NCBI GenBank assembly: GCA_949317995.1
Contig: OX439047.1
Location: forward strand, 44,145,505 to 44,209,504
Length of the DNA: 64,000 nucleotides
Origin: Acholoe squamosa
Taxonomy: Eukaryota; Annelida; Polychaeta; Phyllodocida; Polynoidae
Reading direction: 5' to 3'
The notes under the pieces are model-generated. The model ran no database searches and was not told the origin of the DNA. It saw only the letters and a program-made list of their open reading frames with translations. Shown here one piece after another: positions 1 through 64,000 of this stretch. The translations under genes and the position numbers were made by a program. Numbering within the stretch: position 1 is the first letter of the stretch; every line of letters starts with the position of its first letter.

Positions 1-339
1 TTTGGTGAGTCGCCCTGGAGCCATGTCAGGGAAGCTTGGCAGTGCTTTGACCTGCTAGAGTGGCCGGATGGGGACATTTTATCCAAAGAAGACTGGATCG
101 CCTCCAACGAGGTAGAGAGACTGTACATCCCGGATTCTATCCTAGCCATTTTACCTTCCAGATCGCCCACGACAGCTACTACGTCCTCCAGGCGATTCGT
201 CTGGTCAGGGACAGGTATTGAAACATCTCCAGAACCCCTAACTGGGGACAGAGGGGGGCTGGTGCCCCCCCCCCCGGGACCGTACCCATCCCTCCAGATC
301 CTGCAGCCCACTTCTTGGCCTTTTTTGCCGCCTTCTTAG
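1..339 (+). CDS. partial open frame at window edge, not recognised
   Basis: The frame is open from the first base to a stop at 337-339, about 112 codons, with no start inside the window. The first 55 residues look protein-like: rich in Trp, Leu and acidic residues, with the stretch EVERLYIPDSILAILP. After that it turns Pro/Ala-rich and low in complexity. I do not recognise a family. It could be the last exon of a gene or mobile-element frame lying to the left, or a chance open frame. No splice acceptor was judged convincing. Confidence 0.3.
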   Translation, partial: FGESPWSHVREAWQCFDLLEWPDGDILSKEDWIASNEVERLYIPDSILAILPSRSPTTATTSSRRFVWSGTGIETSPEPLTGDRGGLVPPPPGPYPSLQILQPTSWPFLPPS

Positions 340-479
340 CAGCCTTCTTCGGTGGTATGGTGATTAAAATCTTTTCAAACAGCTTCTACAGTGGATTAGC
401 ACGCCCTGGAGAAGCGCGCACCTTGGCTTTGGTAAGTCAACTGAGTCCATTACACAAAAATAACTGCCATAACAACAGA

Positions 480-910
480 TGGAATTAACCATGGATACCG
501 TGACGTCAGCAGTGGCGCCACCTAGCGGGCATGGGGAGAACTAACATGACGACGCACCACCAGAGGTTCGCGCCACGCCCACACTCTATACTCATGTACT
601 TGTACCCTGCATATATATAGATAGAACTAAACGACCGTGGTGTACGAGGTGGCCGATCCACCACGAGGGGCGGATCGGCCACCGAGGACACCAGGGGAGT
701 TTAGTTCTATATTTATTTTATGTTTTTAGAGGGTTTAAATAAGGAAAAATTATCAAAATCCGGTACCGTAGTTCCCCGTACGAGTGCCGGTCCGCCATTT
801 TGAATGTTTACATGCACCCAGAATGAGGCTGCAGTGGTGGATCGGCCGCTGTGGTGGATCGGCACATGTTACGCCACTGGGGGTGTGCGGATCAGCCCTG
901 CAATGCTATC
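480..910. repeat. short inverted and direct repeats around GTGGATCGGC
   Basis: A hairpin pairs GTGGCCGATCC (649-659) with GGATCGGCCAC (672-682). The related word GTGGATCGGC recurs twice near 837-866. This looks like the remains of a small inverted-repeat element. No coding signal was seen. Confidence 0.4.
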
Positions 911-1315
911 TCTATGGGAAGAAGTTATTCACATAAAATAAATACTGCGCATCGAAATTTCATTGCATAGGCACGATAATTTACAGCCAGCCTAAAAAAA
1001 TCTCCATAATAAGAAAAAAAAACTACCTACCTACCCTAATTTTTTTCGACCCCGTTAGCTGAACACAACAATTTTTTTAAGCCTTATGATTAATACCCTT
1101 TTAGCAGCAGCCTTTATTGATTTCTAGTACTGAAGTTACAAATCATCAAGTATAGGATTGTTATTTCCCTCGAAGAACTATCCTCAGAGATCCATAAGTG
1201 TCAGGGCTGGAATCTTGAACTCTTCTCCTTTGCTTTACCATACAGAGAATTCCACCCATTGCTGTCAGGAGGAAGATGGTGACTATACTGTAGGCTACAA
1301 GAGTTGCTGTGACTT

Positions 1316-1572
1316 ATATTTGTGTCTCTAACATGTTTAGAAGGGAAGATATATGCAATTTTCAAGTTTTTCATAGAACTCTGGCGGCCATATTGATTAA
1401 TAATTCAAAATGGCTGACACCCACATAATTCTAAATGCCTTGCTTGGATTCTCTGACTTCAGAAATGTTCTTAAGGAACTTTTATTTGTGTCTCTAACAT
1501 GATTAGAAGCAAAGATATGCAATATTCACGTTTTTTCGTAGAATTCTGGTGGTCATCTTGAATATCTCAATT
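1316..1572. repeat. diverged tandem duplication, period about 168 bp
   Basis: A stretch beginning TTTGTGTCTCTAACATG at about 1318 recurs at about 1486. Both copies continue through a matching GCAAAGATATGCAAT-like segment to GGCCATATTGA / GGTCATCTTGA. Roughly 80 bp of each copy is clearly alignable. It lies just downstream of gene A. Confidence 0.6.
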
Positions 1573-1650
1573 TCCCCACAGGTGTTAGGAACACATCATG
1601 CTGGAAATGGTTAACCAGACCCTATAGATGAACAATCAACAGAGAAAAAG

Positions 1651-1656
1651 TTTATT
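1651..1656 (-). terminator. polyadenylation signal AATAAA of gene A
   Basis: TTTATT on the plus strand is AATAAA on the minus strand, 19 bases after the gene A stop codon (1676-1678). This is close but workable for a compact 3' end. It supports exon 4 being the true last exon, not a truncated copy of the longer paralogue. Confidence 0.55.
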
Positions 1657-1675
1657 GGAGAATTCCGGGTTAGGC

Positions 1676-9715
<8,040 letters not shown>

Positions 9716-10766
9716 GATGTGAAATGTTACGCTGTGTCTGTTAGCGTGTACGATAAAGAGAACAGCTGATCTCTCTGCTTGGGATGAGGCGAAGCAAATA
9801 AAAAGTTAGCTATAAACTAACTAGTTACTGTCCGCCTCTTGAAATTTGGTTTCTTTTCACCTAGGCAAGGACGTCTCATGTTTTGATATTTGGGGAAGGA
9901 TATTTGGTTACCGGTATCTAATATAAACTGCATTACTGACATTGTACTTATTGTTATTATGCCTATATTCTATCATATTAGAGAATAAGGCTGCTGTTCT
10001 GATGGTTCTCACACTGACACATATGTACAGAAAACGGCTGAAAATATATCATGTAATTTCAACAATGGTGTGCCAGAGGCTTATTTCAATATCCCTGGCA
10101 ATAGCATAGGCCTTATATGGCCATACATGATGTTTCCGTCAGGAATGTTGAAATAAGCCCCAGGCATGGTAGAACACAGATAGATCGCAGTCATACTGTT
10201 GTGATGGTGGAAATGGCGAACTTAGGGAAGTGACAATGGCAGACATGGAGGTGGTCCCACCCTAATTCGGCCACTTCTGGGTAGAATGGCCAAATAGTTC
10301 CTCCGAAAATTTGTGATTTCAAGGAATTCAGACCATTTGTGAGGAGAGAAAGGCTTAAACCCATGGTTATTTGGTGTCAGAATAATCAGGAAGTGTTTTT
10401 CTTTAGTCCAGAGTTGTTTTTTTTTTTTATTGATACCAAGAAAACAGCAGAGGGTTATGGGGTGAAATGATTATAGTTTATGTCCTACACTAGTCAGGTT
10501 ACACTGCTCAAAATCAGTGTGGTGGTTGCCATGGCAATTTACAAGAAAATGAGCCTGACTTTTATATTCTAGACCTACTGCATAATTTCCTCCATTTCAA
10601 AAGCTAAATTTGAGTGTATTGTACTTAGCTGTCAGGGAATTTCAAGTATTTCAAATGTTACACACATGGTCGGCAACACTGATCTCTTCTGGTCTCCACT
10701 GGGTGTTTAGATAACTTGGATTATGGATCCACTGATGAGATTGTTGTTAACAAGAAAAAATTGTGT
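9716..10766. other. intergenic: upstream flank of gene A, nothing coding seen
   Basis: The promoter of gene A must lie here or further up; no clear TATA box was chosen. At 10080-10160 an imperfect inverted pair GGCTTATTTCAATAT / ATGTTGAAATAAGCC brackets about 70 bp. Similar words recur at about 13550-13575, so this belongs to a dispersed degenerate repeat. Confidence 0.4.
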
Positions 10767-10935
10767 CAAGGACCACGGATAGGAGTTGCCACTTCATCAC
10801 TAGCCACTGCAGGTGACGTCACTGAGACAGCATGACGTCACCAATGACATAGGTGACATCATAGGGAGAAAACCGAAAGCATTATGGAGTTGCTACGGTC
10901 GCTACGCTCCCGGCTGCTGATGCAGCTTGCAACTC
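10767..10935. repeat. dispersed ~170 bp repeat, copy 1
   Basis: It runs from CAAGGACCACGGATAGGAGT to GCAGCTTGCAACTCC. It is nearly identical to 44272-44443. It carries several TGACGTCA/TGACATCA words (CRE-like), and its ends include GGAGTTGC / GCAACTCC inverted repeats, so it may be a MITE. It also lacks an 8-base internal repeat unit that copy 2 has. Confidence 0.75.
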
Positions 10936-11190
10936 CAAAAAATCTCGTCAGTGGATCCGAAATCCAAGTCAGAATAAAACGGCCTTAGGGTGGTGGTACC
11001 ACCTAGAGCGGTGACAATGGCAGAAATACACCGGGGATAGTAGGTACTTGTATATAGTCCAAAAGGATCTATGCCCGAGTGAATGTATTACGAAATACCC
11101 TAAGCCTGGTTTCTACAGCCACGTGTAAAGGCTCTTTTTAGAGTGAAGGCGAGGTTGGGATATTGATACAGAAGGCAGAAGTAAAGGCAT

Positions 11191-11768
11191 CAGAGACCTG
11201 TTTCACAACCACCATGTACGAGTAAGATTGGTGTACGAGCAAGATCATGGTCATCCTAAGATTGATCTTAGGCTTCTTAGGCTATGGGGAAGTGTTTCAA
11301 AACTAAATGGGGAGTGAAACTTACTAGTAAAGTGTCAATGTAAGAGTGACTTATGACCAACATAAAGTAGCTGATTTATGTGGAAGGTTGAGGGTACACT
11401 ATCCTATCAACAAGTGAAATCCCACAATATTTTCTAATGCACGAAGTCAGACATATAGCAAAGGGAATTTCCCCCTTTTAATACCATTTTCTATCATGGA
11501 ATATTGAAGTAAAGCCATATTCTGCACCTAGGTGATTGATCTTACTAGCCGGATAATTGACCTGTGAGGGACCTTACAATTGATCTTGATTACTGCTCCT
11601 ATGTCTAATTGACAGCTGTTTCTATAGGACCAGTCTTATGTTCCAATAGGAGTGACAGCCTGTTCTGAAACACTTGTAGTCATTCCTAAATCACTGATCT
11701 TAAGTGGTCACTCTTAGAGTGAAAAGATTGATCTTAAATAAAGAATGCTTATGCAACAGGTCTCAGGG
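11191..11768. mobile_element. ~580 bp MITE with imperfect inverted ends
   Basis: The left end AGAGACCTGTTTCACAAC is mirrored by GCAACAGGTCTC at the right. Inside, GATCTTA/TAAGATC words mirror each other across the element. No coding frame was seen. Confidence 0.55.
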
Positions 11769-12905
11769 GCCATTTCCTGTTTCGAAAACGAAGATTCCAT
11801 ATAATCTTTAGATGTCTCAAGATTATAAAACGAATTTGTTGGATCTTAAAAGAGTAGGCCTTTCTAAATGTATCCCCGTTTGACACTCTTTAGAGAATTC
11901 TAAACGGAGAAATGGTTTATGCAAAACAGAAATGGATTACAAAAGATTATGTAAAATAATCTTGAACCTCAAATAATCTAGAAATCTTCTTTGAGAATTT
12001 TGGTGCAACGAAATTTGTGCCAAGTTATATATAATTGATGGGGACATACCCCTGTGAGGTTATAAAAGGAAGGGAATTCCCTGGTCATGTGATCTTTGTA
12101 GGATTATCTTTCAGAATACCTAAAGTTTATAATGATTATTCTTTTTCAAAATGTATTAGAAAATAAATTAAAGTAAAAAATAGTTTGCCTCAAATTTAAG
12201 ATAGCATTGACATTCTAAATAGAGAGTGTAGGAAGATGATGTGTTCATGAGATTAAAAAGTATATTCTAAATTTTATCACTTGACACATGTCACATGAAC
12301 CTTCAAGATCATCTTAAAGGATCTCACGATTATGATTCGATTATTATGGTTCTCAAGGAAATATGACAATTTTAGTGAGTTCAACCCCGTACACATATAA
12401 AATGGTTTCAATCTTTTTACTATATAAATCAACTTTAAACTTCCTTAAGATGATTCATATAAGATTTCAAGCAAAAATATGGAATATTAACAATTTTGAT
12501 AAATTTGGTGTGACCTTTTTAGGTCCAACCAAATCCCCATTAAGATATAGATTTTTTGTCAATGAAAATACTTTAAGATAACCTTTACCTGTAACGGAAA
12601 TCCAAAGAATATCTTGAAAGCTGCTTTAGAAAAAGCCAAAATTCGGAAATGATTTGATCATTGTACATAATTTTTGGGTCTAAAGCATAAAATATTTTAT
12701 TCTCTTGAAAACCCCTTGAGAAACAGAAATTGTAAACGAATTTGTTTACAATTCCCGTTTCCAATACAGAAAAACGCCCTTGGAGCATTGAATTCCCCCC
12801 ATACTTTTTAAACCCATTTCTGATTAGATATCTCGTGCATGACACCATTGAACGAAAAATACTGTTTACTTGTTCACACAATATGGACTTTTAAAGGCAG
12901 CTGAT
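11769..12905. other. AT-rich intergenic stretch, nothing recognised
   Basis: Many AATCTT/AAGATT words and a near-perfect short palindrome, ATTGTAAACGAATTTGTTTACAAT (shown in part: TTGTAAACG / TTTACAA), at 12728-12752. The open frames have no protein character. It is probably an old transposon with no readable ends. Confidence 0.4.
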
Positions 12906-12910
12906 GGATT

Positions 12911-13064
12911 AATGCATCCTGCCCATTGGTCGTCATGACAATCCTCTGGGAGGGTATGTATATCAACCCCATAGGGTCATCATGATGCACCAATGAAGTG
13001 CTGGTGAGAAGTCTCGCCAGCACTTCATTGGTGCATCATGACGACCAATGGGCATGATGCACTC
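12911..13064. repeat. nested hairpin with 24 bp perfect arms
   Basis: The arms 12981-13004 and 13017-13040 are perfect reverse complements (core CACCAATGAAGTGCTGG / CCAGCACTTCATTGGTG) around a 12-base loop. An outer pair, CCCATTGGTCGTCATGA near 12921 and TCATGACGACCAATGGG near 13036, uses the same right flank. Two different hairpins could therefore form. Confidence 0.8.
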
Positions 13065-14595
13065 CATCATCAGCGGCCTCCAAAGGGATCTAAATCCAAT
13101 AGCACACTGCACATTTACCATATACCAGTATGTAAGCGAATCGGGAAAGACATTTTGAGGTATTTAAACACTTCATTACTTTTTTGAGTCATACATTGAT
13201 TATTTGAAATAGCTTGGAATGTACATATCAACTGATTGAATCAGTAAAGGGCCGGATCGACAACTGCGACAGTGGCTCCTCCGTCTCTTGTTATACAAGT
13301 GGAAGTACACAAAATGCTCCAACAGTCACCTAGTGCGACAGCTTCAGGGACTGATTTTATCATCCCTGGCGACAACATATAGGCCTGATATGCCTGGAGG
13401 CCATTTCCCAAGGTACTACGATTCCACACAGCACTACGACTGCAAAATGCCCATGCTATGCCTATGGCAATAGTGGCACGACTATGAGGGTGCAGTCGTA
13501 GCCCGTTAAGAAATATCCTCCAGATATCGTCATTATATATGTTGTCATCAGAGATATTGAAATAAGCCCTAGAGTGGCATGCAACACGATTACCAAATAT
13601 CAACCTTTTTCATCTGTGACTGCCTTCCATCTTTTGGATATATCGACATTTACATCGAGAAATGCAGCAATATTTCCTAAGCTTAAGCACACGATAAAGG
13701 ATGGAACTTGAATAACCCCAACTCATTTTAACTGTGGTGGAGCCAAACTATATATGGCGAAATTCCGAGTCACCCTGCCCACTCAAGCTTTACAATGTAA
13801 AGCTTGAGTCTTTAAATTACTATCATAAACATTTCTGGGGGACATCCACTTCTTCATTATCACTCCTCACCAGCTATGCACATACACGGTGAACCAGTTA
13901 TCATAATTACTTGTTTCCATTTGATAATTGTATTAGTTCGTTCATTACATTAAACTACAGATTAAAATCAAATTGATAAATGTTATCATCTTCCCCACCT
14001 ATCTCCAGGGATGCAGTAATACTTTACACTACTTTACACCTTTCTCCATGGTCTTCATGTTGTACCCTCTGGACCCTGTTTCTATACTCTAATTGGATGG
14101 CGCCATCTGCATTAGTGTTTCTGTAGAAAACCCATAAAGAATGGTGCCATTTGAGTTCAGTTCTAGTGGGCACTCACTAAGGCTTAATTTCACCAGAACA
14201 GAGCTGACAGCCTTAGTGTTTCCATAGTGTTGGATAGAACTAGTTTGAGTTGTAAGCGCTCTGTAGGCGAAAGCAAATCTAGTGTTTCAGAACCAAAATT
14301 GCCTCCTACCCTAGCGGGTGGTGATGGAAATTGAAAAAGTATATTTCTCCTCCATTGTTGGTTATGATTTTCAGGATATATGATTATGAGTTGTTTTTCT
14401 TTATTTTGTGGGGGTTCATCAGAATTTTTGATTAAGATTTTACAAGATATGATAATGTATCTTTTTACATGATTTGGCCCTTTCAGTTCAGTTCTGCTGA
14501 GTTCTCTTGAGTAGAGCACTATTTGCCTAATTCCTTTTCGGTAAAGGTATGCTTGGAAGCAATGAGTAAGGGATACAGGGACCAAGGGTCAAAGC

Positions 14596-14870
14596 TATGG
14601 GTGAGTGAGTGACAGAATGAGTGAGTAAGCGAGTGAATGAGGGACGGAGGCAGGGACACAGGGATGCAGGTAGGCAGAGATGCAGGCAGGTGGACACGGA
14701 AAAGGCAGACAGGGAGGGAATGAGGGGAGGGAGGAGGTAATGATTGAATAAGTGAGTGAGTGAGTGAGTGAGTGAGTGAGTGAGGGAGGGAGGGAGTTAT
14801 GAAGTGATGGAGTGAGTCAGCAAGAGGGAGGGAGAGAGGGAAGAAAGAAGTAGAGTGGTTAAAATGAATG
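14596..14870. repeat. (GTGA)n / (GGGA)n simple satellite, left arm
   Basis: Tandem GTGAGTGAGTGA with interspersed GGGAGG blocks. It makes a spurious Ser/His/Pro-rich minus-strand frame. It mirrors the CACT/TCAC array at 16600-16865. Confidence 0.85.
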
Positions 14871-14999
14871 GGTTGGGTGGGGTGGATTGGAATGGAGTGG
14901 AGTGGATGGGGTTGAGTTGAGTGCAGAGTCAAGTGGAATCTGGAGGTCACTGGAGGTCAGTCAATCCCACTAACTTGATATCAATTGAGTTAAGTGGAA

Positions 15000-16460
15000 T
15001 GAGTTTTGAGTTCAATTGAGTGAAGCGAGGTAAACTGTGTCAAATCAGGTTAATATGGATCAAAATAGTTAAATTGGTCTGAGATGGGTTAGTTGGGCCA
15101 AATTGAGTCAGATTGACTCAACGTGGATGAATTAGGTAAAAGCAGGTTCATATGGATAAAGATACGTCATAATGACCCAAGAGGGTTCAGCCTGGCCCAA
15201 GAGCAGTATGTTTGTCCAAATAGAGTCATATTGACCTGAGATGAGTAAAATAAGTCAACATGCCAATCAAGGTCAAACTGGTAGAATTGGCCAAAAGTGG
15301 GTAAATTGGGTCAAAAGAGGGCAATCTAGGTCAAACTGGGGAAAAGTGGCCTCAAGTGGGTAAATTGGGTAAAATCAGGTCAACATAGGTCAAAATGGGC
15401 GAAAGTGAGTACGATTGACTTACCAATAGCAAAGTGGGTTAAATCAGGCCAATATAAGTCAAAGTAGGTCAAATAGGCCCAAAATGGGTCAATTTGTCCA
15501 GAATTAGGCTAGATAGAGTAAAGTTGACAAAATTTGCCGAATTATGGGGAATTTCAACCATTTTTCACTTATTTCACCTGCTTTGACACCCATCTGACCC
15601 ACATTAGTATCAATTGACTCAATTTGGCCCATATTGACCAATTTGATCCAATTCACCCACATTGGGCCACTTTTACCTAATCTGACCTAGATTGACCTTT
15701 TTTGACCCAATTTCCCACTTCGGGCCACTTTTAACCAATTTAACTTAGATTGACCCAATTTGCCCCAATTTAAGTAACCAATGCGGGCCACTTTTCCCTC
15801 TCTTGACCTATGACCCAATTTTACCCAATTTACCCATTTTGGGCCACTTTTCCCCAGTTTGACCTAGATTTACCTCTTTTGACCCAATTTGCCCACTTTG
15901 AGCCACTTTTACCTAATCTGACCTAGATGGACCTTATTGTCCCAATTTACCCAATTCGGGCCACTTTTCCCATTTTGACCTTCATTGATCGGTTTTTACC
16001 CAATTTACCCAATTTGAGCCACATTTACCCAATCTGACTTAGATGGACCTTATTGACCCAATTTACCCAATTCGGGCCACTTTTCCTGTTTTGACCTACA
16101 TTGATCTGTTTTGACCCTTTTTACCCACTTTGGGCCACTTTTCCCCAATCTGACCTAGATTGAACGTTTTTGACCCAATGTACCCACTTCAGATCACTTT
16201 TACCTAATTTGACTTAGACTCAACTGATTTTACCCAATATACCCACTTATTTGGGCCATTTTTCCCCAGTTTTACCTGCATTGCTTTGTTATGACCCAAT
16301 TTAACCTTTTTTGGACCACTTTTACCCAGTTAGACCTGATTTGACCCAAATTTACCCATTTTTGGCTACTTTTACTCAAATTGGCCTCAATTGGCCTGTT
16401 ATGACCCAATTTTCCTCATTTTAGGTCCATCAGGTCCAATGACCTTTTTTGACATCATAT
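15000..16460. repeat. degenerate ~70 bp satellite, orientation reversed near 15555
   Basis: On the left, units carry GGGTAAATTGGGTCAA and AGGTCAAACTGGGGAAAAGT; on the right, TTTTCCCCAGTTTGACCTA and TTGACCCAATTTACCCA. Each arm holds roughly ten diverged units. The unit is itself made of shorter TGACC/GGTCA words, each resembling a nuclear-receptor half site; that resemblance is probably chance. Confidence 0.8.
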
Positions 16461-16599
16461 TGACTCATTATGACCCAATTTACCCCACTTGGGACAATCT
16501 GGCTCTATTTGGTCTACTCAACCCTGTCCACACCACTTCATTCCAATCCAATCCACTTCATTCCAATTCAGCTAACTTACTTCCACTACTTAACTCGAC

Positions 16600-16865
16600 C
16601 CTTCCCCCCTTCCTCCCCCAAACATCACTCATTCACTCCTTCCCTCCCTCCATCCTGCAATCCCTCTCCCTCACTCACTCCCACACTCCTTCATCCCTTC
16701 CTGCCCTCCCTTCTTCCCCATCACCCACTCATTCACTCACTCATTCCCTCCCTTCCTCTCCCTCTTTCACTCCCTCACTCTTTCACTCCTTCCTGCCATT
16801 CACCCCTCCTTAACTCACTCATTCACTCACTCATTCCAACCCTCCCTCCCTCCCCTCACTCACTC
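16600..16865. repeat. (CACT/TCAC/CCCT)n simple satellite, right arm
   Basis: The mirror of the left-arm array. It produces two overlapping Ser/Pro/His-rich plus-strand frames with no real protein character. Confidence 0.85.
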
Positions 16866-17231
16866 ACACCATAGGATTCACTGCAGACAAAAACAAAATA
16901 AGAGGAGGTGGGGTTTCCCCATCAGAAAGGGGTTTCCCAAGGGAAATCCTTTTTTTACTCTGGTTTCCTGTGTATTGTTCAAATCTTGTTGCTTTAGTCT
17001 GAGTGGATATAACAGAACTGGACTGAACTCTATGAGAGGGCAAGTGACTAAAGCTAATGAGCTCCTGTGTTTCCATAGTTGCCTTCACTGACAGACCTGC
17101 TAGAACAGAGCCGGCGAAGGCAACTTTAGAAACACAGGAACTGTTTGCTCCATTTGCCTTCACCAGCTCTGTTCTAGCAATGATGAATGGTGCCATCCAA
17201 AACCCAAAAGTATAGAAACAGGGTCCAGGGG

Positions 17232-18444
17232 TCAGAATCATTTGTCCTTTATAGCAAGGTATGTTGTATTAATGTATTATGCAGTCCTTAAAGGGTTAGA
17301 TATGTTATCATCCTAACTAGATATACTACATTACTAGTGTCATGAATTATCGTGCTGTGTATCAGCAATTTTCTCATAGCATAGATGATATTCAAAATTA
17401 GCATTATTGTGTATTACTATACTCTAAAAGCATCCCGGATAGATATGAATCTTTTGTTACTTAGGTTGATGTGTTTTCATATGCATTCTCCAAACAATTT
17501 CACAGGAACTTGCAGTAGTGTGCCTAGAAACAATATTATAGATTTCCTCTGATTCCATAGCAAAAATTGGCAATATCTTGTATTCATCAACATCCTTGTA
17601 TTATCATCATGTGACATGATTATACTGATAGGTCATAGACCTCAGGGAATCAACTCCCTGCTGGGTTGCCAAAAGATAATTAATCATAGGAGTGGTCTGC
17701 ATGAATTGAGGAATGCTTCCAAATTGAGAATCAATTGCCGGCTAGTTCCTTCCTCTAATGCCATGACCTATCTGCTATGGCACATGTTCAGGTGGAACCA
17801 ATCATAGAATCAGTTCCCCCAACCTTTTGTAATTCAGTCTAATTCAGTGCAAGTCAATTCTATTAAAAGGTGAGAATTTGTCCCACTGGGTAGAAAAACA
17901 GGGAACCGGACGGTGCGTTAGCTAAAGTGAGAATCAATTCCCAATCTTTTCACAACAGCCTCCAGGAGGCTCATGTAGTCTTCAAATATCCGAGACATGT
18001 GTTGTCCCAAAAGGTTGTTGGCATACACTCAAGCTGCTGTCTTAGTCATCTCTGTCTAAGACATCCGAAACTAAGCCCAAAACCATTAACCACAACATTA
18101 ATTCAACTGGCTTGCACATTTGGCTTAACTAAGAATGTTATCCATTAAAATTGTCATTTATACAATGAGTCAACTGGCTTTAAACACAAGGGAAGAGAAG
18201 GCCTTTTACATAATAATAAACACCTATCTAATTGGTTCTTCCTATCAGCTCTACCTCATTTCTTTTGTGAATAAGAGGTCATGGAGGGAATTTTAGAAAT
18301 CCCAAGTTTACTACATCACTATTAAAGCGATGACGGATTTAGATATGAGATGCAGTGCATGCACCCTCTCCTTTTTGTCTCTACTTATTTTGGACCTCAA
18401 ATGTGCTCAGAGTTAGGAGTTGTGCCTCTTCCATTTGGGCCTTG
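17232..18444. other. 3' flank of gene B, no gene seen
   Basis: This holds the 3' untranslated region of gene B. No AATAAA was found close after the stop at 18445, so the cleavage site is not placed. No repeat with readable ends was seen. Confidence 0.4.
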
Positions 18445-18626
18445 TTAAATTCCTGTATCCGCCACTGGTGTTCTTGGAGTGGGGCCACCATCCGGAGTAC
18501 TGGGTTTGACTCTGCTCCTTCTATTCCTCCTGCACAGAAGTCCAAACATCACTGTCAGTAGCATTATGGTCAGTATGCCGCCACCAACCATCGAAATTAT
18601 CACCACTAGAATGGCCTGCTCCTTTG
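18445..18626 (-). CDS. gene B exon 21: membrane span and cytoplasmic tail
   Basis: 60 codons plus stop. A helix of about 28 residues (AILVVIISMVGGGILTIMLL and onward to LLC) has a small-residue GGG kink, then RRNRRSR as a stop-transfer signal. The tail has Ser/Thr-Pro sites (STPDGGPTPRTP). No kinase-docking motif is obvious. Confidence 0.9.
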
Positions 18627-21600
18627 CTGGAATCAAAATGGTTTAAGAATGAATTGCATGCTGATAATTCTGCATGTAGTTTCCTGATTGTAAATTGAAC
18701 TAGGAATATGTATGTATGTCATACTCCTATAGTTGTATAGTTAAATAATCCGTTCAAAAATTATCCCTTCAAGAGGTTTATTGATATAACAAATACTATT
18801 ATAGCTGTATTACTACAGAACCTGTAGTATAGCGCTTACATATGTGGCAGTGAGAACCATAATATCCATCTGGACATTCACAGTAGCCAGCATTATTATG
18901 TACTATGCAGGATCCACCATTTCTGCATGTTTTCTCAGGACAGGATATATCTAGTAATTAAAGGGAAAAGAGACAATAGAGTGTGCCCAATACTACCATA
19001 GACGAATTTATATGCTGTTGACTCAATATACTGGTTCTCAAGTAAATCTAAAGTGATGTATAATCACCTTTGACATGGCCAATGTCTTCTGCAATAGTAA
19101 TATGGGGGAGAAAAATGGGAAAACTAAAATCTTTCTGACCTCACAATGTCAGCACCAACCTGTCTTTGCAGACCATGAAACCTTCATCAAAACCATGATA
19201 ATGATAAATCACAATAATCTCTTTTTCAGAAATGTTTATGTTGAGATTTTTGTCATTGAACTTTACCTTCTTCACATGTCATCCCCATGTATCCTTCCTT
19301 ACAGAGACACATGAAATTCACACCTGCAGTAAGACATGTGCCACCATTTGCACATGTTGAATTCCCACATGGGCTAAATACCACACCAGTAACAGCTAAA
19401 AACATCATGTTATAATGATGAGGTTTGATTTGATGCTCTTGATTAATGGAATGGCATGTTTATATAGTATTGCATCAATGATATTAAAATAATCACATGA
19501 CTGGGTACTGCAGTTTAAATTACTGGAGCATTTTTCCTCAAAGCACAATTGTTGGGATTTCAAGTCTAATACAGTCGTATAGATGCTAAAAAGATACTTC
19601 ATATAGGGGTTCTTCATTTTACTGTTGTTCTGAAAACATTATGGATGAACATTGAGGTTCCACGTACATGTCTCACAGGATTGTCCTGTATATCGAGGTT
19701 GACAATAACACAGGTACAGGGTTCGACCGTTATCAGGTCGGCATGCACCATTGTTCTGACACACAACGCCAGCACACACATCTAAAACTGCAAATAAAGG
19801 CAACATTATCATGCACTGATAGATTAAAACTTCAAGAAGGACATGTTTTGTTAAGACAACTTTTGTTGTCATGATGAGGCAATGCTGTGCTGGGGAGTAA
19901 CTCGTTCAGTTTATATAGGTGTATTGTGGTGAGAGCACTAATACTGTTACTGTTTGAGGGGATACTTTAGCAATGATTTCTGTATGAAGAAACCCCTTTT
20001 CCCCTTATCACCTGGCTTTTACCTGTGTAAGATGTCTGTATTTCAAGTTATTCACTTTGTATTTTAATCTTACTTGTTTCACAGCGTGTCCCAGTGAAAT
20101 TTTCATCACATGAGCATTTAAAGGTCTCCCCGTCTTCAATACACTTTCCCCCAACTCCACATGGAGCGCCATAGCAAGGTGCAAATGCTGCAATTGGATA
20201 GCTAGACATTAGTGACAATAAGGGTGTGGGTATTTATGAACAGCAAGAGGGTTAGTGGAATTTTGGAAAGCTAAAACCTTTATGCCCCCCAGTTCCCAAA
20301 GGGGCTTAAATCCTTTTTATTCCCACTTAGGAAAATATTGTAAGCTGCATATCTGGTCCTTGAGAATTTCAGTACTGTTCTTTAGGGTTAAACCCCATTG
20401 CATGGCTCTCCTCAAACGGCTCTCCTCAAACAGAACCCTGAGGAAACCCGGGGGTTAAGAGAAACCACGGGATCTTATCCCTCAATCATGTCTCTTAAGC
20501 CTCAAATGCTTTTATCCCTCAAATGCTCTTAATCATCAATGTTATGTCTCACCACTGTGGTGCAATTCTAAGTATAAAGCTTTCTGACCGGGAGTTTCTA
20601 ACCAGACACGAAGTTGGAGGAAATAACTGAATTCCATAAGATATTGACAGCTTTATATTCATGAACATGTTTCAAGTAAAAAGAAATCTTAAATGAGGAT
20701 GCAATTAGCTATTATTTGTCCGGAAATGAAGGTTTCTGACTGGAGGTTTCAGACCGGCTGTCATGAAATCCCCTATTCCTGTTAGCTACAGTAAGATATT
20801 ACAAATGTTTTACAAACCTTCAAACTCAGAATTGCATCACAGTGGTGAGACATAAAGAGCCTTAAACGACCTTATCTAGCTAAATATCCATCAAATGATC
20901 GTATCCCTCAAATCAACCCCTATGAGGTATTGTATAGGAATTGCTTCCTAATTGAGGCATAAGACATGTATCCTAAAGACCTACTATGAGCAAGAGGCAT
21001 AGAGATAGATTGGGGGGGGGGGGTTAACAGGCTACAAGGTCAGCAGTTCATTCTGTTCACTTACATGCATCATAGATCCGTTTAGCTTCCATGACTTCCT
21101 GAAACACTCTCAATGTAGCATTTGCAAATTCAAGACTGCCAGAGTGGATATAATCAAAACGACACAGCACATTGTCTCCACAGACTTCAATTGGGCCGGT
21201 AAGTGCTAAGAGTTCAGTATCATTCCGGAAGGCTGGTACATAGTTTTCATCATTGACATCATCAAAATCCAAACCGATGGGATATCTTAACCAAGAAGCC
21301 GACTGATTGAGTCTGTCTGCAAAAAATTGCAAGTCATTGTGATTGTTCTTGAATCCAAGGTCCTGTGGTTAATGGACTGTTTGCTAAATTAATGATAAAT
21401 TATAATTGATATTTTGAAGAAAAGGATATTAACAGTTTAAATGTATAGAACATAATTTATGTCCACTTCTACTATTACCACATACTCACCCACATTTAAT
21501 AGTGTTTAAGAAAAACAATGGTATGGCCAACTTACAGCTGTTCCCAAACATGTTATGAATGTCTAGTTGGGATGAACCTGGAGGAAGGGCCTGACCAGAT

Positions 21601-24600
21601 GCTGTTCTGAAGTCGTTACTCCTATCTCCATCGTTGTCTCCTAGAATGCCTATTTGGTTTCCTGGTTGTTCATAACAAATATTCAGTTAAAGAACCTCCC
21701 AATTGCTATGAACTGTACACCATTGGAAATAGAAATAGTCTTCTTCTCTCTGCATATTCCAGAAATAAAAACTCTTGTCCGCTGTTTCATAGACAAGAAG
21801 TAATTACCAATCAATATTCAAACTTGACTAAGAAATGTTAATTCGACTATCTTCTGGGAGTGTGATGATGCTCAAATTGCTTGGAATATATTTTAGACAG
21901 AATTAGATACACCCTGGATTTCACATGCCGAGTAAAAACGTCAAAGCCTTGGGTCATTAATGAATTACTGCAGTTCTTTGATAAAAAGGGTGTAGCTTTA
22001 AGAAAGGCATTAAAATCAGGCAATGAAGACAACATTGATATTGCATAAAAACAGAGCTAAAGATCTCTCTAGAAGAGCGTAGGAGGAATACCATATTCAT
22101 GGTGAAGTCCTGTAGGGAACATTGTCTTAAAGCCAAGCAGGAGTTTCATCTCATGGAGATAGAAGCTAACAGGAATAAGCCTAAGACCTATTGGTCTAGT
22201 ATAAATAAGGTAGTAAATCCTAGAGTGAATAGCCATCAATTTTGTTTGACTGATCAGGCTACTGGTATAGATATTCCTGTCTTAGAAACAGCTGATTACA
22301 TAAATTCATTCTTTGCAACAATAGGGGACAAATTAGCTGCTAACCTCAATACCCCACGGACACCACCAAAGTATAATGTGAATCGAACTTTTGATTTTAG
22401 ACCCGCTACACTTGAAGATGTAATGCCAATTTTAAAAAATATCAATACAACCAAGTCCTCTGGTATAGAACATTTGAAAACAGCCATTTTAAAAGATGCC
22501 TTGCTCTCACTGCCCTTTCATTTTCTACATATAGCCAATCTGGTAATTTGTACACAAAATTTCCCTGATTCCTGGAAAATCACCCAAGTAGCTCCTTTTC
22601 CCAAAGGTGGGGACACCACTGATGCTAGTAACCTCAGACCCATCTCTACCCTACCATTTGCCTGCTAAACTTATGGAAAAGGTAATACATAAGCAAACAT
22701 TAACATACCTCATTAATATGACATTTTGACTGAAAATCAGAATGGTTTTAGACCCCAGAGCAGTACTATGAATAGTTTAGAGAAGCTAACTGTTAATATC
22801 TTTTGGTTTTAATAATAACCGGTGCACAACAGCAACATTTTTGGATTTTAAAAAGGCATTTGATACCTTAAATCATAATATTTTGTTCTGAAAATTACAT
22901 CATATAGGCTTTTCTCAAAATGCTGTCAAATTGATACAAAATTATCTGACAAATAGAAAGCAAAGGACTAAGGCAAATAACACTACCTCACAACTTCACT
23001 CCATTACCTGTGGTGCCCCAAAAAGGCTCTGTGCTGGGGCCATTATTTTTGATTTACATCAATGACCTAGGAGACCATTTAGCCACATTAAAAGTTCAGC
23101 ACTACGCTGATGATACTGTAATCTACCTTCACATTTTCCAGATGATAACCAGGTAGGAGCTACTATTAATAGTGATCTGGCTAGGGTAAAAGAATGGTGT
23201 GATGGTAATAAGCTCTCACTGAATGCCAAGAAAACAAAGGCTGTAGTTTTTGCAAACAGGACATTATGCAAAAGGTCCAGAACAAACACTTTCAAAATTG
23301 GCAATGATGTTATAAATATAACACCTTCATATAACTACCTTGGCGTAAGAAAATGCTGGAGTATATAACACAACTTTCTATAAGGACATGTATCACTCTA
23401 GGAAGAATAAAAGAACTACCAACCAGCCAACCATAAGGAGTGGTTAGATAATAAAGAAAATGATCCTAAGGCCTATTGGAAAGAAATCTCCAATATTGTT
23501 AACCCTTCAACCAAAACCAACAACATAAATCTAGCACTTAATATTCCTATCCCACCTGAAGAAACAGCAGACTGTAAAAATGAATTTTTGATAAAAATAG
23601 GAAACAATTTGGCTGCTGATAATTATGAATATATACCCCGGGACTATTCAGGATTCACAGATCTAAATGCTTTCCATCTACGAGCGGTTACCCTAGAAGA
23701 AACTCAGCAGGTAATAAGTAGCATCAAAGTTAACAAGGGATCTGGTATAGATTACATCTCTATTGCAGTACTTTCCTGAAAACGTCTTTTCTTCCTGTGG
23801 GAATAACTACAGGAAATTCCTATATTGTTGGAACTGAAATAAATAATTTTGGCTTGACTCGACTTATTTCCAAGTTCAGTTGTAATACCGTATAGATGTA
23901 ACAAAGAGTGCACTCCATTTATAACCTTAATTAAGGTCCCAGCAAATTGGCGTGACTCCTTGTAGCCCTGTCTGAAGTGGCTCACACATGTCGCTAGATG
24001 GAACACGACATCGCTATAGCACAGGATCACCAGGAATAGCCATGATGGTGATCACGTGGCCTCACGTCAGATGGCAAAGATGGTGACCATTTAGACTCAC
24101 CAGGGATGGTGACTTGAGTGATCACTCACCTTACTAGATGAAAGGCGCACCACGTCACATCAAAAGGTGTTTATGTAGATATTTCCCTATGTATTTTTCC
24201 TCTAACCAGAGAAAAGGTGTTTATGGATAGTTGTTTTCATTTTAGAGATACCTCTATCTAAATTCAATTGATATTTTCGCTATATAATCTTGTTTGATTC
24301 AACTCTAAAGCATTGCATGGAAATCAATGTGAAAGAAAGCAAATAAATTTGATACTTATGGGACTTATTCATGCACACAAGTCCTAGATAGGCCACATGT
24401 TGAACAGTGCTGCTCTCTCAACAACTTTGGCAATGGTGGTGATAAGTTGCCATTCTGAGTGAGAGTTCACAGTGAGTCGCCATTCTGAGTGAGAATTGAC
24501 TGGGAGTGGCACATTCTAACGCAGTGAGTGAGATCCATGTTGGCGATGTTGGTGATAAGCCGCCATTCTGAGTGAGAGATGACAAGGGTGGCACCTACTC

Positions 24601-27600
24601 ACATGGTGAGTGAGATCCATCTTGGTGACTGTTGTCATAAATCACCATGTGATGTGAGACTGACACACAATGGCGAAAGATGACGCAGTGAGTTATCATT
24701 CAAAAATGTTATAGGAGGCCCCAGCACCCGTCAGTGCAGTGAACTGTAAATTGCTTCACAGCATCACGATCACCCCAATGCATAATCATATGCCGCAATT
24801 ATAATGAATTAAGGACAGGCATTCCTAACACGAGGATATATACCTATGCTGCACCTTAATAAAGAGCCAGTGTTAGGGGTGTGACTCATACATGAGGATT
24901 TAGTTACAACAGTCTCAGGGGCAGAGATCTGGTGTCATGTCCAACCAGAAGTAAAAGATATAGTAAGACAAATAATCATTAAAGTCACACCTCTTAGACA
25001 CGGTCCACCATTCACGGAATAGGTAGTTGTAAGTGAAGCCCATGCCTTTCTTATTTGCAAGGTGATTGAACAAGCCGGTGCTCCTGGTACTTCAAATACT
25101 ACTGTGATGTATCCAGGGCGATTCCGTTGAAGTGTAAATGTCGCATCACCTGCTATTTGGGTGGTAATCAGAAGCATTTTTCAATTTGAGTGATACTCTT
25201 GTTCATATTTCAAGTAAATGAAAATAACTTCTGATATGAATATGTTATAGAAAGGTAGGCAGTAAAAAGTAAACTAATTTACTCACCCATAATCTGCATT
25301 GATTCCCCTTCTGGTACATCCGTGTAATCATCCCGAGTGTAATTGTTGTAAATCTTGATGTTGGGTTCCAATGGTGGTCCTGGCTCCACCTGGAGGAGAT
25401 TCTCACCAACCTTGATAGCAATTTGTTTTACCACAGTGAACGAAGTTCGTCGTACTTCATTACCCACAAACAAAATGAAAAGATGATATTATTGAGGATT
25501 CATTGCACCCGATAGACCAACAGCGACAGTGGAGGCCATTGTCAAAAGCCAGTAGTATACAAACAGACCTATCGGTATGGGGTGTCAAGTGTAAGGCAGA
25601 ATGGGTTAGTGCCCCTACCAGTCAAATTAGTAGGCATACAGTACCTTGAAAAGAAAAATGATCTTGAGCCACTTTTGAATATAAATTTATCTTCCCAGTG
25701 AGTAATCTATTCAAGTAAATAGGTAGGCTAGAAACAGACCAGGCCAGCTCGGACAAGGAGGCCCCAACTGCCTCCCAACGGGGCAAGAGGAGCTTGCTTA
25801 GAGACAAGACAGACCCAGCTAAAAAGATGATAAATAACCAGAAACTTGACGGCTGATTAGACATAGTTGCAAGTAAAGAGTCTTTCAGGCGCTAACAGAC
25901 AAAATATCCATTGTGGATAAAAAAAAAAAGTGGAACCAGTGAACACTAAAATGGGCAAACGAGAGGAAGATGCTAGTAAATCAATTACTGATATTAAGGT
26001 AGAATTAGCCAAAATTGAAAAGTTCTGATTGCAAACAGAAGGAGGAAGATGCACTTGAGGAAAATTTTAAAATCTAACTGAATTTGGAGCAGGAGGTAGC
26101 ATATAGAAGCTAAGAGGCTCTAAACTAGATGAGATAGGGAACAAAGTTAGATGTCAGAGCAAGGTCCCAGCCAGACAGAAAGATAAAAAGCCATCATATG
26201 TTACCTTAAGGGCTGGTTCCACAGCGTCGGTCGGGTCCATTTTTTGATAATCTGCCTTATATATTTATGCAGCAAATGTATGGAAAGAATCGTCTGATTA
26301 GCAGAAAATGGACATGACCGATAACAGCCCTTTAATGAAGGGTTACGGGCTAATCTGGGGTGGTTTTCTGATTTGCAGCGAATCGTGTACATAAAATGCC
26401 TATGAATGAATGTGTAAAATTTCAAAACATCTGGAAGGTTATATTGAGTGAAAACCAGGTAAAACTGTGGTCAGATTAGGCACTTGTATGTTTGTGTACA
26501 ATGTGTTTTGTGTTTTGACTTCTTGCATTTGCCTCCTCATGTTCTTATGTTTCTGTGTTTTGTCTTGTCATGTTTTGCTGTTGTTGTGTTTGTTTTGACT
26601 TTATGTCTTTTGTGTTCTCATGATCTATAAATGTTTCCTTGTTTTCTTTTCTCAGGTTTTACTATTGTTGTGTTTGTCTGTTTCGACCTTTTGTGTTTTG
26701 TCTTTGCATGTTCTTATATTTCTGTGTTCCATCTTTTCATGTTTTGCTGATGTTATGTTTGTCCATTTAGGTGAACTATGACGACAATACTTACCATCAT
26801 TGGTCATAAAACCAAATCTTGCCTGCACCTCGTATGTCCGGTGCATCAAATCAGGCACTCGTTCAGCCATGAGAAGAAATTCTCCAATTGGATTATATGT
26901 AAATCGATTGCCATCAGCACTTTCAAAATGGGGATCTCCTCCAAAAAACCCTGAAGGGAAACATTCAGTATAGAAATGATAAAAAAATGTCATTCTTAAA
27001 AGGATCCACCAGATTGTCCCCACCCCCCGCTCTAAACTCATGTCCCATTGGTGTCATGATGCATTACCATAGCACAGAGGAAGAACTTGCCTGTATTATT
27101 GCATAGCAACAACATCAGAAAATAGAAAAAATGTCCCAAGCTGTACCCTTTTAAACTTATTTTCAAAGTTTCTTTTACAAGAAATGTGTGGAGTACATTT
27201 ACCTCTGCGGCGAGGGCCGTAGTTTTCACATCCCATTGTTGGGCGCCGTTTAAAATATTCACCACAGGGTCCAGTTGGAAAACAGCATGTGATATATGGT
27301 GCCACGTCTTGGAAGAGATGTCCAAAATTGAACCCATCCCTTTAAACAGAGGAAAGGGAGGATGTGAAACAGATGAGTATTTCATTGTGTGTGAAATATA
27401 GGGTGATTTGACAACCAGGATTTAGAATATGTCTCATATCTATTACCAGGGAGCTATTCTGTCCATGGTTCCACCTCCTGATTGGGAGACTGTAATCAGA
27501 GTCCCATCACCGCCATAGCAGGCCTGTGTGCCAACGCCAGATCGACTGCAGTATAGAAGAGTGAAAATAAAATCCATTATGAAGTGAATAAATGCCTCAA

Positions 27601-30600
27601 CCACACTGATGAATATGACATGATTTTTCCTTTGATATATGTATATAATACATACATGCATAAAATAGATATTATTATTGTATGAATACTGAAACCAACT
27701 GCCCATGATAGCCACAAGCCAGTACATAGGTGAGTGTGTGGTGCCTGGTTGGTATTTCTCAGAGGTATACGACTAGATACAGCCAGTATGACTCCAGAAC
27801 ACCTCTAGCTCTACAGGTGGCTTATGCTGTGCACAGGGGGAAATATACTGATCGAGCTAATCAGAGAAAGCATTATAATAAGAAACACTCACGAGGGGCG
27901 AGAGCGGTAGCATACAAATGCCCCATTGTGAAAGATGGCACAGAAATCATTGGTTTTGTCCGTTCCATCACAAACCTCATCCACTACAAAATTATCATCA
28001 CGTTCCGCCTGTTCAACTGTGCATGGTGGGGCAAACGCATCTCTGAAATATGATAAAAGAATGTCACCAAAAATGCTAGCAATCAACTATTGGAGGGGTA
28101 TCCACATTCACCAAGGTTTTGAGGTCCTCATCTTGACAATACCAAAATAGACAATTGTAAGTCGTTAATTATGGAGAGCCAACGTCATCCGAATGAAGAC
28201 CTTCAATGGTACATAGCCGTCCGCTGGTACTTCAGGTCTGGATTATAAGAGATCACAGTGTGGGTGGGTGTGACTACCCCGTCAATTTTGTTGAAGAGTT
28301 AAAGTTGTCAGCACTGACTAGTTCAAGGCTATCAAAAGTTGTCAATATTGTGTTTTGCTACAGCCTTTATTCTCCTAGGTTTGTTATCAATCGGTGGAAT
28401 CAAACTACACAATCTGATATCTGTTAAAATATCAGAATGGGTACGCTACAGTAGTGGCATTGAATATTTCGTTTTACTCCTTATTACTGGAAGAGAACAA
28501 CTCATGCAACTTCTTGGAGGAGTCACTCTTTTCAGGCCACTTAACCACAAGATCCCTGAGATTAGTCATGACTACCAAACATTTATGAGTTAATGTAGAT
28601 ACTTGCTGAACCTCTTGTGGTTACTTTTGGGGCATAAAGGCCCCAAATGAGCCTTTATACAAGAATACTATTTTGCTGCATAAGGGCAATCAAGAGGAAT
28701 AACCCAAGAGTTAGAGTCAGGTTACCTAAGGAGCGCTAAGAACCTATTGCGACTCCTTATCCACACTCATACTCATCTTCACCCACCTGCATATCTACAA
28801 ATCAGTCTTATCAAGCTCAATCGACACCCTGAGAGCTGTAGGCTTATAGAAGTTAGAATGACTATTGTAGAGGACAGTGAAAATATCTAGGATCACCAGG
28901 ACTCAAACCCGGATCTCTGGCATGACATTCCAGCATGCTAACCATCACACCACGATCCCTTGCCTGATATTTCCACCTTCCAACTACACCTGGATCATTA
29001 TGACACACACTAGGGGAGCAGTGAAGACCAGGCAACCGGCTCCTGAGAGTCAGTCTACTGGGTAGAGGGATTTCCGGTCCGCTACACTATGTTTGTGTAG
29101 CTTAATTAAGTTTATTATGACCTAATTTGGCATTGGGTCTTTTCTAAATTATATATTTACAATCATAATTGTTACTAAATAAAAAACATGGTGCCAGAGT
29201 CGTACTGTACTAAAACCGGCATGAAACTGACGAATATCATGAAAAAGGAATTAATTTTTTTTTAAAGCAGTAACAATGATTATAGGCACATCGCACTGGC
29301 CAGTGTTTCATCTAAAAATAGTAGAAATGGTCATCCTTTAGTAGAATAGGACTATTTTATCAGTCATGACCATCAGCTTGACTTTACGAAGAAACATGTG
29401 ACTGATATGTGTATTCATGCTTTGATTCTTATAAGTACAGATCACTTAATGCTTCCATGTTTATGATTGTGTTTTCTGGATGCTACAAAAGCATTTGACA
29501 GGGCCAACCATGCCGAATGCTTTAGTAAGCTAGTTGACTGTGGAATGTTTGGGTACATTATAAGAATTCTTGTTTACTGGACCTGAAAAAAGGTTTGCTT
29601 CCAGTCACGCGACCAACCCTAGCAAATCAGGGCGAATTTCCTTTTTCATTTTGAGAATTTCTAGACATTTTTTGTGAATTTCCGTCCATTTTTCATAATT
29701 TTCCCCCATTTTTATAATTTGTTATCCGTTTTTTTCCATGAGTCTCAAGTTAACAGCTTCATAAGGCATGTTCTTTCCATATTTTCGAATTTCTGATATA
29801 TACTTTTCTTACACAGTAAAATCAAATGAGCTGGCATATCTACCCATACAGTAGACAAACTCAATAAAAAAAAATTACCCTAGCTCTTTGAGCCATGTTA
29901 CAGGAAACACACCTCTTTTTTTGGCCCTGGTATTCCTGTCAAAAAGTATCGATAAGATGGGGCCGTGCTGTATCTGCAGAGTTTACAGTAGCAAATGGTG
30001 TTAGGCAAGGGGGTATACTCTCACCTCACCTCTTTTACATATAGATGGATAACTTATCAGGTTAAATTCTTGTAAAACCTGCTGTACTTGTTCAATAGTT
30101 AACTGTCTGTGGCTAATAATTATATCATTGACAATGGTATTAAGTACAACCCCCTCAAAAGTGCAGTGATGGTACATGTAGTCCTGTCTTGTTGAACAAA
30201 ATATGAGTATCCCAAGGTTTACCCTAAATGAAACAGAATTGAATTAATGTGAGCAGTTCAAATATTTTGGACACTTGATATCTAACATGCTTAAAGATGA
30301 TGAAGATACTAAACTTGGCTAGTGAGATATAAGATGTTCTAAGTAGAAAAGGTTCCATACCTTACCTATAAATGTATGATCATAGATCCCCATGGTCTGT
30401 GATAATAACTCCATGTGTATTCAATATAACCATAGTATGTCTCTCGATCTATGAGTGATAACTGTGGCTGCTGCCACATGATGGATATGATGCACACTAG
30501 GACTACCCTGGAGAAGCTCGCTGGAGGGTGGTGCTGCAAGCTAGGATCCTAACTGAAGGCTGCACTGTTCTTAAATAAGGTGGCTATCATGTGAATCGGG

Positions 30601-33600
30601 ACAGTCCTTATACATAGGATACCACTGTATATTGTATCATCCTATATGCAGATCCTATCCTGTATCATCTATTCTATGTCCAATATGGCTTAGACATAGT
30701 GGAATACTTTTGATATGCTCGTGTCGGCTGAACCATACATAGAAAAAGGGTAATTATGGGCGGTTATACCACGATTTCGGCACTTCCGGTGGGTTTATAT
30801 GCAGTTTAGCCGTGCATTATTCTGCATATACCACCCTTGTGCATTTTTGAAATTTTTGGTATATACTTTTTCGGTGTCAAGTTGGACTTAGAATATTTTT
30901 GGAGACGCTGGCGGACATAGAAATTTAGCCTCGCCATTGTTTCAATGTGAAAAACCGTCCCAACTCGTATGAGGATTGAACCCCGGCCGCAGTGGTGGTA
31001 GGCGAAGGCCTTAGCCATAGCGCCACACTGAACGGTGATGAAACACAATGCGAAAATAAATAAATTCTAACCTGAGGTCCTAGTGGTACGTTTCCATTCA
31101 GTTTTCGTATTGATTCCAAGCTTGTCATGTTATAATATTAAAATCCCAAGAAGTATTCGATCCATAGACGAGGAATGCGTGCTAATTTTCTCCATTTTCT
31201 TCGATATAAATAAGAATCCATTGATTTTCCCAACGTACGCGAGTCGCGGCCCGGTTCGCTCTGTGCGAAGCCATTGTTTTTGTTCCTTGCCGGGAGAGGT
31301 ACCGCTGTGTATACAGTCACTTTTCGTATGGAATCCAAGCTTGTCATGTTATAATATTAAAATCCCAAGAAGTTTTCGATCCATAGAAGAGGAATGGGTG
31401 CTAATTTTCTCCATTTTCTTCGATATAAATAAGAATCCATTGATTTTCCAAACGTACGCGAGTCGCGGTCCGGCCATTCCCACCCGCCTCCTTGTCCGGC
31501 GAAAGTGTGTCAGTGGCCCGGATGTAGATATAGGTCATCCGCTCGCTGTACGAGGAAGACGCCGAAAATTTCGGACCGTGTTGGAAAATCAATGGATTCT
31601 TATTTATTTTGAATATATCGGACATATCAAGCATGGCGTGATCATCTAGAGTGTCTAAGGATATGTATGTTTCAATTTGAAAACGTGTCATGGTTGGATT
31701 CGATACGAAATGTGACTGTATACACAGCGGTACCTCTCCCGGCAAGGACCAAAAACAATGGCTTCGCGCAGAGCGGACACGGGCCGTGTCGCTTGCACTT
31801 CCAAAATGTCTTCGCCTGGCTATATTCTTTGGATTTCAGGTAAGAAATTGATACAAAATGGAGGAAATGGTGGTATAAACCTATTAGGTGATGCATATCG
31901 GGGCCCCACGGGCTGTATATGCTGTATATACCCTCGCCGCTCCGCGGCTCAGGTATATACAGCATATACAGCCCTAGGGCCCCGATATGCATCATCTATT
32001 AGCTTATTAATGGATGATCATTATTGAGTGGTATACAGAATATGGGATGGTACCCCTTTATTACCTATTTAGTTTATCTTTTCTCCTGACAGATTTGATG
32101 TGCAGGCTAATTGTAGCATTTAATGATGCCCTGCGTATGCTACCTAGTATACCCAGATAATTATGCGAGTGCTGGGGAGGTCTTAGCTGTGTGTGGTTTA
32201 TCAACCTGTGGTGCTACAATTAGGAAATTAGTGTATAGTTCTATGTGTCGACTCAGGGATTCAGACAGTGAACCAATCAGTCCAGCGAAACAACTACCAA
32301 AAGCTGCTCGAGGTGAGCAACATTGACCTTGAGGTTAGGCTGGTATGTGATCGGCTTCTATGGGATTTATTGCTTTTAGATAGGAATCTGACACCATAGA
32401 CAAACCAGGCGGCGAGTTTCTGCACTATACTACAATAAAATTGTTGGTAGATCAAATGGCAAGCGATATCCAGTACACTTCAAATATGTGAAGAGGCTGG
32501 TACCAAGATCTGAATGTTCACTTTTCTATTGAATGACTGTATTTGAAATATTTGTATCATATGTATGTTGGTTTAACTATGGACCATTGTAATACAACTA
32601 GGTCTGGGATAAAGAATTGAATTGAATATTATTATGCTAGGTACAGCAGCCCTATGTGGTTTTGAACAGTGGGGTGTAAACCAGACCACCAGTGAGGTAT
32701 GCCTGGTCACCATTATGCCATTTAAGTGGTGCCTAGCCCCTATTAGGAACAGGAGAGGAATTTTAGAATCCATCTAATAATTCTGATGTCAGAATATCTG
32801 TTTGTCCATGCAAGCCATGGCCCAAATCAGTTTTTCTTTTGGTTTCAAGTTACCTAGAAGCTGAGAAAATCAAATTGGAAATATTGGATATGGGTGTTTT
32901 GGGAACACTAGTTTGTAGTGTGAATGGTGTCTGAAACTGTGATCTGGGTGTTGGTGTCTGCAGGCAGACTGACAAGGCCAGTTAAGGCTGAGTAACAACT
33001 GGACCTGCACACTCCAGCTAAAGGTAGGCAGGGTTGTTAGCACACTAGGGTCTGTACATAGATCATGTCATGAAAAGAGCAGTCTGTACAGGTGCAGAGG
33101 GTTGTCTGGTCACACTGTAAATAGCACCAATTAAGACACATGTTTGAGTTTGCCTGTACCAAAATAAACCTTAGAAGGGGACCCCAGGAGGCCCCTCACA
33201 GAGGTCCCTTTTCCTATGTTGATCCACATATGCACATTAAATCCTCATTAGCTTGTAGGGGCTTGCATCAAATAACTTCTCCATAAGATATGTGTTGTAG
33301 GTCATACTTAGGTACACCCCTGTACAGTGTTATGCGAATAATATTGGATGGTGAATGTTGGGTTCAGTATGCACCATAGTAGTATAGTATGTATCGGAAC
33401 GGGACTATAGCTAATCTAAGGATATTACTCACTGGGCATGCAGCCAATCAGAGGCCTCTCTTTTGGCGAGAAATTCAAATGTGGGGTCACGTGACCTAGA
33501 CCCCCTGTGGTGTGGTGTCAAAATGGACCAATCAGAGCCCTCCCTTTTGGCGGGAAATTCAAAAATGGTCACGTGACTCAAACCCCCTGTGGTGTGCTGC

Positions 33601-36600
33601 CCTCTGATTGGCTGGCTTTTTAGGTCACATGACCTCTATTATGCAAATAAGATCACATGACCCTAATTTGAATGGACCAATCAGGGGTCGTCATTTTGGT
33701 GGGAAATTTGAAAAATTTGGTGACATCACTTCGTTTTTATTTTTTGCCAAAAAAAAAAAAAAAATTGGAGACCTCTGATTGGTTGGCTGGCTGGCTGGCT
33801 GTCCACACGTCATATCGTCAGTCAGCTGTATGCAGCAAGCAAGTAGTTATGTGGTAACCTTATTAGTGCAAAAGAGGTGTGGTTTATTATGTAGTAGATG
33901 AGGGTACGAGTAAAGTGAGATATTTTTTATATGAATAAAAAAAGGCAAGCTGAAAGCTTGCTAAGAAAAAAAAAAAGAAAAAAAAGGGAGATCTTTGGGG
34001 GGCTCTTGGGGTGGGGGGGCCTTTGGGGGAACCATTGGGTTGGAGGGGCCTTTTTTTTTTAGCAAACCCGCCCCTTGGCTAGGGGCGAGTTTAGTAAAAG
34101 TTAAATTTACATAAGGTAGTTAAATATTAAATAGAAATACAATAGAACCCACATATGGAGTAGTACACATTCCACTTTTCTCATTTTCATTTTTTTTACA
34201 TACAAACTATCTCGGTGTCTTATCTATACATGAATCGCAATTCATTGTGGATGGTCTTTGGTCGGTCCATGTATGTTGTCCATGGTGTCTGGTGTATATA
34301 TGTTGTTTCTCATTTATCTACTGTGTCCTCCGACAGCGTTAGAAAACATAGCAGTTGCTTGTTCAAAAGTAAAAACTCCTCCACGCCGGTTATTTCTGAA
34401 AAGCTGCAACTCGTGGTCCAGAGAGTTCAATTTCTTCAACATTTCCGTCAGCAAAATTTTGCTCTGTGGACTTAGATTCATACCTTCCGAGGCCAACGGA
34501 CAGGTAGGAGAATGTCTGAAATGCTCCAAGGTGATGTCGTCACTTTCTAACCATGTGTGGATAGCGACTCCACATTGGTAGCATTGAACAAGGTCTCTGT
34601 GAAAGGACGGGGTTTATTCCACATAGTTGTGTCGAAAATGTTGAGTGTCCTTGATAAATCGATGAAATGTACATACTTGACCATTCTCTTAGGTGGGTAG
34701 GTAGGTAGGTAACGTGGTGCGAGCAGTGACGACGGTGGTAGTAACTGTGTCGAGTGTGGACGTATCAGTGGTAGGCGAAGTGGTAAATAAGACAGCAGAG
34801 ACGTGACGTAGTGTGGAGAGACATATCTTGTTCCGGTTGTTGTGCGATTCTATTCAGCCTTTCAGACGACAAACCTAGTCCCCATATCTGTCCACTCCCT
34901 GAATGGAGATTCAGATATGGTGACAAAGTACCTCTCCATTGAAAACTGGTCGGGATTGTTGTAATCCAATTTGTGCGTCTTGAAAAAGCTCTGCAACTTA
35001 AGTAATAGATCTTGTCGATGAACACTCATGAAGGTGTGGTGGAGTTCTCCCCATCTGGCATGATCCGTAGTTTTAGACCCCCAAGTTTGGAACATCTCCA
35101 TACACATATCCTGCACCGTCTTGATAACGACCATCTCCTGCAGATGCTCATAGGAGATGTCCAAGTAGATTACCAATTTCTTCCAAGATCCAACTAACAG
35201 CCTTCCTATTTCATGAAGCAAACGATCGCTATATGTAAATTTCATTTCACACGTGACATGATCCTGGACACTCACTTCACATACGCCGTCAGAGTCAGAT
35301 AGGGAGGGGTTATTTTCAACACTCACCTGCAAAAACTTCAGAAATCACTTGATGAAGGTCGGTCGGCGAGCAGGTAGGCATGGAGCTGGCGAGTAGGTGG
35401 TGCTGGTCATGGTAAAGGTAGTGGCGGTAGGTGCGGTAGTCGTAGTGGTCAGCAGTGATTATATCCTTCCAAAGAGAAATTGGGGTGCTTTATATAGGAT
35501 GATCTCAGGCTATTTCCAGCTGGATACTGTGACAAGTGTATTTGGTGAAAATTATGGTGATTGCTTTCATTCTGTGTAGTGACTTATCTTTTAGAGCTGT
35601 TGACATAAACAGGTGGAAAGGTATTGTGATAAGTGTATTTTGGCGGGATTAAAGGGAATTAAACTGTGATAATTAGCTTAATCCACTTTACAGGTGTGAG
35701 GGAGGGTCGCTCGTTAAGGTATTATGAGTTTGAAGTTTTTCTAATCCTATTTAGACGAACTTTCATCTGGATCCTCCTACGGTTTGGTTTACCTGTGGAG
35801 GGCAGGTGAAATTAGATTTATAGACACCCTACCGAGTGAGGATCTCTGTGATCAAAGGGATTAGAGCTCTTTTCTAAAAAGCTATCAAAAGCCGCCTTTG
35901 ATCCTGCTGGAACTTCTTCCACCTAACCTTAGATGATCTAAGAATGGAGTGAAGTTTTTATCTGGATTCTCCTATTGTTTATCTCCCCTGTGGAGGACAG
36001 GTGAAAAATTGAATTTATAGGCCTCCTACCAAGTGAGGGTCTCTTCTGTTGTGACTACAGGATTAATCCTCTTTTCTAAAAAGAGATGTCAAAGCCACCT
36101 TTCATCTATTCAAACTGCACTAAGCAACTTATCTCCAGAGGCGTATATAAGGGAGGGAGAAAAATTTCATTCACTCACACTCTCTTTGCAACCCTCACCA
36201 TGAGTAAGCTACAGCTCTCAAGGAAGACGAGAAGGACCAACAAGACTTCATTGTCTTCTCCTGCTGCTGAAGATAGTACTACTGCAGTTGCTCCTGCTTA
36301 CAACCCACATGATGTAACGGTTGGTGGTGGTGTAACTGCTGCTGCTGGTGGTAGTGGTGGTGATGCTGCTGCTACTACTGCTACTACTGCTGGTGCTGGT
36401 GCTGGTGCTGCTACTGCTACTGCTGCTACTGCTACTGCTGCTGCTACTGTTGCTGATAACGTCGGAAAACTCATGTGATTTACAGAAAAAAGACATCGTT
36501 TGGATGAGTTTTGTTAGCAGGGAATGCTGGAGAAGTCTGTGCTGGTGCATCTACAGCTGACGTAGACACACACGATTGCATAGACGGATTATTTGAAGAC

Positions 36601-39600
36601 CTAGGAGGAGGAGGAAGAGTTGACTTCTCCAGTGGTTGCTCAAAAATCACCCGATCTACTCACTCTGCTATTCACCAGGGGACACCAACGTCAAGCAGAG
36701 TCGGAGAGAGCTTTTTCTTACCTCTCCGACTTACTCACCCTCCTCAAACACGAACGACGGGGTGTGGCTATCATCTTCTCAAAAGTCGCAAGATACCGAC
36801 GCGAGCGTTGCTCCTGTTGCTGGTTCTGCTGTTGATTCAGCTCACACTGATGGTACTTCTCTTCTTACTTTGAAACCCTCTACTGCAATACAAACAGGAG
36901 TCATGGCACACGGGAGTCGCTTGAGTGTAACAAACTTAAGACTACCAACTGGTGAGTTGAGTGACACTGTAGATACCCTGCGTTAGATTCACATCACGCA
37001 AAGATTCAGATACAAATTGGGTTTGTCAGTAGGCTTAATTTTACAACACAGAGAAAACAGAAACAAGCTACGCTACTTTCACGCCTCCCAAAACAACGCG
37101 TCTCTTTTACAACCCCTCCCCACCATAACTAATTCAGAAACTTTGGAAGAGCTTCTCTCCCTCATGGAAAACACTGTCACTTCCGAAGAAGTACAGAAAC
37201 TTTGCGACTCTGACACCAAGTGGAAAGTTCTTTTTCCCACCAATTTGAATGTTTGCGTTTACATGGGACCCAGAGAATTCCCCATAGGAGGTAGGGTTAC
37301 CCATTCGGGTCGACTTAAAAAGAGAGGGGGTGTGTTAGATTTTCCCAACAGGGACAAGTTATGCGTCTTTCACTGCATATCCTTTCACTTATACAAGACT
37401 GGCAAACACGCTTCAAAATTGTTGCGTCTGTTCAATTCCACTGTGAATCCTGAGACCTTTCCAGGTTTGGTCATCAGCGACTTACCCGCGTTAGAGAACT
37501 TGTTCGATATACAAATAGCGGTTTACATCACCCGTAAAGTGAGGGGTCAGAACCTGAAAAACCGAGTTACCCTGATCAGACCACCTTCCAAAACATTGGC
37601 CGCCCGAGGTAAAGTCAACCTACACCTGTCCATGACACACGGTTTGCATGTGTCCATCGTTACGGATTTCAATGAATACGCTGGCATCTACGAATGTCCC
37701 GAGTGTAAGTCGGCGTTCACGACTAAGTTCTTACTGAAAAGACACAGGAACCAACTTTCCTCTTGCAGACAAGTCGCATTGAAATACGTAGGTGGAATCT
37801 ACCAAAATTCGAAAACGGTTTTCAAAGCACTAGCAGATTTTTCCATTTTTCCTCCCGACGGAAATTCAAAAATGTACCCTTACAAAATTACCTTCGATTT
37901 CGAAGCTTTCTTCAGACCACCCAAAAAGCTGTCGACCGAACATGTGTCAGTCCTGTGGGAACATGTCCCTCTGTCGGCTAGCATGGCATCTGACTTTCCA
38001 GGTCGCGAAGGTTGGGTCTGCTTCGTGAGACAATCCAACACAGATTCAGACCCCTTGTTGGATAAAGTTCTGAATTACACAAACGACACCGCCAAAATCA
38101 TGGGGGAAGCAGTGCTAGAACTTTACCGACCGACGTTAGTGAAGTTAGACAAGAGGATAACTGAAGCTCTCCACCTAGAGTAGGCGTTTAGTCCTCCTGG
38201 TGTCGACTTCAATGAAACTCGAACAAGACACCCTTTAGTTGAACTGAAGAAGTTCCGGTCGTAGGTTTCAACTCGGGGCGCTATTACTTAAATCTGATCA
38301 AAGTACAGCTTCACTCGTTTTTCTCCTCCAAAGAGCGACAGAACGAAGCATTCAGCGTCATAAAGAGAAGTAACCAATACTTGCCGATTTACACTTGACA
38401 CATTGTTTTCTTGGACGTAGTTAACTATTTGGCACCTGGTTATAACTACGCGAATTATCTGCTAGCTTTCACCAGAAATCAGCTCAAAGGACACTTTCCT
38501 TATGAATGGATGACATCCACCAGGAAACTGGAAAACAGAGCACTGCCACCAAGATCTGCATTCGACAGCAAACTGACTCGTACCAAGATGTCTGAAACTG
38601 ACTATGCCAAATGTGAAAAAGTTTGGTCCAAACAGAACATGCCAACTTTCAGAGATTACTTGATCCACTACAACAACAAAGACGTGAAACCCTTCATAGA
38701 GGCACTGAATAATCACGCTAAATTTTTCAGGGAGCGCAACATCGACATGTTCAAAGACGGCATCTCCCTTCCTGGTTTGACTTTACGGTTCCTTTTTCAA
38801 ACCACAGACACCCCGTTCGTGACCTTCCACCAGTTCGACTCCCACCTCCACTCTTTAATCAAAAAAAATCTTCCATAGATTTCACGAGAAGGGTACCACG
38901 CTGATAAGGGAACACAAGTACAGCAAAGAAGTGAGAATTTGCGAACACATCCTAGGTATAGATGCTAACTCTCTGTACTTGCGCTGCATGAGTGAAGCAC
39001 ACTGCACAGGTTATTACCTGATGAGACGACCCGAGACCGAGTTCAAACCGAAAATCAGGCATAGACACTCTAAGAGCGCTTTAGAGTGGTTGCGCTAAGT
39101 GGAGCACGCCCACAGCGTGAAACTTCGCCACGCTCTCAACGGGGGGAGGTGTCTCTAGGTTGCCGAAAACTTCGTGTAGGCTTCTTGGATGTTCTTTTGA
39201 AACCAAAAACTATCCGCGCTGTCAAAACAAATTTTAAAGTAATAGAAAACAAAATGTGCACTTACACGATAGAGAAAAAGGGACTGAGTTACTTATATGT
39301 GAAGCGTCGGGTGCATTCTGACAGAGCGACGATGAGTGCTTTAGAGTTATGAAAATACTAAAAAAATATATCATATAAAAAAATAAGAAAAAAAATATGT
39401 AGATAAGCCGGTGAGATAATACCCTTTGTTGTTGTATTAACTTCATCTACTTCGTCCACCTACTTACCTCGTGTATCAGTGTTGAAAAAAATAAACAAGA
39501 CAATGTGTACTTGCGATCCCATTTTCACTTGGGAAATAATAGATGCATCAGATATTTTGTTCTTTAAGGCTCCGTTGTTAAACCAAGGTGTTCATAAAGT

Positions 39601-42600
39601 GTTCGTTTCTAATGATGTATTTGATTCTTTGAGTGTGTGTTTCAAAGATGTGTTTCAAAGAGTGGTTGGTAGCATCACAGATAGAGTTATAGGAGTATAT
39701 CAATTCCATGACGAGAACACATGTGCTTTCGTCAAAAGGCGATATACGATAGAATTGATCAACACGTTGCTTTCTCTTTTACAAAAGAGCTCAGACTTCT
39801 GGAGAAAAATGTGTCATTGTTCAAAGGAACCATTCGACTCTTTTTGTCAAAAGTGTGTCGACCGAATGTTGTGTAGCAAAGTCCCTTACCCCAGTGTACC
39901 AGCTGCTCAACTGAAAAGTATCATGTCCAGACAAACTGAATGGAGTACTGGGTATAGCGCTTCAGTGGATTTCACTTGTGATATCGATGAGATGTGGATG
40001 GGAAATATGGCTTACTCCTATCTTTCATTTCAAAAGGGTACTTGCTCCAAAATTGTACACCAAAATTACACCATGTACAGTCTGAATTATGACAAACAAA
40101 AGTCGAATGTGTACATCTCAATGTGTGAGTTCTGTCATGTACCTCTCCAATATTCTTCTATAATATTATGTAGAGAGTGTGAACTTGCATTTAGCAACTT
40201 GTAAATAATAAAGTGTAAATATTATTTATCAAAATCTTAAAAAAAATGAAATAAATTTTTTTGCTAAGTTTTTATTTTTACTAAATCCGCCCCTAGCCAA
40301 GGGGCTGGTTTACTAAAAAAAAAGCTTTCAGCTTGCCTTTTTTTATTCATATAAAAAATATCTCACTATACTCGCACCCTCATCTACTACATAATAAACC
40401 ACACCTCTTTATGCTAATAATGTCACCACGTAACTACTTGCTTGCTTGCTTACTGCATACAGCTGACTGACGGTATGACGTGTGGACAGCCAGCCAGCAG
40501 GCCAGCTGGTCAGCCAACCGATCAGAGGTCTTCATTTTCTTTCTTTTTTTTTGGCAAAAAGTGATGTCACCGAATTTTTCAAATTTCCCACCAAAATGAC
40601 GATGTCTGATTGGTCCATTCAAATTAGGTTATGTGACCTTATTTGCATAATAGAGGTCACATGACCTAAACAGCCAGCCAATCAGAGGGCGGCACACCAC
40701 AGGGGGTTTGGGTCACGTGACCATTTTTGAATTTCCCGCCAAAAGGGAGGGCTCCGATTGGACTATTATGACGCCACACCACGGGGGGTCTAGGTCACGT
40801 GCCCCCACATTTGAATTTCCCGCCAAAAGGGAGGCCTCTGATTGGCTGCATACCCAGTGAGTAATATCCTTAGATTAACTATAGTCCCGTTCCGCTACAT
40901 ACTATACTACTCACCATGAAAGGTATACCAATTGATAAATCACATTCAATAAACTAGATAGCTCAGCTTGATCTTTTTACAGATGGTTTGTTTTTGGCAT
41001 CTAGTTTATTGTCCTTCAAATAAGCCAGATAACACTCTGTAATCTAGTAAGTTAAGGTCACTGTTAGACCAAAATCAGGGGGTGTGTGGGAACTCCTCTG
41101 TGCACAAAATATAGAGGCCTTACCTGTTAGCCTGCCACCTAGTGCCCTCTCCTGTACTTACCCCTATGTTTGGGAAGTATGATCTTTACTTCCCTACGAA
41201 TTGAGGGTTCCCATCATAGAAATGATTGAAATAAGCTCCAGAGCGTATAGGTTACTAGGACCCGATTCATTTGGCACCCAAGTGCTTTAATTGTTTACAA
41301 TCTCTCTGTTATGATAAACCCCTCTATCGTGATATGTCCAAGTTGTCTATCAGAATTCAAGCCATACAGCATACTAACATATTATGCTATGACAGTTTTG
41401 CAACAAAAGTTACCTGAAATTGGCAGGGAACATGTTTTCCAAATCAATCCAAGCTTTACAGGGTGATAATTGAGTCAAGATAGCTGGCAATGCTGCTCTA
41501 ATCACAGGCCGTTCAATTGTCTCTTTTCCACCAAGTCTAGAAGTAGGTCTATTCAAGTGTTCCTGAACTGCCTCAACAAGGTTTCCATGGATTGTTGTCT
41601 CTCCTTCACTGAGTGTGTCCCCATGTACAAATCTTTTATCCAGCTCCTCTACCACCATTGCCATAAACCAAAGTCGACAACTTGTTGTAATGTCTGACCA
41701 CAAGTATTCGGAGAGTGTACTGAAAGGATCGAAGATTAGTTCAGAATCCTTTTTTCAGTGGCAAAAAGACCTAATTTACAAGCTTGAATTACACTATTAG
41801 ACATTATTCATGGTAGATCTGGAGATACTGTAATCTATTGCAGAATAGCTGAATATCTACTACTAGTAAGTCACTGAATTTGTATTGACAGGAATAAAGA
41901 GGAAATCAGCAAAATGCCTAGGAGATATGAGTCAATCCTACCTGCTATCCTTAATTCTTATCGCACATACATTTGCATTAATCTCCAAAGATTCTGCAAT
42001 TGGGAGATCAGGTGGTAGCATCGCTTCCCCACTGTTACTTATGTTGCTCAGGACCTTAACCTCTCTACCTACTACACCTGTGTGAAGCCAAGGGTGAATA
42101 AGGGTAATCTAATGATCTGAACTTTGAGAGAAAGAGCTCCTGAGTTTGACAGTTTCAGTGATGTATGAGAGAAGAAGGCACCGCTCCTCCATTTTTAGAA
42201 AGATGGAAAATTCATTTGAATGGATGATTCACCTTATTATGATTATTCTATCTAGAATGACAAGAGTAATTATGCTGTGAACACCTTCATGATACCAGAA
42301 GCTCTTAAAGATTGTATCCCAACTAAAATTCTGTCATCTTTGAGTCCTGGCATGTTTGAATGACTCATACCTTCCTATTAATCCTCCCCAAGTTTTAAAA
42401 CATTATGCAGTGTATTTCAGTATGAAATATGCATCTGACTATATCATAATTTTTTATTGTAACACTAATCCACTGGATAATATAACAACCTCTGCATGGG
42501 TAGTTGGTGGCACAATGAGGGCACCTGGTTGCTAATTGATGCAACACATGCACATTCACTATGTACTGACCAGTGGTAATCATCACAGTGGTCAGACGGT

Positions 42601-45600
42601 GGAGCCCTCTTTTGGTATCATCTATCACCTCACTTAACTTGTGAAAATATTTCCCGCCATGACAAAGAACTATTCTACATCAAGATGTCTTCTGTATACA
42701 CATTCAGGGAGCCTTTACATCAAAATGATGCATGTCATCTAATAGGGAAATGTGTATCAGTGACCACTTCATACTTCATTGATTACTTTCTAAAGAGTCG
42801 TTTTAGCTGAAATTGCATCTATAAAACCCTTTGAATGTGAATGCATCAGATAATGTGCCATATATCTAATTGGCTATCAAACCTCTGTGCGAAATTGATG
42901 AGAGAAACCAGCAGTATTTTTTTTCTTTTGTCTGGAAAAGATTTTATAACGTTTATTTACATTAACACAAGGTCCATATACCTTTCAAAATTGTGTTTGG
43001 GCCTCTAATCCATGGAGTGGGGCCATGCATGGAAGTGCATGTCTCACCCTGATTACTGGGTCGTTGCCCATGCAATGGTCTCAGGAAATTAGAAATGTTC
43101 CCCTTATTTACCTTGTTGATTGATATTGGGTTGCCCTAGGTGGCCAGGTGTATACAATACAACATCAATGTCAAGTAATGCATCTTGTGGGAAGAATTTC
43201 TGTTCCCATGTAAAACGTAGTCCTTCGTATGGTTCCTGCATCCATCGTTGTGGTTCATGTCTGGTCACAGTGTATGCAAGATCAGTCTTAACTGAATAAG
43301 AGAAAGTGCATACATGTAGATTAACCCCCTACAATTCTAAATAATCAGCCTCAGATATATCAATTAGCATATGGCGCTATACATATTGTTTAAATTCCAT
43401 CTTTATTTTCGATCCTTTTTTATATACTGACCCTACACGGAGGCAATTAAAAACGTTTTTTTTTTTCTTTTCAAATTTTTTCCCCACATAGGTGTCACAT
43501 TTGACCTTTTGTATGTTGTTATATAACACGCATCTGGTAAAAACGGCCTTTAGTACCTTCCATAGTTTCTGAATGCTTCTAAACCTGGCAGTTTTCATCT
43601 TGTCAGTATCCAACATAAGTTGTTTGGACCTGCATCACTTGCCAATACAATTTATACAACTTGCTGGTTAGTATATTAACTTTGTTATTTATATACAAAA
43701 ATTGGTGAGCTGGCTACTATTAGTTACCCTCCCCCCCCCCTCCCCATTCCCCATTTTCTCTATATATGAATAGCCACGTTTAAAGGAAAAAGTAAAATCA
43801 CATGAAATTACTTACCGAAGAAAAACGTTGTTGAGAAAGGGAAGGTGGTGCCATTATCAGTTGACAATTTCAATTGGACAGTTCCTGTTCTAAAGTACAG
43901 TGGAGTGAAGCAGAAACCCCTTTGTTCATTCTCTATTGTCCCACGCACTGATATACCATTAAAGCTGCACACAATCACGTCAGATTTTATATCATAACAT
44001 GGACCAGTAATAAAGATTTTCTTTCCACCATTGACTTTTGCAAACCTCGGACCTACAGCAAGTGAACCTGAAAAAGGTCAAATGACATTTTAAATTGTCA
44101 TAGAGCAGAGCATTCTCTTTAATAAAAAAAAAAGCAAATGATCAAAGAAATAAAGGGGAATCTGGTAAGGTTGCTCTAATATGAATGGCCAATCTTCAAT
44201 GCTGCGCTATTAATATTTTGTTGTTGGTTAGATATACTACATAGCTAGCTCGTAAAACAAGAAAAATGTGGCAAGGACCACGGATAGGAGTTGCCACTTC
44301 ATCACTAGCCACTGCAGGTGACGTCACTGAGACAGCATGACGTCACCAATGACATCATAGGTGACATCATAGGGAGAAAACCGAAAACATTATGGAGTTG
44401 CTACGGTCTGTACGCTCCCGGCTGCTGAAGCAGCTTGCAACTCAAAAAAAAAACGTATATATCATAGAGAATCCAAATCTAGTAGTTAAAGGTCACTTTG
44501 CATTTATTGACATTCCATTATAATCCAAGCTTTACAGCTCCATCAATCATAGCAAGAACGAGCCAAAGTCGAGTTTATGAAAGACATAATCCCAACGAGT
44601 TTAGCTCTAATCATTACATATGGCCTTTATGCCATGGTTACCACCATTAATTCTACATTTCTCACCTCATAAACCCATGAAATTCAGTGTTTTCTGTATC
44701 AAGTCAATGCGGACAAGAGGGTCCTCTGCCATTTTCTTTGTTGCTATTTATAACCAAGTCGGCAATGCCGCAAAGAATTTTCCTCCATTTATAGCACTTG
44801 CAAACCAAGTCAGAGGTAATCCTTATGGGAGTTGAATTAAGACATATCAAACTAGGTACTACTGTCATATCTTCTATGATTTGAAGTCAAAATATCCTCA
44901 AAATGGACTGAATTGGTCTGTAGAATTTACAAATGGAGGAAATAATTATGTTTGCGTCAACTCGCTGCCATGCAATTCAGTGTCATTTATCCAGTGATAA
45001 TGAATGCATATTATCAAGAATTTCAATCCAAATTCATTCAAAAACTCGATAACCATGGTATAATATACCATAATCCGTACCTAGGAGAATCTCTGTTTCA
45101 TGACATTCATATGCCATCAAGTGGAGAACCCTTGCGATACTAACTTTATTACATTAATTTGATATATGTATTTCTCTTTTCCAATGTCACCTTGGTTTCT
45201 TTTTGGGGTTATATGTTGGGAGGTGGGTGCTTGGAGGGAGGGTGTCACGGGAGGGCAGGACAAGGGAGTGGTTGTAGAGTGCTCCCCATATTCAACTCTC
45301 TGCCGACCACTGTATGGCAAGTCATTGGCTCTTACAGCTTGGATGCAGGGTTCCGATGGCTTCCCCCCCCCCTTCTAGGATGGTTTCAGATGGGCTGCCG
45401 GTCCTTAGATATTCACTTCAAAATGATATTGATACTATTGACTCGTCGAAGCTCTAGGGTCAAAGGATAACTGAGTCATTCCCAGCAGATTGTCGTGACT
45501 CCTCGTCAACCTGTGTGAAGTGGCTCACACATGTCGCTAGATGGAACACAACGTCGCTATAGTACAAGATCACCAGGAATAGCAATGGTGGTGATCACAT

Positions 45601-48600
45601 GACCTCACCTCAGATGGTGAGGATGGTGATCACTCAGACTCACCAGGGATGGCGACGCAGGTGATCACTCACCTCGCTAGATGAAACACGCACCTCGTCA
45701 TAGCACATGTTCACCAGGGATGGCGAGGATCGTGATCACTCATCCTCACCAGGGATGGCGACATGAGTGATCACTCATCCTCACCAGGGATGGCGACATG
45801 AGTGATCACTGACTTCGCTAGATGAGACGCACACCACGTCATAATGCACATTCACCATGGATGGCAAGGATTGTGATCAGTCACCTCGCTAGATAAAACG
45901 CGTACCTCGTGATAGCACAGGTTCACCACAGATGGTGAGGAACTTGATCACCCACACTCAACAGGGATGGCGACAAGATCACTCACCTGGCTAGATGAAA
46001 TGCACTCCATGCCATAGCGCATGTTCACCACTGTTGGCGAGGATCGTGATGACTCACCAGGGATGGCAAGGCGGTTGATCACTCACCTATTTAGATGAAA
46101 CGTGCATCACGTCATAGCGCAGGTTCACCATGGATGGCGAGAGTGGTGATTACTCAGACTCACCAGTGATGGCGATGCTGGTGATTATTCACCTTGTTAG
46201 ATGAAAAGCTCATGATCATCGACATTGGTAATCATGCAGCCTCACATCTGCCAGATTAAAGTATGTTTTGCCAGAGAAGGTATTGCCATATGTATCTTCC
46301 CTCTAACCACAGACAAGGTGTTCATGTTGATATTTCCCTATGTATTTTTCCTGTAACCAGAGAAAAGGTGTTTATGGATAGTTGCTTTCATTTTAGAGAT
46401 ACCTCTATCTAAATTCAATTGATATTCTCTCTATATAACTCTGAAGTATTACATGGAAATCAGTGTGAAACAAAGCACATTTGATACTTATGGGACTTAT
46501 ACTTCATGCCCACACTTCCTAGATAGGCTACATGTTGAACAGTGGTGCTGTCTCAACAACTTTGGCAATGGTGGTGATAAGTTGCCACTGTGAGTGAGAG
46601 TGAGTGACAGATGATGCAATCCTCAGAGAGCATTGACTTGGAGTGACACAAATTCACGTATTGAGTGAGACCAATGTTGGCAATGGTGGTGATAAGTCGC
46701 CATTTTGAGAGAAGATTAACTAGGAGTGATACAAGCTCACACAGTGAGTGAGAGCCATGTGGCAATGCAGGTGAAAAGTTGCCATTCAGAATGAGAGTTG
46801 ACAAACAGTGGCACATATTGACGGAGTGAGTGAGATCCATGTTGGCAATGGTGGTGATAAGCTGCCATTCTGAGTGAGAGTTGACTGGGAGTGGCACATA
46901 ATCACGCAGGGAGTGAGATCCATATTAGCGATGTTGGTGATAAGTCACCATTCTGAGTGAGAACTGACTGGGAGTGGCACATAATCACACAATGAGTCAT
47001 ATCCATGTTGGCGATGGTTGGGATAAGCTGCCATTCTATCTGAGAGTTGACAGGCAGTGGCACATACTCACGCAGTGAGTTAGATCCATGTTGCCGATGG
47101 TGGTGATAAGTCACCATGCTTTGTGAGGGATGACAAGGGGTGGCACATACTCACGCAGTGAGTGAGATCATGTTAGCGACTGTTGTGATAAATCACCATG
47201 CCATGTGAGACTCACACACAGTGGCGAAAGATGACGCAGTGAGTTATCACTCAGAAAGGAGTCACCATTGATGACCAATCATGGCGACAGATAACGACAA
47301 TTTGCTGGGTTAACCCATTAAGGCCTGATGTTGAGAATACTCAACATCCATGTAGGGGCGAATGTTGAGTATTTTCAACACCAAGTAGGGGCTGATGTTG
47401 AGTATAATCGACATAGATATATTATGTGGCAGCCATGTTTGGAAATTTGAGATAGACTTAAGTGTATTGCTATTTTTGGTATGATGATGTTTATTACCTA
47501 TTTTGGGGCTAAGGAATTCGAATCTTAGAAGTTTACAGTGATGGAGACATTGTAAAATGGTTGAAAATGATATCAAAGTCATGGATAGTGTATTATACCT
47601 TGCACCCTCCCGCCCCCTGGTAAATGTACTGCTCAAAATTCAGTCCACTAGCCTTCCAAAATACTCTCATAGCCAGCCCTTAATGGGTTAACTGCCATTA
47701 GCTGATACTGTCACGCAGTGACCCGGCCTATTTATTGAAAGAGAAAAAAGAAGAAAAATAAACAAAAAATGTCTCTGCTCTTGCTAAAGCCTGCCATGCA
47801 CTGCCTGCTGCTTGTTGAATTCACCCCTGCTGTAGGGGGAGAGAGTGTGTGTGTGAGTGAACTGCGCATGCAGTGTTCCACATTAGATGGAGGGAGTGTC
47901 TCTAGTCAATAGCCAATTAAGGCCAAATCCCACTACACGATAAATGGGTCTGAACTGTTTGTGATTCTGGCTATTGGCAACCTTGAACTCTTGCCAATTT
48001 CCTAAATCACAAAGGTTCTCACTGCACTTCTCCCCACTCCAAATCCCACTATAGCTGATAGTAGGAGGGGAATCTCTCTGATTTTCATTACTGCATGGAC
48101 ACATTGTTATTATGATTCACAGGGATAGAGTATTTGATGTCAAAGGCACAGTTGTCCCTGACTATTTTTTTTCAGTTTGTAATGGTCTCCTGCATAGCAT
48201 AAACAAATGTAGCTCACAAAAATCACAAGCAGAACCCCCTTATAAATGTAGTATGTGGAACTTGGCTCCTGATTTATCAAAGACATACCTCTTGTGATTT
48301 ACTAGAAACTGTTGATTTCTTCTAAATCATAGGGATTTTCAGTTTATCACAGAGATTTCTGGCACTTTGTGAAGAAAAAATCAAAAACTTTTGATGTATT
48401 TCACTCCCCAAATAACAGCACTTTGGCAAGGGTTATTAAGCATTATAGGCCTTCCTTAGATGATATTACCACCCCAATATCGGCTAAGCAACCACATATC
48501 CTATATCACAAGGATTTTTTGCCCATTTTCACGTTGTGGGATTTGGCCTTTAGATCTCAGGGGTGAGACCTCTTTAGGCCAAATCCCACAACGTGACAAT

Positions 48601-51600
48601 TACCAGGGAATCCTTGTGATTTTGGCAGGTACGGTACCATAGCCGATATTGGGGTGGCAATATTGTATAAGGAAGAGTTATAATGGGTAATTATATAAGA
48701 AGCCTTGCTAAAGGGTTGATATTTGGGGAGTTGATCATATCAAAAGTTTTAGATATTTCCTTCACAAGAGGCTGAAAATCTCTGTGATAATATTATACTG
48801 AAATCATCTATGATTTAGAGGAAAACCAAGAGTACCTAGTAAATCACAAGAGGTTTGCAGTTGATACATCAGGATCCAAGTTCCACACACAGCAGTTTTA
48901 AGAAGGCCCTGCTTGTGATTTTTACCTGTGATGCCACTTCATTTGTATTGCAAGGTATTGAAAACCTAAAGAATTAAGTCAGAGACAGCTGTGATATCAA
49001 TATCAAGTACTCTATCTCTGTGAATCAAACTAGTAACTAGCTTGTACAGAGATAGAATTCACAAAGATTCCCTTTCCCACACTGCAAAAATGGTGTTTAG
49101 ATTTTAAACATGTTTAGGTCTAAACATGTTTAGAATCTAAACATATAGTTCAGTTAGGTGTCTCATCAACTACACATTTAGGAAATGAACACTTTTGTTC
49201 TAACTACATAAACATTTTTGCTAAACATGTTTAGATGTTTAGAGTTTAAACAGCTGAATAATAGGTGTTTAGATTTAAACATCAATATGTTTAGATGCTT
49301 GGATGTCGAATCCACACCAGGTAGCAGCACTACCTTTGAATGGACTATCTGTACACAATTGTAATCAATTGTTGTGACAAGTGTCCCCAAATCCCATGTT
49401 TAGTGTTGTTTCTTTTTATTGAATTTCATGAGAATAGGAACAGCAATAGAAAATTGACTAGATTCTGCTTACACCAGCATCATTGCCATAAAATAGTCAA
49501 TATGCTCCATGACTTACACCTATTTCATGTTATTTTGGAATGGATAAAGCAATGTCCTTGCTGCCAAGCTGCTGTATTTTCTCAAGTCTCTCATAGAGTG
49601 TATATACATGTGTATACGTGTAGCTGTGGCTGACATCTTTGGAGACTTTGACATGTAGATGAATACCTGCTGATATCCCCCCAGTAAATGAGAAAGCAAA
49701 CAAAAGATATTCCTTTATTTTTTCAATGGATACATGTCTGCAAATCCTAACCCTAACAAATCATATAGACATCTAAACACAAAAATTCATAAACATCTAA
49801 GCACAAAATTTCATAGGTATCTAAACACAAATTTTAAACCTAAACACCTACATTTCTAAATACCTGAGCTAAGCACATTGTTTGGCTAAACATGTTTAGG
49901 AAATTAATGTGATTACAAAAACGTTGCAAGAATATGTTTAGAATTGTGTTTACGATCTAAACACCATTTTTGCAGTGCATATTGGTTAATAGTGAGATTT
50001 GGGGAAGGGGAGGTTTGATGAGAATACTTGTGATTCAAAACATTGGCTAGAGTCCAGACTGCAGATATCCATAATAACAGACATTTCAGAACCATTTTTT
50101 GCGTAGTGGGATTTGAATATTTTAACCCACACACACATGATAAATGTATTTGTGGAGCATCTTTATAAAAATAGCAGCATAAATACCTCCTGTGTTGCAG
50201 CCACCTTCTGTTACTGTTTCAGTGTCAAGTCGAAAAATCCAACGTCCTGGAGCACCAGTGTTACCATCGATACGAGTTAAGTTGACAATGTCATGAGTTC
50301 TTGACTGTTTGATTGCAAAAATGTTCTTAGTGTTCCCAGAATTGAATCCAACCTGGAAAACGAGAGTGATTATGAATACTTTTTCATCTACTAAACACAT
50401 CAAAGTGCTACATGGACATGTGCTATCTACACATATGAAAGGCATTTGATTGTGCGCACCATGAGGATGTTTTGAAGTGTTTTGAGGTTTGATACAGCTA
50501 TAACTTAAGTAACACATCCCTATTCATATTGAATATAGCAATATCATACCTTTTCCCATTGGACAGAATTGAGTTAAATTTGTTTGTCAAATGATTTTTA
50601 ATTAGAGGCCTAAAGCAAATAACAGATCAATTTGACTTATGATTGACCACAGTTCCCCAACACACAAGGTTTCATCAAGAACTAGTACCACTAGCTTATT
50701 CATGACATATTCAGTGGCAACACACCTTACACTTAGTTTGTTTTGGCACGTGGTCCATCATTGGATCCTAAACAATGATGATTAATTTGCACAAGGACCC
50801 TCATATCCAACAAGGGAAATTCGTAGGTTGAATGCCAGGTACAATCATGTATGTGTATCCAGTTAGAGGCCTGGTTTGTCTGAAAGGGGGCTTGAGACTA
50901 GCAATTGATCAATTTCCTAGAGTGGCACCAGTTTTCACCTCTGTTTCAATTTTGGTGGCGTCATTGATTAAATTTGATTCCAGTAGGACCACATTCCATC
51001 AGTTGAATCGGTTTCATTTACTGATAATCCATTACAAACAAGTAGTTAACTAATTAACATTTACCTCATTCACAGATGGCCAGAGAAGTTGTCTACACTT
51101 TGCTCAAAAGGGGATGTTGATTTCCATATTGCCAAGGTTGTTGGACAATCTAAACACTCATTGTGAATAAGATTGCCAATGGCATTTCAGTGTCATATAT
51201 ATATTAAACTCCAACTGAGATGACATACAAACCTGAGCAGGTGTACCGCCAGTTCCAGTTCTGGTATTGCCACCACTGGCTCTACCAGTTGTCCAGGTGA
51301 TGGTGCCATATTTGAATAGAACAAATGTGTGACGGCCATTTGTACCAATTGTTAGTTGAAAAGTGTTAATCTGTAATTACAAAGAAAAGGATCTGCTTTC
51401 GGAATGTGCCCTACTTTTTTCAAAGGGTTTACGATCATATGGTCACAAATCATAGAAAGTGTGCATATGGGGCCTTACATTTCATTTGCCCAGACATGTG
51501 CCCAGAAAAAGAATTCCTATAAGTATGCTTCTTTTACAATAGCAAGGACACATCTGACATAAACGATAATGTGATTTCCTAATCTACAGGTCAAAATAGT

Positions 51601-54600
51601 CTGGACCTGAGATTTTCATGGAGGTATGAAGATTGTTTCTGTAGGAAATTAAGCCCTCAACATGGCTTGTAACTCAAATGTCATTTTCCCAGACACAATT
51701 TCGCCCAGACAATTTTGGTCATTTTGGGCACATTTTACCCCCCTGAAGGGCCAAAATATGCATATGGGACCATCAAAACCCATATGTAACATGAAGATCT
51801 CATCCAGCCTGACCCTTTGAGCCAAATAAATAGAGGGGGAAACTAAAATTCGAAGAGTAGGGGCTGGAATACCTCCAAATTCGTCATATGCAAACCTTCT
51901 ATGATTTTCGACCATATTCCTGTTAACACGTTTGGATTGGAAATTGAATAAAATGTACACATCTGTTCATTACAGCCTGAACTTCTTCAAAATAGGGATT
52001 ATATTTCATATACTCATATTTTCTTTTATGTTATTGATTAAAATCCTTTTATGTTGGAAGTTACTGATTTTATCATGCAGTGTCATTTGTTTTCAAGGGA
52101 GAAGGAAATATTCAATTATCAGTAACTCACTGGTCCATTGCGGCCTCCACCAAAGAAGGTAACATTATGCCATGTGGCAATAAAGCAAAAGGTAGCCCTG
52201 AAGTCAAAGAATTCTGTGAATTGCTTTTGGACTTCACATGAAAAACGGTGGAGTATGCTGCTTTCTATAGTTTGCTCATAGTAGATACGACCACCATTTG
52301 TCCTAGTATCTACATCTGCCCAGAATACTGCAATCAACCCATTACCAGTAATGGGAAAGGGCTGTGGGGTGTATATACCATATGCACCCATAAATGACAC
52401 CACCCCATTGGTGTTCACCTGCAAAGACAAGCAGAAGGTTATTTGTACTAATGCAGTGTGTATGAAAAACACTTTTTGTACACTGTGATCTACTCTGATA
52501 CTTCTAACTGCTAGGGAAAAGCCTTACATGGATAGTTTGACATTGAATTTGAATGGCTTAGAAAAGTTTTTTGTCTCACCCAGAGACGGATTTGTATTCC
52601 CTCTGTCTAAACTGTTTCTCATAATGTAAACGTCTTCACCCATATTTCTTTGTAACCATGATGTACCAATGCACTGCTGACAAAGTTCAGGACCTTTTTT
52701 CAATGGACAACTGATGGATTCTACGATAGGTTCATGCCCCTATGACTTGAGAAGAGCCAAATCTTACCAGGTGATCTTAGGACTTTGGTCATAGTGACTA
52801 AATAGCTGGCTACATTACTGGGTGATCATACTGCCTGCTGACTAAATAGCCACCACAGCAGTCGGTCGATAGGGAGGTTTAGCAACCACGACGTACGTCA
52901 CTTTTTTTTCTAATTTTACGTAGACATAGCAATGCTGTAGGTATGCTGCACGTCTGCATTATATTGCCCACGTAGTGCCTGCTTAACCCCTCTAATAAGG
53001 GACTGTGGTATGACAACCCTCTATGTGAATAAATAGTTGGTAGTCATAGCTGCTAGTGTGTGCACTCCCCTGCCCAAAAGTACCCCATCTGTGCTCTTTC
53101 CATTGTAACCATATATGGTTAACCATGAGCCAAGCCTTGCTGTCCAGCATTTTTGTGACTAAAGTCTAAAACTGAACTTTTCAATCTCTATTTGTCCCAA
53201 TAACATTTCAAAAGATAAACATCACACAGCAAGAGTACAGGCCATTATGTGTGATATAATGCATTATATGAGTATTAGTGAGGTACCAGTATTATTTCTC
53301 CCTGCTGCACCCACTGTGGTGTCTCCACCTGTACTCCACTTGTCTAACTAATTCCTACGTGGTTAGTTACACTGTTGTAGCAACCACAGTGCCTCCACCT
53401 CCTCACCCACTCAGTATGTACTGGTGTATTGGTGTCAATTTTCTTTTTATGTTTAGTGTGTTAATTAATATTATTAATGTTTGATATATTATGTAGGGGA
53501 CGTTCTAATATGATATGTAATAATAGCAATGTGCTGCTGAAAGTGATTGACTATAAGTATGAGTTTGGAAATGGGTGAATCTACCCTACATACCCTAGGC
53601 CCATGTGACTAACTGTATATAGTATGGAGTACTGCAGTCCAACACCCTTTCTAACAGTGGAGTGCAAGTCAGACTATATGGGAGGTAAGACAGGTCACAA
53701 TTATGCCATTAGTGGCCCCTTCGGCTGGGTGCTATGATTTCACAGTGGTATGTATTGAGTCAGCAGTTGAATAAATAGGAGCTCCTATTTTGAGGCCTGT
53801 ATTGTAGCTCACAATGTAGTCACTGGTATGGAGTCATTTCTTACCCCTCCCACTACGATTTGAGGGTGTCCAGTTGTGGAAACTATTGAAATAAGGTCCT
53901 GCTCTACAAAAGATCAATACAAAATACATGTCAATGGAAAGATATCATGCAGAAATTGCATCATACAAAAGAATGGACATCAATTTAATTTGACGGAGTT
54001 ATGGAGCCTTTTGTGTGATTTTGGAAGGGTTCAAGTTCTGTCATTTTAACTGTAGTGGTAGGTGTGTGGGTGACCAACATACAGGCAGGCCGGGCTCACT
54101 CACCACTCACGGCAGGTACTGCCTCGGGCCAGGAGGATGTTGCTCCTATGGTAAAAGGTAGTTTTGCTTAAGAAGTGCCTCACCTGCAGCAGTCTCTTTC
54201 TTTGTAGTCCTAACTTTTTTGTTGTTGCACCCAAGTGGTCAACACAAGAGCACTTGAAAGAGTGTGTGCCAAAAGTAAGTATCTCATAATGTAGCACACA
54301 CTATCTTTAGGCAAGCGTTTGAGGTCGTTTATTTTTAGTTTTGAAAATGTTTAGTGGCCAACAATCAATCACGTCTTAATGGAGTTTCTCTGCATCATCA
54401 ACCACATTAATCATACATACAAAACTCCTTTCAAACAATCTATAAGTAGTGGTGAGGATATTGGCATAGTGAAAAGTGGTTTCCATGACACCGTTGGAGC
54501 ATACATCATAAGTTCACATTATAATTATTTCCATTTACATCAGTTATATCTAGACATATATTCTTTACATGTTCATTTTCTCCAAAATATGTGACATGTA

Positions 54601-55361
54601 CTGGGAAAGGGGACCTTATTCCCCCTGAAATAAGGTCCCTTTTGGCAGATCCTGTCACATAATATTATATTGAAATACACTGAAAAGAATTTAAAGGGAG
54701 AAATGGGTTTTCCTTCCAAGTTGAATATTTTCTTTATTAGATCTTTTCTCTAAAATGATTATATAACAATTTCTTCAAAATAAGAGAAGAACTACCCTGA
54801 TCACATAATTATAAAGTCCGGCATCCCTTGACTCTATATATTCAACCTCTGCTAGTGAAGGCAGACTTCAGGCTCATATAGTGAGTGGAAGTTGGTACAG
54901 AGCATAACTTCCTTTGAAAAGAGGGAACCTACTCCCAGCTCTATTTAGCATACAAGCAACACACAGGATTCTGTCATTATTTCTACGACAATTTTTACAG
55001 TGTATTTACGAAGGAATGAAACATAATAACCACTATATTGTAGAAGAATAATGAATAATCTTATGAACCATGTATGATTATTATGTAAGAAACAATGGAA
55101 CATAACTAAGTATTCAGTCCCACCCTCTTTAACACTGTGGTAGATAGGGAGCTGCCAAATGGACTGAACACCAAACTCGCTACTTGTAACCTACGTATTT
55201 ACACATGGGGTCGGGGTGCCACTGGACAGGACTTACGTTCACAACTTGGGCAAGAGAACGTGATTTTCACTGGAAGTTTGGACACACCAAAACATCTTAT
55301 ACTCAAGAAAGAAAAATGTCCAGTTCCTGGGAATATCTCAAATACCAGATTGAGAGAGAGA

Positions 55362-55433
<72 letters not shown>

Positions 55434-58400
55434 AGAGATCCAGATAGAAACAGAGAGAGATAGATAAAGATAAATACAAAGAGACAAACACACACATAGA
55501 AAGAGAGAGTGGTAAGGGTTTAGTGATAATAGATAATCCAGGCGCTGGCAGATGTACATAGACACCTTTCTCACTCCATATTGCTAAACCCTTAAGGGTT
55601 GCTCTAACCACTTAAGGGCAGCGTCTCTAAATGGTGGATCCAATATTGACATTGTCTCAACAGGATTACCAAGTTATTGATCAATTTACCTTGCATATAT
55701 CCCACTGGGCACATCAACATTGATTCAGCGTTGAAACAACGTTTGCAATGTTTGCATATCAACAGTTGATAAAGGCTTCAAATATAGTTGAATTTGAAAG
55801 TTGACACAACATAATCAAAATCAACTGTGATTCAACATCTAACCATCAGCGCTGATTCCACGTTTGTATTTCTATGTTGATTCAACATTGACACAACATT
55901 GATATGATGTTGAAACAACGTTGATATTTGTTAGGGCATTCTTTGTTGACATGTCAATGTTGAATCAACATTGAATCAACATTGAAATCAATATTGTTGA
56001 TTCAACATTGACAAATCAATGTTGAGTCAACATTGAATTGAAAACAATATTTCAACATTGATATGTCAACTGTTGATTGGATGTTGAAATGGTGTTGGTT
56101 GACAACATTGAAATAGAATCATTGTAAAGGTGTTGAAGACAGGTTGATCAACATCATCAACATAATATCAGCAGGTTGTCAATGTTGATGCAACGTTCTG
56201 TGCCCACTGGGATGGTGCACTCCAAGCTCAGCCTATTACAGTCAGGACCCCTTACTCTGTCACACTACAATCCATCACCCATACTATCCGCCATATATAG
56301 ACAGGTAACAGTCCATATAGCACTACTTTTAAACATGCACAAAAAAAAGACAAACAAAAAAAACAGACAAGAATAATCAGTTCCATATGTGTACCCTGCA
56401 CTAGCATTATATTTTCCATATGTGTGACGTCACTGCCACATTTGTGACATCATTTAGGGAGTTCCCTAGGGGTTTTCCTCAAATAATCTTCCCACATAGG
56501 TCCCGCATTTGACACTCCGGATATACATATAAAACACCTATGTGGAAAAAGAGCTTCCAGGTAGTGTGTATAAGACCTATAATTATGCACAACCTGGTTT
56601 TGCATATATCATCGGCCTAAAATGGTCCAGCAGTTATTTTAGGCAGGATAGCTATGCTGTTATTGGCAGGAGGTGCTAGATGTGAACATAGACATCATAC
56701 GTTGTATACTACTGCCCCTAGCCCCCCTATCTTGTATGGGGTAACTGTCATATTTCACAGGTAGTGCAAAACTAGCTGACACAATTTACATCATTCTTAT
56801 GTGAAAAACACGTAGCTCATAGCTTAACATAAAAAAGAGATGACAAGATGAGTTGTGTTAGGAGGGAAGGGTCCGACACTTTGGGGATTATCTCAGCCTA
56901 TACGATGCATTGTGACGACCAACTAAGGTGTGGCAGAAAGTGCCCAATAGGGCATGACATCTGTGTATATTGTGTACTGCGTCATATAGCAGGGTATATA
57001 TTCATATGAAATTAGGTCAGCTACACTGCAAAACATAGATGTGTTAAGGTTTTAAAAATTATCTCAAGCCTCTTCAGGAGTTTAATACAAAAGACCCTGA
57101 TATCGCTACCCTTGCGTTGGTAGCGATCTTTCTGCCTTATTACTTTCAGCAAAGGTAAGGCTAGACTCCTTTCTCATAGCCAGCCCCATCTTTTCAGTGG
57201 TATTAGCTTTAGCCCTGCTTATACTATTCCAAGCAGAACAGTAGAGTAAAGCACATGTTACATGGACAATAAGTTACAATAAGAAGGAAATAGTAGTCCC
57301 AAATTTGCCGGTGAATCAAGGTTAATTTGAAAGGGTTTTCTATCTACAGTGGGAGCACACACAAAACTGTAAAAAATGTCCGGTAATGCCACTTTAATGA
57401 AAACTGCAACAAGTTTATGCAATCTGACACCTTTCTTTTTTGTGCAAACCTGGACAGACATGGATATTCTATTGACAATATAATTTTGTTGAGAAGTAGC
57501 AGACCAAGCAGCAGCAATATAGATTGATGTATCATTCATTACTCTTCTTCGGTATTCCTCTGAGGGTAGGGCGTAGGAGTTATAAAAGCACATTGATACC
57601 CGATCCCAAATCTCACAACTCAGATAATTAATACTCCCCAAATGCAATAGATATAATGCGCCTAGCTTACAAAAAATCCGGAAACGTATTTCACATATGA
57701 AATATACCATGACTCACAGAATTGAACCACTACACTGTTTATTCTATATTAAGTAAGAAGATGGCGGGGTAAGAAGATAGCGGCAATCAACGAGTAGACG
57801 GTCAGAGCGGGCTCCACACACATTGGTCAATAACTGTAGTCAACCTAACGACAGGGGGTTACATAGTGTCTTTCCAGCAGTATAAAGGATTAATACACCA
57901 CTATGACTAGAGGAAGAGGCCAAACAAGGGGTAGTGGCAGAGATAGGAGACGAAATGACCTACTCCCACCGGATGCAAGCCTAACAGCCATTATCAACGC
58001 TGTCAACGGTTTGGGGCTACGCATCAGCGATACTGAGGAGAAAATAAATGGGATACTTACAACACTAGAGAAGGTACAGTCAACAATGGTTAAACTAGAG
58101 AATACCTGTAAAACCACTACAAGACGGCATAGCTAGGAAGCCTACCATTCGCCCCATAAAAGTGATTTTCCACAAAATTACCACCAAACCCAAGGTCACA
58201 AATCATAGAAAGTGTGCATATGGGGCTTTACATGTCATTCGCCCAGACATGTGCCCAGAAAAAGAATTCTTTTGTAAAAGAAGTATGCTTCTTTTACAAT
58301 AGCAAGGACACATCTGACATAAATGATAATGTGATTTTCTTAATCTACAGGTCAAAATAGTCTGTAGAAAATTAAGCCTTCAACATGGCTTGTAACTCAA

Positions 58401-61400
58401 ATGTCATTCTCCCAGACACAATTTCGCCCAGACAATTTTGGTCATTTTGGGCACATTTTACCCCCTTGGAGCCCAAAATATGCATATGGGACCATCAAAA
58501 CCCATATGTAGCATGAAGATCTCATCCAGCCTGAAACTTTGAGCCAAAATAATAGAGGGGGAAACTAAAATTCGAAGAGTAGGGACTGGAATACCTCCAA
58601 ATTCGTCATATGCAAACCTTCTATGATTTTTGACCCCAAAGTGATGTCTCTGCTCAAAAATCTGAAAAATAATGACACATGGAGGTCTGTATCTCGATTG
58701 GTGATGAGCTGACAGCAGAGGAACAATGTAATTTCACAGACTTAAGATCCATTCATTTCCTGGCACAATCTCTTAACTACAACAGCCAACTACGCCAGAG
58801 ATATGTCATTATTGAGGAAATGTCATACACTCATGCCATGCTCAATAAAATCCCACTACCAGATATTAATCTTGAAAATGCCACGACAGAGTATACTGAT
58901 GACGGCCTCATGTTCAGATCTCAACATAACCACCTATCCAATCTATTTCCAGTTGACTTCAAGGTGGAGGGGGTATCTTACAACTCATCTGAACAAGGTT
59001 TTCAGGCCACAAAGGCAAGGATGAATGGAAGAAAAGATATTGAAGAGCTCATAATGAGTGCCTCGTGTCCCTATGTAATAATGGAGTTGGGAAAACAGGT
59101 TCAACATAGAGCTGACTGGTCCAAAAGAGCTAAAGGCATAATGTACTGTATAAACAAAGCAACATTCAGCGTGCCCTTTTGTAGAGATGCATTGCAGAAA
59201 ACAGAAGGCCACTTGTATGAGGCATCATTCCACCCTGTGTGGTCATGTGGCTACCACCTAGGGCAAGCGAGGTATTGCTATCAGGGAAACCTAAAGGCTA
59301 GAAATCTCATTGGAAAAGTTCTAGAAAGAATTAGGACAGAACAGCATGCAACATATGATAGAGACGGTGGATGGGATGAAGATGAAGAGTATTCAAATGA
59401 GAATGATTTAGAGAATGCTGAGTATGGAGATGATGCCGACCTTGAAGAACATGATGATACTTTTGATGATGAAGAACTCGAGGAGGAGGAGGAACAGGCC
59501 CAAATAACCTACAGGCCACACCAGTCTAAAGTACCAATTAACATTCCTAACCAAAGCCTGACAACCTAATTTGAAATGAACATGCAATTTACCCATTGAC
59601 CTCAAGTGCGTCCAAATCCGTCAAGACGCTGTTGATTCAGCATTGGAATTGTTCCATTTTTGACGTGGTAGACCCTTACAATGACAGCAGTGGGACAAGT
59701 CATTCAATAGATCAGCTGTTCAACGTGTAATGTATTCATGTGTCTATGGTTTAATAGTAGGCCTATTGCATGAGTTAAATGTGTAGAGGCTAGGTGAAAG
59801 GGTGCTCCATGCTAAAAATCAACTTTAAAATTCAGATCACTAGCTTTACAGTGATATATTGCATGAGAAGATACTCCTGTTAGTTTTGGAGGAATAGCTT
59901 GCTAAATATGGGTAGGTAAGACCATTTCATGAATGTCAATCAGCCCTACGTCTCCATGGTCATGAGATATAATTAACTATATAACTATAATTAGCATAAT
60001 TTATGCCCGATCCCAAATCTCACAACTCAGATAATTAATACTCCCAAAATGCAATAGATATAATGCTTGCTAAATATGGGTAGGTAGGACCATTTCATGA
60101 ATGTCAATCAGCCCTACGTCTCCATGGTCATGAGATATAATTAACTATATAACTATAATTAGCATAATTTATGCTAATTAGCTAAATTAGCATAAATTTT
60201 CATTCTTTTGCCCATAACTTTTGATCTAGAAATGATATTTTCATTCTGTTTTCACCATAGTGGACCTTGTGGAACGTTCCTAATAGGATCATCGATTTTC
60301 TTATTTAGAATGAACATCATGTTTCCATGGCAACAGAAATCAACAAAAATGCCTATTTTGGCCCAAAAACATTCTATTTAGTGCCAAATATGAACATTTC
60401 TCCCTAAAATAGAACGTTTTATAAAAAAAACCTTTGAATTCTCCACAAAAAAAGTAGCCTATAGCAGTTTTAGGCATATTTTTCCTATTCTAGCCCATAG
60501 TGGTGCCCCCTGGTGGCTAAAACAGGTACTAAATCCCGCAGGAACCCCCATTTCTGCTTGCTGGCTCACAAATTATGCACCATTGTACTTCTTTGTTCAT
60601 ATGTCATGCTATATATTCATGTTTTGAATATCAAATTAATCAATTAACTTGGGTATTTAATAATTTATTCTTTATTTTTTTCTTTAATTTTTTAGTGCTC
60701 TCTATTTGTCATGAATCATGTAATATTTCATATAACAAGGTTCTAACGCAATGTTCTGCAAGCACGCTCATAGATTTCAAAAAAGGTTTCTCAGTTGTTC
60801 ATCTAAATGCTAGAAGCATTAGACATAAGATAGTTATTGCAAGAAGGGAACTTAATAACTTAAACATAGACATTGTTCTACTTTCTGAACCCTGGTTAAA
60901 TGACAACGACTGTTTGTATACATTCCCTAGATATAATCTGTTTTGACAGGATAGAATCAGTGTATTTAGGGGAGGGGGGCTATGTGCATATTGAGATTCA
61001 ATGGTTATTATCGTAAAAGATGCAGAGAAATGCTCAATTGTATGTAATGTCTACAGACCCCCAAATGGTTCATTATATGATTTTTGTGAGACTTTTAAAG
61101 CCCTTTTTTTTGCAAATTGAAAACATTGATGACTTTGACATGTATGTTATCAGTGATTTCAATGTCAATACCTTAAAAACTCTAATGAAAAGAACCTCCT
61201 GTATGAAACCATGGACCAATATCATTTAAAACAGGTTGCTCAAAATGTCACCACATCTTCTGGTACTAACACTTGTATTGATCTCATATTTACAAACTGT
61301 AATGATATTGTATCAGCTGGTCCACTGAGCATACACCTTAGTGACCATCTTCCAATTCACATTATCAAAAGACATCCTAAAGTTAAGAAATCATTTAGAA

Positions 61401-63430
61401 ATTTTTGGGAAGATCTTATCGAAATTTTGACTTAAAAAGGCTATAAATGGATTTTGAAAACTGTGACTGGACATACTTTGAAAATTGTATGAATGCACAG
61501 GAATGCTGGGACATTTTTGAAAACTTACTTAAACGTATGCTAGACATACAATGCCCTGTCAAGTGCCTCAAAGTTAAATATAAACCCTCACCATGGATGA
61601 GAAATTATCTTCTAGAGCATATTAATGATAAAAATGTGGCCTCAAAAACTACAGAACCATTAGTATCCTGCCGGTCCCAGGAAAAATTTTAGAAAGACTT
61701 ATCCATACTGCCATTTCAAACCACTTAGAATTAAATTCAATTTTGTCTAAAAATCAGGTGGGTTACCAATAAAGGAAATCTACCTTAGACTCAATCTCTA
61801 AATTTGTTGATGATGTTTTAGAAAACAGGAACAGGGGAAATTTTACTCTAGCAGCCTTTATATATATAAAAAAAGCTTTTGACTCGGTAAACTATAGAAT
61901 ACTTCTGGACAAATTAGAGCAATATGGCATAAGAAATAGAAATCTGACTCTTATTGAAAACTATCTGTCGCATCGCCAGCAATGCTCCATTGCCAACCAC
62001 AGCAAGTCTACTAACTTACCACTAGTATGTAGAGTACCACAAGGCTCCATATTAGGACCTCTTTTTTTTTCCTACTGTATATAAATGATTGTATTAAGTC
62101 AGATGACACTCACACCACTATGCTTTACGCGGACGACTCTGTCCTATATGCCTCAGGTAAATCAATGACACAATCTCGGCAACTTTAAAAAAAAATTCAA
62201 ATTAAATGGAAAAACTCTAACATGTTATTTCCTATAAATATCTTGGTGTCATACTAGACCAGGAGCTGAACTTCAATATATGTCAGAAATATTATTAATC
62301 GATTACGTCACAAGTCTTTCTTATTATACAAAACCAGGAAGTACATGTCTGAGGATATTAGATTGAAAATTTACAAAAGTTACATGCTACCTGTTATCGA
62401 TTACTGTGATATACTATATATGGGTGCCAGCAACTGTAACCTCTAGGAACTGCAACGCATGCAAAACAAATGTATCAAAACCTGCTTATCTCTTCATATT
62501 CTCACCCTTCAGCTCAAATCCCCAAAGATGCCTCTCTCCCTACCCTTGAAATGAGAAGACTATTTCATATAAAAACTTTTACACACAACAGATCGAAACA
62601 TGCCCAATTTGTTAAACCAGCAGTCAGACCTACTAGACTAAACCAAGCCCCAGTATTATGCTACCGTATCCCCAAATGCACAGCGTTTGCAAATTCTCCA
62701 AAGGTTTTAAGTGCCCAGGCCTGGAATGCACTAAGTGTATTGGAAAGGAACATGGAGGATTATAACATCTTTAAAAATTCTGCTAAAAGTCTTATGATGG
62801 CTTCTATACCAACCTAATATCAAAATTTAATCCTACTGTAAACACTCACGATTCAATGGAAGTCTTTTCGCTAACACTTTTTTTAAGGGGTGTCAAACTT
62901 GCTAATTGTATACTGATGGTTGCCTTTGCCATTTTCTCTAGCGTTAATTGTTATCTTGTTCTCATATTGTCTCATCTCTGTTTTCTACATATATTTACTG
63001 ATAGCATTGCTCCAACAGTTTACTGATGATGCTATCACTAACTTTGTTGACCAGTATCAATATGCATCCAAAAGGATCATGATTGGTCAAATAAAAGTTT
63101 AAATTTTTCAACAAAAAAAAAGAAAGTTAGTAAGAAATTGACAAAACAAAACTTAAACTCACTCACCCATATGGTATCATATCTATTCTCAAAAAATGTG
63201 AATGGCTGCTTGAGTAAGATTGCTGGTGAACTTCCATCATCATTAGGGCTCAGAACTGTGCTGTTCCCTAGGAATGGGTAAAAGTAAGCTGGTACAGAGT
63301 ATCTATGTGCCTCAGTCCATTCCATTGGACAGTTCTCAGGAAATCCATGAGTGCAATTTGATAGATAAGCCACCAAAAGGATAAGAGATTGGAGGACGGG
63401 GCTTAGCCACATTTCTGCTTGTGTAGACAT
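18445..63430 (-). CDS. gene B: MUC4-like NIDO-AMOP-VWD-EGF transmembrane protein
   Basis: Twenty-one exons (listed separately) sum to 3627 bases: 1208 residues plus stop. All proposed junctions are GT-AG and all phases agree. The order is signal peptide (about 1-29), NIDO (about 89-285), IPT-like region (286-369), linker (370-474), AMOP (about 475-660), VWD (about 700-990), four EGF modules (993-1148), one membrane span (about 1153-1180) and a 28-residue basic tail. This is the layout of vertebrate MUC4 and invertebrate 'mucin-like' proteins. It differs from insect Mesh and SUSD2 in having EGF modules in place of Sushi domains. Members act at the epithelial surface, in adhesion, barrier or signalling; that role here is inferred from the family. 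No Ser/Thr-rich mucin repeat is present. The gene spans 45 kb because introns 1, 4 and 8 are filled with mobile DNA. Gene A, its neighbour downstream, is a short paralogue of the first four exons. Confidence 0.9.
18840..18950 (-). CDS. gene B exon 20: EGF module 4
   Basis: 37 codons: ISCPEKTCRNGGSC, then GYCECPDGYYGSHC. Phase 1-1. It is the last extracellular module before the membrane. Confidence 0.9.
19267..19395 (-). CDS. gene B exon 19: EGF module 3
   Basis: 43 codons: SPCGNSTCANGGTC, then NFMCLCKEGYMGMTCEE. Phase 1-1. Confidence 0.9.
19396..19667. other. gene B intron 18, nothing recognised
   Basis: Unique-looking AT-rich intron sequence; no repeat with readable ends. Confidence 0.3.
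19668..19781 (-). CDS. gene B exon 18: EGF module 2
   Basis: 38 codons, the same length as module 1: VCAGVVCQNNGACRPDNGRT, then LCYCQPRYTGQSCE. No calcium-binding consensus is evident. Phase 1-1. Confidence 0.9.
20074..20187 (-). CDS. gene B exon 17: EGF module 1
   Basis: 38 codons with six cysteines: APCYGAPCGVGGKCIEDGET, then FKCSCDENFTGTRCE. Phase 1-1, a shuffle-ready symmetric exon. Confidence 0.9.
20188..21064. other. gene B intron 16, diverged internal repeat
   Basis: The words CTGACCGGGAGTTTC (about 20583), CTGACTGGAGGTTTC (about 20736) and TCACCACTGTGGTGCAATTC with its mirror GAATTGCATCACAGTGGTGA (20550 and 20830) indicate an old inverted-repeat element of roughly 300 bp. There is no coding frame. 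Confidence 0.45.
21065..21316 (-). CDS. gene B exon 16: VWD to EGF connector
   Basis: 84 codons. It includes RLNQSASWLRYP, NYVPAFRND, LTGPIEVCGDNVLCRFDY and a helical end, ATLRVFQEVMEAKRIYDA. Two cysteines are conserved in the family at this place. Phase 1 to 1. Confidence 0.85.
21536..21661 (-). CDS. gene B exon 15: VWD domain end
   Basis: 42 codons: NQIGILGDNDGDRSNDFRTA, then SSQLDIHNMFGNS. This matches the 'GLLG..N.D..DDF' signature that closes VWD domains. Phase 1 to 1. Confidence 0.87.
21845..23390 (+). mobile_element. LINE fragment (CR1/Rex-like reverse transcriptase), degenerate
   Basis: An open frame at 22099-22668 carries KTYWSSINKVVNPR, ADYINSFFATIGDKLAANL and a segment up to SGIEHLKTAIL, then FPDSWKITQVAPFPKGGDTT and NLRPISTLP: the entry of a non-LTR reverse transcriptase. 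Beyond it, in other frames, come FLDFKKAFDTLNHNIL (about 22840) and HYADDTVIYL (about 23102), RT motifs A and C. Several frame changes and stops separate these, so it is dead. It sits in intron 14 of gene B in the opposite orientation to the gene. The endonuclease is missing (5' truncated). Confidence 0.85.
23400..23768 (+). mobile_element. second LINE fragment of a related family
   Basis: Frames encode EWLDNKENDPKAYWKEISNI and then NEFLIKIGNNLAADN, LRAVTLEETQQVISSIKVNK and GSGIDYISIAVLS. This is the same RT-entry region as in 22099-22668 but clearly diverged, so it is a separate insertion, not a duplication of the first. It ends abruptly before the RT core. Confidence 0.75.
23935..24715. mobile_element. 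satellite-bearing inverted-repeat element, copy 1 (truncated right)
   Basis: The left end CCCAGCAAATTGGCGTGACT matches copy 2 at 45482. The shared middle (GGATAGTTGTTTTCATTTTA, then TACCTCTATCTAAATTCAAT) and the GTGAGTGAGATCCAT repeats are present, but fewer units remain and the right terminal repeat is missing. It lies in intron 14 of gene B. Confidence 0.75.
24991..25149 (-). CDS. gene B exon 14: VWD domain, middle
   Basis: 53 codons: ATFTLQRNRPGYITVVFEVP, then ACSITLQIRKAW and YSVNGGPCLRG. Donor AGAG|GTGTGA is weaker than its neighbours. The fit of phase 1 on both sides supports it. Confidence 0.78.
25287..25454 (-). CDS. gene B exon 13: VWD domain, middle
   Basis: 56 codons: VRRTSFTVVKQIAIKVGENL, then acidic DDYTDVPEGESMQIMG. 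The acceptor AATGAAG has a weak pyrimidine tract but is the only one that keeps phase 1 and the domain alignment. Confidence 0.8.
25500..26470. other. gene B intron 12, part 1: no feature recognised
   Basis: Mixed unique sequence. A weak purine-rich stretch lies at 26030-26190. No coding signal was seen. Confidence 0.3.
26470..26770. repeat. T/G-rich degenerate tandem repeat next to exon 12 donor
   Basis: Units built on CATGTTCTTATGTTTCTGTG and CATGTTTTGCTGTTGTTGTG recur at 26538, about 26654 and 26708. The array ends about 25 bases from the exon 12 donor, inside intron 12. Confidence 0.65.
26795..26950 (-). CDS. gene B exon 12: start of VWD domain
   Basis: 52 codons opening FFGGDPHFESADGNRFTYN, the classical VWD start, then IGEFLLMAE and YEVQARFGFMTND. 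Phase 1 to 1. Confidence 0.93.
27203..27339 (-). CDS. gene B exon 11: AMOP-VWD connector
   Basis: It contains FGHLFQDVAPYITCC and CGEYFKRRPTMGCENYGPRR, the strongly conserved connector 'AP...CC......C..Y...RP...C..Y.PPR' before VWD in MUC4, Mesh and SUSD2. Phase 2 to 1. Confidence 0.9.
27447..27545 (-). CDS. gene B exon 10: end of AMOP domain
   Basis: 33 codons: SGVGTQACYGGDGTLITV, then GGGTMDRIAP. The 'G.G.QACY..G.L' signature ends AMOP. Phase 2 to 2. Confidence 0.88.
27893..28042 (-). CDS. gene B exon 9: AMOP domain core
   Basis: 50 codons with PPCTVEQAERDDNFVVDEVC and FCAIFHNGAFVCYRS, the cysteine pattern of AMOP domains. Acceptor ATTTCAG, donor CCTC|GTGAGT, phase 2 to 2. Confidence 0.88.
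28043..28880. other. gene B intron 8, proximal part: no gene
   Basis: No host exon was found here. The stretch up to about 28888 on the minus strand could be the body of the SINE whose tRNA-like head lies at 28889-28959. Confidence 0.35.
28889..28959 (-). mobile_element. tRNA-derived SINE head (tRNA-Asp-like)
   Basis: On the minus strand an A-box-like GTGTGATGGTTAGCATGC and a B box GGTTTGAGTCC lie at tRNA spacing. The anticodon arm CTGGAATGTCATGCCAG has GTC in the loop, and GGGATC at the 5' end pairs with GATCCT at the 3' end. The likeness to tRNA-Asp(GTC) is clear, but the stems are imperfect and the sequence runs on into non-tRNA DNA, so a SINE is more likely than a working tRNA gene. Confidence 0.65.
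29450..30340 (+). mobile_element. LINE fragment of a second type, interrupted by a repeat
   Basis: FLDATKAFDRANHAECFSKL (from about 29475; RT motif A) stops at about 29583. The RT resumes at about 29948 with SIRWGRAVSAEFTVANGVRQ and GGILSPHLF (motif B region), and FKYFGHLIS near 30258 is the downstream 'YLGH' block. The 360 bp between is AT-rich non-coding sequence that looks inserted. The NGVRQGGILSP signature sets it apart from the CR1-like copies at 21.8-23.8 kb. It is dead, with several stops. Confidence 0.75.
30964..31034 (-). mobile_element. second tRNA-derived SINE head
   Basis: The minus strand has an A-box-like TGGCGCTATGGCTAAGG and a B box GGTTCAATCC about 40 bases later. The sequence continues past the tRNA-like part toward 30780. 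It is a different tRNA parent from the element at 28889. Confidence 0.6.
31083..31790. repeat. three copies of a ~200 bp unit, the third inverted
   Basis: Copies 1 (about 31090-31250) and 2 (about 31305-31470), direct, are nearly identical and share CCAAGCTTGTCATGTTATAA and TAAGAATCCATTGATTTTCC. Copy 3 (about 31575-31760) is inverted and more diverged. CCGGGAGAGGTACCGCTGTG precedes copies 2 and 3. The open frames across it (plus 31083-31649, minus 31401-31745) are probably by-products. Immediately beyond, 31758-31840 reads as an ATG followed by a GTAAGA donor-like site. Confidence 0.7.
31890..31993. repeat. 104 bp near-perfect palindrome
   Basis: GATGCATATCGGGGCCC at the left is mirrored by GGGCCCCGATATGCATC at the right. 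The inner arms CTGTATATGCTGTATATACC and GGTATATACAGCATATACAG flank a GC-rich centre, GCCGCTCCGCGGC. It would form a strong cruciform or hairpin RNA. Confidence 0.9.
32040..33371. other. gene B intron 8, left of the Polinton-like element: diverged repeats only
   Basis: The stretch 32668-32750 (ACCATTATGCCATTTAAGTG) resembles 53656-53722 (ACAATTATGCCATTAGTGG), and the stretch near 41150-41270 resembles 53840-53900 (TTGAAATAAG contexts). This points to one old dispersed repeat family. No coding signal was seen. Confidence 0.4.
33372..33377. repeat. target site duplication CACCAT, left
   Basis: Identical to 40912-40917. Six bases is the length made by Polinton insertion. The perfect match shows that both ends of the element are original. 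Confidence 0.85.
33378..34105. repeat. Polinton-like left terminal inverted repeat
   Basis: It is built of three diverged modules. Each has a CCAATCAGAG-type word (CCAAT box) and TTTTGGCGGGAAATT or close variants (E2F-like); the first two carry GTCACGTGAC-type words (E-box) and CCCCCTGTGGTGTG, and the third instead has TCACATGACC. Module three also has TATTATGCAAATAA (octamer-like). The inner part ends in GCCCCTTGGCTAGGGGCG. A G-rich stretch of about 100 bp near 33965-34060 is absent from the other arm. Confidence 0.85.
34314..34612 (-). pseudogene. BIR-like (inhibitor-of-apoptosis) fragment in the Polinton-like element
   Basis: A minus-strand frame contains DLVQCYQCGVAIHTWLE and then DDITLEHFRHSPTCPLA (34500-34583 for the zinc ligands). 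The spacing C-x2-C-x16-H-x6-C, with W after the second Cys and EH..HSP.C, is that of the second half of a BIR domain. The C-terminal remainder (KILLTEMLKKLNSLDHELQL) is not recognised. In IAP proteins BIR domains bind caspases or other death regulators. It is a fragment within a fossil element. The BIR call is from motif recognition alone. Confidence 0.7.
34862..35332 (-). CDS. death-domain protein frame in the Polinton-like element
   Basis: A 156-codon minus-strand frame. Residues about 36-115 follow the death-domain pattern: LLHEIGRLLVGSWKKLVIYL, then ISYEHLQEM, MCMEMFQTWG, and finally HRQDLLLKLQSFF. Death domains pair with each other in apoptosis and innate immune signalling (FADD, TRADD, MyD88, RIP-type). 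A lone death domain of this size would act as an adaptor or decoy, which is inference. It neighbours the BIR-like fragment on the same strand. This frame looks whole as an open frame; whether it was ever spliced to other exons is unknown. Confidence 0.72.
   Translation of the reverse strand: MQVSVENNPSLSDSDGVCEVSVQDHVTCEMKFTYSDRLLHEIGRLLVGSWKKLVIYLDISYEHLQEMVVIKTVQDMCMEMFQTWGSKTTDHARWGELHHTFMSVHRQDLLLKLQSFFKTHKLDYNNPDQFSMERYFVTISESPFREWTDMGTRFVV
36086..36478 (+). CDS. low-complexity Ala/Thr/Gly frame upstream of the polymerase
   Basis: A basic start (MSKLQLSRKTRRTNKT at about 36200) is followed by a long run of GCT/ACT trinucleotides giving Ala/Thr/Gly. It could be the front of a core, terminal-protein or polymerase leader frame, or trinucleotide expansion. 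The complementary poly-Ser and poly-Leu frames are shadows. Confidence 0.35.
   Translation: MSKPPFIYSNCTKQLISRGVYKGGRKISFTHTLFATLTMSKLQLSRKTRRTNKTSLSSPAAEDSTTAVAPAYNPHDVTVGGGVTAAAGGSGGDAAATTATTAGAGAGAATATAATATAAATVADNVGKLM
37017..39100 (+). pseudogene. protein-primed type B DNA polymerase region (Polinton PolB), broken
   Basis: A leader with DKLCVFHCISFHLYK and a C2H2-like zinc motif (YECPECKSAFTTKFLLKRH, about 37690-37750) precedes the exonuclease entry ITFDFEAFF (about 37885-37911). DVVNYLAPGYNYANYL (about 38414) matches a conserved exonuclease-side block. GIDANSLYLRCM (about 38958) matches polymerase motif A. The leader with this zinc motif is typical of Polinton and adintovirus-type polymerases. 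The gene is broken in several places, and the later polymerase motifs were not recognised. It replicated the element's own DNA from a protein primer, as known for the family. Confidence 0.85.
39479..40204 (+). CDS. 241-codon frame of unknown function, Polinton-like element
   Basis: An uninterrupted plus-strand frame just inside the right terminal repeat. Two cysteine-rich knots stand out: CHCSKEPFDSFCQKCVDRML in the middle and CEFCHVPL with LCRECELAF at the end, both plausible zinc sites. It has no signal peptide or membrane span. I recognise no family. Its position and intactness, next to a decayed polymerase, make it the best-kept frame of the fossil. Confidence 0.55.
   Translation: MLKKINKTMCTCDPIFTWEIIDASDILFFKAPLLNQGVHKVFVSNDVFDSLSVCFKDVFQRVVGSITDRVIGVYQFHDENTCAFVKRRYTIELINTLLSLLQKSSDFWRKMCHCSKEPFDSFCQKCVDRMLCSKVPYPSVPAAQLKSIMSRQTEWSTGYSASVDFTCDIDEMWMGNMAYSYLSFQKGTCSKIVHQNYTMYSLNYDKQKSNVYISMCEFCHVPLQYSSIILCRECELAFSNL
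40265..40911. repeat. Polinton-like right terminal inverted repeat
   Basis: The reverse complement of the left arm with the same module order, including AATTTCCCGCCAAAAGGGAG twice and TTATTTGCATAATAGAGG. It is slightly shorter because it lacks the G-rich stretch. The two arms keep the E2F-like and CACGTG words even where the DNA between them has drifted. Confidence 0.85.
40912..40917. repeat. target site duplication CACCAT, right
   Basis: Partner of 33372-33377. Confidence 0.85.
41414..41719 (-). CDS. gene B exon 8: start of AMOP region
   Basis: 102 codons. It begins LSEYLWSDITTSCRLWFMAM, and LDKRFVHGDTL follows. The last third, RAALPAILTQLSPCKAWID then NMFPANF, reaches the AMOP entry. Phase 2 to 2. 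The very long intron 8 follows. Confidence 0.78.
41942..42077 (-). CDS. gene B exon 7: linker before AMOP, ends AIRIKDS
   Basis: It carries ISNSGEAMLPPDLP and VCAIRIKDS, resembling the family pattern 'NTG...F.P....GAIRIS'. It enters in phase 1 and leaves in phase 2, so it switches the splice phase for the AMOP block. Confidence 0.78.
43112..43291 (-). CDS. gene B exon 6: linker before AMOP
   Basis: 60 codons with RWMQEPYEGLRFTWEQKF and LLDIDVVLYTPGH. This matches the beta-rich stretch seen between the IPT-like and AMOP regions in this family. Phase 1 to 1. Confidence 0.8.
43816..44067 (-). CDS. gene B exon 5: IPT/TIG-like region
   Basis: 84 codons including KIFITGPCYDIKSDVIVCSF and GFCFTPLYFRTGTVQLKLST, an immunoglobulin-like fold pattern with paired cysteines. 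The same region follows NIDO in Mesh-type proteins. Phase 1 to 1; donor TTCG|GTAAGT. Confidence 0.85.
44272..44443. repeat. dispersed ~170 bp repeat, copy 2
   Basis: Near-identical to 10767-10935, with one extra CATCATAGGTGA unit. It lies in intron 4 of gene B. The two copies sit in the same orientation, 33 kb apart. Confidence 0.75.
44444..45470. other. gene B intron 4, middle: nothing recognised
   Basis: A poly-C run lies at 45366-45374 and G-rich words near 45215-45250. The open frames lack protein character. Confidence 0.3.
45482..47306. mobile_element. satellite-bearing inverted-repeat element, copy 2 (1.8 kb, both ends)
   Basis: The ends are CCAGCAGATTGTCGTGAC at the left and ACGACAATTTGCTGGG at the right. 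The left half is a ~70 bp tandem array (units with GATCACTCACCTCGCTAGATG and CACCAGGGATGGCGA). A unique middle carries GTGTTTATGGATAGTTG. The right half is a ~85 bp array (GTTGGCGATGGTGGTGATAA, then CTCACGCAGTGAGTGAGAT). No transposase was found. It is the full relative of the truncated copy at 23935. Confidence 0.8.
47310..47691. mobile_element. MITE with TTAA target sites (piggyBac/Kolobok-like)
   Basis: TTAA at 47310-47313 and 47688-47691 brackets inverted ends CCCATTAAGGCCTG and its mirror CAGCCCTTAATGGG. Duplicated TTAA and a CCC start fit piggyBac-type or Kolobok non-autonomous elements. Inside, about three units of GATGTTGAGTAT with TAGGGGC form a small tandem array that can also pair with itself. 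It abuts the end of the 45482 element. Confidence 0.75.
47924..50115. mobile_element. 2.2 kb fold-back element, arms meeting at 48555-48575
   Basis: The outer ends CAAATCCCACTAC and GTAGTGGGATTTG are inverted. The arms mirror each other all the way in: GGGATAGAGTATTTGATGTC pairs with GATATCAAGTACTCTATCTC, and CCACCCCAATATCGGC pairs with GCCGATATTGGGGTGG. They meet at CGTTGTGGGATTTGGCCT / AGGCCAAATCCCACAACG. The central motif repeats the terminal motif. The right arm is longer because another element (49080-49977) is nested in it. There is no coding frame. It lies in intron 4 of gene B. Confidence 0.85.
49080..49977. mobile_element. 898 bp inverted-repeat element nested in the fold-back
   Basis: The ends CACTGCAAAAATGGTGTTTA and AAACACCATTTTTGCAGTG are inverted. 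Inside are many AAACATGTTTAG / CTAAACATGTTT words, a self-complementary motif repeated along both halves. The fold-back arm resumes on both sides of it, so it inserted later. A possible 2-base CA duplication flanks it. Confidence 0.82.
50187..50352 (-). CDS. gene B exon 4: end of NIDO domain
   Basis: It starts VGFNSGNTKNIFAIKQSRTH and runs to GRWIFRLDTETVTEGGC. It ends in phase 1 at GGAG|GTATTT. Where gene A stops, this copy splices on. Confidence 0.88.
51233..51370 (-). CDS. gene B exon 3: NIDO domain, middle
   Basis: 46 codons: INTFQLTIGTNGRHTFVLFK, then ITWTTGRASGG, ending GGTPAQ. Acceptor TTACAG, donor CAG|GTTTGT, phase 0. Confidence 0.9.
51441..51913. mobile_element. 473 bp MITE with 4 bp target duplication, copy 1
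   Basis: Inverted ends GGTCACAAATCATAGAA and TTCTATGATTTTCGACC, flanked by ATAT on both sides (51437-51440 and 51914-51917). Inside it holds a CCAGACA pair and otherwise no coding frame. It lies in intron 2 of gene B, 70 bases from exon 3. Confidence 0.85.
52131..52418 (-). CDS. gene B exon 2: NIDO domain core
   Basis: 96 codons opening VNTNGVVSFMGAYG after TTTGCAG. It contains LIAVFWADVDTRTNGGRIYY and the aromatic FIATWHNVTFFGG. Donor CCA|GTGAGT, phase 0. Same length as in gene A. Confidence 0.92.
52419..55340. other. gene B intron 1, 3' part: diverged repeats, no gene
   Basis: The stretch 53590-53900 resembles segments near 32670 and 41170 (see the intron 8 entry). Nothing coding was seen. 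A CCTAACTTTTTTGTTGTTGC stretch near 54210 sits beside a short AACAC-rich repeat. Confidence 0.35.
55353..55437. repeat. (GA)n microsatellite, about 85 bp
   Basis: Almost pure AG dinucleotide with a few AA and TA interruptions. It gives false Arg-Glu and Ser-Leu frames on both strands. Confidence 0.95.
55701..56211. mobile_element. 511 bp MITE with CCCACTGGGCACA-type ends
   Basis: The ends CCCACTGGGCACATCAACAT and GATGCAACGTTCTGTGCCCA(CTGGG) are inverted. The interior is a dense array of TCAACATTGA / TCAATGTTGA words (palindromic), so the whole folds on itself. There is no coding frame. It lies in intron 1 of gene B. Confidence 0.8.
56212..57598. other. gene B intron 1: no feature recognised
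   Basis: It contains a CTGCCACATTTGTGACATC / TGTGTGACGTCACTG stretch near 56420-56450 and otherwise unique-looking sequence. The minus-strand frame at 57258-57710 has no family resemblance. Confidence 0.3.
57599..57659. repeat. 61 bp direct repeat, copy 1 (partner 60006-60066)
   Basis: CCCGATCCCAAATCTCACAA and the following 40 bases recur almost unchanged at 60006. The pair brackets the ORF1/NADAR element, so it may mark its boundary or a larger duplicated insertion. Confidence 0.75.
57903..59569 (+). mobile_element. LINE ORF1-like gene fused to a NADAR domain, split by a MITE
   Basis: An Arg/Gly-rich start (MTRGRGQTRGSGRDRRR) and a short coiled coil (LRISDTEEKINGILTTLEKV) are followed by RKPTIRPIKVIFHKITTKP. 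This resumes after the MITE as KVMSLLKNLKNNDTWRSV, and ISIGDELTAEEQCNFTDLRS follows: a pattern like the C-terminal domain of L1-type ORF1. A NADAR (YbiA-like) domain then spans about 58910-59250, with FRSQHNHLSNLFPVDFKVEG, YNSSEQGFQATKAR and WSCGYHLGQARY. The tail is strongly acidic. NADAR enzymes cleave N-glycosidic bonds of riboflavin intermediates or ADP-ribose-related substrates. At least two frame changes plus the MITE make it dead, though the 296-codon NADAR frame (58679-59569) is intact. The LINE origin is inference. Confidence 0.65.
58194..58635. mobile_element. 442 bp MITE with 4 bp target duplication, copy 2
   Basis: The same family as 51441-51913: ends GGTCACAAATCATAGAA and TTCTATGATTTTTGACC, flanked by CCAA on both sides (58190-58193 and 58636-58639). 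It interrupts the ORF1-like coding sequence between Lys-Pro and Lys-Val codons. Removing it with one CCAA restores the reading across the site, so it is the younger insertion. Confidence 0.88.
59897..60172. repeat. tandem duplication, ~110 bp unit at 168 bp spacing
   Basis: GCTTGCTAAATATGGGTAGG through AATTAGCATAATTTATGC occurs at 59897-60005 and again from 60065. The 61 bp repeat 60006-60066 sits between them. The near identity suggests a recent event. Confidence 0.8.
60690..63121 (+). mobile_element. LINE with endonuclease, RT and 3' tail (CR1/Rex-like), degenerate
   Basis: Endonuclease blocks: VVHLNARSIRHKI, IVLLSEPWLND, CIDLIFTNCNDIV and LSDHLPIHI (60790-61370). RT blocks: AFIYIKKAFDSVNYRILL (about 61855), VPQGSILGPLF (about 62034) and LYADDSVLYASG (about 62120). 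Then YLGVILDQELNF, SYMLPVIDYCDILYMGA and a C-terminal frame at 62470-62817. The 3' end is GTCAAATAAAAGTTTAAAT plus a short A-run ending near 63121. Multiple frame changes and an internal loss between ADD and YLGV make it dead. It lies in intron 1 of gene B, opposite to the gene, with its tail about 45 bases from the exon 1 donor. Confidence 0.87.
63167..63430 (-). CDS. gene B exon 1: signal peptide and NIDO lead-in
   Basis: 88 codons. The hydrophobic core is VLQSLILLVAYL, with likely cleavage near CTHG. The first ATG was chosen; a second at codon 7 would also keep the signal. AYFYPFL and NDDGSS match gene A exon 1. Donor TGG|GTGAGT, phase 0. Confidence 0.85.
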
Positions 63431-64000
63431 GGCAATTAATGGCCCAAAGTGAGGTGAACACCAATAAGTACTTCCTGGCCCAACAGTAAGGCCAAGAAAT
63501 TAAGTTCTTCACCTCAATTTCAAGAAGGAGCAAAACCATGGAGATAGAATATCTGTAGACAGCTGCTAATGTAAATCGACACTTACTCTGTTTAATTTCA
63601 CTAACGGTGTAACTATACATGGTCTGTGTTAACCTAGGGGTTTCTCTCAAATTATTATCACAAAAGATGGCTATCACAATCATCTGAGATGACATCTATA
63701 TCTGTCTTTTCTCTAAAACTCCCATATCTTTTTCCAGTCTAGATTATTAGTACTATCATATTGGAAACCCTACATAGTAAACCAGCTGTAAACCTGAACT
63801 TTAAAGGGTTATCAGAATAATACCGTAATACATCACATATATAAAGTGCACCCTCAGTGGCCGGTGCCGCAACAAAAATGTGTTCCTGTAGACATAAATG
63901 TTTTGCAGCAAAACATTTTGACCTGAAATTCCAAAACGATCCTACAACACCTTGTCCTTGATTTTGAGACAAGTATGACCGGGCCTTAAGGTGAATCTGG
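63431..64000. other. upstream flank of gene B, promoter not identified
   Basis: The transcription start of gene B should lie here or just outside. I saw no clear TATA box or initiator on the minus strand. The overlapping minus frames have no protein character. Confidence 0.3.

Follow-up and report, generated by a model that had tools for sequence, protein, structure and literature searches.

A defective copy of a recurrent death-domain and BIR gene pair in a Polinton-type element of Acholoe squamosa

A frame with a death-domain pattern and a frame with a BIR-type zinc pattern lie within 1 kb of each other on the minus strand of the 64,000-nucleotide stretch of Acholoe squamosa DNA analysed here (the window), raising the question of whether they belong to a virus-like element or to a host gene, and of what such a pair would do. 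The initial annotation had taken them for a death domain and a BIR fragment that together suggest a host-defence-suppression cassette, and both frames were found at the positions it gave. The frame at 34317-34613 contains the pattern C-x2-C-x16-H-x6-C together with DLVQC and EHFRHSPTC and matches Pfam BIR (PF00653; 7.3e-9, 36.5 bits, cut-off 22.9), though over profile positions 34-69 of 70 only. The frame at 34865-35344 matches Pfam Death (PF00531; 3.6e-5, 24.3 bits, cut-off 22.6), so that both domain assignments are borne out by matches over the curated cut-offs. The locus is real and unusual. It holds a dead copy of a Polinton-type element whose recurrent death-domain and BIR genes form a pair, and a function for this pair can be proposed from the sequences.

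The element is an internally deleted copy, 7534 bp in length (33378-40911), of the Polinton/Maverick type, with inverted repeats at both ends (left, 33378-33959, plus strand; right, 40322-40911, minus strand) and the 6-bp duplication CACCAT immediately outside them (33372-33377 and 40912-40917). The K2P distance between its two repeats is 0.061 over 568 sites. Ends were inspected in seven copies, the window and six fetched from elsewhere in the genome, and both ends were readable in the window, L009 (with its left end in L010), L013/L014 and L015/L016; the right end of L019/L020 is truncated, and L011 and L017 have only part of one repeat. All four copies with both ends readable have a 6-bp target duplication, exact in three and at 5/6 in the fourth, and terminal inverted repeats of approximately 0.56-0.6 kb. 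The distances between the repeats within these four copies are 0.061, 0.080, 0.045 and 0.050, so the insertions are not recent. Measured from the repeat positions, the element is 8.6-10.6 kb long in four of the six fetched copies. The virus-like context proposed by the initial annotation was therefore upheld, with the frames lying between inverted repeats, within a 6-bp duplication and beside PolB-like motifs, rather than in an adjacent host gene.

The polymerase is represented in the window by a broken PolB-type gene found by motif scan (36987-39400, plus strand), followed by an open frame with no function assigned (39407-40204, plus strand), the DNA of which is 93% identical in L009, where the frame is broken. 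In the same type of scan L009 has collinear PolB-like motifs that we take to be exo I, exo II, A, B and C. The window keeps an exo I-like (37893), an exo II-like (38270) and a motif A-like (38961) sequence; motifs B and C were not found there by the scan, which fits with approximately 1.3 kb of L009 being absent from the window. L011 is without the polymerase part. Simple shuffling of the element, repeated 200 times, produced motif A 12 times and the other four motifs not once. The assignment as PolB rests on these motifs, the broken PolB pieces having given no match in Pfam, PHROGs or the PDB. Nor was a Pfam match to an integrase, capsid, protease or packaging ATPase seen in 13 broken frames from the window, L009, L013 and L015, a weak negative because the scanned frames are broken and the PolB went likewise unrecognised. 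The window-type element is read as a non-autonomous derivative. Candidate helper Polintons are present in the genome, since at least 206 matches to PF03175 (DNA_pol_B_2) were found (71 of the 871 candidates scored), many of them lying in equally scoring open frames 1426-1497 residues long. These frames suggest that the genome may contain several Polinton-type families with recent activity.

Elsewhere in the window a NADAR domain is encoded by one open frame (58676-59569; Pfam 4.2e-16) that comes directly after one of two direct repeats of approximately 0.45 kb (51441-51913 and 58194-58635). Two NIDO (nidogen-like) frames lie approximately 46 kb apart on the minus strand (52119-52523 and 5930-6265; 2.6e-25 and 3.9e-25), and a cluster of direct and inverted repeats, with a 165-nt direct pair and 109-nt inverted arms, occupies 31090-31778.

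Within the element the death frame corresponds to the first portion of a gene with tandem death domains. The first death domain and the start of the second, identified by Pfam Death and by alignment to the open L009 gene, occupy 34865-35326 on the minus strand in broken form, and a remnant of the second, partly deleted and in another frame, lies at 34748-34878 on the same strand, where it was detected by tblastn with the related protein P0001 (34878-34810) and by alignment of the L009 protein. The latter aligns to the window through residue 188, with two stops. The gene has suffered an altered start codon, a later frame shift and a deletion in the second death domain. The death domain of the initial annotation is thus genuine, but it is one of a tandem of which the second member has been shifted out of frame. 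The open copy in L009 encodes a protein of 224 residues with two Pfam Death stretches (6.7e-11), and two such stretches are found in each of P0001, P0002, P0003, L009, L063, L069 and L084. Of these, P0001 came from a protein collection and is 63% identical to the window death frame (one of five candidates); P0002 and P0003 are 64% and 57% identical to P0001 (three of 358 candidates, counting the query). The sources of the relatives from this collection are marked lgn and ena.

No DED was matched in these death proteins up to an E-value of 1, the first domain scoring as Death, and no effector domain was recognised in the tandem-death protein. Against PDB sequences the window death piece alone gave at best CRADD (0.27), while a profile that includes the L084 protein (A4) gave FADD as its best match (6.1e-5) over FADD residues 63-165, which we take to span the end of the first domain, the linker and most of the death domain. 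The FADD match is weaker with other profiles (0.0015 and 0.026), so this similarity is borderline and dependent on the profile. For the first death domain the PDB matches of profile A4 were NRADD, PIDD and CRADD (0.02-0.2). Weak matches below the cut-off to bacterial death-like domain 3 (PF20690; 1.5e-5 to 0.064) were also seen in P0001-P0003, L009, L063, L069 and L084. NCBIfam returned weak, unrelated matches only for P0001 and P0002 and none for the L009 proteins.

The BIR gene is broken in a similar way. Its N-terminal part (34589-34684, minus strand; tblastn with residues 1-32 of the L009 BIR protein, 81% identical) is out of frame with the C-terminal part (34314-34598, minus strand; residues 43-131, 92% identical), which carries the zinc-site pattern and the Pfam BIR match and runs to the stop. 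The open L009 copy encodes a protein of 139 residues with one whole BIR matching profile positions 1-69 (2.5e-18). The window gene has lost 40 of the 42 nt of one segment, and this segment is full length in 43 of the 54 copies, out of 72, in which it could be measured. The BIR fragment of the initial annotation accordingly contains a real BIR domain but is the broken form of a whole one, and a designed half-domain is ruled out by the presence of the missing stretch in those 43 copies.

The zinc ligands C-C-H-C are invariant in an alignment of eight BIR proteins (A2), and the protein collection yielded eight BIR relatives (from ten candidates). No RING was found in the BIR proteins of L009, P0004, P0007, L084 or L083. 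Among PDB sequences the window BIR piece is closest to BIRC1 (NAIP; 3.1e-10). Two tryptophans present in NAIP are, however, missing from the aligned C-terminal half of the element BIRs. In NAIP these tryptophans have a role in ligand binding, and their absence makes caspase or IBM binding by the element BIRs doubtful. A search of IMG/VR gave no confirmed relative for the death proteins (A1), the BIR proteins (A2) or two PolB pieces.

Splice-like sites of matching phase are visible by eye at the edges of the window frames, as they would be if the two were exons of one spliced Death-BIR fusion gene. Other copies read straight through the supposed exon ends into the second death domain, a stop and then a separate, whole BIR gene, so that this explanation was rejected and is scarcely credible.

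The genome that contains the window (1.48 Gb, 63 contigs) was searched with the window death frame, which gave at least 151 matches (150 scored of 1873 first-look candidates). From 80 loci, after removal of the duplicates L004 and L005 and of the outer flanks L010, L012, L014, L016, L018 and L020, 72 copies were examined: the window, 51 top-scoring copies, 14 that are more diverged (64-71% identical) and a further six, a sample that favours copies like that in the window. Both a death and a BIR match, each at 1e-4 or better, were found in 62 of the 72. The two are on the same strand in all 62, and the BIR gene is downstream in 61, with a gap of 14-1110 bp (median 272); the exception is L030, in which only the end of the BIR was detected and the computed gap is -25. 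In some of the ten copies without a BIR match the BIR may sit past the fetched stretch.

This recurrence bears on whether the frames could be exons of a host gene beside which the element merely landed. Death and BIR are host domain types, and in oysters host IAPs are described that combine BIR, RING and death domain (PMC8917759). Against such an origin, the frames sit between the inverted repeats, the pair is located on many chromosomes, the flanking element DNA matches in six compared copies (in L011 only beside the pair and in part of one repeat), and each gene is a single open frame in native open copies. The initial annotation had allowed that the frames might be host exons unrelated to the element; position between the repeats, recurrence and matching flanks contradict this, and we regard it as very improbable. 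The best reading is that the two frames are the worn remains of neighbouring same-strand genes in a Polinton-type element.

A frame was counted as open if a single stop-free alignment covered at least 85%. On this basis the death gene is open in 23 of the 72 copies, the BIR gene in 15 and both in nine; the BIR is shortened in two of the nine (L011 and L034). The window copy is defective in both genes and in the polymerase and, because these are broken, cannot act as a cassette. The pairing noted by the initial annotation is borne out in that it recurs, in this family and again in L084.

For pairs of open copies dN/dS in frame was 0.51 for the death gene (253 pairs) and 0.53 for the BIR gene (105 pairs); out of frame it was 0.86 and 0.92 for the former and 0.70 and 0.98 for the latter. 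The pairs are not independent and the open copies were selected. Between two sub-groups of the death gene the ratio was 0.57, against 0.74 and 0.96 out of frame. There is therefore moderate support for coding-frame constraint on both genes. The constraint is modest, since third codon positions are barely more diverged than first (0.071, 0.063 and 0.094 at the three positions of the death gene in the main group; 0.135, 0.106 and 0.138 in the BIR gene), as expected for copies decaying after insertion. Close pairs (dS under 0.1) gave ratios of 0.71 and 0.79 and distant pairs 0.45-0.54, a trend that sorting by dS alone favours. Decay of most sampled copies, modest constraint and insertions that are not recent would also suit passive cargo, that is, an element that captured and multiplied host cell-death genes to no benefit of its own. 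The in-frame ratios below those out of frame speak against this, and we consider it rather unlikely.

A search of the genome with the Pfam BIR profile gave at least 150 matches, all over the cut-off (150 scored of 588 candidates). At least 22 of the 150 listed lie within 2.5 kb of a listed death match, a lower bound because only 150 of the 1873 death candidates were listed; of the others, 54 are either on a small contig or no more than 300 kb from the end of a contig, one has a listed PolB match no more than 20 kb away and 73 are elsewhere. Equal-scoring BIR frames of 209, 135 and 149 residues occur on small contigs and close to the ends of many contigs of chromosome size (for example C7:41092, C8:217022, C10:81357291 and C11:93992) and resemble a duplicated subtelomeric block.

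Two further BIR loci from outside the 22 were read, L084 and L083, and the death/BIR pair is present in one of them. L084 is one of five equal-scoring frames of 188 residues (two on C4 and one each on C6, C7 and C11). Its tandem-death frame is open (31% identical to that of the window family over 183 residues, 5e-21), and approximately 200 bp further on the same strand there is an open BIR frame (47%, 4e-35). Gene order and strand are those of the window family, the pair is deeply diverged, and no DNA similarity to the window is detectable. The spread of L084 suggests a mobile family, but the pair could also consist of multicopy host genes: no Pfam polymerase, integrase or capsid match was found in four frames of L084 and its 2.5-kb flank L085, and no inverted repeats within 6 kb. 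L084 cuts both ways for passive cargo, being a possible host donor type and at the same time a repeat of the pair, in order and strand, with both frames open at 31% and 47% protein identity; the relatives in other data sets also count against passive carriage.

In L083 an open BIR frame (2.1e-18) lies between a Walker-A-like frame, the motif being seen by eye and Pox_A32 reaching only 0.039, under the cut-off, and another frame. No death match was found in its 2 kb. A PF03175 match in an open frame of 1582 residues starts 7.7 kb from this BIR, and it would seem likely that BIR, ATPase-like frame and PF03175 frame belong to one element.

What the pair does in an intact element has to be read from this material. 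Host-defence suppression is not supported in the form given by the initial annotation; it is a proposal that draws on the types of domain and on the moderate constraint. Decoys would be expected to look like this, with two death domains but no effector in one protein and a BIR but no RING in the other. In insects and mammals FADD, RIPK1/IMD, caspase-8/Dredd and IAPs work together in a single complex, so a FADD-like protein and a BIR protein would meet in this FADD/caspase-8/IAP hub, and for that reason a joint block there is taken as the most likely action. We propose, with about an even chance of being right, that the pair is a Polinton cassette consisting of a FADD-like adaptor mimic and a RING-less BIR protein that block a host cell-death complex. 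The cassette would have been active while the element lineage was active, the window copy being defective. Its first protein, with two death domains and no effector, would most likely bind the death domains of host adaptors of the FADD/RIPK1 class and so cap or divert the complex that activates caspase-8-type caspases, the BIR protein occupying IAP- or caspase-binding partners within the same complex. The predicted outcome is a cell that neither dies nor signals during replication of the element.

The 6-bp duplication, the pairing, the domains, the constraint, the L084 pair, the L083 BIR near a PF03175 frame, the FADD profile match and the outside relatives all support the cassette. It is weakened by the decayed copies, the modest constraint, the dependence of the FADD match on the profile, the missing tryptophans, the possible host status of L084 and the lone BIR of L083. 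We infer expression, binding partners, the direction of the effect and the element-borne status of the L084 pair.

The same fixed order of adaptor-like and inhibitor-like genes could instead belong to a self-balancing pair, with a death protein that drives death signalling and a BIR protein that holds it in check. A cell that lost the element, or was infected by a competing virus, would then be killed, which would amount to addiction or to virophage-like protection. The analogy is with modules that pair a killer with its antidote. Such a balance is made improbable by L083, where the 2 kb read contain a BIR gene and no death gene, and by the known viral death-fold proteins, which are mostly inhibitors. 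A wider and more tentative possibility goes beyond the blocking cassette: Polintons of this animal lineage may carry an ancient module of adaptor mimic and RING-less BIR protein, kept through deep element divergence, that hits the FADD/caspase-8/IAP hub jointly, and some mollusc "retroposed" intronless BIR genes may be Polinton cargo, in part later available to the host.

Viruses with one cell-death inhibitor are well known. In the open-licence literature no paper was found for 'Polinton' with 'death domain' (with or without 'inhibitor of apoptosis'), nor any transposing virus-like element that keeps adaptor-like and IAP-like genes in fixed order. If the proposal is true, Polintons fight or exploit host cell-death signalling, and element cargo would be a possible other source of the scattered BIR genes without introns that are currently assigned to expansions of host IAPs. 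The copies would also provide naturally occurring pairs with which to study the encounter of death-domain adaptors with BIR proteins.

Several known systems resemble the element or its products in part. With Polintons/Mavericks, including those of the adintovirus type, it shares terminal inverted repeats, a 6-bp target duplication and, in L009, ordered PolB-like motifs; it differs in that its copies are 8.6-10.6 kb long (four measured) and carry the death/BIR pair, and in the lack of an integrase, capsid, protease or ATPase match in the 13 broken frames. Baculovirus IAP proteins carry BIR domains and, like the element BIR, viral IAPs are stand-alone BIR proteins on a virus or virus-like element. 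The element protein differs from them in having one BIR and no RING found, in being paired with a death-domain gene and in having BIRC1/NAIP as its nearest solved BIRs. Viral FLIPs are tandem death-effector domains. Like the element death protein they have a pair of death-fold domains and no enzyme, an arrangement that would be expected to cap adaptor complexes; the domains of the element protein are called Death by Pfam, and a tandem DED is absent. The adaptor FADD has the same two-domain order and gives the borderline, profile-dependent match at 6.1e-5, but in the element protein the first domain scores as Death, the N-terminal DED is absent and the gene is encoded in an element.

Two further sources are relevant to bidnavirus PolB derived from Polintons and to the number of IAP copies in bivalves (PMC4061559 and PMC9993606), and intronless single-BIR genes also appear in the oyster text cited above (PMC8917759). 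For the hard clam genome, a Maverick content of 1.69 and 1.93% is given in two columns of a table in one report (PMC8905726). Another describes 159 IAPs in the hard clam, 51 of them intronless, dispersed and attributed to retroposition, with DNA transposons enriched near IAP genes (PMC7831173). Like the element BIR, these intronless hard clam genes have a single BIR in one exon and are dispersed; in that text they are read as retroposed from a parent gene (PMC7831173), whereas the element BIR is read here as cargo.
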